Notes: a model not told the origin generated them from the sequence alone. A stretch of 64,000 nt of DNA from Fragilaria crotonensis (GCA_022925895.1 JAKSYS010000234.1:17839-81838), one strand, 5' to 3'; shown: positions 1 through 64,000, counted from the first letter of the stretch. Numbers and translations: made by a program.

Positions 1-2450
1 ACGCAACAACGACATGCCAACAACCCCAAGACACGATTGACCAACTTTTTGACGAGCACATCTCCGAATGATGTTTATGCTATGGAGCATCAAGACGACG
101 ATGAACCCATTGCCGAAATGTTTTCAAATACAACAGTGGTAAGTGCACCGGTTATGACATGTCGGATCTCAGTTCTCAATGCAATAACCATGAGATTTTC
201 TGCAAACACCGTTTATCTAATATGTTGTTCATTCATTACAGATGTTTGCCGATATCGCTGGCTTTACAGCATGGAGCTCGGAAAGAGAACCAAGTCAAGT
301 CTTCAAGTTACTCGAAACCTTGTATCATGAATTCGATGCTGTTGCCACACGTCTCGGAGTGTTCAAAGTCGAAACGATTGGTGATTGTTACGTTGCCGTT
401 TCGGGATTGCCAACGCCCAACAAGGATCACGCCAAGACCATGGTACGGTTCGCCCATAAAATCCTTACCATTGCCAATCAATTGACAGAACAGCTCGAAG
501 CTGTCTTGGGACCGGGAACGTCCGATTTGGGACTACGAGTGGGACTGCACAGTGGACCCGTCACGGCAGGAGTCTTGCGAGGAGCGAAATCACGATTTCA
601 GCTTTTTGGGGATACCATGAATACTGCGAGTCGCATAGAAAGCGCTGGTGAAGCGGGGAAGATTCAAGTTTCGGAAACTACCGCCGAGTTGATTCGCGAG
701 GCAGGCAAACAACACTGGTTGACGAAACGAGATGGCAAAATCACTGCCAAGGGAAAAGGGGAATTGCAGGTATGTGCATTCTGTGTGCCCGTTTATAACT
801 CTTTTACGGTGCAAAATAGCCTAACCTCGCTTTACATCCTCACTAATGCAGACATATTGGGCCATGTTGCGTCGACCAAAGACCGAATCTGCCACACCGT
901 TGATCCAGGAGTCGGAGGATATTTCCGATGAAAATCTATGGAAAGTGGATTACCTTCGTCAGCAGCCGCATTCTCCCCTCCCCCAGCGTACATGGGGCAA
1001 TGTGCCGTCCGACGCTGAAAGTGTCATGTCTCGGTTGTCGCTTAATGTAAAGGAAGAACGCTTAATTGATTGGAACGTGGCTGTATTGATGAGCTTTCTT
1101 GAAAAGGTTGTCCAGCATAGATTGATGGCCCCTGAAAACAACAGGAGTGTTCGATTTGGAAAACATGCGTCTGACAATTTTAAGACGCGCCAATCGTTCG
1201 AGGGTGTGGGAAGTGGACTCATAATCGACGAAGTGGTGGAAGTCATTTCCCTTCCAAAGTTTAATTCAAGCCTTTCCTCCACTCGGGGTCGCGCTGCTGT
1301 TCTGCCAAAAGAAGTTCAGATGCAGATGAAGGAGTTCGTCGCATCCATCGCCAGCTTGTATCGACAAGTTCCGTTTCACAACTTCGAACATGCAAGTCAC
1401 GTTACCATGAGTGCCAACAAACTAATGAAGAGAATTATATTGCCGGAAGACAATTCGAATGAGTCTGGCATGACCGCATCGGACTTGCACTTTTCGACAT
1501 TTGGAATTTCGTCTGATCCCCTGACCCAGTTTGCGGTAGTGTTTTCCGCCTTGATTCACGACGTGGATCATACCGGCCTGTCGAATTCACAATTGACGAA
1601 GGAACGGGCCGGGATTGCTCGCATCTTCAACTACAAGTCCATTGCCGAACAGAATTCAGTTGTTGTCGCGTGGGAATTGCTCATGGAGCCTCGCTTCGCC
1701 GACTTGCAAACCTGCATATTCGCCAGTGAATCGGATCGCAAACGCTTCCGACAGCTGGTGGTCAATGTGGTCATGGCAACTGACATTATGGATCCTGATA
1801 TGGTATCTTTGCGCAAAAAGAGATGGGAAAAGGCATTCGATCCCAGCCTGTCCAACGAAGCATTCTTGCTGGATGTTGATGTAAATCGCAAAGCAACGAT
1901 TGTCATTGAGCACATAATTCAGGCCTCGGATGTGGCTCATACCATGCAGCATTGGCACATCTTTATCAAATGGAACACAAAACTATACCGAGAGTTGTAT
2001 CGAGCCTATATTGACGGGCATTCGGATAGGGATCCCTCCGAAGGCTGGTACCAAGATCAGCTTGTTTTCTTTGACAAGTACGTTATTCCTTTGGCCAACA
2101 AATTGGGAGAATGCGGCGTCTTTGGAGTATCCGGAGACGAATACTTGACTTATGCGAAACTGAATCGCGCCGAATGGGAACAGAAGGGAATCGAAGAAAC
2201 TCGAAAAATGATCAGGAAGGTGCAGGGTACGATGCGGTCGACTGAGAAATCCTTGAGATCGGTCGCGCTGATTCCGGGGGTGGTTGGATCATTGACGGTA
2301 ACGCCCCCACCTAGTAACGACTTGAGTGCGGGATACCAGGAATTCTCCAAGAAAACCCGTCGTTCGTCGAAACGTCGCAGCAGTCGTAACGGCAAGAGCA
2401 TCAAAGTCAAAACGCCATCATCAACTCCAGCCTTGACGCCAACGCCATGA
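1..2450 (+). CDS. Nucleotide cyclase / 3',5'-cyclic nucleotide phosphodiesterase fusion (5' partial)
   Basis: A class III adenylate/guanylate cyclase domain is followed by a class I phosphodiesterase, so one chain could both make and hydrolyse cAMP or cGMP. There are three exons, 1-138, 242-769 and 852-2450; both GT-AG introns (139-241, 770-851) are phase 0. The cyclase core opens at MFADIAGFTAW with its metal-binding Asp. It continues through VETIGDCYVAVSG, GLHSGPVTAGVLRG and FGDTMNTASRIES, and splicing restores GELQTYWAM. The PDE metal ligands are present in HNFEHASHV, IHDVDHTG and ASDVAHTM. The tail is Ser/Arg/Lys-rich. The N-terminus, which in this family often carries membrane segments, lies before the window. 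The reading frame is undamaged. Whether the substrate is cAMP or cGMP cannot be settled here. Confidence 0.9.
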
Positions 2451-3449
2451 TTCTGACATGGTTGTGCACATTGCGTTGAAGTACTCAATGCACAACACAG
2501 ACCATTCGTGAATTTGTTGGGAGAATCATGATTTCGAATCACCGAACGATTTGAGACTTTGCTCAATCGCATCGCCTTCAAGTTTTGCGGAAACGCGACC
2601 AGCGAAACTCTGACAACGAAGAGTTGCGTGCCTCGTTCACGCTCTGAGCAAGAGTTGCGGGTCTCTTTCATGTCTTGAGCCACAGCTCTAGCACGCATGT
2701 ATCACTGGAAACGAATCGAATCGATTTTCGTTCTTGCTTTCTTTCTTTCGTGGATGCCAATACGATGAGATCAAGGACATGGCCAATGGCGTCGACGAGA
2801 ACATCCCTTTTGTGCTGGATTGCGTCGTCGACTTCAAGGACAGCATGCTGGTCACACACACGAAGAAGGAGTCTGCCGGACTTTCTCTATCCGTTCTAGA
2901 GACTGAGTCAGCTCGTATGGTCAAAGCCAACGCGATGTGGTTGTAAGCAGTTTATTTTAAACGTATGTAAGATTGAACTACTTCTTCATTTGTCCTACAA
3001 TGGACCGCATCGACCGAAACCAGTATGAATTGCGCAATCGTACGTGTACTCCACTGGCCAAACAATCTTGTGCCAAGGTGAGTAGGTGATTGCGGATGGT
3101 TTGACTTCTTGCAGGCGTTGGTGTAAGTCACGTTAAGTTCTCCGGGATTACAGCGAGCCCCATCATCAACCTCTGCCGTTGTTGACAGCTCTTCCAACAG
3201 AATGACACAAGGCACAAGGGAGGATCCTTGAAACGCTGAGCGTGCTCTTCAGTTGCGTTTCTAGAGTTGTATATTCTCATGGAGTGCATCATGCATCATG
3301 GCGGGTCATGTAAATGTTTAAAAAATGTTTCTCTACCGGTGGTTTGCCGCACAGCGCATAGTACATTATTACAGGACATGTGCAGAAATTGTGAAGGTGG
3401 TACCAGGTACAGTATTCAAACTTCAAACACACTTTCAACATTTACAGTG
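2451..3449. other. Spacer between the cyclase-PDE gene and its broken copy
   Basis: No recognisable gene. A 70-codon open frame at 2734-2946 (+) reads as plausible protein (GCQYDEIKDMANG, then VDENIPFVLDCVVDFKD), but I do not recognise it and see no splice sites that would extend it. It could be an exon relic carried in with the duplication that follows. Confidence 0.4.
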
Positions 3450-3935
3450 TTGCTCGCATCTTCAACTATATATGCAAGTCCATTTGCGGAACAAAATTCA
3501 GTGGTCGTCGCGTGGGAATGCTTACTTATTGAACCACGATTCGCCGACTTGCGAACTTGCATATTTGCCAGTGAATCTGATCGGAAGCGCTTTCGACAGC
3601 TTGTGGTCAATGTCTTCAGGGCAAATGACATTATGGCTCCTGACATGGCATCGTTGCGCAAAAAGAGATGGGAAAATGCGTTCGATCCCAGCCTGTCCAA
3701 CGAAGCATTATTGCTGGATTACAACACCGATATCAAAGCGACAATTGCCCGCCCCGCCTAGCAAAGACTTGAGTGCGGGGCACCAGCACTTCTCCAAGGA
3801 AAGCGACTGTCGTTCATCAACACGTCGCTGCAGTCGTAATGGGAAGCGCATCACAAAGTCAAAACTCCAACGCCAACCCCGGCCTTGACGCTAACACCAT
3901 GATTGATTCGTACATGGTTGTGTGCACCGTGCGGT
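3450..3935 (+). pseudogene. Truncated tandem copy of the phosphodiesterase 3' end
   Basis: This matches the upstream gene in two blocks. Positions 3450-3745 correspond to about 1616-1905, with FADLRTCIFASESDRKRF matching FADLQTCIFASESDRKRF. Positions 3746-3935 correspond to about 2300-2480, including the Ser/Arg tail and the sequence just past the parental stop. The roughly 400 bp between the blocks is missing, which removes the third PDE metal ligand region; the first two ligand motifs lie upstream of the copied part. The junction puts the tail one base out of frame, giving a stop at 3759. Similarity to the neighbour is clear at DNA and protein level. It is not expected to be functional. Confidence 0.88.
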
Positions 3936-5351
3936 TACACTGCAAATCGATGTCCCGAGCTCATTTGATCTGTTCTTCAACCCTCGTCATTCAACATGAG
4001 TCATTCAAACTTCAGCTGTGTGGATTCCCTGAGTTATCAGTTTCAAAACGTGTGCAGCACTTCCAGCCACGAGAGCGATTCGTTCTTGTGGTTGCTCCTC
4101 GCCCAAAGTTCGGACATTCAATGATAATAGTAACTCCTATTTGTGGTTTCTATTTCATCCGTCCTTCATTAAGGCAACCGCCATTGCACTTCCGGTAGGT
4201 TCTTGGTGGTACGAGATGTGTCGAGTCGCCTGCTTGTGGTGAGTGTATATTAGCTACTGTTGTGAGATACACTCAGCACCTACTTCACCCCGAAATTGTC
4301 CAGTCCAGCTTGGCATCCTTTCATGATGGTGTGGCTTGTATCTTGTTTGATGACCATTGGATTTGATTCGCGACCTGGTCTGATCCTCTCGTACTTGTGC
4401 ACTAACTTTGCATGCAGTTGGATCAACATATATGACTTGTCATCATATATGCGCAACTACACGAAATAAATTGTGTGCAAAGGCTCGTTCCAAGGACAGG
4501 TCCAACTACCAGTCCCATCAATCATCATCACCAGCCCATGTAACATGACCCCAGTCATCATCGTCGCCATACCAATATCCCCTTGCAGCAACACGATTGC
4601 TCGGCTTGTTTGCCTTTCATCTTGTGGTGCGATCCGGAATGACGAGGAGAGGAGTGGCTAATACTGCTCTTCATCGTTTGATGTTTATGGCCTTGTGGAG
4701 CATGTCTGATAGTACGAGAGCCGCCAGGCGATGCCCTGTGCGATGCCCTGTGCGATGGTGTCGTTAGTGGGATGGTGTTGGTGGGATGCCTTGATAGGAT
4801 GTCCACGATATCGTTTCTCGGCAAGTTCGCGAACCACAGCGTCAAGAGAGGTGCTGGCATCTTGGTGATTTGGAGGTTCGTCTTGAGCAAGATCTTGGTT
4901 TGAATCTTGGTCAACTTCAACAGAGGTTTGATCACTGAACCCATGAAGTAGACGGAGCGGGTCATACGCAGAAGCCTTTGAGACAGAAAGGAGCGAAGGG
5001 CAACGATGAAGGAGTTTAATGTAGTCGTTGTGTATGTCAGTATGATATGACGTGATGGAGCCGACTGAGGCGACAAAAAAAAACAGTTTTGACGTTTTTT
5101 CGGAGAAACTATTGAACGTGCCGCGTAATCCAGAAGGCTGGGGGTTGACAAGGAAATACGTACTGTACCAGTACAGTACCTTATGGTAACAAATTACTGT
5201 TACTAGTAGTGAAAAGTTCACAATACACTGGAGTACAAAGTGTGATATGTTGAGCATACAGTACGTTGATACAGCCAGTAGTTTAGTTCAGGGATCTGAT
5301 TCTAAATGTGTCTAATCATTCATGGATATGATTAAACTATTGAATCGTCAC
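3936..5351. other. Spacer, no confident gene
   Basis: A minus-strand open frame at 4685-5257 (190 codons) has a hydrophobic start and a polar Gln/His-rich end, but no domain I recognise and no relative elsewhere in the window. It may be fortuitous. An 11-bp unit (GCGATGCCCTG) is repeated in tandem near 4731-4753. From about 5150 the DNA becomes rich in GTAC-centred words. Confidence 0.35.
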
Positions 5352-5518
5352 AGAGTATGGCCAGACGATATTGTCACGGTACCTGGTACAACAGTACGCC
5401 AGTACGGGGCCCTATCTCTATATGCATACATCTCCACACCATGCGTCTACTCGCCGATTAGTACAGTACATGGAGTACTCTTCGAATGCTGATAATCCGA
5501 TCGACAGAATCCCAACAG

Positions 5519-6470
5519 TGGTAATGATGAAGGAAGGAGGCAGAGGCGGATCGCGCTGCTTGCGATTCATTGATGAGCAGATTAGAGAATTCGTGTCTCT
5601 TTCTTCTTCAACGATTACTGTTCGCGGCAGAATTGGCAAGTGAGACTGGAGTGAAATAACAGCAATATTTTGGCGTTTTACAAGGACTGGGTCTTGCACC
5701 TGTCGTACTACCACGAAGTCTGGCGCTACTTTTATGGTATGGAAGGACAGTCGTGACACTGGGATTTGATGCGGATACGAATCAGGATGCGAATGGAAAA
5801 TGCGTGTTGCCACCACATCGCTTCACAACGGAAGACGAAGTCCAAATGTTGTCCAAATGATCCCCTCGTGGTCCTGGAGAAGGAATGCAAGGACAAGGAG
5901 GTGTTGTTAGTCGGGTTGATGAAACATGCCGTAAACACGATGAGTGCCGAGAAAGAAACCACCATTCTAGGATCACCTCCATCCTCAATTGTTCACAAGA
6001 GTGATGCAAGACATAGCTGGGTTACGAACGTCATGGAGTGTCACATTCAATTTACGGAAATGTGGTCCAGGCCATATTTTCAGGTCAACTCACATGTGCG
6101 CCAGAAACAACATCATCAACACCACCAACAACACCTCCCACAGCAACAACAACACCCTACAATCCCAATCTTGACGAGAGTCCACTAGACGCTATTGCTG
6201 TTTCCTTATATCCCGATCGTCACGTGTAGCTCATTCATGGTCTTCCGGGTGCAGGAAGAACAAGTACAGTACCAGAACTCATTCAACAGGCTCTCCATCA
6301 TCACAAGTACAAGAAGGTTTTCATCGCGGCACCCAGTAATATTGCGGTTTTGATCATGTATTGGAACGCACATTGTCCAATCCCAACAGCTTAGTAATCA
6401 TTGCCGCGGTAACAACATCCATAACAAGAAAACACCTGCATCACGATTCCGGGCATGAAGGCCACCGACG
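5519..6470 (+). pseudogene. Degenerate 5' fragment of the SF1 helicase gene (copy 1)
   Basis: Corresponds to the first third of the intact helicase at 18639. Shared landmarks are the IDEQIREFVSL start, the TVVTLGFD segment, NPYNPNLDES and the region of the Walker A loop. The copy has several frame changes. A TAG at 6227 stands where the parent has TCG, just before the Walker A segment, and the Walker A sequence itself is altered. Similarity ends shortly after the parental ASRIRAVRIG region, so motifs II to VI were never copied or have been lost. Confidence 0.85.
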
Positions 6471-6810
6471 AACCGGGACGTATGAATGTGCTACTGTCAT
6501 ACTTGGCTTGTCCCCATTTGGCGACTTTTTGTTCTGCATCGATGTTACCCGCCTGATGACGTACTGTTCAGAACTCGACGGAGAGACTTTTGTTGTGTGA
6601 TTGACTTTTCAATCACACATTTCAACGACGATGATTCTGTCGCTGATATTGTCCTGTGTGCCCAGTGAAATTGTTGTTTTGGAATTGTGATGTTCTTTCG
6701 ATTAATGAAACGTTCAGTCTATCTACATGTTCTGTCCTTCGGGGCATGATCGCCGTATATCAAAAGGCCTACACTGTTATTGTAGGCAATACGAGCAAGA
6801 TACAATGCAT

Positions 6811-7510
6811 TTAAGAATTGACGAAAGCGTGACTACCTTTTGCTATGGTATGCCAGGTACCTGGTACTGAGTTACTACGCCCAAGCATGAGCAACATGTT
6901 GCACATCTTGATCTCAGAACCAAACGAGTAAAAATCCTCTCGTGAATCGACAATATAACAAGAGGAATGCATTGTGATTCCATTACCTCTGATGAATGCC
7001 GAAGGATATGTCACCTTGAGGTTTGTGTTCGCCAAAATCTCAAACATGTTTCCATCGCGATTAAGCTAATCATTGAAAGTGCTGGTATTCAAGTTGTATG
7101 CAACGATCCTGGGACATGCACTGGGACAAGAAGTGAGAAGTGCTCGGAGATAGGGACGCAGTCGGAGAAACAGAAGTACTAGGAGAAACAGAAGGGCTGG
7201 AAGAGAAACAGGGAGAATCGTCGCCAATCAAGTCTGTGTTTCACATATTCTCCTGTGGCAGAGTCACAGCTGTCCTTAGTTCATGCAACATACATCAATT
7301 GTTCTTGTTGCAAAACTTACCGCTCGAAAATACAACCTTTCTCCTTGTCGCAGGAGTCACCGGTTAAAGGATCGTTGTCATTGCAAATATTCGCAGTGAA
7401 AACGTATCCTTTGTACTTGTTGCGGGTATCAATTGTACTAGCGTCGTTATCTTGGTCAAGCGTCGTTATCGTTGCAAACTATTGGTGTTGTATTGAAGGT
7501 GCAGCGAAGC
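6811..7510 (-). pseudogene. Degenerate copy of the secreted Cys-rich protein gene (copy 1)
   Basis: Relic of the gene at 14010-15693, in the same orientation. Recognisable pieces are MFEILANTNLKVT from the C-terminal domain (about 7020-7047), the Ser/Pro repeat region now reduced to about 7130-7220, and the CxxD-type repeat DNA at 7310-7490. The rest is scrambled by indels. It keeps one continuous frame across a site where the better-preserved copy has one extra base (see findings). Confidence 0.7.
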
Positions 7511-7654
7511 GACCATGATGTGATGATAAAGAGGATCCTGTCACTGTATCTACTGTATGATATTACAGTGCACACTGCACGCTACTCAAATTTCTGTCGG
7601 GGTTCAGACGTTCAGACACACTTTGGTTAGGGTCACAAACAAGGGGATGTTCTG

Positions 7655-8251
7655 GGTAGTAATTCTGTTGACACCTCTATCGATAAACGCCCGAACATGC
7701 ATCGTCGTTTGACCCGAGCCACAAAGCCGCCCGCTGCCACGACGGAACCCACCAAATGAACAAATAAACTTTTTTCGCCGTACGAACCGACGCGCCCGTC
7801 ACCACCGAACCGATTCGAGATCTACGTTGGGGCTGAGCTCACCACTCCCGTCCCCCCACACGCCGCCCAACGACCGTCCGGGACCAAGAGATCACCCCCA
7901 GGCACCACGCCACAACACTGGTAAGTCCGAAACATCGACTTGCCTTCCCAGATCCTTCCTGACCCTCGCCTCGCCGACGCCCCCGCCAGCATCCTTGGAT
8001 CCGCCCAGCCGCTTACACACCCGAGGATCGAGTCCCCATTTGAATTGAAACCAGAGGCCGCCGCCCACAAAATTTCGCTACTCGAACGCAACTTGCTCGA
8101 CCTCGGCGCAGCACTCCGGGCCCAGCCTTTCAGCGCCTTGACGTCAGGGTCCCAATACTGTCTCATCAAACTCCTGGTTCGAGGAGGACTCATCACCCTT
8201 CTGGCTCTACAAAACACCCCCCTGGATCATCCAGAAACTCGGATGAGTTAG
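7655..8251 (+). pseudogene. Possible retroelement relic, GC-rich
   Basis: The stretch is visibly more GC-rich than its flanks. In frame from about 7940 to 8251 it encodes FELKPEAAAHKISLLERN, then LDLGAALRAQPFSALTSGSQ. To me this resembles the N-terminal region of reverse-transcriptase proteins common in diatom genomes. The match is from memory of the general pattern, not a search. No RT catalytic motif is present, and the upstream part (about 7699-7760) contains a stop. The reverse-strand frame over 7822-8217 looks like a shadow. Confidence 0.3.
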
Positions 8252-8442
8252 AGCTACATTACTGCCAAGGAGGACAGATCCTTGGACAAGCCAAAAGAGC
8301 GACTGCAATTCGGAATTTCGGTAGGGCTTATTCCAAGCAAGGAGAAGACAGCGACGACAAACATGATTCGACGCCAGAGTATCGAGCGTCGTACTCCCTA
8401 GTATGCTATAGTATGACAACAAATAGAGAAAAACTAAAATCA

Positions 8443-11400
8443 TCATGACGCGAAAACACGGTAGTGCGTTGCATATTCACTTTTCACCCACTTTGGTATT
8501 CCGTTCTTATCGAGAACAGGGACCATCTGCGGTGGCTTCCACTGCGAGTGCTGCTTGGCTGCTTCTGCAATCATCTTGTATGCATCTCCCGTTAGGGTAC
8601 ACATTGGATCTACTGGTGCATCGATCGACATGGTGCCTTTTTCAAGGAGAGTTTCGCAATGTGACAAGGCGGCGATGGAACTTTCTTGCACTAACGAATC
8701 GAAAAATGTCCTCAACATTTCATGTTGCTGAAGAAATGGAATATTTGGGATTGGGAACGGTAGGCCGTGCAAATTGACAACGCCTTTCAGTGCCCCGAGG
8801 CACAATTTAAGCAAAGGCGCGACCTTGACAATCCACCCTCTAGGCATTGTGATCTCAAAGGGTTTTGTGGCCTAGTTGGCGCGAGTGGGCACAGATAAAA
8901 ACGACCTGGTAGGTTCTCATAGTCGCATTTCTGATCCAGTTTCTAGGATCATTTGACGACTCAACGGAGGTAGGAGTCACCCACACGAGATTCGGACACT
9001 CCTCGAACTGATTTGGTGCCAACAATGCCAACGCCCCCAGTGTCCGGTCTAGTCCTCCTGCAAGCCGTTGCAGCATTTCCTGCTGCTTTTGCAACGATTC
9101 ATTTGTTGCGTCAACACCCAATCGGATGGCTCGCACATCGCATCTCAACCCAACAAATTGGGAATGTTGCTTCTTTAACAAGTCATTGCCTTCGTCAACT
9201 CCCACTTTGACGCCACGCAAACCATCTGTGATATCGTGCATACCACCTTTGACATCATGCATACCATTTTTCAGCGCATCTAGTTGCTCGGAAAATCCCT
9301 TCCCGATTCTCCGCACGGCTCGTTCATCAACGTATCGGGTGTAGATCGAACCAGGAAGGAGTTGCTGTAGAACTTCATCGCGGAATGGTTCGTTCGAGCA
9401 CCCATCGGTCGTGCACCACTCATCGCACCCGTCATTATAATAATGCGTAACTTTGTTTTCGATACAAATTTTGCATAGATAATGGGTCCCTTTGGGGCAG
9501 TTCGTACCCGTCATGTTAACGTGGCAGAGTGTACACGGAAGGCTCGCACCAAAATCATCATCCACCAGACGATTTTGAATGTTTTCATTCAAATGAATGG
9601 CATTACTGAGCCGGCGAAGGAGTGCACTTGTTTCCAACCTCTTTCTAGGTGTGCGATCCATACAGTGAATCGCAGTTTGACAAACAAGTTTGAGCGAGTC
9701 TGGATTCCAGATGATATTGGGATCTGCGTCGCTCACGAGATTTTCCCATCCACTGTCAATACGCTCACCATCCTCGTCTTCAACGTATACTTCAAACACA
9801 TCGCGGAATTCCTTGCCCTTCCCAGTCGATAGACCACCATTCAAGCGTCCCAAAACAAGTTCAACCATCACGACGCCAATAGAATACACATCACAGGAAG
9901 CTTCATACGCGCATTTCCCACTAGCATACCTGGGGCACATGTATCCAAGTGTTCCAGCCGATCCAAAGCTAGTCATCACAGACAAGGACGACACCGACGG
10001 AGAAATGCGCTTGCCAGTAGGCACGAACTTGGCCAGACCACAGTCAATGAGTCGTGCTGTGAAAGCGTCGTCGAGACAAATGTTCGCACTCTTAATGTCT
10101 CGATGATAAACGTTGAAATTTCCGCAGCCACCAGTGTGCAGGAAGTGCACAGCTCTCACCAACTCATACATAATTGACAGTCGCCGATAGGCCGGCAAGC
10201 GGGCTCGACAACCATCGTCCTTGAGGAAACCATCGAGGGAGCCGTTGGCTGCATACTCATAGAGCAGATACTGTTGATCGCTATCGGTCTTTAAATTGTA
10301 TGCATATAAGACGATTATGTTGGGATGGCGAAATCGCTTAAGAGCCTGGAAGAATTGCATATGCGTGTTCATGAGAGGGCAGACTATCAATCATAAATAG
10401 GCCAATACTCAAATCGATACGTACCGAAATCTCCCTTTGAAAGCTTCTCCGAATTCCCTCAATGGCATCTTCATCCAACTGTAAGATGTTAAACTTTTTA
10501 ACTGCGAACTGCTTCTGAAGTTGCTTATCTTCTACCAACGACACTTTCCCAAAGGCACCAGAACCAAGTTCACGAAGGACGGTGCATTGCTTCATATAGT
10601 GAGAGGAAAGTTCGACAGGATCAGCTGAGGCAGTGCTCATGACGTTGTAAAGGGTTGTTCGGTCCTGAATGATCTGACGTTCCACCAGATATCGAACGAT
10701 TTCTCCCCTTTCAAATTTGATTGCAGCCTCTAAAGCTGTCGCACCAGTATTACATTTGACATTCACATCCGCATTCTTCTTCAGCAACTCGCAGACGACT
10801 TCCAAGTGGCCGTTTTGACTCGCAATGTAAAGCGCTGTCGTGCCATCATGATGTTGGACATTCACATCCACATTTTTGTGCTGGAGCAACATTAGACGAG
10901 TTGCAAATCGCCTTCTTTACTCGCAATGTAAAGCGCAGTCGAACCATCATTACATTTGACATTCACATCCACATTGTTGTGCTGGAGCAACTCGCGGACG
11001 TCTTCCAGATGGCCGTTTTGACTTGCAACGTAAAGCGCTGTCGTACCATCGTTATGCTGGACATTCACATCAACATTGTTGTGCTGGAGCAACTCGCGGA
11101 CGACTTGCACGTGGCCTTTTTTACTCGCAACGTAAAGGGCTGTCGTTCCATCATAATGTTGGACATTCACATCCACATCGTTGTGCTTGAGCAACTCGGC
11201 AACAACTTTATTCCGGCCAAATTGACTGGCAATGAAAAGGGCCGTTTTACCATCATCATCTCTGACAGTCACATCCGCGCTGTGTTTGAGCAATTCCAAG
11301 ACGATATCAACATCGCCTAGATGACATGCCTTCATGAGGGCAGTTGCACCATCGTTGCAACATTTGGCATTGACATCCACCTTGTCGTGCTGAAGCAATT

Positions 11401-12178
11401 CTCGAACGACTTCCTCTTGCAGGAAACGACACGCAATAATGAGGGCTGTTCCATCCATACATTGGGCATTCACATCAGCATTCTTGTGCAGCAATGCGCG
11501 GACGATTTCCAAATGACCTTTTAGACTCGCACACATGAGGGCTGATAAACCCTCATTCGTTTGGGCATTCACATCAACATTCTTGTGCTGGAGCAACGTG
11601 TTGACGACTTTCTCATGACCTTTTAGACTCGCACCCATGAGGGCTGATAAACCCTCATTCGTTTGGGCATTCACATCAACATTCTTGTGCTGGAGCAACT
11701 CGTGGACGACTTTCTCATGGCCTTCGAAACTCGCACCCATGAGGGATGTTGTACCATCATTCTTTTGGGCATTCACATCAACATTCTTGTTCTGGAGCAA
11801 CTCGTGGACAACTTTCTCAAGGCCTCGGAGACTCGCACTCATGAGGGCTGATTCACCACTATTTGTCGTTTTGGCATTCACATCAACATTCTTGTGCTTG
11901 AGCAAAGCGTTGACGACTTTCTCATGGCCATTCGCACTCGCAAGCATGAGGGTTGTGTGACCCCTGGTCGTTTTGGCATTCACATCAACATTCTTGTGCT
12001 GGAGCAACGCGTTGACGACTTTCTCATGACCTCCTCGAATCGCAAGCATGAGGGCTGTGAAACCCTCATCATCTTGAGCATTCACATTGGCTCCCGCTAG
12101 TAACTGGGCACGAACCTGATCGAGATTACCATGAATGGCGTTTTGGATCAAATCATTGTCAATAGCACGCAACGGCAT
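8443..12178 (-). CDS. Ankyrin-repeat protein kinase with Cys-rich and coiled-coil tail (frameshifted)
   Basis: At least 13 ankyrin repeats of the form GHEKVVNALLQHKNVDVNA are followed by a kinase domain and a long tail. The GT-AG intron at 10346-10424 (79 nt, phase 0) joins QREIS to ALKRFRHPNI inside the kinase. Seen motifs are LGSGAFGKV, FAVKKF and YHRDIKSANICLD. DFG is replaced by DCG, and the APE-like segment reads YMCPRY with Arg for Glu. After the kinase come a Cys-rich segment (CTLCHVN, then CKICIEN) and a heptad-like region. The end resumes at MPRGWIVKVAPLLKLC. Two frame breaks exist. One base is missing in an ankyrin repeat at 10888-10892. One extra base sits in an A run (TTTT on the + strand, 8863-8866); removing it joins QLGHK to PFEITMPRGW. 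Either a recent pseudogene or sequencing error. Confidence 0.82.
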
Positions 12179-12624
12179 GAATCAGGAGTAGTCCGAGTAT
12201 TCCAATTACTGATGTATGAGACTAAGGTTGCTCGTTGTGCAACAGATGTGTAGGCTCTTGCGCGATTCACAAGTGCACATTCCTCTGACAGATTGAAGGA
12301 TGCATGATTGAATTGGGAGGCGCGGGAGTCAAGCAGATGCACTTCCTGATTCTTGTCGAGAGGTGCCATGGCATATTTCATACATGCCATACTGTAATTT
12401 GGGCATGCATATTCTTTATGTACTGCTCAAAGACTCAAATACAGTATGGTATTGTTTACATGTAGACGACCAGCGCTCAGTATTGTCTCTTTTGGAGAGG
12501 AATTTTTCCGTGACTCCTAAGTACAGTATAATATATCATATTTATTCATAGTAATACATATAAGATCCAGACATGGTTCGCTCGATTCAGAACTGGGAAC
12601 TTCCTAATAACACTTCCATGCCGT
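12179..12624. other. Spacer upstream of the ankyrin kinase
   Basis: No gene seen. It should contain the promoter of the minus-strand kinase gene, but I see no distinctive element. GTAC-rich words begin near 12500 and continue to about 12770. Confidence 0.4.
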
Positions 12625-12804
12625 CGAGTATGGTCAGACGACACCAATGTGACGGTACAACAGTATATCGCCTACAGTATATTTTGCACCCTGCTCCCTG
12701 CTTGCTTGCTGGGTACAAGTACTTGTATGCATACAAGGTACAAGGTGCTACTATTTGAGTACGTGACGTGGAGATCGACACACGCGTACAGCATGATAAT
12801 GGGG

Positions 12805-13520
12805 TGGTGATGAAAGGAAGAAGGAGGAGATGGTGGTGAATCGCAATTGCACTCAATTGATGAGCAGATTAGACAACTCGTGAGTCTCCAACGATTACTG
12901 TTGGCGGCGGAATTGGCAAGTGAGACTGGAGTGAAAGAACAACAGCATTTTGCTGCTTCACCAGGACTTGGTCCTGCACCCGTGTCACACTTTGTAATCT
13001 GGCGCTACTTCAAGTGTCTGTGGGTTTATATGGAAGAACAGTCGTGACACTGGGATTCGATACGGATTCGAATGCTGAGAATGGAACATGTTTGCTGCCA
13101 CAGCATCGCTTCACAACGGGAGATGAAGTACAAGTATTATCCAAATCATCATCATCATCATCATCAACAATCGTCATTTGAAAATGTGCACCAGAATCAA
13201 CACCATCAACACAACCAACAGCAACTGCAGCTTCCGCAACAACAACAAATCCTTACATCCCGATCGTCCCGAGTCGCTTGCAATAACAGAACTCATTCAA
13301 CAAGCTGTTCTCAGCATCACAAGTACAAGATTCTCGTCGCGGCTCCCACCCAGAAATGTCGCAATTGATAATGTCTTGGAACGCATCGTTCAATCCCAAC
13401 AGCTTCAAAACGACAGCAGCAACATCAGTATCAAGAAATCATCAGCATCACAGATTTGGGTAGGTCGAATTGGGCAATCTGCAAGAATCGGAACCACTCA
13501 GTGTGTTGCTGTCACTTGAT
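12805..13520 (+). pseudogene. Degenerate 5' fragment of the SF1 helicase gene (copy 2)
   Basis: Starts with the helicase N-terminal region (the LHSIDEQIRQLVSLQRLL stretch is recognisable near 12850-12895). It has two internal deletions relative to the parent. The first removes about 0.3 kb after the TGDE segment. The second removes the stretch encoding the Walker A loop, so HPDR-equivalent DNA joins directly to the ELIQQAV-equivalent DNA near 13265-13290. Similarity ends at the same place as in copy 1, after the SRIRAVRIG equivalent. Confidence 0.85.
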
Positions 13521-14009
13521 TCCGCATCGCTGTTTCCTGTCTGATGATATGTTGGCCGTGGACATGCACGTCCGGTTGAGAACTTGAGGGACAGAATATG
13601 GTCTCTGACGGACTCCGGTTCAATCAATCATTTCGTTCTTACCCACGACACCATGGTACTTCAACGACGATGATTCTCGAGGGTTAATTGTCCTGTACCA
13701 AGTGAAATTGTTGTTCGGCAATTCAAATGTGCTTTCGAATTATTATTTGCTCAGTCTATCAACATGCTCTGCCCTTCGGAGCATGATCATGTTTTCGAAA
13801 GTCCTACGGTGTAGTCGTAGGCAATACAAGCAAGTTGCAATGCATTTTATCTGTAACGAATGCATGGCTACCTTGCTACTCTATGCGCTGTACAGAGCTG
13901 AAATAACAATGTACAAGCAACATACTATACACCTTGGGAAATGAGTGCATACAGTGAAGGGATCTCAGAACCATACGGTATCGATTCTTACGTGAATCGA
14001 CACTTACAA

Positions 14010-15693
14010 TCAACACACGGCATACCTAAGAATACCATTCCAAATCTGTTGAGAATACGATTGTCCGAAAGGAGAGTCCTTTCCAATACCTGCGATGAAT
14101 TGCACATTGTCATCTTCAGAGAAGTAATCCCCGTTCGAATAACGTAGAGCTGGACCTCCAACCAAGGTGACATAGAACGAGTATGTTTCGCCAGCACTCA
14201 TGTCAACTGGAATTATGACACTACTGGGGATTGGTGTGGCAAAATATTGTTTCTTGCCATCTACACTGGTGTCGGCAATTTTTGTCCACGCAGAGGAATT
14301 CGTATCATAACCTTCATAGCTTCCCTTTTTGTAGTACACCTCCACGCTCTGATTTCCCATGGCATACGTGTGAATGTCGAAGGATGTCACCTTGAGGTTC
14401 GTCTTTCACCAAAATATCAAACATGTTGCCTTGACCAGAATTATCATCTTGGAACGTGGTAGTCAAGCTGTTAGGAACAATCCTTGGACATGCACTGGGA
14501 GAAGAGCTCTGAGACGGGGACATGCTCGGAGAAACAGAAGTACTCGGAGAAACAGAAGTACTGGGAGACAGAGAAGTGCTCGGAGACAAGGACGTACTCG
14601 GAGACAGGGACGTACTCGGAAATACAGACGTACTTGGAGAAGCCGATGGGCTGGGAGTAACGTCACAAAGTAAGTCTGTATTCAAAATGTGCATGCAACA
14701 CTCGTAATTGTTGTTGCAAACGTACCGCTCGAAAATACACCCTTTCTCCTTGTCGCAGGTGTCCTTGTCATTGCAAACTATCGCAGTGAAAACGCATCCT
14801 TTGTCCTTGTCGCAGGTGTCGATTGTACAAGCGTCGTTATCGTCGCAAACTTTTGGCGTGTAAACACACCCTATGCCCTCGTCACAGGTGTCGACGGTGC
14901 ACGCATTGCAGTCATTACAATTCTTGACTGGACGAGGGAACTTTAGGCATCCATATTTTTCACACGAACCATTTTTATGGTCGATGGTGCATTTGTTCTT
15001 GTCGTCGCAGAGAACATCGCACGACTTGTCACATTTTCCCAGCAAATCTCCGTGAGCCAAGTGTTTGTTGACAGCTTTTGCATTAACACGGATGGTCTGG
15101 AACGGACGAGCGAGCTTCGTATCCTTGTGGCAGATGGTTACTTCATTGCTAGTCAGAGCCCGCAAACCGTGGCCTCCATCCCTCATGGTTTCGGCCTCCT
15201 TTGAAAGAATTGCATTGAGTTTCAGGTTGTTTCATAAAAGAAGGGAAGCGAGAGACATCGTTAGGGCACGATAGTTCATAATGCAAATGATCGGTCAGAC
15301 TTGAGGTATGATAAAGTAGCGTTATCCACAATCCACATACTGTTCGAGTGTCGGAGGTCTGAGAGCGGTGGAGAAAAGACAGGTTCCCAACAGAAGACAG
15401 ATTGGATTTGCTATGTACTGCATCAGAGGCCTGTAAATGTGAACCGCTCCGAGTACTCATTGTGTATCAAAAAACGAACCAGGTCCAATACCTCGTACTG
15501 CTCAGATTCGTGAATGAATACCGCACATTACAAGGAAACGTAGAGAGTTGTTGGCGCTACCCGAACAAACATTTGAGCAATGTGAACTTACGAGGTCCAT
15601 CGTGAGCTGCCCTTCTGCGGAGGAAAAGGCCCCACCGACCAATAGGGTAGTTGCGAGCAAGGACAACAGCATCGTCGTCGCGGTTATAAACAT
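14010..15693 (-). CDS. Secreted protein: Dicty-CTDC-type Cys repeats, Ser/Pro stalk, C-terminal domain (one frame break)
   Basis: Exon 1 (15592-15693) encodes a signal peptide, MFITATTMLLSLLATTLL. A GT-AG intron (15199-15591) joins TMDL to EAETMRDGG in phase 0. Next comes VTICHKDTK and, after a gap, AVNKHLAHGD, a motif also seen in bacterial secreted proteins. Cys repeats of the type CDDNDACTIDTCDKDKGC follow, as in slime-mould CTDC repeats. A Ser/Pro-Thr-Ser repeat stalk then leads to a C-terminal domain of about 150 residues (NLKVTSFDIHTYAMGNQSVE). One extra base near 14392-14408 breaks the frame between MFDILVK and the C-terminal domain; the relic copy at 7030 lacks that base. Likely an extracellular or cell-wall protein; ligand unknown. 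Confidence 0.75.
14518..14655 (-). repeat. 18-bp minisatellite encoding the Ser-Pro-Ser-Thr-Ser stalk
   Basis: About seven imperfect 18-bp units (GTACTCGGAGAAACAGAA on the + strand) encode SPSTSV/SPSTSL hexapeptides in the Cys-rich gene. The array is shorter in the degraded copy near 7130-7220, which suggests unit-number change after duplication. Confidence 0.8.
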
Positions 15694-18638
15694 GAAGAAA
15701 CTCGGATTACTTGTACTTTATTATACCCTGAACAGAAAGGCGCAAGGTGGTTAGTGCGTTATGCGGCAAAGAAAGAAGAATATGCAACCAAGACGGCGAA
15801 TCTTATTGCCTAAAGAAGAATCAATGTCACAACTGAACGAATTTATACCGAAGAAAGTCAGATCTGCAGATTCTCTCTAGATTTTTTGTCTAATTGCGTC
15901 GCTGATTGCGGATCTGGAAGGTCCGGCCCCAGCACGTTCCAACCGTTACTTGTGACACAGTTGAGTCCTCCGATGGGCGTGATGCGAGAATGTTAGCAAT
16001 CTTTGTGTGCAATTTTTTCAGTCTGTTGTGGGATCCCTTGATATCTACCGATGCAGTAGATATTGAGATAGGAACAGTGTCGATACAACCGGAGCTATCG
16101 ATTCTGTAGGTTTGATGGACTTGTACTTTGTCGGGACAAAGTGTGTCAATCAGTGGACTTGGCGCGCGGAGCGAAGCTTTGTGAAAATACTAGTTTGGAA
16201 ATATTGTGAACTAAAAGTACTTTATTACTTCGCAATCTCGATCCCTGCACTCAGTAGGCAGTTCGTATGATTCATACCAACGTGTGACTGAGGTCAATCA
16301 CCCGAGCTAGTTCGACCAATGAGATGATTCCCGAACGAGAGGTCTTGAGGACGGTTCCGAGGTGTGCATGGACGAGGGGCTTTTCCATTTCCGATGCTCC
16401 CTCATTTGGCAACATCTAAATGTCCTCATTCACACATTGTTACATACGTCGCAAGTTGACGTTTAATGCCTCACCATCGTTATCGTAGAGTGCCAGTTGA
16501 AGATCATTCAGACACACTTGTACGTTGCGACAGTGGGGATTGGATAGTGCTCGTAGCCCAGTGCTCGATGCGTCATCCCACATCTGTCAGCAAATTCTGT
16601 AAGCAAATTCTTCGTGTCAACAAATCAGATTGTCGTGAGCAAATTGTGTAAGCAATTAGGCAAATTTGAGTGTCGTAAGCACATTGTATCAGCAATTCAG
16701 CAAAACTGCTCCTTAAAAGAAAAACGTTATTAGAGGATTCAATACACACTAAAGTTCTACTATGAAAGCCAATTCTCTAAACAATTATTATTGCTGACGA
16801 AGCAAATTCGATTCACTCTAAGCAACTTTTGACAAGCCAATGAAACGTCGCAGTTTTATCATACGGTAAGGGCAGTACTTTTTCTTGATGGCGAATACTG
16901 CGGACTACATGGCTAGCAAGGCAAGAGATTCAAAGAGAGATGTGACGGCAACTTCCAACTGATGAGCGAGGAAGATTCGTCCCATTGTTGCCACTGAGAT
17001 GGTTGCTTTCGACTGTTTGCTACTTTCTACACCAACCAGCAGCATAGGAGCATTTGTGCTGACAATTCATTGAAGAATGTCTGTCATTTGAGGAAGACAA
17101 AGGAAGCAAAGAGCTGTTTGACATTGCAAGGCTATTAAATCGAATGTGACCGAGAAAATAGGCATTCAAAGCTCTTGCCATCCGATGATGCAAACCAACA
17201 AACCCATGCCATTGCAGACAACTGGTGTACAATTTCAAGCAGTTGCTTCAAATACGCAACAATATACACCAGCAGGCATCATGCCAAAAACATGATGTAA
17301 GCTATGCATTTTGACAACATCACTCGGAAGGAAAAAGCCCACTTGCGACAAAGTGGGAAGTCGTGTCGCTCTGAGTACCAGGGTGTGTGCACCGATGAGC
17401 GTGATGGTTCATTATTCTCGAAGCATCAACGTAGACTTGACTTTCAGAAAACGCGTTAATCTCGGCGAGGAGACCATTCTCTAGCTACAATGACATACCT
17501 TGCATGCGGTCGGCGGGCGTCAGGCGTGAAAGCAGAGTGTGTTTCTGAGCGCGATACACTCGGTCATGCGCATAAAGGTGTGAGGCCAATCCTTGGAGTG
17601 GAAACAAATACAACCTACGGGTAGACTGGGATAGTCTAGGTCTAGTTCCTACGAAAAAAAATGGATATCGGATTTTTGGTGCCCTTTTTACCTCTTTGAC
17701 ATGCGACACCCATATTTCGCTGAGAATGTCCTAAAATACCACTTTTCGAACTCTACTCTCTAGTAGCTACTTCTACATTTGTATGGCATGATTCAACAAT
17801 AAATTCCGCAAAATAATTCTACAACCCATATCTTTCATGGTTGTGTATATTCAACTGTGTATATACTATATGACCACCTGATTATCCTGTTATCACCATC
17901 CTCAGTCTTTTGTCAAGGACAACATGTGATGTGTTACAAGTACAAGAACCCAGGGCTGGCAAGGAGGTTAAACCACTTCCTGGCCAAAATAAAAGAAATG
18001 TGTTTTTATCGAAACTTACATAGTGGCTAGGGTTAGGGGTTACGAGGTTTGCTTGTGCCTGGCGCAGTATTCCTTGCATTCTGGTGGACTTTGTTGACAT
18101 ACTCGAGTGCTGGCAAGTCAATGAGAAATCGAAAGAAATTCTATCCTTGGACTGCTCAAGCTACTCATCCAGCACTGCAAAGCCAAGTGCAATTGTTTGC
18201 AAGAAGGACAAGGGCTACCGGTAGTAGTCAGCCTCCTGATAACATTTGATGCTCCACTAGCTTGGCTTTAACAATCCAAATCTGCCAAGAACAAAGCACC
18301 AACAGGCACTATCCACTGTGGAATCTCACTTGTTGTGCCGTCAACCTGGATCTCTTTTTCCCAAATTTTTATTTAAGCTTCCCATTGACAAATTTTCCAT
18401 CATGGTCTAACCGAAACGTACTACAGTACTACCGGTAGTCGAAACACGACTCTAGCCCCGGATCTCCCTGATGTACTATCATACCGGTAGACTAAACTGT
18501 ACTCAGTACTTCAGTATTTCCGGTTGGTACAAGAATACTGTAACATGAAGCAGTACTCGGTGTTGGAGGTTGGAGTACGGGCGAGCGTGTCCATACAACG
18601 ATTTCGTCGAGCATGAAACATTACAACATATGATTGTG
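15694..18638. other. Long spacer without a recognisable gene
   Basis: No open frame here has convincing coding character or similarity to anything else in the window. Around 16580-16710 there are short degenerate repeats of GTAAGCAAATT. Around 18190-18530 the word ACCGGTAGT and its relatives recur amid GTAC-rich DNA, just upstream of the helicase start. The stretch is otherwise AT-rich and unremarkable. Confidence 0.45.
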
Positions 18639-21600
18639 ATGACGGAAGGAGTCAGCGGCGGATCGCAAAGCTTGCCATCCATTGATGAGCAGATAAGGGA
18701 ATTCGTGAGTCTCCAACGAGTGTTGTTGGCAGCGGAATTGGCGAGTGAGACTGGTGTGGAAGAGCAGCAGCAACAGCAGCAGAAAAAACAACAGCAACAT
18801 GGAGCGCCAGCAGAACCTACATCTGCACCTGTCGTCCTACGAAATCTGGCGCTACTTCAAGTGTCTGTAGGATTATATGGTAGGACAGTCGTGACACTGG
18901 GATTTGATACGGATACGAATGAGAAAGGAAAATGCTTGCTGCCACAACATCGCTTTACAACGGGAGATGAAATACAAATATTGTCCAAATCATCCTCGTC
19001 GTCTGCGACAGCGTTTGGTAACAATCAACGACAGGGAATGCAAGGAGAAGGAGGAGTTGTCAGTCAGGTTGATGAAACATTCATATCGATCGCTCTCTTT
19101 GGGAAGACTCATGCTAATAATGATGCAACCACAAAAACATCCACGACGAGTGGCGAGGAAGAAACCACCATTCTAGGATCACCTCCATTCTCCATTGTTC
19201 CCAAGAGTTCCGCGGAGGTACACAACAAAATGATGCAAGCACTTACTGATTTAGAACGTCATGGAGCTTCACATGCACTTTACGGAAATGTGGTCCAGGC
19301 CATCTTTTCCGGTCAACAATACTGTGTACCAGGATCAACATCATCATCAACAGCAGGTGCACCACAGTCCACAATAGCAACAACAAATCCCTACAATCCC
19401 AATCTTGACGAGAGTCAACTCGATGCTATTGCCTTTTCCTTACATCCCGATCGTCACGTGTCGCTCATTCATGGTCCTCCCGGTACAGGAAAAACCAGTA
19501 CAGTAGCAGAACTCATTCAACAAGCTGTTCACCATCACAAGTACAAGGTTCTGGTGGCAGCACCCAGTAATGTTGCGGTTGATAATGTCTTGGAACGCAT
19601 CGTCCAATCCCAACAGCTGAATGGCAACAGTAACAAGAAAACACCAGCATCACGAATTCGGGCAGTTCGCATTGGACATCCAGCAAGAATCAAACCTGGT
19701 ATTCTTCAATACTCACTAGAAGCACAAGTTCAAAACGCCGAGGGAACAGAAATTGTACAAGCCGTCCGACAGGAATTGCAATCATATCTACAAATCTTGC
19801 TCCGACCGAAGAAATCATCATCATCACGATCACGAGGGACGGACGACAAGCGTACTGCCTATCGCGAAGTCAAATTGTTGCGACAGGAAGTTCGGCAACG
19901 AGAAACCAAAGTAGTTCAATCGCTGCTGCGGGATGCTCAGGTTATACTCTGTACGACAGTCGGTGCCGCCAACCGAATACTCAAGGATATGGAATTTGAT
20001 TTAGTCATTATCGATGAAGCGGCTCAAGCTCTAGAAGCATCGTGTTGGATTCCCATTCTCAAAGGCAAACGACTTGTTCTGGCCGGTGATCATTGTCAGC
20101 TCCCTCCCACCATCAAGAGTCATGATCCAAAGGTTCAACAAGGGCTATCGATTACCTTGTTTGAACGAATTTTGAAACTCTACGAGCGGAATGTAGATCA
20201 AGTATCGCGCATGCTCCAAGTACAATATCGCATGCATCAGTCCATTGCCGACTGGGCGAGCGGTGCCATGTACCACGGACAATTACGTACCCACGAATCG
20301 GTGGCGCAACACGTCTTGTCAGACCTGATGATTGGCACACATCGTCATGCCAGCAACAATGATGGCAATGTTAGTGATGATGGAGAAGATCGCGAACAAC
20401 CAGCACTTTTGCTAGTTGACACGGCCGGTTGTGGTATGGAAGAGGGCGAAACGAGCGCCGGGTCGCGATTCAATCAAGGTGAGGCACAATTGGTCGTCCA
20501 ACACGTCCAGACGCTGCTGCGTGCAGGAATTAAACCCGAAGAAATCGCAGTCATATCGCCCTACAATGGACAAGTCGAGTTGCTGAGAACGCTTTTATTG
20601 CCTGAGATAGCACCGAAGCTTGAAATTCGGTCCGTCGATGGCTTTCAGGGTGGCGAACGTGAGGCCGTGGTTCTTAGTTTGGTGCGCTGCAATCACAGGG
20701 GTGTGATTGGATTCCTGGGTGATTCGCGACGTCTTAATGTTGCCATTACTCGTGCCAAACGTCACTGTGCTGTCATTTGTGATACGGAAACTGTGACGAA
20801 GAGCAAATTCATTGGTGGTTTGATTGATTGGATGGAACAGCATGGCGAATATCGATCGGCGGCGGAGTATCACCAATCGGATATCCAAGGAGATTTGGAA
20901 CTTGCGGAACTGGAATTGAACAAGCTCATGGGGGAATCCAGCCCCACAAGCAAAAGCGATCCGATGACAGGGAAAAAGCCAACGAATCGAGACCATTTTG
21001 CGAAAAAGGAGCAAGAAAGGGTTACTTCTCTCGTGGATCAGATTACGGAATTTGCCCAAAAAGGCAATCCCGGCGACATGAAAGTCATGGGCACTCATTT
21101 GTCCAAGAATGATCGGCGTCTTATCCATGAACGTGCGACCGAGTTGGGAATTGAACACCGAAGCGAAGGAGTTGAGGGAGTTGATCGACACATTATTGTC
21201 AAAATCCCTGGAGGAACCGCCCCAGAGCCAGTGGTTTTACAAGAGATTGTTGAACCAAGGAGTGACGAAATGATTCTAGAAGTTCAGGAAGATGTGAGGG
21301 ACGGCGATGAAGTTGGAACACTCGGCAAGGCGTCTGCATTTCAAGTCTTGGATAGTGATGATGATGACGATGATAGCGAAGACGACGATGATGAAGACGA
21401 CCAAGGCGCAGACGAGCAAGCCAAGCCAGCCATTGACAATGATATTCCACCGAATATGAACTCTCTCTTGGCCAGTTTAGCATTGGAACGACGACAGCGA
21501 CAGCAGGGCACAAGGGCATCTGCAAGCCAGCCGCAAATAATACCGCCTCCACCTAGTGGGAAGGCTTGGAATAAGAAAAAGGGTGGACAAAAACTCGGTG

Positions 21601-21893
21601 GCTCGTCAGTTCCACCTGCGAAGAAGAAACCTGCGGATGACTTGAGTAGTCGTGATGATCTGGACGACGACATGGCATTCCTGGATTCTCAAATTGACAA
21701 GGTTCAGAATTCGCATGGTCGTAAAGTGGAAGGAACTGGTAATTACCGAACCATTATCAATGGTATTTTGATTGCAAAGCCTCCACCCCCAACTGTGAAA
21801 AAAGATACGAAGAAATCAGCTGCATTGAATGCCAAGCTCCAAGCAGCCCAAGAAGATCGAAAGCCCAAAGGTGGTAAGAAGAAAAAGAAATAG
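18639..21893 (+). CDS. SF1B DNA/RNA helicase with R3H domain, IGHMBP2/SMUBP-2-like
   Basis: Intact single-exon gene of 1084 codons. Helicase motifs in order: Q-type PYNPNLDESQLDAI, Walker A GPPGTGKTSTVAEL (residue about 277), VIIDEAAQALEAS (about 457), LAGDHCQLPPT, QYRMHQSIADWAS, VDGFQGGERE and RRLNVAITRAKRH. A putative R3H domain follows (about 790-860), then an Asp/Glu-rich stretch and a Lys-rich tail. This is the order of the IGHMBP2/SMUBP-2 group, which unwinds RNA and DNA and acts in translation and nucleic-acid surveillance. The frame is open from 18570. I prefer the ATG at 18639 because similarity to the two pseudogene copies starts there; Met18570 and Met18630 are alternatives. Poly-Gln near the start varies among copies. 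Confidence 0.92.
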   Translation: MTEGVSGGSQSLPSIDEQIREFVSLQRVLLAAELASETGVEEQQQQQQKKQQQHGAPAEPTSAPVVLRNLALLQVSVGLYGRTVVTLGFDTDTNEKGKCLLPQHRFTTGDEIQILSKSSSSSATAFGNNQRQGMQGEGGVVSQVDETFISIALFGKTHANNDATTKTSTTSGEEETTILGSPPFSIVPKSSAEVHNKMMQALTDLERHGASHALYGNVVQAIFSGQQYCVPGSTSSSTAGAPQSTIATTNPYNPNLDESQLDAIAFSLHPDRHVSLIHGPPGTGKTSTVAELIQQAVHHHKYKVLVAAPSNVAVDNVLERIVQSQQLNGNSNKKTPASRIRAVRIGHPARIKPGILQYSLEAQVQNAEGTEIVQAVRQELQSYLQILLRPKKSSSSRSRGTDDKRTAYREVKLLRQEVRQRETKVVQSLLRDAQVILCTTVGAANRILKDMEFDLVIIDEAAQALEASCWIPILKGKRLVLAGDHCQLPPTIKSHDPKVQQGLSITLFERILKLYERNVDQVSRMLQVQYRMHQSIADWASGAMYHGQLRTHESVAQHVLSDLMIGTHRHASNNDGNVSDDGEDREQPALLLVDTAGCGMEEGETSAGSRFNQGEAQLVVQHVQTLLRAGIKPEEIAVISPYNGQVELLRTLLLPEIAPKLEIRSVDGFQGGEREAVVLSLVRCNHRGVIGFLGDSRRLNVAITRAKRHCAVICDTETVTKSKFIGGLIDWMEQHGEYRSAAEYHQSDIQGDLELAELELNKLMGESSPTSKSDPMTGKKPTNRDHFAKKEQERVTSLVDQITEFAQKGNPGDMKVMGTHLSKNDRRLIHERATELGIEHRSEGVEGVDRHIIVKIPGGTAPEPVVLQEIVEPRSDEMILEVQEDVRDGDEVGTLGKASAFQVLDSDDDDDDSEDDDDEDDQGADEQAKPAIDNDIPPNMNSLLASLALERRQRQQGTRASASQPQIIPPPPSGKAWNKKKGGQKLGGSSVPPAKKKPADDLSSRDDLDDDMAFLDSQIDKVQNSHGRKVEGTGNYRTIINGILIAKPPPPTVKKDTKKSAALNAKLQAAQEDRKPKGGKKKKK

Positions 21894-22025
21894 ACTCTCT
21901 TTGTTATAGATGACGTAGTGTATCCTATCTACCGTAGATCCTTTTTCTATTATGGATATGCACACTCCTGAGCAGTAGTCGTCGACAATGCATGTTTTTG
22001 CTTGTGTGTAACAATAATAGAATCC

Positions 22026-24135
22026 TTAATCGACACGGCAGACTCCATCCCAGCACGATGGTCCTGCCGCAGGGACAATGCGCAGAACGTTGGCAGCACC
22101 AGGAGTACCGAATGGAAGTCCTGCCGTGACCACCAAGAGATCATTGGGGTCATTCACGAGTCCCTTCTTGAGGGCGGCACGGCATGCGTTACGAAGGACA
22201 AGATCAAAATCATCCGTATCACGTTCAATCATGGCTGTGTTTGTTATTAGAATAATGATATGGTAGAGACAGAAATAATACAGTCAGAACATTTGATTCC
22301 AAGCACACAATCGACACAATCTATAACAACACTTACGTCCATCATTGAACATGTCATCTTCCGAAACGGAATATCCATACGATCCAGCCTTTGGCAAATC
22401 CGGGTACACACCCCAACTGAGAGCCAACTGACGTGCCGTCTCCTTGAAAGGACAAAGAGCCAAGATTGGAACAGATGGTCTCTTCTTGGATGCTCTCAAG
22501 ACAGTCGTTCCACGAAGGGAAAAGCAAACAATAGCCTTGGCACTAATGGTTTGACAAATTTGTCGGGCTGCCACAATCATGGCATCCGTGGGTGTATTGC
22601 CAGGCGATGGAGCATTCTGTTCCAATAGGTTACGATAATGTCCATCACTTTCGACGCGATTAATGATGCGTTGTTGCATGGCAACACTCTCTTCAGGATA
22701 TTTGCCAGCAGCACTCTCGGCCGAAAGCATAATGGCATCGGCACCATCATAAATGGCAGTCGCCACATCACTGGCTTCGGCACGAGTGGGTGTGGGAGAA
22801 TCAATCATGGATTCGAGCATCTGAGTGGCAACCACCACGGGTGTTCCCTGTCGACGACATTCATCAATGATTTGTTTTTGCAACAATGGAACATCTTCCG
22901 GTGGGCTGTATATGTATAATGTATGTGTGTGTTGGTGTTCGTTTTGTGGTAAAACGAGGTGAACAAGTACAATGAGTATATGTACAGATTGGACAAGGAA
23001 TAATAACAACAACAACAATAACAAATACAACGTACCATTCGACACCCAAATCACCACGTGCCACCATGATTCCGTTGCACAATTCGACAATCTTTTCCAG
23101 ATTGTCACCATCAAAACACGATGGCTTTTCAATCTTGGCCATGATGCATGGTTTGAATTGTCCTGGGGGTAACTTTTCATCAATGAGTTGGATGATTTCT
23201 TCAATGTCAGAAGGTCTCTGAACAAAGGAAAGGGCGACCCAATCGACCCCAATTCCCAACATGTATTCCAAATCAGAACGGTCCTTGGGGGTCAATGGAC
23301 TAATTTCCAGGATGGAATCTGGAGTGTTGACACCCTGTTGTTGTAGATAATGTGTGTGTGTGAGTAAAACAGAGAATACGACTACATAACAAAACAAACA
23401 ATAGATACGAACAACAACAATACAGTACACACATGATCGTACCTTGCGATTGCTAATCTTTCCTGGAACATCAACACGACAATCCAACCATGTATTGTCT
23501 TGTGCCTTTCCAATGACTGTCAATTTGACTTTCCCATCATCGACCAAGAGTGAATGTCCAATTTCACTGGCAGCCAAAATTTCAGGATGTGGCAACATGA
23601 CACGAGTGTTGTCACCCTTGGCGGAATCACTATCGAGACGAAAGGTTTGTCCCTTCTCCAGAATTTCATATTCCTTGGAGAATTCACCAACTCGCAATTT
23701 TGGTCCTTGCAAATCCCCCAAAACACAAATGGGATGAGAATACTTTTCTTCGACTTGACGAATGGTATCCAACAATTCTTTTTTTTGTTCTTGGGAACCA
23801 TGAGAAAAGTTGAGACGAAACACATCGGCACCCGCGAGAAATAATTTTTCAATCATTTCACGATTGTCCGATGCTGGTCCCAACGTGACAACTTGTTTGG
23901 TACTCTTTCTCCAACGTTGAGCAATCTTGGGTGCAGCAGCGACAGTCGTACTATCACGTGCCGATGATGTCGTGGATGAAGCTCCATTGGGAGCAATCGT
24001 TGCCAATCGAGCAGTAGAAGTTCTTGTAGATGTTGCAGTAGTCAATGGAGTCAATTGAAAAGCAACAGTTGTCTCGGTCAAGTGTGACCCGAGGAGAAGG
24101 AGGATGGAAACGAACGCGTTGCAAGAGATCTTCAT
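22026..24135 (-). CDS. Pyruvate kinase, probably plastid-targeted
   Basis: Converts phosphoenolpyruvate and ADP to pyruvate and ATP. Four exons: 23443-24135, 23036-23334, 22337-22905 and 22026-22234. Introns are 23335-23442, 22906-23035 and 22235-22336, all GT-AG. They join in frame to 589 residues, close to the usual length plus a presequence. Motifs seen are LNFSHGS, GDLQGPKLRVG, IMAKIEKP, MVARGDLGVE (joined by splicing to CPPEDVPLLQKQ), ATQMLESMI, AEASDVA, and a C-terminal domain with CFSLRGTTVLRASKKRP. The N-terminus (MKISCNAFVSILLLLG, then TVAFQL) looks like a signal peptide with the Phe of the diatom ASAF-type cleavage motif, followed by a Ser/Thr-rich transit peptide. No damage seen. 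Confidence 0.93.
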
Positions 24136-25939
24136 CTTGAATCTTTAGTATGTTTGTGTTTGTAATGAAGTGTAGTGTGACTATTGAAATGTACTAGTAC
24201 GACCACAGTAAGAAGATAGATTTGTGGGATTGCAATGTAAGGAGCAACGAGTGTGCGTGTAAAGTGCAAATAGAATACCGAAAGATCTTGTCAAGAGGAG
24301 ACGTCCAAATTCTGATGAACCAAAAAAGGCGACGTTGGTGGATTGAAGACTGATGGATTTGGTGGTGTGGTCTCGTCGGTGTCAAGGGATCTACACATGT
24401 ATACTGAGATTCGAACCAAACATGATGTCACTCGCTGGCCGTCCATCAACAGTGGGACATTTTTCGAACGTCACTTTTTGTCTACGAGTTCCGGTACTAG
24501 AATTCTACAGTAAGGACGCTCCTCGTGATGTCATTATGATGTCGCAGAGGAGATGATTCGACTCTTCGAAATCCATGTTGTCGACAATTTACAAATTCGG
24601 AAATCAGGAGGACGTGTGTTTAATGAAGGATACGTATCATATCCAAATATGATGTACTACATACATGTTTACTCTGAGTATATGCCACCAAAGTGATACA
24701 TGATGGAATCGACCAAGTATTCCTATATGCTTTAGTCCCAGTCGATACGTACAAGGGACATTAGCTCCAATGACATCCGAAAACGCACCTCTCGTCGTCA
24801 CGACCGTACGACGTCGAATTGCATATGACATAAACACCCGATGCCGAACGTGGGACTTCCACCTGGCATGCCAGTATTTGTGCGTTAACGTTTGACAGCG
24901 TGCGAGATTCGAGATGGGTGAGTGAGTGCGCGTGTGCGCCAAAGATAACAGGATATTCTGGAACGCCCTCGAACATACGATCATTACTTCTCTCTGATTA
25001 ATAATCCAACGATATCCAAGGAGAATCCATTGCTTTCTTGCTTGCTTGCTTGCTTTTCGCTCGCAAGACGACATGACCAGCGATAGTAAAGATGACTGCG
25101 AATTATTCCGAGATCGTACTCGATGACTTGAGATCTCTTCATTGACCATGACAAAATGTTTTCTTGGAAGCACTGCCTCTGGCAGACTGCCACTAGCAGA
25201 ACGAAGATGAAGCAGCTTGGCAGCTTGGTGCTCATCAGAGCGGCTACCAGCAGAGTGGCTAGTAATACAAAGTACAACGACAAGTCATGAAAGCCTGAAA
25301 ACCAGCTCAATAGCCTGACGTGAATCCCAAATCAGGCTACAAATACCGTAGTTGTGACGAGTGTTTTGCTGCTCTCTACCCCAGTTCAATTGCATGATTG
25401 CACAAACGGAGGCCTACTGGCTTTGGCATTTGCATTTTTGTTTTGATAAAGCTTGTTGGTGTCGGACCCTTTCCGCTTCCAATCACGGACGACCAGAACT
25501 CAATGATATCCGTTGTCAAATGTCGAATGAAGACAGCTATCGCTGACTACACCATTCCATTGCATGTACGTACGCACCTCGGCGTACTGTTCGGCGACAA
25601 GGCTAATCACAAACAAACAAACTCGTTTCAGTGGTTGTTGTGAACCAACAAGTGGACGAGACGTACGCGGTTTTCCATCACAGCTGAGAGAAATGGATGG
25701 AGGTGGTGGTGCTGTGTATGTGTGGTGATGTGACACCAGCCGAGCTTCATTGCAGTACCTTGGGAAATTAGAAATAAGACTCGTTGTTCGGCAGTGTGAA
25801 GGACCATATCATGGGTGGCAAATCACTAGAATTTCCACAACACATTTTCATTTTGTGCGCGCTCTCTAGTCGGTCAGGCGACCAACTCTACCGTAGAGCC
25901 AATGAGACAGGTGACGTACGAGTAGTCGACGGACTGATA
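24136..25939. other. Spacer downstream of the pyruvate kinase start
   Basis: Contains the pyruvate kinase promoter region near 24140-24350. A minus-strand frame at 24637-25173 (178 codons) has no domain, a biased composition and no relative here, so I do not call it. A short (GCTT)n tract lies near 25037-25056. From 25940 the DNA becomes recognisably RLP24-like. Confidence 0.4.
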
Positions 25940-26375
25940 CTGTCAATTCCATTTCTGTCGTTCCAAATGTCATTGCGATTTCAACAAGAAGCGCAATCCA
26001 AGAAAAAGGTCGCATGGGCCAATGCCCTGCGCAAAATGCGGGGAAGGAAATGGCAGTCGATTCCACGTTTGAATTATGAAAAATCGACTCTGTCGAATAT
26101 GATCGTGATCTCATGGAAAGGTACACCAATTTAAGGAGAGTTGTGAACACCACCTTCAAACAGTACGACAGATGCCAAGGCAGCAAAGAAAAAGCAAGCA
26201 CGAGTTGAAATTGTAAAATCAATCGAATTGTTGCCTCCAGCTGTGTGGCAAAGAGAGAGGAAGTTATGAGGAGCTATGTCGATTCGAACGAGGAGTTCGA
26301 CTCAGAGACTTATCTTGTCTGGTGCTGGTCGTTCCGGTGTGGGCGAAGGATATGGAGCTGACCAAATGGAGGAAT
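25940..26375 (+). pseudogene. RLP24 (ribosome biogenesis, eL24-like) pseudogene
   Basis: Collinear with the RLP24 gene at 48041-48588, starting near the FRFCRSKCH codons; the N-terminal zinc-ribbon half is missing. It has a stop soon after the [13 protein letters not shown] equivalent region, deletions around 26120 and in the basic C-terminal segment, and ends at the same GAGGAGTAG-like stop. The missing base seen in the 48-kb gene (GGGGAAGGAAATGG) is shared here at about 26040. Downstream flanking DNA also matches, and both loci are followed by a minus-strand LRR gene. Confidence 0.87.
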
Positions 26376-26658
26376 AGGAACTTGCTGTTATTACTTGCAT
26401 GCCTTGACTTAACTTGGTTACAATGGATTATAGGACTTGACTTGGATGCAATGTTACAATATCGAGCTACTGGAAACCATTGAGCACAAGACTTGGAAGT
26501 TACCCGACCTTGGAAAACAAATCACCTTTAATCTTTTGTTACTCCAGACTCCAGACTACCCACCCATCCGATCCTATCAAACACGATTACAATTCAACGC
26601 CAAATATCCTTCAGGCATCATAACACCATCGTCCTTCATTTCCGATCCGACCTCAAAC

Positions 26659-28496
26659 TCAAACGTGCCCGTCTCCCAAGCATTGCCTTGCGGCCTTCCT
26701 CCATTCGTCCCTTAATTCATTCATGCGTTCATGGATCACAGGTTCCGCAACTGAAGGACATGCAATTTCACAGTCGATTAAGATATCAAAAAGAGAAGGG
26801 ATTGAGCAGAGGGATGACGCAATTGTCCCCGTCAACGTGTTGTTGAAGAAAGCCAACGTGGTCAACTGTGTCAAGCGTCCAATCTCAGTCGGAATTGTGG
26901 AAGTCAACTGATTGTCGTTAAAACCCAATGCCGTCAACTTTGTCAAGAGTCCGATCTCACTAGGAATCGCGGATGTCAAGGAATTGCTGTTGAAATCCAA
27001 TGACGTCAACTGTGTCAAGAGTCCGATCTCACTTGGGATTGTGGAATTCAACTGATTAGAGGCGAAGTCCAATTCAGTCAACTTTGTCAAGAGTCCGATC
27101 TCCCTTGGAATGGCGGATGTCAACGAATTCTCGTAGAAATCCAGCAACGTCAACTGTGTCAAGCGTCCGACCTCACTTGGAATGATGGAAGTCAACAAAT
27201 TGCTGTTAAACTTCAATACCGTCAACTTTGTCAAGAGTCCGATCTCGCTTGGAATTGCGGATGTCAAAAAATTCAATGACAAATCCAACCACGTCAACTT
27301 TGTCAAGCGTCCAATCTCACTTGGGATTGCGGAAGCCAACCTCGCGGTGTAGAAATTCAAGTACGTCAACTGTGTCAACAGTCCGATCTCACTTGGAATT
27401 ACGGAACCAGTCGTCGTTTCGCCAAACGTGGTTGTCGATCGACACCACGTCAAGTTTGTAATGGTAAGAAAGTTACAAGCGATTCCCAACGGCGTCAAGG
27501 AGGCTATCGTCGGGGTATCGGTTGCTCTAACAGATGGTGCTCGTGTGGCGATGGGTGGAGACGGGGCAATGGTTACTGGAGCGACTGATGGAGTGGTTGA
27601 TGCAGCGACTGGTGAATTGTCTAGCGCTGCGACTGGTGAAGTGGTCGCCACAGTCGGGCTTTTGGTTGGTGCCAGTGTCGGGGTTGGGATAGTGGTGGGA
27701 GAGGAGATCGATGACGAACTGCTTCCTGTAGCTGATGATCGAACGACAAGTAAAACAACTGCAACCATCGCGCCAACAAGACAGCTCACAAATAACGCGA
27801 GACCCAACGAAGTCCATCGAGATCGGTAGCGTTTCATTCTAACGTACTGGGCCTCGGCAACAACCACCGTTCCCTCCTCGTTTCCATCCGGTACCTGGTG
27901 TGCTTCCACACAGCAGACAGACCACTTCCACCAGTTGCAATTTGACTGCTGTCGTGTGCACCAGTATGTGCCACTGCGGAGTTCGGCACTCCTTCTTCCT
28001 GCTTGAATTCTTCACTTGTTATTAACTGGCTGCTGGTGGGATCATACGAACGAATTGGTGGCCTGAATGTCCAACGTGCTGCTGTGATGCGATCGGATCC
28101 TTCGCTCGCAAAAGCGCCGGTATCGACGTCGCGACTGCTTGCAACACCTGCCGGGGGCATTCTTGCCATGGAGTCTACCATCCGCAACCCAGGTGAAGGC
28201 ATTGGTTCACTCGGTGGTGCAAGTTCCAATTTCTTTGTTTCAACAACATCATGAACAAGGTCGCGACGACCACTATTATCCTCATCGGCATTATTCACCA
28301 GTGCCAATGATGGCGATGCCGAAGCGGACGGAGGAGAGGAACCAGAAGCAGCCGAGGACTCCGTGGTCATCCGTGGAAAATTATCCGACGAAAATTCTTC
28401 GGAAACGTCGTCTTCCTCGTTGATGTCGTCACCTGTAGAGTCCTCCTTGACAACAACAACGTTGTCAACGTCGTCGGCACTGCCTTGATTTTCCAT
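26659..28496 (-). CDS. LRR gene A: type II membrane protein with IPSEIG leucine-rich repeats (frame-broken)
   Basis: The architecture has an acidic N-terminal region of about 200 residues, then one transmembrane helix (LGLALFVSCLVGAMVAVVLL). A Ser/Thr/Pro stalk, a Cys cap (CNFLTITNLTWC) and about eight 24-residue repeats of the type IPSEIGLLTQLTxLDF follow. The order suggests an outward-facing LRR domain that may bind peptides or surfaces; the ligand is unknown. Relative to gene B, two extra bases near 27905-27925 separate the N-terminal part (start 28496) from the frame with the membrane helix. That frame could be read on its own from Met27909 (416 residues). Near 26750 a lost G replaces the family SGC ending with an unrelated tail. 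It is about 65-80% similar to gene B by eye. Confidence 0.78.
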
Positions 28497-28520
28497 CAGA
28501 AAACAAGATTTCTACCAGTA

Positions 28521-28528
28521 TATTTATA
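28521..28528 (-). promoter_or_regulatory. Candidate TATA box of LRR gene A
   Basis: TATAAATA lies 25-32 nt upstream of the A start codon, and the same octamer sits at the equivalent place upstream of gene B (about 43689-43696). Conservation between paralogs supports it. The short distance would leave almost no 5' leader, so either the transcript is nearly leaderless or translation starts further in. Confidence 0.35.
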
Positions 28529-28812
28529 ATGGAGCAGTCTACCGGAGTAGAATGATGTTTGCCTGAGTTGACGCGTTGAAGCGAGCGCGATTGGTCAAGA
28601 ATTCGAATCAGATCACCTTCGAGTATGATACTCGGAATAGGGACTCTTTCAGTACTCAGAAGGGTGCTGCAGTATACTAACAACCTCGTATTTCTCAATA
28701 ACTTGCAAGTAGAGCACGGTTATTGCTTGTGAAGTACTCCGAGTATGATACCAGTTTAATTATCTGAGAGCTGAGCGCTCTCGACGAAGGAGAATCAGTA
28801 AGCAGGTCGAAC

Positions 28813-29055
28813 TCAGTTGATTCCTCGCAAGAGCGGCGCATCCGCCATTGCGGGACGACTCTAAGACATGTAGTCTTCTGAGTAGCAGCTTGCAATTTGA
28901 CTATTACAAAAAGTAGTTGGCCCTAGACTTGGACCCATCATCCGCAGCTGTAACGTGTCCCATCCGCGCATGCGTACTTGGCACGCTTGCGTCAGCCCAA
29001 GATACTTCGGTCTTTTGGTGTCCGAATATCCCGCACTCATGGCAAAATTCATTCA
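28813..29055 (-). repeat. 3' LTR of copia element 1
   Basis: Matches 35354-35608 over its whole length with substitutions and small indels. Both copies end on the + strand at TTCATTCA (element 5' end, TGAATGAA) and start at TCAGTTGATTCC. It lies about 315 bp upstream of the LRR gene A start codon. Confidence 0.85.
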
Positions 29056-29147
29056 GTCCTCGAGCTAATCGTCAGAGACGACCAGTTCGACCGAATTCAT
29101 CAATACAGGGCCGGCCGACTTCGGCTGTTATGGCGGTTCCACGTGCA

Positions 29148-32100
29148 TCACGTACGTCCACCCATCCGTTTTGGGGTGGTTCCATCAATCACTGTGCTCC
29201 ACTCGTAACCGCGTCCTTTTGACCAGTCACAAAGTATGCTGAGCAGAACCCTCTTAGCCGTGGCCCAGGAAGACACTTGGTTGGGATATCCGCCAAGTTG
29301 GTTCTCCGTCCTCCTTAGCGATCCGCACAATACCTGCCGCTTGCGCTTCACGCACTCGGTGGTAAGCAATCGCATTGTGTTTCTTCTTCAGAGTTGACTC
29401 AGGCTTCGTCGAATTCTTGACGACGGATTCATTATCACAAAATACGTTTGTTGGCCCATCCACTTGGACATTGCCCATCTTACCTTGCTTGGGTTGTCTG
29501 CACCATCGATTGTCCACTTCTTGACTTCGGCACCTAAATATGAGTCAGGTTCCTTCACACTTCCTTTCTTTAGGGTATACTTGGAGGCGAGGTAGTCCAT
29601 GACCACTTGCGGTTCGTGCGACACGCACAAAATATCATCCACATAGCAAAGAACATACTCCCAGTATTTGTCCCCATTCGTCTTCACCTTGGGCCGCATC
29701 CATACGTCAGGATCACCTCTGCAACTTACAAAGCCTCCTTCCCGTAACGTGGCCGCCATGTGGTCTCGCCATCGAGCACCACTTGACTTCAACCCATAGA
29801 GAGCTCGAACAATTAGGACCGGTCGACCAACTTTGTCTGCACCAAACTCCAACCCAGCGGTCGTGTAAACCTTCTCCTTCGTTGGAGCATTAAGGTATGC
29901 CCCCCTGCACATCGGCAGAAAGGACATCCAAGTCATTCAGTGCCGCCAGCGTGAAAGCAATTCGTATACTGTCACGTGACACCACACTCGAGTACGTAGA
30001 CTCTTTCGGCGGATCCGTTTGGTGCCCACCGGCCACCAACCGCGCCTTTCTAGTCAAGTCCATCTTGACATCAAAGATCATGTGACAATCAATTTTCTTG
30101 TAGAATTTCGGCACTGCATCATCATCAATGAACTCGAATGCTGGCATGACGTTCTTCATCTCCAATTCGATTGCCTTCCTCCAAAAATCAGTCCCTGTTC
30201 GCTCATCGATCTTAAGGGCCTCTGCCACAGTCTTTGGGAGCTCAATGCCAAACTTATGCGTCTTCGCCCAGTATCTGGCCTTGACTTTCTTGATTATCCG
30301 ATCCCTTTTACGCAAGACGTTGCGCACCCACCAAGCGAACGCAGGTTCTTCAGCGATCTTGTTGGCGACAGCGTACTCCGCAACTTGAATCGGATTTGAC
30401 TCTTTCAATTCTGACAATGGTACCCAGGTCGTTGAGCCATCCCGCCATTCGACTTGCAACTCCCATCCCCGCGTAGTGATTCGTGGATGTCTCCGTCCCC
30501 GTTTGTCTTCAACAAACCCGTCATCCTTTGACAAGGCATGTCCGTTCGTTCGGTGATCGACAATTTCACTCATCACTGCATAACTTCGTCCCTCGTCATC
30601 GACCTGGGATAACATGTTTTCGGCAATGAGGTTTGCAGTAATCGCTTCCGTTGATCCGTCTGGAAACTCCACCTCATAGAGACGTGAATCCAGTAACGGA
30701 TTTGCGTGGCGCTGCCCAATCGGACGACCATCATGGTCGCGCTTCCTCCCAATCACAGTTGCTTTCTTAGCTTCTCCACCTTGGGGAAGTAGCACCTGGG
30801 CAGTTAAGTATTCATCATAGGACTCAGGGGTATGGTCTTCGACATCTTTGGCGGTGCCATCAAGGTCCCCTGTCCCTGACTGAACGTCGTCCTCGTCATC
30901 TTCGAAGACATCATCAGGAACCTCCGGCATGGAGTCCATTAGGTCTGGGTCGATGTCCTCTGTCTTGAGTCCATCCCCAATCTTAGACTGGATACCTTCA
31001 TCCAATTCAGATAGTCGGAGCTTTATATCTGGGTTGGCAAGATCATCCTCACTCAATCCCCAAACAGATTTCCGCACAATCACCTTCCCAGATCTGGTCA
31101 GGATATAAAACGCCATAAGGTCGGTTGAAACCTCGGCAACACCAATCCATCGACCAAACAACTTCTGCTCAAACGGGAAGCTGCCAACCGGGTCCCAGTA
31201 CATGACCGGCTCATACCAATCAAACTGGGCGTACTGGGAAATGTCGGGTGTACATCCCAGCACGTCTTCATCTGGTACCCTTCCTTGGAGTTGGGGTATA
31301 TCAAGGGCCGTCAGTCTTCTTATCGCTGCCACCCACTTTCCACAGTAACACCAAAGTCGCTTCGGTGCCTTGGAGCGCCTCAAGGTCCTCCGGATCCCGA
31401 CCTTCAATTCTCGAATTGTTGACTCAGCCAGGTTGGACCACGGACTGTATGGGACAGTTTGTTCTTGCTTGACGCGGAACCGTCTACAAATCTTTCCAAA
31501 CTCACCGTGGACCTCTTCAGGTGCATTGTCTGTCACAATAGTCTGGGGTATCCCAACCTCTTGAATGAATGGCATCAAAGCATTTTGACCAGCCAAGCCT
31601 TTGCTTTTCATGGGGTAGAAGTGGTCACTCCCGACCATTGGTGAACACCTGTGCAGCCAAGTGTCCCCTGACTGATTGTGTCTTCGAAAACATCGTATCC
31701 GAGTACCAGCGCCCGCTTAGGTTTGGGAAAGCGAGATGATCAAGCTTCTGACGTACCTTCCTTTCACCCGGTGCCAAGACATTCCTTATCCCAGATTGTG
31801 TTGTCACTTGCAACGTTCTCTTGGCAGTGTCAAGGCCAACTCCCCATCTTCTGGAAAGAATCTCAGGTGTTAAGGCAGATCGTTTCTCACTAGTTGAAAG
31901 GGAAAACAATTTCCGGCTTTCTCCATCCATTGGGTAGACATCATTGTCCGTTCTCCCGGATAAGCCGTCACCGACAATGTCATCTACTGCGACGTTAATT
32001 GCAGCCACCAACCGGTTCCCAAGAGAGTCATCCTCCAGACCGATGGGAGCGTTCATCGAGCTTAAAGATTTCACCGCCGAAACCAACCTCGAAGCATTCC

Positions 32101-32755
32101 TCACATGATCAGTTGCCAATAACGTTTCGGCAACACTCACGCTGGAAACATATGTCTCCTCCTTTTGGCAAACTGGTCAGAAGAGGGATCCCAGCGCATC
32201 GGGGATGTCAATTCAACGTGGGGTATTGTTCGTATTCTTCCCAAGTGGGTTTACGACTCACGAAACCGGAAGAGATGCCGTCAAGGGATAAAGGAATTCG
32301 CAACTTTGCGGTTGGGTGATAAATTGAATGCGAAGACTTGGAATCAAACTGGCGGGTACATCCTCAACCGTGACTCCATTCGCACGTAGTTGGTTGGGGT
32401 TGAGCAGAGTGACATCCACTCGGTCCCCGAAATACAGAGCCTCGTTGATAATGAGGATGTACGGTTGCCCGTCAGTAGGGTGAATCCACAAAGTCGCAAC
32501 AGTGGCGATGGAGACATCCGGTATGGGCTTATATTCACCGCTGTAAGGATGAACGGTGACCTGACGACCTTCGTCAGAGACAAGCAGAGTGTTGCGACCT
32601 GCGACACAAGTATCCGCATGAGAATCGAGTTCGGTGCGTGTATCTTCATCGTCCCCGGAGGGTGTCGATGCGGATACGCGAAAGACATGTTTCACAAACC
32701 GAGAGCAAAGATTAGAAGGGGGCCCGGCCTCTCGAACATAAGTGGAGACTAACAT
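29148..32755 (-). pseudogene. pol of copia element 1 (protease, integrase, RT, RNase H remnant)
   Basis: The protease site is ELDSHADTCVAG near 32610. The integrase has its first Asp in GRWYSDTMFS, its second in IVTDNAPEE and its Glu in SNLAESTIRELK; a frame change near 31630 separates the first from the others. After a long acidic linker comes reverse transcriptase with VRALYGLKSSGARW and the catalytic LCYVDDILC (about 29640). A frame change near 29930 splits RT. Near 29470 RT sequence (KVRWAM) jumps to late RNase H sequence (VDGPTNVFCDNESV), so the RT connection and most of RNase H are gone. Confidence 0.87.
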
Positions 32756-32791
32756 TAGGTCGTCTGTCTTAACGAGAGCCGGCGCGAGGCA

Positions 32792-34219
32792 TCAAGCCTG
32801 CTTCTGCTGCTCACCATGAGCAGCACGACCAAACTGTTTTCCAGCATTGGAAACCACAGGTGTCTTGGTGCCTTCATTGTCATCAGGGGGTGCCTCCTCC
32901 TGAGTCGCGACAACGGCAACGCTGCGAGCGTCAGACTTGTCCTTCTTCTCCTTCTTCTTTGCTTCCTCACGGAGCTGCTTGACTTTCGCCTTCTCGAAAG
33001 GCTTCAATTTGTTGTAGTCTTTGGCCGAGTATTGGCCAGAATGAATTGCAATGCCACTTGGTGTCTTGTCATCATCATTGGACTTCGACTTGTCTTTCTT
33101 GTGCTTAGCCTTCTTCTTGTCCTTTTCGACTCCAACCTTAGAGATCTCACGAACATCAGAAGGTGACTTGGTCCTGGTCTTGGTATTTTCCACAATCGTC
33201 TTGAAATACTGCTGGCACACTTCAAAGTTGGTCAACTTTAGTTCATCGCCCATGCAACCTTGAATGGCGGTCTCCAACTTTGGGTCACGTATCCCAGCCA
33301 GAAAATCTGTAACCTTCTTGGTTTCAGCAACTGGCTCTTCCAAAACAACAATTCATTGTGAGCCTGTTGAAGACGTGCAACATACTGATCAAATGAGAAC
33401 TTGCCCTTGCCAGTGTAGGTAGCTGTTGCGAGCATGTTATATGCCTTAGCTTTCCTAGTGGCAATAGCAGACTTGCCCTCTGCCTGCGACTTCAAAGCCT
33501 TGAAAGCTGCGACCATCGCGCTTCTTGTTAAATGTCTGAAGGAATGGCCATCCCTGTCCCTCCATCACAAAGGGCTTAAGGATGTCAAACACACGCTTGT
33601 TGTCACGAGAAAAGGTTTCACCCTCGAGGACGGAAGTGGCGATCAAGTCATCATCGACTGAATCCCAATTATTGCGCGCAAGATCATCTGGCGCCGCCTC
33701 ATCATTGTCCCGGATGACATAAACAAGCGGGGTCCCCGCCACGACACTCCTCTGCTGAGCAAGGTAAGTCATAAACAGTTCAATCCAAGTAGGCCATGCA
33801 GTCATTAACATTAACTTTGGCGGTTCCTTCGCATCGTCCCCATCCTTCTTTGCTCGAGCAATCTCCTCCAACTCAGTCAATCGATTGAGAAAGCGCGACG
33901 AGGTGCGTTCATCGAAAAGAGCGGGGTTTGGAGCATCGCCGCGAAGAAGGGAGTAATCTGCCCACGAGCGTAGGGCCTTAAACTTCCTAACCGCAAGGTA
34001 AGGGAACGTTGGGGACGCGACAGGATCATCGTCGTCATCGACATCAGCCGCCTTTGGCTTCCACCTGGAGAGGTGCTGAATCATAGTGTCAATCTCTGGA
34101 AAAGGTAAGGCAGTTAGATCATTGATGGTACGAATACCTTGGTTTGCAATCAATTCCCGCGTAGGTACATCAAAACCCAAGCGGGTAAGGCAAGCAGTGA
34201 AGGATCTGGCATCAGCCAT
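32792..34219 (-). pseudogene. gag of copia element 1
   Basis: Starts MADARSFTACLTRLGFDVPT at 34219. Two frame changes divide it: about two bases are lost near 33520 (after FNKKR) and one near 33345 (before EEPVAETKKV). The C-terminal third is Lys-rich (KKAKHKKDKSKS), as expected for a nucleic-acid-binding end, although I see no zinc knuckle. A clear relative on the other strand (37048-41130) confirms the family. Confidence 0.82.
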
Positions 34220-34540
34220 GGTGACAAGTGAGACAGGAGGGTAGTTACCGGATTAACCGCGTGGTTTGCAAATTTGGCAAAATTGTGAGCCCCAGGCCCT
34301 CGGGTGCATGTACGTGTTCCTGGTACGTTCCCTACGTAGGAATACTTTGCACGTACACGTCCAATCCTGTTTGCTGTGAGTCACACGGGTAGATTCACAA
34401 GAACTCCCTAAGTACTCCGTTGCCGCGGATGACGCATTCGTGACAAATGGCTGACATACGCGTCACGCATTGGTCACACGGATGAGAGTACTTAGGAGCC
34501 TCGCAGACCAAACGCACAAACGGCCACGCGCATACGCAAA

Positions 34541-34640
34541 AACAGTCGTGTCTGTGAAGGCATGCGTGCCCAACTTGAAGTAACAGTCGTGTCTGTGGAG
34601 GCATGCGTGCCCAACTTGAAGTAACAGTCGTGTCTCGGAC
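34541..34640. repeat. 41-bp tandem repeat in the copia 1 leader
   Basis: About 2.4 copies of a 41-bp unit beginning AACAGTCGTGTCTGTG, at 34541, 34582 and 34623 (partial). It lies in the non-coding leader between the 5' LTR and gag. Confidence 0.85.
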
Positions 34641-35353
34641 ATCTATGACCCCATAACAATAGGTAACCAACCCGAACGAGTACTCACAACAGTCATTGTC
34701 GTGCTCGTGCGGTTCTCGTGTTCATATGCGTGGCCATCACACGTACGTCGTACGCTTCCATATGGTTTTCACGTTCATACGCGTGAGCATTACGCGTATG
34801 TCAATCGTGACTCATTCCGATCAAAATTCTCGGTTGAAGGATACTTATGGCATCCATTCGTTACCAAGTTATGTAAACAACAAACTCTGTTCGGAAAATG
34901 TCCAGTATAAGTCAATCTCGTAGAAATTGTACTAGACAGACAACCAAGATCCAATCCTGGCATGGATTGGTACCAAATAGTGTCGTGTTCACATAAACAC
35001 CACTATACTAGTATCATGACGTGCGCTACACCACCTTTACGGCGAAAGCGAAACAACGCCTCTTATGGTCGGTCTTTCCTCTCTTATGATGGCGCCAAAT
35101 GGCGCTTCACATTGAACCCCCATCGGAGTTAGGTCTTTGCGTTCGGGAGACGTTCACCGACACGCCGACGGTAGCGTTACCGTCTTCGAGCCACGGCTGC
35201 AGGCCTGGATCATTCGACCACCACGACCACAGGACTATTATCGCAGAATCCGCGCTCCTTCTGCTGTTGAGGCTGATCAGGCCTCCTCATCAACCATTGA
35301 CGAAAGCATTTAATGTCTACAACATAGCTACATGCCTGTTGGGTCTGATAAAC

Positions 35354-35608
35354 TCAGTTGATTCCCTCGCAAGAGCGGCGCATCCGCCATTGCCAGGGAC
35401 GACTCTAAGACATGTAGTAATCAACTAGTAGCAGCATGCAACTTGACTATTTACAAAAAGAGTGAGCATATTCTAGACTTGTTCCCTCATGCCGCGGATG
35501 AAGTGTCCCATCCGCGCATGCGTACGTGGCACGCGTCTTGCGTCAGCCCAAGATACTTCGGTCTGTCCCGGTGTCCGAATATCCCGCACTCATGGCAGAA
35601 TTCATTCA
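35354..35608 (-). repeat. 5' LTR of copia element 1
   Basis: Partner of the 28813 repeat. It is followed in element direction by GTTTATCAGACCCA (35340-35353), which resembles the TGGTATCAGAGC primer-binding site many copia elements use for initiator tRNA-Met. The same sequence follows the LTR of element 2. Confidence 0.82.
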
Positions 35609-35685
35609 GAACGAAACTGATCCGAAACATTCACCGAGATCGTGTCAACTACTATACCGGTAGACTGTAGAGGATTTTAAGCAAC

Positions 35686-35964
35686 TGAATGAATTCTATC
35701 ACGAGTTCGAGTTATTCGGACACCCGGACAAGCCAGGCGAGCTAGGGATTTTATGCCGGTTGCGCTATACTACATAGTACATAGGGCTCACCAAAGGACC
35801 CGGATCAGCCCTCCAGCCAGTGTCAGAAGTGTTCCTAGATTAGTAGACTCACTCTTTTTATAATTGATCAAGTTGTAAGCTGATACTTCTAGTGATTCAC
35901 TGTAATGCAAAGAGTCAATATCCTGCATGGTCAGATGTGCCGCACTTGCAATGGGTTTAATTCA
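35686..35964 (+). repeat. 5' LTR of copia element 2
   Basis: Starts TGAATGAATTCT like the element 1 LTR, shares TATTCGGACACC near its start, and ends TTCA directly before the candidate primer-binding site at 35965-35978. No second copy is seen in the window. Confidence 0.7.
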
Positions 35965-37824
35965 GTTTATCAGACCCAAATGCTCAAGGGCGACCCTGTG
36001 GATCACTGCTGTCATCCAAGAATGTGGATGATGGGGCCTGATCAGCCTGAACAGGAACCTGAATTCTGCACACAGAGACTGGGGATCTTTGGTGACATAT
36101 CTCTTGAAGAAAAAACATTATGACCATTTGCACCTAGGAAACACATAACATCCCACATGTTGTTTTAAAAATGATTTACAATTGCCTAAACCTGCCATGT
36201 AACGGATCTGAACGGCTCAATTTTGAATGAAGAATGTGATACCATATGATACCATTTGAAACAAAAATCATGGTAAAAACAACGATCCACATTTATTTTA
36301 GCTAAGATTATCGCATGATACGATTTTCAAAAAATTCAAAAAAATTGAGCTTGATTTCATCTTCGTAAGAACGTACCTTAAAAAGGCAAAGTCATGGCTG
36401 AGGGGGGACCCGATTTCAGCAAACATTGTTTTGCACAGAAAAGTGCCTTGGCTGTGGTAGTATGTCATGTTTGCAGGAGGTTGCATTATAAAACCTTCAG
36501 CGCAAATCCACCTTATTGATTTTTCCGGATCATTTCTTACAGGAATGGCAAACAATGGATGAATTAAAAACAATGCTTGTTACTTAGATACATGTGCCCA
36601 ATGCTGGGCACTTGAGAATGATTTAAGCTCCTTTGTCAGCATATTTACCCTCCTGTCCAAAGAATTCAACAATGAACGCCTGCATGAACGTGAAAAGCAC
36701 ATGGGCATAACAATGATTGTTGGGGCTGAGTAACCATTTGAAAATTTTTATAGGTTGTTGGGATTTATTGAATGTCACATTGGCAAGTCCCGATTGCTCC
36801 GAGATTCTTTGTCAAAACAGCAGTCGTCAGGGCTATTGTCTATTAAACAATTTTGCAACGGTATTCACAGCAAAGACAATTGAAAAATGTGAATGACTTA
36901 AGGTAACAACTTTCCATGTAGGAAAGCAGCATACCAGATTTTAAGTACCTTGCCGGAAATGCTTTCCTGACTTTTGAGCTCACTTTTTTCAGAGTTGGCT
37001 GATAACTCCCAAATTCGTGGAAACTATATTTTTCACCACTTTCCACTATGGCAGGGCACAGGTTCTTCAGTGCTTGTCTCGCCTGCTTGGGGCTTGATGC
37101 TCCCACTTACAAATTGCTTGATGGCCAGGGAATTCACGCCATCCATTATTTGACTGACCTTCCATTTCCAGAGATTGACAAGATGATCCACCTTTCCAGG
37201 TGGAAGCCCAGGGTGGTCAATATTGAAGATGACGAAGAACTTGTACCTACCCTCATGTTTCCCTACCTTGCAGTTGGGAAGTTCAAGGCTCTCCGCTCTT
37301 GGGCGGAATAGCTACTGTATCCTTCGCGGCGATGCTCCGAACCCTGTTCACTTTGATGACCGCGCTGTCATGCACTTTCCTAATTGGTTGATGGAGTTGG
37401 AGGAGATCAACATCACAAGGTGGCGGCTTTTACACCAAAACATACATAGTAGATATTGTTACAAAATCTGTAAAAACCTTTTACAAATTGTAGGTATATA
37501 TACTTACATGTTCCAAATATCTTTTGACGCACTTCATTTTATCTGTGTGTACTATCTGTTGTCCATGAATTTAGTCCTCCAAAAATACCTATGTATACGC
37601 TGAACACCTCTATGTGTACAGTGTTCTGTCATTGTATCACCATTTTGACTCATAACCTTGTATAGTGCATACTTCAACTTCTACTTTGACCTGGCGGTGT
37701 GAAAGAATATGACACACCGTTTTGACCCATTTCTTATAGTTATGTACACTTTCCAATTATTTGCCAATTATGAGTACGCCGCTGTTCCTTCTTTTCTTTC
37801 TCCCTTCTTCAGCTTACTGTCTCA

Positions 37825-37953
37825 ACTGTAAATTGTTACTGGATGGCAACAATGTACAGTCCTCTCAAGCGTCTCGACTGTAAATTGTTACTGGATGGCA
37901 ACAATGTACAGTCCTCTCGAGTGTCACTGGATCAATTGTTACTGGATGGCAAC
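37825..37953. repeat. 52-bp tandem repeat inside the TIR element
   Basis: Unit beginning ACTGTAAATTGTTACTGGAT at 37825 and 37877, with a partial third copy near 37930. Confidence 0.85.
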
Positions 37954-38214
37954 TATTGTCACAGTGGGATACCAGGAGGTTCCGGAAGTTTGGCTTTTTT
38001 GCCGTACGGAATACTGGCGGCTACGCATACTATCGTATTCCATTTCGAACGGATCCGGATAAATTATCCCCCCCTTGCACCGATTTCGAATGTCGGGATT
38101 ATGTGTCCCTTTTTTAATTACCAAACGTGATGTCGAGAATCTTAAGTACATTGCATCGAAACGACGTGTGCGAACGTCAAATCAACGCATTGTTCGTGGA
38201 ACTACTTAGGATAA

Positions 38215-38612
38215 AGCCATTGGCTTCCAGAAGCCAATGGCTTAAGACAAAGGTTTGAAGTCATTGGCTTAAGCCAACGGCTTCTGGAAGCCAATGGCTT
38301 CCACGCTACAGTCGGCGAAGCCAAACTGAAAAACACACGTTTTAATATTATAGCTCGTCATCAAAGGTCTAACTTACGGCTTTTCATCTTCAAATAGACA
38401 GTGTCGTTCGAACTTAGAGACTTGAATATATGGTACGCATTTGACGATGACCCCTCATTATGTCTCGTTTCTTTATAACGAGTTCCCATAGGAATAAAAC
38501 ACGTTCCTTGATTAGCTCGGCGAAGACATTGAAGTATTGACTTCAGAAGCCATTAAGCCAATGACTTCAAAGCCACTGGCTTAAGCCAATGGCTTCTGGA
38601 AGCCAATGGCTT
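38215..38612. repeat. Clustered near-palindromic words AGCC(A/T)(A/T)TGGCTT inside the TIR element
   Basis: About nine copies of AAGCCAATGGCTT and its near-inverse occur in two clusters (38215-38300 and 38545-38612), often as back-to-back inverted pairs that could form hairpins. They are not at the element ends, so they are not simply terminal repeats. Confidence 0.8.
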
Positions 38613-38940
38613 TGGACATATCCTTACTAAGTAGTTTAACCACCTTATTTCAACCGTCGTCAGAGAAGTCATTTCCGCTACCATTACTTAAGCTCAAATA
38701 TAAGTGCTTGTTGTTAATTAAAAAGGATCATTAGCTCACCGTTCCGATTTATATCAGACGTGGATTTATTTAGCTTTGTTTTCAAGGAATCGCACGTACA
38801 GTATTTGTGTAGACAAATGTACGATACGGTATAAAAGCCAGACTTCCGGAACCTCCAGGTACCTGCAATCAAAGCTTTGTTTGAAACGACACCTGATACC
38901 CAGCGGATTGGTATGCTGGTGATGGGAAAATCAAATTTTC

Positions 38941-39020
38941 GGTTTACAATGGGAATTGAACCCACAGCCTCACTCAAGAGGGTCCTCATTGCGGAGGTTT
39001 AACCAACTATACTATATACC
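38941..39020 (-). ncRNA. tRNA-like sequence, probably a tRNA-derived relic
   Basis: On the minus strand there is an exact A-box match (TAGTATAGTTGG) and an exact B-box match (GGTTCAATTCC), about 40 nt apart. A T-arm of five pairs (GTGGG / CCCAT) and a class II-like variable arm (CCTC / GAGG) are present. The ends GGTATAT and GTAAACC pair with one mismatch. The anticodon arm does not give a clean five-pair stem and seven-base loop, and spacing near position 8 is off by one. I therefore call it tRNA-derived rather than a working tRNA. It lies inside the 37411-40285 element. Confidence 0.5.
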
Positions 39021-41140
39021 AATCGCCATACATAAATATTTTTAAAATGTACTACTATATAAACTTTACTTATGTAGGGTGCAAGTAAAGGTCAATACGG
39101 ATAAATTTGAATACCATGTGACACATGGTATTCAAAATACATGAATGTACATCAAAGCATACCAGTAAAAATCTCCACAGAATTTACAAGAAGTAACAAC
39201 ATACCGTTGACTAAATTTATGCTGGGGCAGGGCAGCAAGACACAAAATTACAAAGACATGATGTAAACGCACTAAAAAATGAAGACAACTCACATTCTGG
39301 TGAGGAGGTAAGCAACAGTGCAGCAATGATATTCAAGAAACAATGCACAATTCACTGATTCAATACACCACTAGAGAAGCTGGAATGAGAATTGCTGAAG
39401 AAGAGTGCTGCTGTGCTGCTGCGGCACAGACATCTAAAGGTACTAGTGTGCGTTGTTGATTAATCTGCAAACAACATGTCCACATTTGATTACCTTCTTC
39501 TTGCCAGAATTGCTAACAACAATGACACTCTTACAGCAACAGCATGGACTGCATTGATTTTCTTTCTGAATCACGTTGTCACAATGACATAAAAGAAGTG
39601 AACCTGCCATCCAGTGGAAGTAACTTTTGATGCATGTGATGACTGTCATCGGCATGCCTTCATCAAGAGAAACCAATACTCTGCAGGGCAGGGCAGTCAT
39701 GATGATAACAGCAACACCTGGTGACCACTTGCAAATGTGATTGGAAAGTCAACCTGCCATCCAGTGGATTGACTTTCTAATGCATGTTGCAGTCATCGGT
39801 GTGCCTCCATCTTCCAGGGAAGATGTAGACCTGACGCCGATCCATTTAGTCGGGGATGCATTAAGAAGTGGCAGGGCATATCCAGCCCAGTCAGAACAGG
39901 AGCAATATGTGAGGAGCGGTGGTGATTGAATGGAGTACGTTGCAAATTGCTTTCAGTTTATGCATTGGGTTGTCGATAGCAACAAGAATCAAAGAATTAA
40001 TGTAATTGGAGTACTGTCCTCTGTACTACTATACTGTGGTAGACAAGTAAGCCAAACATAGACATTACATTGTAAAATGTTATGGTGGCGAGTGAAAAAA
40101 GAGGGTACATGTAAAATGGATGTAACACAGCTGTACTGGACTAAAAAAACTGATACACTCTCAAGGGAAATTACAGCTAACAAGATTTGGTACAAGACAA
40201 TAGGATATTACGCAGTGTACCGGACTCAAAAAAAAACGGCACGCGTAACAAATTTTTTACATGTAAAAGCCGCCACGTTGTGATGAATCAAGCTAAGAAG
40301 GACAGTAATGACACAGAGGAAGAACTGAAGCTGGCGTTGATGACAGCTTGGCCTATGTGGGTTAACTGTACACAACTTACTATTAAGCTCAACACAGCAG
40401 TGTTGTCGCCGGAATGCCTTTTGCTTATGTCGTCGGTGACAATGATGAGGTGGCACCTGATGATCTTGCTTGCAACAACTGGGACTCTGATGATGACAAT
40501 TTGGTTGCCATGTCAATCTTGGATGGTGAAACCTTCTTGCAAAATAACAAGAGGATGTTAGATATCCGCAAACCATTTGTCATGATGGAGGGACCTGGCT
40601 GGCCTTTTGTTCAACCCCTTTAACAGGAAGTGCAATGATTGTGCTGCCTTCAAGTCCTTGAAGTCTCAGGCGGCTGTGGGAAGATCTGCTATTGCCACCC
40701 AGAAGGCCAAGGCTTACTCCATGGTAACTTCCACCATTGTCACAGGGAAAGAAAAGTTCTCTTTTGACCGGTATGTTGGCAAGCACCAGCAGGCGCATAA
40801 TGACTTGTTGTTCATGGAGGAGCCAGTTGCCCACACCAAGAAAGTTACTGATTTCCTTGCCGGCATTTGTGATCCCAAGTTGGAGACTAACATCCAAACT
40901 TGTATGGGCAATGAGCAGAAGCTGACTAACTTTGAGTTGTGCCAGCATTACTTCAAGATGATTGTAGAGAACACCAAGACCAGGACAAAGTTGCCCTCCA
41001 ACATTTGAGAGATTGTCAAGGTTGAAATTGTCAAGGACGAGAAGAAAGCCAAGCAGAAGAAGACACCAAGTGGGATTGCGATTCACTCTGAGCAGTATTC
41101 TGCAAATGACTATAACAAGCTGGAGTCTTTTTGATGAGGT

Positions 41141-41584
41141 GATGTAGTAGCTAGTAGTGGACTCACTGTTAATGCCAATTTCAATTTGGCTCATCCGAAA
41201 CGATACCGACATTTTCACCGAGACAGGTCAACTAGACACATTGGTTTGCATCACCTGAACCGAGAGAAAAGTGCGCGGCGAGGACCCGAATGCACCAACA
41301 GCTCCAATATCAAAATTCTGAGCAACTAGTCATCTGTGATTTTCAACTTCATCCATCCAAATTGTCATCAACCATGGGAAAAAGTAACACCTGCCACCTC
41401 CAAGTGTCGGCAGGATGCGACAGGAGAGCAGCAACTGCTGCTTTGCATTTCGTCCATCATATAGATGACGATGACGATCACGCCGATGAAAGAATTGAAT
41501 GAATACTAGTACTGGAGTACATCATTTGAGCTGCCTTCGTCCATTCATTCGTTCACTGCAAACATTGCGCATTTATTCATTCTT
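41141..41584. other. Spacer between copia 2 and LRR gene B
   Basis: No gene called; a 70-codon frame at 41290-41502 has no recognisable features. The stretch at about 41190-41235 (ATCCGAAAC, then TTCACCGAGA, then GTCAACTA) resembles the 77 bp between the two copia elements (35615-35655), perhaps a displaced piece of the same target DNA. Confidence 0.4.
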
Positions 41585-43665
41585 TTAGCCGCAGGAAATA
41601 GAATAACGATCGGAGCAACAACCTGATAAACATACAATTTCACCACAGTCGATTAAGATACTCGAGTTAAGAAATGGGAGTGAGCAGAGGGATGACGGAA
41701 TTGTCCCCTTCAACGTATTGTTGAAGAAACCCAACGTGGTCAACTGTGTCAGGAGTCTCATCTCACTCGGAATGGTGGAAGTCAACTGATTGCTGTTAAA
41801 ATCCAATGCCGCCAATTCTTGCAAGAGTCCGATCTCACTTGGAATTGCGGATGTCAACGAATTGTCGTAAAAATTCAATGCCGTCAAATGTGTCAAGCGT
41901 CCGATCTCACTTGGGATTGTGGAAGTCAACTGATTGTTGGAGAAACCCAAATCAGTTAACTGTGTCAAGAGTCCGATCTCGCTTGGAATTGTGGACGTCA
42001 ATGAATTCAATGAGAAATCCAACCACGTCAACTGCGTCAAGCGTCCGATCTCACTTGGAATGGTGGAAGAAAAAAAATTGTTGTTGAAATACAAGGTTGT
42101 CAACTGTGTCAAGAGCCCGATCTCACTAGGAATTGTGAAAGTCATCTCATTGTTGGCGAGATTCAACTGTGTCAACTGCGTCAAGCGTCCAAGCTCACTT
42201 GGGACTGTGGAAGTCAACTGATTGTTGGAGAGATCTAACGCCGTCAACTTTGTCAAGAGTCCGATCTCACTTGAAATTCCGGATGTCAACGAATTGCCAT
42301 AGAAATCCAGCAACGTCAACTCTGTCAAGCGTCCGATCTCACTTGGGATTGTGGAAGTAAAAGATTGCCGGAAAAATCCAATGTCGTCAAAGTTGTCAGA
42401 AGTCCGATCTCACTTGGAATCGCGGATGTGAAGGCATTGACGGCGAGATCCAACTGTATCAACTGTGTCAAGAGTCCGATCTCACTTGGGACTCTGAAGT
42501 CAACGCATTGTTGTAGAAACTCAAGTACGTCAACTGTGTCAAGAGTCCGATCTCAGTTGGGATTGTGGAAGTCAACGCACTGTTGTCCAAATTCAAGTAC
42601 GTCAACTGTGTCAACACTCCGATCTCACTTGGGATTGCCGAACCAGTCGTTGCGTTGCCAAACGTGAATGTCGATCGACACCTCGTCACATTTGCAATGG
42701 AAAGAAAGTTACAAGCAATTACCACCTGCGTCGTGGAGGTCGTCGTCGGGATGACGGATACACTTACAGTTGGTGCTCGAGTGGAGTCAGTGGTTGGTGA
42801 AGCGGCTGGTGAAGTGGTCGCCGCAGATGGGCTTTTAGTTGGTGCCAGTGTCGGGGTTGGAATGGTGGTGGGAGAGGACATCGACGAAGAACTGCTACCT
42901 GCAGCTGTTGATCGAACGACAAGAAAAACAACTGCAACCATCGCGCCAACAAGACAGCTCACAAATAAGACAAGACCCAAAGAAGTGCATCGAGATTGGT
43001 ACCGCTTCATTCTAACGTACTGGGCCTCGGCAACTACCACCGTTCCCTCCTCGTTTCCATCCGGTACCTGTTGTGCGTCCACAGCGTACAAACCACTTCC
43101 AGTTGCAATTAGACTGCTGTTGTCGTGCGCACCAGTATATGCCCCTGCGGAGTTTGGCACTTTCTCTTCCTGCTTGAATTCTTCACTTGTTGTTAACTGG
43201 CTGATGGTCGGATCATACGAACGAATTGGTGGCCTGAATGTCCAACGTGCCGCTGTGATGCGATCGGATCCTTCGCTCGGAAATGCGCCGGGACCAACGT
43301 CGCGATTGCTTGCAACACCTGCCGGTGGCCTTCTTGCCATGGAGTCTACCATCCGCAACCCAGGTGAAGGCATTGGTTCACTCGGTGGTGCAAGTTCCAA
43401 TTTCTTTGTTTCAACAACATCATGAACAAGGTCGCGACGACCACCATTATCCTCATCGGCATTATTCACCAGTGCCAATGATGGTGATACCAAAGCGGAC
43501 GGAAGTGAGGAACCAGAAGCAGCCGAAGACTCCGTGGCCATCCCTGGAAATTCATCCGACGAACTTTCTTCGAAAAACGTCGTCGTCCTCCTCCTCGATG
43601 CCGTCACCCATAGAATGCCTCGACAACAACGTTGTCAATGTCGTCGGCACTGCCTCGATTTTCCA
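41585..43665 (-). pseudogene. LRR gene B: paralog of A and C, with several frame breaks
   Basis: Same layout as gene A: acidic N-terminus, membrane helix (LGLVLFVSCLVGAMVAVVFL), Ser/Thr/Pro stalk, Cys cap (CNFLSIANVTRC) and about 13 repeats of the IPSEIG type. It ends in the family motif CLSGCCSDRY. The ATG at 43665 matches the A start, but the frame is lost within about 20 codons. Further single-base losses occur near 42495 (in a repeat, DNA for LTSTIPSE reduced by one base) and near 42373. The longest continuous pieces are 42468-43607 and 41585-42328. The upstream 300 bp are also shared with gene A. Confidence 0.8.
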
Positions 43666-43973
43666 TCAGAAAACAAGATTTCTACTTGTATATTTATATT
43701 GAGTACTGGAGTAGAAAAATGTGCACGTGAGTTGATCGAATCAGATCACCTTCGAGTATGATACTCGGATTAGGGACTCTTTCAGTACAAGTACTCTGAG
43801 GTCAGAAGGGTGCTGGAGTACAATCACAACCTCGTATTTCTCAATACCTTGTTGCTAGTAGAGCAATGTTACTACTAGTAGAGTACCAGGTACTCCGAGT
43901 ACCAGCTTCATGAGCTGAGAGCCCTCGACGAAGGAGAATAGCAAGAAGATCGAACGAAACTGGGATCTGGAAC

Positions 43974-44882
43974 GAGAGTGCCTAATGCGCTTAGAATTAA
44001 TGCGCATATAAAGCACTTGCACCAATCAAAATCGTCCAAAACGTCATCGTTGCAATTTCGAAGTCAATAATTCTGTTACACCCCCTGCCTAAGTATGAAG
44101 GTCACTTTTAACGCTCATGACCACAAGATCAAACATGTAACATGTAACACGAAGTCTGTGTACGTGTGCCGTATCATAGCTGAACTACCTTGTATGAATA
44201 TCACTCCGTGTACTCAGTACTTTTTTAAATAGATCAACCAAATTAGCAGTCTTCGCCGCACTTCGCAACACTCGGAGTACTTGTGTTTTTACCAAGAGAT
44301 CGTAAAAAAAACCAAAAGAACACCATCACCGTTGCAATTTCGAAGTCAATAATTCTGTTACACCCCTGCCTAAGTATGAAGGTCACTTTAACGCTCATGA
44401 CCACAAGATCAAACATGTAACATGTAACACGAAGTCTGTACGTGTGCCGTAGCTGAACTACCTTGTATGAATATCACCCGTGTACTCAGTACTTTTAAAT
44501 AGATCAACCAAATTAGCAGTCTTCGCCGCACTTCGCAACACTCGAGTACTTGTGTTTTACCAAGAGATCGTAAAAAAACCAAAAGAAAACCATCACGCAC
44601 ACGCTCTACGAGCGTGCGTTCAGTAACCGTCAAGTTCGTTGAACCTTCAAGTCTCGCTCTTCCCAGCACCAACACCGTCGTAAATGTTTACAATGAAGGC
44701 GAAATTAAGATATATAAACTCTCGACAGGTGTTGCTTGCAACCTGCCTTGAACCGTTATTGATATTTTCAGAACAGGTAGATGACTCTTTCGGGGAGGGG
44801 CAACCCCAACCGAAATTCGGACGATTTTGATTGGTGCAAGTGCTTTATAAGCGCATCAATTCTAAGCGCATTAGGCATATTC
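43974..44882. mobile_element. 909-bp MULE-like non-autonomous element with 64-bp TIRs and 9-bp target duplication
   Basis: The inverted termini of 64 bp (43974-44037 and the inverse of 44819-44882, sharing GCCTAATGCGCTTAGAATT) differ at a handful of positions. ATCTGGAAC flanks both ends as a direct repeat (43965-43973 and 44883-44891). Long TIRs with a 9-bp target duplication are characteristic of Mutator-like elements. No transposase is present. The element sits upstream of LRR gene B and contains the 0.28-kb tandem duplication. Confidence 0.82.
44048..44593. repeat. 0.28-kb tandem duplication whose two copies differ almost only by deletions
   Basis: The segment starting CGTTGCAATTTCGAAG at 44048 is repeated from about 44329. 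I count nine indels, every one a shortening of the second copy, mostly by one base in a homopolymer or short repeat, and a single substitution at the very end. This asymmetry is discussed as a possible assembly artefact. Confidence 0.88.
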
Positions 44883-45077
44883 ATCTGGAACATACCGAAC
44901 ATTGCGCCCATTACTCGGATTCATATATGCAAGCAACTTCCGAAAACCTTCGGACGCACAGTTTCAGCATGGTGGACTGGGGTACTAGGTACTAGTACCA
45001 CGTATTACTGGTACTCATCGATTAGGCCACAATATGTGCTCCGGGATTATGGATGGGGAGCCCGTCTATGTATGTTT

Positions 45078-45294
45078 GGGAGCCCGTCTGTGTCCCCTTT
45101 TCGAGCCGGTCAATCTTTTACTTGCGTAGCTTCTACATCACTGTCTATACGAATACCATCCGGAGATGAGATTCTGGAGGTTTTTTTTTTATCCCATAAA
45201 AAGTACATGGTTGGCTGACGACGCAGTTAATTTCACGAAGTAGATTTATATAGAACGTTTGACCGGCTCGAAAAGGGGACATAGACGGGCTCCC
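45078..45294. mobile_element. 217-bp MITE-like element with 36-bp terminal inverted repeats
   Basis: GGGAGCCCGTCTGTGTCCCC (continuing to 45113) is matched by the inverse of 45259-45294 with one mismatch. A partial direct copy of the end (GGGGAGCCCGTCTATG) lies just upstream at about 45057. I could not identify a clear target duplication. Confidence 0.75.
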
Positions 45295-46167
45295 GGTATA
45301 ATTCAAATTTTATCATACCGTGGTATTATACCACTCCATTTTTGAGGGTGTTAGGTATAATTGTATTATTGGAATCATGTTTAGAGTTAGGGTTTCATGG
45401 TCATGCGGGTGTTTCGAGCGACGAGTATCATCATACATACACAATTCTGATAGTATTGACATCCTCCAGATCTGCAACCAGCACAAAAGCACACAAATAT
45501 CAGAGGTGAATCTAAATATGAGGAATGGGATAAAATTTGTGAACATTTTGTTGAATTCTACAGGCTCAGAGGAGATGAGTCAGAGACAGACACGCCCAAG
45601 ATTGCAATAATGCTCAGGCAGACTTCAAGATAATTGACTGAAGTGCAAGAAGCAAGAAGCACAGTAGAGCTTTTGGATAGCTTGATGCTTTTATGGAGGG
45701 TCAATGCATATCAATACAGAGCCAAACTCAAGTATCTCAATAAACAGGGGATTCTTTCCGGAACAATACTGTGAACTTCCATCGGACATATGAGTAAAAC
45801 ATAATGCCAAAGGCTCTCAAATGAATGAGTTTGATGTGAATATGTATGAGTGTTTTCAAGCTGCCAACAGAAATGGAAGGAGACTTTGATATGACTAAAA
45901 CTATGTTTTGCCCTCACAATTCGTACAACTCAGTGCCAGCCGTGGAAAATGAGTGAAAGTATCATAGCAAACCTCACCCAAACAATAATTCTGACATGAT
46001 ATTTTGCATGAAGTGCCTACACCAAACTCAACAAAATTTTCCAACTGCGGCGGGCCCACCACCTGGCTCGATTCCGTGTTGGCAGTCGTACTGGGGTACT
46101 CTAGTACTAGACTACTGGCTACTGTCAGAACAGCTGTATTATACCACGTGGTATGGTATACAATACA

Positions 46168-46777
46168 GTATAAGGCTCAATCTTAGCGTGGACACAGTGT
46201 GTTTTTTTTCGACACAAACGAAATAGTTTCTCCGAAAAAAATGATTTGTGTCTGTGTTTTTTGCCTTAGCGTGGACACAACCAGGACACAAACACAGTAA
46301 ATTGGAGTTTGTGTCGGCGTTCGACGTTCGACACACGAGATTTGATGAAAAATACAATTGTGTCCCTGTTTTCGCGGACACAAACTCAAATCTCGTGTGT
46401 CGAGCATTCGACACAAACTGAATTTTTAACCAATAGCATTAAGTCGTTCTAGTCAGAGAATTTAAATTCGCATAATATTTTCCTACGGTATTCGAGTACT
46501 TCAGAGTATACGACACAAAATGATTTTCTTAACCAATAGCATGAAGTCGTTCTAGTCAGAGATTTTCAGATTTGAATTATTTTCATCCTACAGTACTTAT
46601 GTACTCCAGTACTTGGGTAGACGATACAGATTCCGCTGTGTCGATGACAACACACTTTCAAATCTTTGGTCCGAAGGCAAGCGACACGACCATCGAACCG
46701 TGTTCTGACATCAACAAATATTTTTTTAGTTTGTGTTCTCTTTCAACACACTGTGTCCTCGCTAAGATTGAGCCTAA
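46168..46777. mobile_element. About 610-bp inverted-repeat element rich in GACACAAA words
   Basis: The ends share GGCTCAATCTTAGCG followed by (T/A)GGACACAGTGTGTT in inverted orientation (about 33 bp). Inside are a hairpin (CGACACACGAGATTTGA and its inverse, about 46331-46403) and two direct copies of CCAATAGCAT(T/G)AAGTCG (about 46431 and 46535). No open reading frame of note and no transposase. Confidence 0.65.
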
Positions 46778-48040
46778 TACAACTTGAATGAAAAAATCCT
46801 GTTATACACTTCCATATCCGGGACTGGAGTGATCGCATGACGAAAAACCAAGATCTACATACACATGCATACATACGACAGACTCCCAACTCCCAAGGCG
46901 TTTGAAGAGTTTGAAGCAAAAGCATGTCGTTGCGCGCACAGCATCGTGGTCCGTGCACAGTGCATAGTACTTCAGGTAATGGTACTGCTAGGACACTCTC
47001 TTCTGCTACAATACTACTGTACCAATGTACTGAAAACCATACTCCTCTGCCTTTAAGGACTGTTACACCTAAAATGGAGGCAATTTGAGGATCAAGGATG
47101 GTGAAAAGAGGAGTTTCAGCATCGGAATGATGTTGATAACCGTGTTGTTGTCACCACTTTTTTGCTTGATTGGCCTGTCGCTCCCAACCGGCAAAAAGAT
47201 CTCTATCACTTGTACCAAAATGCCATCAAATGTTTTGGCATGGACTACGACTTCTTGACAATGCGAAAATTCTACTCGACACTAGTCAATGCCATCCAAT
47301 ACATGGTATGCAGCAATTGTAGTCTCTTCTCTGCCAAGACTGTTGAGAATTTGTACACTCTGGAGCCTTAGATCAACATCTTCCTCAATAAGTGTGCCAC
47401 AAACATCATGTTGATAACATGATCAACCATTGCTATTGGCTTCTATCAAAACAATTTCCATGGTGATGCCAGTTGGGTGATGAATGGTGCTCATGATCAA
47501 TGCGTGCCATGCAAGAATGTTATTCTATAAGCATCTCTTAAGAACCACTATATTTTGCTTTTAGGATGAACATGAGATTCCGTCAAAATCTCTTCAAAAC
47601 CGAGGAGCAATTTACGGTACACTCAGGAGTACTACAGTACCCCATGTGCCTGGTACTAGCACTCCAGTACTTGCACAATTATTACTTAACAACACGGTAC
47701 AAGGACTGTAGACTGTAGGACGCAAATGTACTGGAGTACTGTACCGTACTCCGTACTTTGCAGTGTCGATCTGTCCGATTTCGAGGATGAATTCTCACCG
47801 TCCGTCGTTCGTGCTTAAATCGACTCGAGAAGACAATCCCCACCACCGATTTCGCCTCCATGGATTTCTCGTTTTCAAGTGAAATACGGGTAAGGCGTAC
47901 AGTACTATCGTCCAACTTCGGCAGCGACGTTGCCAGTGTATCAATTGTACGACCAATTTCCATACACTCGTTCCATTTGCAGAACAGTGTCATCAACAAC
48001 AGCAATCATCCACAACAACATCTCTTTGTAAAGCAGCATC
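46778..48040. other. Spacer upstream of RLP24
   Basis: A 69-codon frame at 47162-47371 (+) reads as plausible protein (LDWPVAPNRQKDLYHLYQNA), but I do not recognise it and it stops at both ends; perhaps a relic. Strongly GTAC-rich DNA lies at 47610-47760. The 150 bp before 48041 are CAA-rich and probably the RLP24 leader. Confidence 0.4.
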
Positions 48041-48588
48041 ATGAGAATTGAAAAGTGTTACTTCTGTTCATCACCGTGTTATCCTGGTCATGGAATGACA
48101 TTTGTTCGTAACGATGCGAAACAATTCCGTTTCTGTCGTTCGAAATGTCATCGCAATTTCAACAAGAAGCGCAATCCACGAAAGGTCGCTTGGACCAAGG
48201 CCTTTCGCAAGACCCGGGGAAGGAAATGGCTGTCGATTCCACGTTTGAATTTGAAAAGAGACGAAATCGACCAGTCAAGTATGATCGTGATCTCATGGGG
48301 AAGACCATATTGGCCATGCAGAAAGTACAACAGATTAAGGAGAGTCGTGAACAACGATTCTTTCAAAACAGAATGACTGATGCCAAGGCGGAAAAGAAAA
48401 AGCAAGCAAGAGTTGAAATTGAGAAATCAATCGAATTGTTGGCTCCAGCTGTGGCGAAGAGAGAGGAAGTCATGAGGAATGTGGTCGATTCGGCGCGTGC
48501 CAGAATTGCAGCTCGAAAGAAGAGTTCGGCACAGAGACTTACCGTGACTGGTGCTGGAATTGGTGGTGCGGATCAAATGGAGGAGTAG
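48041..48588 (+). CDS. RLP24, ribosome biogenesis protein of the eL24 family (one missing base)
   Basis: Rlp24 is a 60S assembly factor that is later replaced by ribosomal protein eL24. The zinc-ribbon [18 protein letters not shown] and [12 protein letters not shown] are present, then [17 protein letters not shown]. The continuation [20 protein letters not shown] is in the frame one base back, so one base (most simply an A in GGGAAAGG) is missing at 48216-48222. After that the frame is open to the stop at 48588 with an acidic MEE end. Size and order match the family. The same missing base occurs in the pseudogene at 26 kb. The gene is probably expressed; the break may be a sequence error. Confidence 0.87.
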
Positions 48589-49002
48589 GAGTAGGAACTT
48601 GCTTTTAGTAAGACTTGTTTACATTGGAATAACTAGAGACGATTTGGGCTTGGAAATTACCCGACCCTGACAACAAATTAAACTTGTATGTAATGGCTCC
48701 ATCGTTGTGGTGTACTCCTCTACTACGGTAGCTAGAGTGATCGACAATAGACATGGTGGTGTAGTCGTACTGGAGTAAACATTTATAATTACTGGAGACG
48801 ATTCGAGCATGGAAGTTACCCGACCCTGGCTGTCCAATCAACGTTTGCTTGGTAGTACCCATTATCCATCACGCATCATACAATTCCGATCCGATCTCAA
48901 GCTCACGCACGTACAGCCTCGTGTGCCTTTGCCTTGGTGCCTTCATCCATTCTTCCCTTTATTCATCCACACATTCATTCGTTTATTCGTTCATTCATTC
49001 CC

Positions 49003-50391
49003 TCAGCTACAGAGAGAACCATCCTCATAACGATCCCAGCAGCAACCTGAAACACATGTAACTTCAAAACAGTCAACAATGATAAAGCTATACCCGTCGC
49101 TAGGAGTGATTGGGCAGAGCGATGACGGAACTGTCCCTTGCAAAGCATTATTGGAGAAATCCAACCACGTCAACTGTGTCAAGAATCCGATCTCACTTGG
49201 AATTGTGGAAGTCAACAAATTGTACGAGAAACCTAGTGCCGTCAACTGTGTCAAGAGTCCGATCTCAGTTGGAATTGAGGATGTCAACGAATTGACGCCG
49301 AAATCCAATGCCGTCAACTGTGTCAATAAACCGATCTCACTTGGAATTGTGGAAGTCAACGAATTGAAGTTGACGTTCAAATACTTCAACTGCGTCAAGA
49401 GTCCGATCTCACTTGGAATTGTGGAACCCCTCGTAGTGTCTTGAAACCCCAAGGCCGATCGACACACATTCACGTATCGCATGGAAAGAAAGTTGCAGGC
49501 GATTAGTTCCGGCGTCAAGACGGTCGGTTCCAAGGTCGGAGGCGCTGTGGTTGGTACCCGCGAAGGCGGCGCCGTGATTGGATCCGGCGTGGGAGATGCC
49601 GCAGTTGCTTCGGCGGTTGTGGGCGCTGCTGTCGTTGGAGCGCTGGTGGGGAGCACTACCGTTATTGGTGAAAACTTGATATGGGGTCGCCGTGATTGGT
49701 TCCGGGGTCGCGGGCGCCGCAGTCGGATCGGGTGTGGTGGGCGCTGCTGTACTTGGGCCCCGGTGGGGCTCCCAGGAGTTGGTGAAGAAATTGGCGCTGA
49801 TATGGGGGTCGCTGTAATTCGTTCTGGGGATGTAGTTATAACAGGGGTGGGGACGTCAATGAAGAGCTGCTTGCTGCAGATGGGGGTCGATTGACAAGTA
49901 TTACCAGTGCCACCACCGCGCCAACAAGACAGCACACAAGCAAGATACTGCCCACCAAAATCAATCGATACACGGGACGTCGATACCATTGCGTGGGTAC
50001 TCGATAGGCTTCCACAATGTCTACATCGCTTTCGGCAGCCATGCGATTGCTGTTGTGCCCACTGGTATATTCTCCTGCGGAGTCTTCATTCGTTAGCTGT
50101 CTGGGGGATCATACGCACTTATTGGAGACAGGAATGTTCCATTTGTTGCAGTATTGCGCGATGGTGGTGCCAAGGGAAGTGCTCCGGCAGTGCCGTCTTG
50201 ATTCCTTGCATTAGAAACCGGAGGCCTTCCGAAGAGTCTGCCATTCGAATTCCGGTTGAAGGTATTGGTTCATTCGGTGGTGCATGTTCCAATCTTTTTT
50301 TACCACTAGCACTTCCTTGGTTGTGACGTTCAACCGTTGAGGCTGCCGGTAACGAAGCGATCGCAGAGGAAGTAGAAGGAGCCGATGACAT
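49003..50391 (-). pseudogene. LRR gene C: shorter, diverged paralog with frame breaks
   Basis: Five IPSEIG-type repeats end in the family motif CVSGCCWDRYEDGS at 49003. Upstream are a Cys cap (CNFLSMRYVNVC), a Pro/Thr/Ala stalk and a membrane helix (LILVGSILLVCCLVGAVVAL, at about 49870-49990 in another frame). The N-terminal part (HAPPNEPIPSTGIRMADSSE) is in a third frame and matches genes A and B. One frame change lies near 49850. Two compensating changes bound a stretch (about 49660-49760) where the stalk is read as an Arg-rich sequence, whereas the neighbouring frame gives TAAPTTPDPTAAPAT. It follows RLP24, as gene A follows its pseudogene. Confidence 0.75.
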
Positions 50392-50921
50392 GGCCGAAGC
50401 GATCGCGATTGATCTTCAAAGTCCTTGCAACCAGTTTTCCTCCGATAATCCGAGTACAACTCCTAGTGTGCCAACAATGCACAACTTCTGTAGGACTCGT
50501 CGCGTCCTTGAGAGGCAAAAGTAAACGCGAAAAATGAAGTGTAGGTGATGCACTGCTATCATCAATCAGCAGCATTATGAGCTGAGAACTATCATGATTC
50601 ATCCGCAAGGAAAGGAGGCAATCAAAGGAATCGGAACGTTGGTGAATCGTACCTGGGTTATATTAGAATTCGTACGTATGACCTTCATGCCACGACATAT
50701 CGCAAAATAGTTGGATCTTTTCTGTATCATACGGGGTATGCATACTTGTACTGTCCTGAGTGTCGCGTGCCGTGTACGACTGTAAGTTAATAATCCAGTA
50801 GGTCTATAGACGGGAGCAGTACCGGTACAATACCGGTACCTGGTACTTGTACTCTATACTCTGAGTATGGACATCTGGGGTCGGGACTCGGTAGTTGGGC
50901 ACACAAAATAGCGATGAGCAA

Positions 50922-52587
50922 ATGAGCAAGCACGAAGATGGGATCAATGTGAATAGTTCTTCACATCATTCGTCAGTTAAAGTGAAACAATGTGATAAAC
51001 ACCAGCTGCAGATACTTCAGCCAAGTCAGGTCAAGAGATGCAGAAGAGACGGCTGCGACGTCGACGACGAGAGTGATAGTAGCGATGGCGAGGCGTGGAA
51101 CGTCAGGAACCAGTATGTTGGATTTTCGCTAATACCGTCATCATTGACGGTCTCTGGTACTGGTGCAACTGGTAGTAGTTTAGGTACTTGTACTGTCGAA
51201 ACGAAGACTAAAACAGGCCCCAACATCGTCACCATGATCCCAAGTTACGTTCCAAACGAATATGGTGATTCTGACATTCACACGAACAAATTTCCACAAA
51301 TTCTATGGAACGATTGCATCTCACAACGTAAGCCTTGTGTGATTCACGCCCTTCAATACTCGCTAATGATGAAGACGACGATGATGATGCCTGTCGAGCT
51401 ACGAAATCGCTGGTGTTAGACAAGGAACAACTGATCCGAGTGGCGGGCCAGGAACTAGTCCAGGTGGAACGTCGGCTGGATGCTCGAGAAACATTTGGTC
51501 AGTTGCGATGTCCCGATCGACAATTGATGATGAAAGTCCAGGATTTTTGTCAAGCGCTAGAACAATCAGATGGACATTTGCTTTATCTATCCACACAACT
51601 AACGGACGATGATGAGAATGGTGATAACGATGTGGCTAGACCAATCGTAACGACTCCATGCAAACAACTGATTGACAACAAAATCATTCCAAACACGTTG
51701 TCATGGGCAGGAAATTTGATACTTCAATCGTGCAATCTGTGGATGGGAACAAATGGCGGCAGTGCTGCCCACACCGGGACGAGTTCGGGGTTGCATCACG
51801 ACTTTCATGACAATTTTTATGTCTTGTTGCACGGATCCAAGACCTTTCGACTCTTTTCGCCCGATTGCGCTCCGCACATGAAGACTTATGGGGAGATTCA
51901 TCGCATTCATCCAAATGGTCTCATTAGTTATGTTGGTAGTGAAACACGACCGGACGGTCTGCCTGTGGAACAAGCAACAGACGACCACGATGACACGGAT
52001 GTCGAACAGCACGACACTGACGAGGAAGCGTTGTATGGCAAGGGCTTTGGTGAAGAGAGTGGAAGCGATACAGATGGCGACGAAGACAACAATGTTTCTG
52101 GGAAAGGAGCCAGGGACGACTTTGACGAAATGTGTGGCCAAGCCGATGACTCGAGTCGGAGAGAAAACCCAACAACTTTTCTCGGATAGACCTGCGAGGC
52201 CGTTCCCTTGAGGAGTTGAGAACAGAGCACGAAGGATTTTCGTGTGTCAACGAAGCTGTTGTGCATTTGAAAGCAGGACAGTCACTTTACTTACCAGCTG
52301 GTTGGTTCCATGAAGTTACGAGTCAATCTACAAAGGACCATTATCACATGGCTCTCAACTACTGGTTCCATCCTCCGGACAAGATGGACGACTTCAGTTG
52401 TCCGTACACTGACAAAGATGCATTCGGGGCAATCAGATGACAACGATTCGTTGATAGATTGTATACTAAGGCGCACTCTTGGCTCGTTCCGACACACGAA
52501 CGATGGAGTCTCGCGACGAGGAACGTCGCTATTTTATTTGTTTGTTCATTGTCACAGCGACGACCATCGGCACTTGCAGAATGGTGA
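50922..52587 (+). CDS. JmjC/cupin-8 Fe(II)/2-oxoglutarate oxygenase (frame-broken)
   Basis: The protein resembles the small JmjC oxygenases that hydroxylate proteins or tRNA; the substrate is unknown. The conserved opening is QILWNDCISQRKPCVI. The iron site is in GLHHDFHDNFYVLLHGSKTF (HxD) and the distal His is in YLPAGWFHEV. A long acidic insert separates them. There are three interruptions. A frame change lies near 51340-51400. One base is missing in a C run at 52168-52170; restoring it gives the family sequence NFSRIDLRGRS. A TGA at 52438 is followed in the same frame by 48 sense codons (QRF, then WLVPTHERW), whose amino-acid pattern is also conserved in the broken copy at 62.3 kb. I therefore extend the call to 52587. 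The start at Met50922 is uncertain. Confidence 0.75.
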
Positions 52588-53147
52588 CGTGTCGGAAGTT
52601 TTGTACTTTCCAGCTCACGCTTTACGCATGATACGTCCATGAAAAGCGGTGACAAATACAATGAGGAATATGACCAACAGCGCCTTCCCATTAATGTGGT
52701 AGCTTATAGTATACGACATTACACTAGAGGACTCGACAAGATCTCAACGCCCTCGGAGTCTACTCCAGTTGTGTATCGACGAACCGATCCACGATAAGAC
52801 TCCCAATACCTCTTTCGGAGAGGCTCCATTTCGCACGTAGCAGTTGATTCATTGTCAATGATGGAGCAAAGACGAGTAAAACTAGGCCTAATAGTAAGTT
52901 AACCCTAGTAGTCTTGTTCTATTTTGGCAATCTGGTATATGATCGTTGCATGCATAGTTTCCTTTCGGATTGACCTGCCTTGATTTGGCCGTTCAGAAAT
53001 TTGGACAACACGTCGATACGACATACGACTTTAACGGCACAGACGAGAAGAACAATCGTTATTCCAATAAACTACTACCTAATGTTCATCGAAGTACACG
53101 GCGTATGACGTGTATGCCTGGTTCTTGTACTTCAGTGCAGCAACACC
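52588..53147. other. Spacer downstream of the JmjC gene
   Basis: No gene seen. About 52785-52865 (GATCCACGATAAGACTCCCA and following) is repeated at 62462-62545, so the duplication that produced the JmjC pseudogene includes this downstream DNA. Confidence 0.5.
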
Positions 53148-54831
53148 CTAATGGATTTTCAGCTTCACAATACCGCCGGCGGTCCTGGTCTGGCGCTGCT
53201 TCTTGAATGTCACCACGGATGCGAGGATGACCAAAGCCATGACAGTTGGACCCATGACTGGTCCGACGATACACTCGAACAAATAGCAAAAGAAAGAAAA
53301 CCCACACAAGCTACAAAAGAGCACAGTTCCAACTGCCACAACGCCGAAGCCATGAGTGCTGGAATGCATCCACCTGTCGGATGTTTTGTAAGCTAAGGAA
53401 AGGACGTTCCTTCCTTCCTTGTCCGCAAGCATGCCAAACCATGGTGAGATTCCAAGAGATGCAAGGCGGAGGGGACTGTGTCGAATATGACTAAACGCAT
53501 TGATTGACATGATCTTGTGTTTGCCCCACAAATACACATAATCATGTAGGTCCTCGACGAGGGAGTGAGATTGCGGTAAAGCGTAGCTTGAGGCAACAAC
53601 TCCATTGACAACAATAGTACCATCAGCGGTGAGTGGTGCATAGAATTCTTTTTTCATAACACTATCTTTCTTGATAATCTCAAGCGCGGCCTGTGTGGAA
53701 TCCGCGCCAAGAAGGACATCACCAACCTTTAAGAATTCAGACACCGCAGGAATTTCCTGTTGATCGAAGCGAAACACAAAATGACGCGACGAGATCTCGA
53801 GTGGAGCAGAGGTACCATTTGTGTGGAGACGGATGTACACAGGGGATGCATCAATCGACCAATGGTTGAAGCGTAGATAGGATGAAATTTCCCACCCATC
53901 CCAAGAACACAGTCTCCAATCTTGACATCCCTCATTCTCACTTGACCCTTCCCGTGGACCGTGACGATTGCGTCACCAGGGAAGCAGTTGGTTTGGCTGT
54001 AGGTGCTGCGGTTGGTGCTTCGGTTGGTGCGGCGGTTGGAGCGTCCGTAGGTGCAGCGGTAGGTGCTGATGTAGGTGCTGTTGTCGGTGCTGTTGTAGGT
54101 GCTGCGGTTGGTGCTGCGGTTGGTGCTGCGGTTGGTGCTGCGGTTGGTGCTGCGGTTGGTGCTGCGGTTGGTGCTGCGGTTGGTGCTGCGGTTGGTGCTG
54201 CGGTTGGTGCAGCGGTTGGTGCAGCGGTTGGTGCAGCGGTTGGTGCTACAGTAGGTGCTACAGTAGGTGCTGCGGTTGGTGCTGATGTAGGTGCTGATGT
54301 AGGTGCTGGTGTAGGTGCTGATGTAGGTGCTGATGTAGGTGCTGATGCAGGTGCTGATGTAGGTGCTGATGTAGGTGCTGATGTAGGTGGGGCGGTTCGT
54401 GGGGCGGTTGGTGGGGCGGTTGGTGCTGCGGTTGGTGGGGCGGTTGGTGGGGCGGTTGGTGGGGCGGTAGGTACTGATGTAGGTGCTGCAGTTGGTTTTA
54501 CCTTGCGCTTGTGCTTAGATTTGCGGGCAGAAGGTTTGGCGGTTGATGCAGTGGTTGGTGCGGGACTATGCGGTTTTTTCTTGCGCTTGCGCTTGGCTTT
54601 GCCACGCGCCTTCTTGAGGCCACGATGGATTACAGTGCCGGAATTCTTCCTCGAGAGCACAGAACTGGATCCCTCGATCTTGACAGCGAGGAAGCCTTCA
54701 GTTGTGCTGCCAGTTGTGGTCTCGAAGATAACGGAACTCGTGTCCTTGACAATAGAAACAGCATCTTCGACAGTGATGTCGAGGCCTTGGACAGCAACGC
54801 CAAAGATGACGATGAGAACAGTGAGCTTCAT
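53148..54831 (-). CDS. Secreted Hedgehog-type Hint (autoprocessing) protein with Ala-Pro-Thr stalk (two frame breaks)
   Basis: The signal peptide MKLTVLIVIFGVAVQG begins at 54831. It is followed by a short N-terminal domain, a basic stretch and a stalk of about 70 APT repeats. A Hint domain then begins at CFPGDAIVTVHGKGQVRMRD (about 53985) and includes IGDCVLGMGGKF, HWSIDASPVYIRLHT, SAPLEISSRHFVF, VGDVLLGAD and APLTADGTIVVNGVVASSYA. Hint domains cleave themselves from the preceding chain using the first Cys. Two hydrophobic segments follow. The Hint part is out of frame by one missing base in a C run at 53990-53991 and another near 53871-53874. Hedgehog's SCYA Cys is Ser here. Released product and partner are unknown. 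Confidence 0.82.
53990..54505 (-). repeat. 9-bp minisatellite coding for Ala-Pro-Thr
   Basis: About 55 units of GGTGCTGCGGTT-type DNA (9-bp period, + strand) code for APT repeats in the Hint protein. Several units are identical over long runs (GCTGCGGTTGGT from 54105 to 54200), which suggests recent array expansion and makes this a difficult region to assemble. Confidence 0.85.
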
Positions 54832-55302
54832 GGCAGCTGAAGCTTAGGAGAGACGAGCAACAACACCTGCACTCCAAACAACGTGTGTATTGTGAGAATC
54901 TTCACCCAACGCAGCATGAGTACTAAATTCCAAGTACGCAACGATGTCTCCTGGATCTGACATCTGCAACGCTACTCAGCCTTCTTGAACGAATAAACAC
55001 AAAAACACATTTTTCAAGGCACAATTACACAAATCTGTAACGTTCGATAACGGCAGCCCGCCACAACTTTGTCTCCCATTATTGAAAGCTGGCCTATAGC
55101 ACTCGTAAACCCATACATAGAAGCGTTAAATTTGTCGTGTGCACACAACGGAAAAGGTGCACAGCATGTGCGTATGTTATATGTATAGGTACACATACAC
55201 ATAAATGCGCAATCGTCACCTTCGTTTCTTCTCCCTCGAATACTCGCAATACTCCAAGTTCACTTGTCTGGTATGATACGAGTACCATACTATCATAGTA
55301 GT
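54832..55302. other. Spacer, promoter side of the Hint gene
   Basis: No gene seen. A palindromic GTATGTTATATGTATAGGTA-like AT/GT stretch lies near 55171-55203. Nothing else stands out. Confidence 0.4.
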
Positions 55303-55306
55303 ATAA

Positions 55307-58300
55307 CCCCAGTGCGAAAATTCCGTGCGACAAAAAAGACGACAAAATGTTGAAACCCAATAACGGAGGAACAAACCATTTGATTCTGAAAAGTGCGATC
55401 TGTAATGCTTTTAACCTTCTTCCTATATCTGTGAGGATAACTTCCTAATCATGATGCTCGCAAAGTTACAACATTGCAAACTTCATCAATTTTTTTCGGA
55501 GTTCGCACGAGTTTGTCGCATGAAAAAAGCTAGCATGCGACAAAAAAGTACGACTATTGAAAAATTAACACGAGGAGACTCGCGGTGATCACATTGACAC
55601 AATGATGTTCAGTCTTAAAACCGCCTTATTGGAGCTCTCCTTGGTCTCAGCGATCTGAAGTCTTCGTGTTACCACAGGAGTAATCCGAGATCGAACTCTG
55701 CGAGGAGCAGGTGGCTCCTCGTTTTCCTGAGAAGAATCATCTGGATTCACTGAACCTCGATTCGGAGGTGGTGGTCGGTTTTGATGCGGGATGACGTGAA
55801 CCACAGCATCCATCTCGGCTGTGCAATAGTCTACCAATGATCTGCTTGTATGAAATAACTCATGGCAGCTCCTGCCGTTGAAACGCTTGACACGACAAAG
55901 GCTGACCATGCACACAGGACACATGAACTTCGTCGTACGACCATGCCTGCAGTGCTTCGGATCGGGTTGATCATGCCTCTTTCTGCAGCACCAGACACAG
56001 CTTGTTGGTTTTGATTCCACTTTGCATAGAACATGTGGCAATGACTGGTCCAATCGTCTTTGAATCATCTCGCGACTTGTGAAGTACAGCTCGCGCTTGT
56101 TGTATGTAACAGACCTTCCGCTTGTGTTCAGAACACTTCCTTCTCCCGTCTGCTGGATGCTGATACCACCATCATCTCCTCCTTCACTGTCGCTGCTGTC
56201 ATCACCTGAAACCTCGAGTGTTAGGTCTTTAGCAAGAGAACTGCAGAACTTTGAAAAAGACCCATACAGCTTTCGGTGTGCCTGGAATGCAGCATACAAA
56301 TTGCACCCATCACTTAGCAGGAATGCAACAGAGCGACTGAGAATGTAGCTCTGATATGCATTATAAACTCGAGACATCAGAAGACGAAGCCATATGTGTG
56401 CCAATGGTGAGAGCTGTGCATGCCGAGCATGGCAGTTCTTCATGTACCGCGAACACATCAACAGGACCTTTGCTTCGATTCCACATTGCTACAATGGTCG
56501 GAATCAACATGCGTCCTGCTGGCAACGGTCTGCCCTGGTCTTCACAAGATTATAGATTGCTCTCCATAGTTCCAACGTATTTTGAACAGTGTACTCGTCA
56601 ACTGCATGCCTCAGCTTCATTCCTCCCAAACACGGTAAACGACCATGAAGTACCCAGGAAAGCTCACGATCATGTACCTCTTGCAATGCACATCGATATT
56701 GCTCAACCACCTGCTCATCAACATTCACATGAACAACACGAATTATCTTGTGCAATGATGCCACCACATAGAAAGCATGTCGCAGATTGCCACATGCAAT
56801 GCCATGCAACAATTGACACCTGTACTGGGCTCAGGAATCATTCGTTTAAAGTCGTCGTTCGTAGGAGGATCCGTCATAACAACATAAATCGTTGGACACG
56901 TGCCGTAGGTCCTGGCCAATGCGGTCTCTTTCATTACTGTTGCGGGGTGCATTTGCTCTTGATCTCCACTATGAAAGGAATACCTTCTCCTCGCCAAATA
57001 TGTTTTCGTTCTCCGCAACTGCAATCGCATCGGGCGAGAATGCTGCATAGAACATACCTTTTGCACATAACAAGCCATATTCCCTGATATGTGTCACAAC
57101 GAAATCGCTTTCCTGATCAAGAAACAGGGAAGTCTTGACAATACATTTGACTCATTGAGGGTACCTTCACGCATTGAGGTCGATGAGGCAAGGGCGACAT
57201 AAACCACTTCTCCAGAAGAAGTTCCAGTATTGGGCATTCCCGTTTGACTGATCAGATCCTCCCCATGAAAGCACTCTATCAATGAGAATTGTTTTGCTCC
57301 CTGTCACCAGCAGAGATTTCGCTCGGCAAATATCTTTAGGTGTGCAACCGACAACCCCACTAACTCATGTCTACTGTAAATCCGATCAGCCACAGCCTCA
57401 TTTGGAATGAGTTCATCGAGCATTTCAACCCAAGTATTTTACAGCTTGACAGGATATTGTGCGACAGCTCCTCCACTGGTGACACTGGCGGTGTAACGAG
57501 CCCGATGCGCATAGCGCTTCCATAGTGCAAGAGCAGTGGTTCCAGTAATTGAAACTGACGCTGGTTGAACCATTCTGGAGATCGTTGCGTATCTGTCAGC
57601 TGCTCAACATGGTCTGCTTCAAACAGTCTAATTACTTCATCATCTGTAGGTTCTGGAGCGACATCGCATCCTCGTTGTCGGGTTACAAGGGTAAACTTTC
57701 CCGGTCCGTACCTGTCATCAGTCGTTTGCATGAGAACCACCCGGCCTAAGCCGTTTCGACTGGCCAGTGCATATTGATGTGTAACTCTTGAACCATTTCT
57801 TATCGCCTTCGTAGCCCAATAATGGGCTGATGCACCTTTCTCTGCAATAAGCCGCCGGTCTGGGCCCGGATGTTGGTCGTATGTAAAAGGGAACGATCGC
57901 ATTCTCTTTGTTGTTCCCAAAAGCATAGCTCCAACCGACACACTCCACTGGTTGACTTCTCCATTCACTCCACCATATCCTCGATCCCAGAAGAAAGTGT
58001 TGCCATCGAGTCGGATTTGCGATTCGGATGATACGCCTGTCATACTCCTCTGCAATATTTTCACACAGTCCAAAGTTGACTCACCCCGAGCTGCAACATG
58101 CCCGCCAATATACAAACCAGTGACCACTGACACTGCTCCATGATGAATGACTCCTAACCCTTTGCAGGGGTTGTTGATCTGTGAGAACCCGTGATTGATG
58201 ACCCTCTTGATCGCATCCGAAGTAAGTCATCGTCCAAACCAACTTGGGTCACTCCTGCAACAAAAGCTAGCTCTGACCCAGTTGAACGAACAATTTCCAT

Positions 58301-59277
58301 TGCTGCAGCCATTTCTCTGTCATGCTGCATAGGAGGTGTCCAAGTTGATGCTGATTCCTGCCTTGAAGTGCCAGACCGTGACAAAGCCTTCAAGATCTCT
58401 CGGTATCGAATGAGGTCCATACCCTGTCCTGCAGATGGAAAATTTGCTCGCTCATCCATATCAAAGTACAACGAAGGGGAGACTCGGTAGAATGAGAGCA
58501 TCAATTCAATCCGAATGAAGGCAAGTATCTCTGAATTCGAGACGGAATCCCGAGATAAGTTCTTATTGATGAATTGCTTGATATGTCCCAGCAAATTAGC
58601 ATCCATCCACGCCTCTAAAAAACGAGCAGGTGCAACCTTCCACAGATTCCTGACTCTTCCGCCAAACATCTTGGCTTTCAGACGGCTAAGGACAATTGGT
58701 ACCTCCTGGCGGGCCACCTCCAGCAGATGTCGGTCTACTAAATCGATCTCGATAGTTGTCTCAAACTCTCTGATGAAGTTCCATTCTCCTATCGGTTCCT
58801 CATCGTCTGCATCATCCAAATCAGCATCACCAGCTGAACCAGACATCAAATACATCATATCCTCAAGATCAGAGTCACTTTCATCGCCACCATCACTGTT
58901 GTTTGACATGATTGAGGGGACCTTTCAAGAGCAAGAATTGATTTCTTGTTGATGCAATGGCGGGTGCTTGTTGTTGCTGCGCACTTCAAAGTGCACATAC
59001 ACCTCTGTATGAGGGTCTACAGATAATACCTACCGTATGTAGAACCTACAGTGTACAAAGACCTGAACTTTTAGTACGGAGACAGGGTGCACAACTGGTC
59101 TCTGGAATGCATGCAAGGGGCAACAAGCGAACTTCAATTGTAGGCATCAATGAGAATCGCTGAAAAACATTTGTCGCACGAAATTTCTCGCTAGCTTTTT
59201 CGTAGGACAAAAATTTTGGGATATCCCAAAACTCGGAAGAATTTTTGTCGCATGCCATGCGACAAAAAATACTGGGG
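55307..59277 (-). mobile_element. 3.97-kb piggyBac-like DNA transposon with ATAA target duplication
   Basis: The ends are CCCCAGT at 55307 and its inverse ACTGGGG at 59271-59277, flanked on both sides by ATAA (55303-55306 and 59278-59281). A four-base AT-only target duplication and CCC-type ends fit the piggyBac superfamily, whose usual target is TTAA. Subterminal copies of TGCGACAAAAA and its inverse occur at about 55328, 55512, 55535, 59169, 59245 and 59256. They are candidate transposase-binding sites. The single transposase gene inside is broken. Confidence 0.8.
55589..58909 (-). pseudogene. piggyBac-like transposase carrying a PD-(D/E)XK nuclease-like segment, frame-broken
   Basis: The acidic N-terminus (MSNNSDGGDESDSDLEDMMY) starts at 58909. 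Core motifs in order are VGLDDDLLRMRSRG, INNPCKGLGVIHHG, TGLYIGGHVAARGE, FFWDRGYGGVNGEV (second Asp) and GTTKRMRSFPFTYD. Then come VAMWNRSKGPVDVFSRYMKN (third Asp), IWLRLLMSRVYNAYQSYIL and a C-terminal Cys/His region (CVWCCRKRHDQ, CPVCMVSLC). This order is that of piggyBac DDE transposases. Between the second and third Asp, about 57075-56600, lies HIREYGLLCAKGMFYAAFSP and PFIVEIKSKC. That is the SPDxI plus ExK pattern of YqaJ-type exonucleases, followed by QLLHGIACGNLRHAFYVVAS. At least five frame changes and an internal TGA (about 57305) make it inactive. Confidence 0.75.
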
Positions 59278-59281
59278 ATAA

Positions 59282-60049
59282 AGTACCATGCGTACAACTG
59301 AGTTGTGGCAAGCATGCGGGCAGCAAGCGGTACTTGTACTATACCAGGTACTCGATGACCTTGACCTCTTCCGTACGATGTCGGTTCATTGAGTTCACAT
59401 CTGTGGACAAGAAACTAGACTCTAGTAGACTGAAATCCAAAAATGACAAATTTGTTTTTTTGTCCGTATACGCAGGCTTATTATGAGACGAGAAGGATAC
59501 ACATACAACGTATTCATATACCGGTACTTGAAAGTGGAATTTGCTGTACAGTGATGCAACAATACTGGAGCAATCCAGTAAAAGATCAAGTCATATGGTC
59601 GTGGAATGCAGTGAAATGAATACGGTACAGGTACCAGGTAATTGCATTGTATTCCACAAGTTGCTACCTGGTACCCATTCATGATATATTTGAAAAGAAC
59701 CACTGCTGGGAAGACTTGACGACCGATGGAAGTGAAGTATTGGTTGCCTTTGACACAACTACGGTAGTATTAGATTCTGCAAAATGACGCGAACTGCATC
59801 ATGGTAAATGATGCAGAACAACGATAGCCTCTACTTTAGCCTCCTTGTTGTTGGGCCTGGATCCACCATGCACCATGCATTCAAATCTCATGTGATGCTG
59901 ATGGATGCATCGCGTATATGATGACACAATGAAGCAACGAATCGCAATTTCTAAATACATGTGCATATTCCTATCTTCCTAAAGGAGCAACCCCGGGCCA
60001 TCCAAAACGTCTTTTTCCTGCATCCAGCCAGATGGCAGCGATAGGCACA
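59282..60049. other. Spacer downstream of CSN2
   Basis: No gene seen. GTAC-rich words are at 59320-59350 and 59610-59680. The 3' flank of the CSN2 gene lies in the last 100 bp. Confidence 0.4.
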
Positions 60050-61557
60050 CTAATGAGCTGCGACATTGGTAATACTCCTCATGGCCCCTTGATTAGTCTC
60101 CTTCAAACGGGTACCTGTGATGAAGTTCGAGACGCCCTCCAACGCCGTCGCCATCTGATCGAGCGCGTCGCAAACTTCAATCTGGTTCGAAATGACAGCA
60201 TTCTTCGAGGAGGTACCTTTCAACAACAACACCCCATCCACTTGATCAATCTCGCCGTCCAATTTCCCATCCAGTATAAGACCCACGAGAAGGGACTCGA
60301 CATCCCGCACTGAAATGTCATTCAACTCCTTCGAAATGGCTTCCAAGGAAATACGAGTGTATGGTTGAATGACGCGTCGTAGGACTTGACGGCGAATGGT
60401 CCGAAGCAGGTCTTCCACGTGTTCTCGCACAAACTCATCCTCCATAATTCGACCTTGATTCTCTCGCAATATTTTTTCAAATGCCTGAATCTCATTACTA
60501 TGAAACGCTTGTACAAGATTCGTCATGGCAACGATTTCGGGATCATCGCGATACGGCCGCGCTTCTTGAGAATCGAACGGGTTTATGGAGGAGGAATGAA
60601 GCATACTCGCCATAACCAAGTACTTGAGACATCTCAATCGACTCGGATCTCCAGCTTCATCGTACGATTTGAATGCCTGAAAGAACGTCTTGCCTGCCGC
60701 CTCGTACTCTCTGGCTGCCAGATGCATCTTGCCTCCCAGTTCTTGGATCAAGGCAAGAGTGCGAGGATGGGGAATACCACCGCGGACCGCGAGCGCCTTT
60801 TCGAATATTTTGCGCAACTCCTTGTTATCCTTCTGGCGTGAGTAGAGCTGAATCTGAAGTGCATAAATCTCCATCAAATGAGTCGATGAGCTGCTGGATT
60901 CTGAAAATTGAGTATTCTTGAGATCTTGCAATACCAATTGAAGTTTTCCCGTTTCATTCGTTTCGTACAAGAGTTGACCATACTTGAGATTCGTCTTGAA
61001 CCACAATCGATCATTTGGAAAGGGCCCTCTCTTGGGTTCAAAGAACTTGATGGTACGTTCGTAGATTTCACTGGCAAGGTTGCGTGGATCTTGAACCCTT
61101 GACGACGAGTTTCCTTGCAGAATGGATGAGATTCTGTCCAACATACCATTGATTCCCTTTTCTACAGCGTTCGACTGACGTTCCTCGAAATGCATTCCAT
61201 CAAACGTTCATAATGACGCAGAATCTCACTTGAATTTCCAGTTCGCAAATGAAGCTTGATGAGCTGTTTCATAGCTTTGAAGGACCATTGTCCATACTTC
61301 TTTCCTTGAGAATTGACTTGTTCACTCTGACTGTCGGTAGCAATGACCTTTTCGAACGCCTGAATTGCCTCGGTAACATTGGTGTCTCGTAAGCCCTTGG
61401 CATTGTAATAATCATTTTCCATTTTGATTTCGCCATCGTCTGCCTCTTCTTCCTCGTCCGTGTATTCAAACTTATCTTCCATCTCTTCATCCTGTTCATC
61501 ATCATACTCGTACTCATATTCCTCTTCGTCGTCGTCGTCGTCGTCGTCGTCAGACAT
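60050..61557 (-). CDS. CSN2: COP9 signalosome subunit 2 (one missing base)
   Basis: CSN2 is a PCI-domain subunit of the COP9 signalosome, which removes NEDD8 from cullins. The start MSDDDDDDDDEEEYEYEYDD gives the acidic N-terminus typical of CSN2. Then come MKQLIKLHLRTGNSSEILRH, NDRLWFKTNLKYGQLL, IPHPRTLALIQELGGKMHL, DPSRLRCLKYLVMASML, INPFDSQEARPYRDDPEIVA and the winged-helix end VESLLVGLILDGKLDGEIDQ. This matches CSN2 throughout. Near 61170 the frame jumps from ISRNVSR to NAVEKGINGMLD because one A of a short run (TT on the + strand) is missing. No other damage. Such a conserved core gene is unlikely to be dead, so an error in the sequence, or a second good allele, is more likely. Confidence 0.88.
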
Positions 61558-61904
61558 GATGAAGGATTACTATTGTCTTGATGATTGACAACAACTCGAT
61601 GATCTTGTGCCTGTCGCGCATGGTAAGCAACACAACCAGGACCGGAATCTACGCTATGTAGTATGTCGTCTACGCGATGAGATACTGAACGACGTTGAGC
61701 TCCCATGGATACAAACCAGACGTACAGTACCAGGTACTTGCAACTTGTACAGTACGTGAACTCTACACTCTCCATACACCGTACATGTACGTACACCGTT
61801 CCAGTAAAATGTAGACGACAGTACTCCCGTATGTATCCCCATATCTATGAATCTTGGAGTCGTATACATAGTAAGCGTATACACGAAGAAAGATAATGGA
61901 GCGG
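61558..61904. other. Upstream region of CSN2
   Basis: Presumed promoter and 5' leader of CSN2. A stretch near 61665-61705 (TCTACGCGATGAGATACTGA) is repeated with changes near 63950-63985. GTAC-rich DNA lies at 61720-61800. Confidence 0.45.
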
Positions 61905-62560
61905 AGATCCAATGAGCGACGACGATGATGGGATTGTATACGGAAGAACTCTTCACATTGTACTTGGTCCGGAGAGTGAAAGCAACACAAATGGAGACGA
62001 AAACAGCAATTATTCTGGCCAAGGAGCCAGCAGGTCTGACGAAATGTGTAACCAAGGAAGCCCATGACTCGGAGAGAAAACCCAGTGCCATACAGTTACC
62101 AGTCAATCTACAAAGGATCATTATTATCACAGCATCATGGCTCTCAACTACTGGTTCCATCCTCCCCCACTGGAAAAGGTTCGATGACTTCAATTGACTT
62201 CAATTGCTGCCCACCATATGTACTGACAACGATGCGTTCGTGCTGTGCGGAATCGTCCAACGATACGACTCCCTTGATCGAGGCGCATGGTTCATTCCGA
62301 CGCATGAACAAATGGCATCTCGTGCGACAAGGAGCATTGCTACATTTCTTTGATGGATATTTGTTGGTTCATTGTCACAGCAACGACCAACCTATGGCTG
62401 GGCGCTTGTATACACTCTAGGCACCGGCACTCCACTCTAGTTGCTTATGTATGGACGAACCGATCCACCATAAGACTCCCAATACCTCTTTCGGGGAGAC
62501 TCCATTTCAAATGGAACAGTTGATTCATTGTTAAATAATGGAGCATCAACCATCATGTAC
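61905..62560 (+). pseudogene. Truncated copy of the JmjC oxygenase gene
   Basis: Collinear with the 3' part of the gene at 50922-52587: the acidic insert (about 61920-62080), then a jump to the segment after the distal iron ligand (ALNYWFHPP equivalent near 62140), then the C-terminal segment with WFIPTHEQ, and finally downstream non-coding DNA to about 62545. The whole HxD iron site is upstream of the copied part, and the YLPAGWFHEV segment is missing. It cannot encode an active oxygenase. Confidence 0.82.
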
Positions 62561-62593
62561 CACTCGAGTACGAGATTGGAATTCATAAAAAAA

Positions 62594-63462
62594 ATGTCTC
62601 GCCCAATGCAGAAACGCAAGAAAGGTGCCATGAACGCAACAACTCGGCATGCCAGCACTCTTGATACCATTCGCGAGGATGAAGCCGCAACACTCAGCAG
62701 CACATTGCAGGATCCAACGGCGATCGGAGGATCCAACACATTTCAAAAGACGCCGTCAAGGAGTAGTCGAAGACGACGACAACACCAGGCAAAGGTCAGT
62801 TGCGACATGGAAAAGTCAGTTGACGCATAGCTGATTCTTGCCATGTCCTCTGGGTGATGTTCAATTGTGCCTCGTCAAACCAACGTTATGCTAAAATGAC
62901 ACATATCTTGTTTCCAATCACCGTCGACCATCATGTCAATCGAACAGCGTGTTCCCGCAGGAACTCGCCTCCGGTGAGCTGAGCAATGTTCTTACTGCCG
63001 TTGCATCATTCCGTGATGACCATATTCACTGACCAATGTGCTGTTGCTTGTTGGTTCAAATTAATTTTCAAAGATGTCAAGGAAGTGTTCCAGGCGCTCT
63101 GGAGGGCAATCAATCAGCAGCACACGAAATCAAATCTGATGTACCATATTGGGCAGCTCGAAAGGGCCATGGATGGAGGTTTCATTAACATGATTGGCGA
63201 CGAATTGGCAATTATTGAACTCATTTTAGACCGCGCTGTTGTTCCTCCTCCATTGAGGTTGACAGTGGTGCCTCCCTTTATGGCAATCCTTCATGCGGGC
63301 CCCATCCACATTATACGTGACGTGAAGGCAATTGGAAAAGAAATGTCCAGGAACAGTAACGTGGACATGCTGACTGGAAGCGACTCTTCCATGGATTACT
63401 CTTCTACCGTTACGAAGAGTTCTCGGAGTGACGCATCGAATGTCACAATGGATGAAGTGTAG
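62594..63462 (+). CDS. Unrecognised protein, three-exon model
   Basis: I do not recognise this family. Exon 1 (62594-62794) is basic and Ser/Arg-rich (MSRPMQKRKKGAMNATTRHA) and ends at AAAG|GTCAGT in phase 0. The acceptor TTCCCGCAG at 62960 opens exon 2 (62961-63012, ELASGELSNVLTAVASF). The GT at 63013 and the acceptor TTTTCAAAG at 63073 lead to exon 3 (63074-63462, VKEVFQALWRAINQQHTKSN onward). The model gives 213 residues with a helical middle and a Ser/Thr-rich end. The second intron is only 61 nt and is the weakest part. The promoter side derives from DNA duplicated with the JmjC pseudogene. Confidence 0.42.
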
Positions 63463-64000
63463 TCTTGTTCGCCTCCCACCAACAACGAATCGAATTAGGT
63501 CAAATTGAATGTAAAGCTTAGTCAATGTCAATGTCATCCTGAATAACCTGAGCCATCGAAGTCCATCGATGGTCATCAGAGCGTTTTTCAATAGTTTGGA
63601 CAGCACGACGATATGACTTCAGGGAGGGACGAGACGAGCAATACGGTACCTGGTAGTTACGACGTAGGTCACAAAATTCTCAAGCCTCAAAGCGACATTC
63701 CCGACACCGGAAGGACAATTACATTCAATCAAGGAGAATTCATCCTTTAGCACCGCTATGAAATCGGGTCTTTTCTTCTTCAGTTGGTGTTTCACACAAA
63801 TACCAAAAAACACATGGAGCCGATGGCCCATGCCAAGAGATTGATGAATGTCCCCATTGCTAACAGAGTTGATTGTTGGTCGTGTGGAATGTCCCGTTCC
63901 CATCGCAACAAACAACCCCTCCTGAATCTATGCTTGTATTTCATATGGTCTACACGATGAGATGCGGAACGAGTCTGTGCTCGTATGTCATGTGTCATGT
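63463..64000. other. Right edge of the window
   Basis: A minus-strand frame at 63619-63915 (98 codons) includes KKKRPDFIAVLKDEFSLIEC and might be an exon of a gene that continues outside the window, but I cannot place it. The last 70 bp resemble the CSN2 upstream region. Confidence 0.3.

Follow-up and report, generated by a model that had tools for sequence, protein, structure and literature searches.

Can a transposase harbor a second nuclease between its own catalytic residues? This question is raised by a decayed element of the piggyBac superfamily, 3,971 bp long and encoded on the minus strand of contig C152 in the 62-Mb genome of the diatom Fragilaria crotonensis. The genome contains 19 matches to silicon transporters (best E 4e-193), which mark the host as a diatom. 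The element lies within a stretch of 64,000 nucleotides that was analysed as a whole and is called the window in the following. A preliminary description of the window had proposed a piggyBac-like transposase with a PD-(D/E)XK segment resembling YqaJ and lambda exonuclease between the second and the third of its catalytic aspartates (D1, D2 and D3). We arrive with a probability of about 0.9 at the same architecture and the same identity of the nuclease: a diatom piggyBac-superfamily transposase with a lambda-exonuclease/YqaJ-type PD-(D/E)XK nuclease, which is itself interrupted by a SAP domain, between D2 and D3. This architecture was observed within a single open frame, and the analysis further shows nuclease residues that hardly vary, selection of the purifying kind, how the insert folds, the termini and the target site duplications (TSDs).

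The element in the window

The edges of the element are sharp and were taken as the points where the similarity to seven close copies ends, together with the TSD; on the coding strand it begins with 5'-CCCCAGT at 59277 and ends with ACTGGGG-3' at 55307 (Table 1). The span originally assigned to it, 55589-58909, covers the coding part, but the whole element extends over 55307-59277. When the flanks of the insertion are joined, they match two other sites of the genome (C173:17398 and C626:6449) across the junction with about 75% identity; both are paralogous sites at which the window insertion is missing, in other words empty sites.

The peptides on which the proposal had been built (FFWDRGYGG, YGLLCAKGMFYAAFSPDAIA with its SPD motif, FIVEIKSKC, QLLHGIACG and KGPVDVF) can all be read from the minus strand, where they are distributed among several frames. 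To these can be added pieces that had not been listed, namely the GLDDD of D1, RSPEWFNQRQF with the W..R pocket motif, the SAP domain, GTLNE and the zinc finger. The ITGT that should follow the W-x3-R motif is missing from the window copy at a frame break. The window copy is dead, as its frame is broken and the protein cannot be made from it; the significance lies with the family, the window copy itself being a fossil.

Table 1. Features of the element, in window coordinates
Feature	Position	Strand	Remarks
Whole element	55307..59277	-	ends 5'-CCCCAGT ... ACTGGGG-3'; frame-broken; defined by similarity edges and TSD
TSD, 5' side	59278..59281	.	ATAA on the plus strand, TTAT on the element strand
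TSD, 3' side	55303..55306	.	4-bp duplicate, TTAT on the element strand
N-terminal frame: acidic N-terminus, DDBD-like region, D1	58157..58924	-	open frame of 256 aa
Catalytic D1 (GLDDDLLR)	58232..58234	-	kept in 20/20 readable copies
Frame with D2 block (FFWDRGYGG), strands GRVVLMQTTD and nuclease start (RSPEWFNQRQF)	57363..58226	-	
Catalytic D2	57984..57986	-	kept in 20/21 copies
Nuclease W-x3-R in RSPEWFNQRQF	57552..57584	-	W 19/19, R 18/19; matches W24/R28 of lambda exonuclease
SAP fragment within nuclease insert	57263..57337	-	Pfam SAP in intact copy C52
GTLNE, nuclease Glu (equivalent of E85 of lambda exonuclease)	57151..57165	-	17/17 copies elsewhere
SPD, nuclease Asp	57029..57037	-	18/18 copies
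E-I-K, nuclease ExK	56958..56966	-	E 16/17, K 16/17 copies elsewhere
Nuclease Gln, QLLHGIA helix	56813..56815	-	20/20 copies
Catalytic D3 (WNRSKGPVDVF)	56457..56459	-	15/18 copies; W-N to D spacing 8
C-terminal frame after D3: linker and Cys-rich domain	55592..56488	-	
C-terminal Cys-rich zinc finger, piggyBac CRD type	55850..56000	-	zf-Tnp_2 in copy C191

Copies of the family in the genome

Does the order of motifs in such a broken copy mean anything? Searches of the diatom's own genome revealed about 25 copies of the family, and 20 copies besides the one in the window, all from this genome, were aligned. They fall into three subfamilies, between which protein identity is about 36-60%: subfamily A (the window copy, C483, C114, C616, C261, C658, C39 and C23; DNA about 98-99% identical), subfamily B (C522, C471, C65 and C51) and subfamily C (C52, C509, C191, C27, C38, C50, C110, C45 and C786). 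In two of them, C52 with 1,041 aa and C509 with 999 aa, an uninterrupted frame starts before D1 and ends past the zinc finger. All subfamilies have one single order, which runs from GLDDD (D1) and FFWDRGYGG (D2) through RTPEWF..R..ITGT, SAP, GTLNE, SPDAIA, VE[MI]KSKC and Q[LI][LI]HG to WN..KGP[IV]D (D3) and the Cys-rich finger. Upstream of the main frame subfamily C contains a short GT-AG intron, whereas subfamily A is continuous there.

From the window copy by itself, broken as it is into many frames, one might suspect that two unrelated fossils came to lie side by side through chance or through the assembly. The probability of such an artefact is practically negligible, considering that the same layout recurs in 20 further copies on other contigs, two of which hold it in one open frame, and chance juxtaposition was rejected as refuted by the intact copies C52 and C509. 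Because the 20 further copies are collinear, two of them in one uninterrupted frame, the motif order goes beyond chance. Intact homologues, on which the original proposal was to be judged, thus exist within the same genome: no break interrupts the insert in C52 or C509, and Table 1 lists how often the nuclease D, E and K are conserved. Outside this genome, a search of the non-eukaryotic collections viral_contigs and genome_contigs found no relatives.

All subfamily A copies are frame-broken, mostly by length differences of 1 bp, many of them in homopolymers and some common to several copies; recent decay, spread of already broken copies or assembly error could each account for this. One subfamily A copy (C261:37645-49721) is split where the nuclease/D3 region ends by an insertion of about 9 kb. 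For the final 150 bp of the element there are 36 matching places in the genome, of which eight are the close copies. The 28 further 3'-end loci (C537:84032, C614:101601, C295:171033 and others) match these 150 bp at about 70-89%, and most of their contigs show no match to the transposase of this family; they probably represent non-autonomous derivatives or further subfamilies.

The outer protein resembles piggyBac

Several lines of evidence assign the outer protein to piggyBac, as had been surmised. The Pfam family DDE_Tnp_1_7 (PF13843) matches the N-terminus of the window copy itself at 58364-58630 (E 3e-6, above the curated cut-off). It gives the best family match, also N-terminal, with E 2.6e-7, exceeds the cut-off in other copies as well and is found in 8 of 16 fragments, its match being confined to the first 95 profile positions with the DDE part of the profile unmatched. 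At the other end of the protein, zf-Tnp_2 (PF13842) matches the C-terminus of C191, which is the top zf-Tnp_2 match genome-wide, with 24.1 bits against a cut-off of 24.0 (E 5.5e-5), and other copies more weakly. The putative catalytic triad is kept in most readable copies (counts in Table 1), with piggyBac-like motifs and spacing. The termini of the family read CCCCAG...CTGGGG or CCCCCGAC...GTCGGGGG, both of the form 5'-CCC...GGG-3', and perfect 4-bp TSDs flank seven of the seven copies in question: TTAA twice, TTAT twice (including the window copy), TTAG, CTAG and CTAA. Compared with TTAA, these duplications are of equal length and have TA at their centre but are looser in sequence.

The piggyBac transposase of Trichoplusia ni (T. 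ni) has the triad D268/D346/D447 and an insertion domain (residues 372-433) after the fifth strand (PMC7351741). With this enzyme the diatom protein shares the N-terminal and zinc-finger Pfam families, a DDD triad as judged from motifs and spacing, the C-terminal Cys-rich domain, the CCC/GGG ends and a TTAA-like TSD of 4 bp. The spacing between D1 and D2 is 83 residues in the diatom protein and 78 in the T. ni protein, and the 8 residues from W-N to D3 equal the distance from Y439-N440 to D447. In contrast, D2 and D3 are about 506 aa apart instead of 101, since this interval holds the lambda-exonuclease-like nuclease and the SAP domain, and the TSD is relaxed to TTAA/TTAT/TTAG/CTAG/CTAA. In ordinary piggyBacs of the same genome DDE_Tnp_1_7 is matched over about 346 positions within about 390 codons, and because the profile is covered in so few codons these elements are without the insert.

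When the N-terminal/DDE alignment was compared as a profile with the PDB, no matches were obtained, and no piggyBac structure was among the structural matches of the longer of two AlphaFold2 (AF2) models, in which pLDDT over the DDE part was 20-40. As this model did not resolve the DDE part, an RNase H fold enclosing the insert is argued from motifs, spacing and the Pfam matches at both ends, and the nuclease would appear to be located in a loop past the GRVVLMHTTD strands and ahead of the D3 helix (WN..KGPID).

Could the element instead belong to Kolobok? Kolobok is likewise a TTAA-targeting DDE superfamily, and one of its members, KolobokE, has a lambda-exonuclease-like PD-D/ExK nuclease, so that TSD class and kind of nuclease are shared (PMC9587614). 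Nevertheless, we consider such a membership very improbable. Kolobok termini are 5'-RR...YY-3' and the nuclease of KolobokE lies downstream of the transposase domain; in the diatom element the termini are 5'-CC...GG-3', the nuclease lies between D2 and D3, the third catalytic residue is Asp, and each end of the protein scores above cut-off against a Pfam family of piggyBac. Kolobok membership was rejected. For KolobokE no SAP domain is mentioned, whereas in the diatom family one lies inside the nuclease.

The insert is a lambda-exonuclease-type nuclease split by a SAP domain

Of the residues that lie between D2 and D3 in the two intact copies, about 350-400 hold a PD-(D/E)XK domain that is split by a SAP domain (PF02037; in C52 E 5.2e-7 and 29.6 bits against a cut-off of 23.9); SAP was matched in 16 of 35 family fragments. 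In the C52 frame the nuclease segment takes up about aa 300-625. The insert has its motifs in the order of lambda exonuclease, that is W-x3-R-x3-IT-x-[ST], Glu, SPD, ExK and Gln; shuffling the insert 20,000 times never reproduced this ordered motif. In lambda exonuclease the 5' phosphate is held by W24 and R28, and mutation has been used to probe active-site residues that include E85, D119 and K131 (PMC7496540). For AF2 prediction the C52 insert was aligned with the unaltered frames of other copies, and a second construct was longer. The nuclease core was modelled with a pLDDT of about 70-86 in the insert construct and up to 88 in the longer one. Its top structural match is LHK-Exo (Z 10.1, rmsd 2.5 over 123 aa), followed by lambda exonuclease (Z 9.5) and later by R354, MGME1, Dna2, Cas4 and EXO5, nearly all matches being PD-(D/E)XK enzymes; among viral models the best match is a YqaJ exonuclease (E 4.9e-4). 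In these models the middle segment adopts a PD-(D/E)XK core of the lambda exonuclease type instead of the three-stranded piggyBac insertion domain, and with the motif residues and the intact frames this upholds the nuclease part of the preliminary description.

The insert is called lambda-exonuclease-like by fold and motif because the Pfam YqaJ profile (PF09588) matched no family member at E up to 1. Alignment with hhalign to a single lambda exonuclease sequence was not significant and brought the wrong stretch into register, while alignment to the host's own YqaJ gene found the right motif register with a non-significant E of 0.26; the comparison of folds was used because such single-sequence profiles are too thin. 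Identity to lambda exonuclease, LHK-Exo and YqaJ is about 10-18%, and unlike these enzymes the diatom nuclease is interrupted by SAP. Moreover, lambda exonuclease is a free, toroid-forming enzyme, whereas here the nuclease is fused inside a transposase. Apart from this family, YqaJ is matched at a single locus in the genome (L071, C120:137100-138690; E 1e-5), a separate gene with the motifs SPDAL, EVKNHC and PQLMMEM, and is possibly the host source or a cousin of the nuclease.

Is the nuclease maintained as an enzyme? About three quarters of the alignment columns of the insert are variable, yet W, R, the Glu, the D of SPD, E and K of ExK and the Gln are nearly invariant (Table 1). For the nuclease, dN is about 0.28-0.31 against a dS of about 2.7-2.9, giving where computable a dN/dS of about 0.1, comparable to the DDE part and a rough estimate only because dS is saturated between subfamilies; the low dN against dS indicates that the insert is under purifying selection. 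A different reading would be that the insert is a dead or purely structural lambda-exonuclease-like fold, an enlarged insertion domain that serves, with SAP, as DNA-binding platform for target choice or transpososome assembly. SAP as a DNA-binding domain would suit such a platform, and insertion domains of DDE transposases do occur at the corresponding position in the topology, where their ligands are hairpin and target DNA (PMC7351741). A structural role would hardly explain why D, E, K, Glu, Gln, W and R are retained by almost every readable copy when most of the insert varies, and we regard it as quite unlikely. The nuclease is predicted to be active and, because the Trp/Arg pocket is conserved, to need 5'-phosphorylated duplex ends and to degrade in 5' to 3' direction.

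A possible role in the repair of the donor site

What could such a nuclease contribute to transposition? Excision by piggyBac yields element DNA with hairpin ends; the break at the donor site has TTAA overhangs with 5' phosphates and is religated precisely. It could be imagined that the DDE core excises the element and leaves behind the 5'-phosphorylated donor break, and that the embedded nuclease, tethered in the transpososome, then resects the 5' ends of this break. Resection would divert donor repair from seamless religation to homologous copying, which would restore the donor copy, so that copy number would rise; the SAP domain might help to hold the DNA. We put forward tentatively, as the likeliest of the roles considered though at less than even odds, that the nuclease would serve in 5'-end resection at the donor break, favouring homology-directed restoration of the copy. 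It is equally conjectural, though conceivable, that a single polypeptide acts as a cut-and-resect transposase, combining DDE excision with lambda-exonuclease-like resection of the donor ends. The TSDs are uninformative on repair of the donor site.

Alternatively, the nuclease may trim or open transposon ends or hairpin intermediates and thereby shape excision or integration rather than donor repair. This we consider unlikely. In its favour are the TSDs of the family, looser than TTAA, and the passage of piggyBac through hairpin intermediates (PMC7351741). Against it, the termini are not ragged among copies, and enzymes of the lambda exonuclease type act from free duplex ends that bear a 5' phosphate, which hairpins do not offer (PMC7496540). 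Of the roles proposed in the preliminary description, which had named both, resection of ends appears better supported than processing of hairpins. It is also established that DDE transposases of the piggyBac type open their hairpins themselves.

If the nuclease does steer donor repair, the family would possess a built-in route to copy gain, and genome engineering could borrow from it a design, found in nature, that links excision to homologous repair. As transposase and nuclease are fused in one protein under purifying selection, the role of the nuclease is testable by a single point change.

Relation to other transposons with exonucleases

How novel is this arrangement? Our literature search found no piggyBac with YqaJ, no nuclease in the insertion domain and no such element from a diatom; nor did it find, among published papers, a nuclease between the catalytic residues of any DDE transposase, though an unpublished or database-only entry is conceivable. 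No other DDE transposase known to us houses a further nuclease among the residues of its catalytic triad, and a piggyBac with a nuclease between two catalytic aspartates appears to be new. The earlier statement that no element of this kind had been characterised needs to be qualified by KolobokE and by ISL2EU. ISL2EU transposons, which are Harbinger-like, are also eukaryotic DDE transposons that carry a YqaJ exonuclease, although they belong to another transposase superfamily and have the nuclease in a second, separate open reading frame (PMC4482050, PMC9179366). With ISL2EU, Kolobok and now piggyBac, lambda-exonuclease-like nucleases are found with three DDE superfamilies, two of which, Kolobok and piggyBac, target TTAA. 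This recurrence suggests that 5'-end resection has repeatedly been useful to cut-and-paste elements.

Neighbourhood of the insertion

Two further coding regions on the minus strand lie on either side of the element. At 53148-54843 a secreted PT-repeat protein (APTAAPT array) is encoded, followed past a frame change by a Hint module of the hedgehog/intein type (PF01079, E 3e-10) and a hydrophobic helix. At 60053-61207, about 0.8 kb off the 5' end of the element, lies a gene for a PCI-domain protein (Pfam E 3e-21) of the COP9 signalosome/proteasome-lid type.
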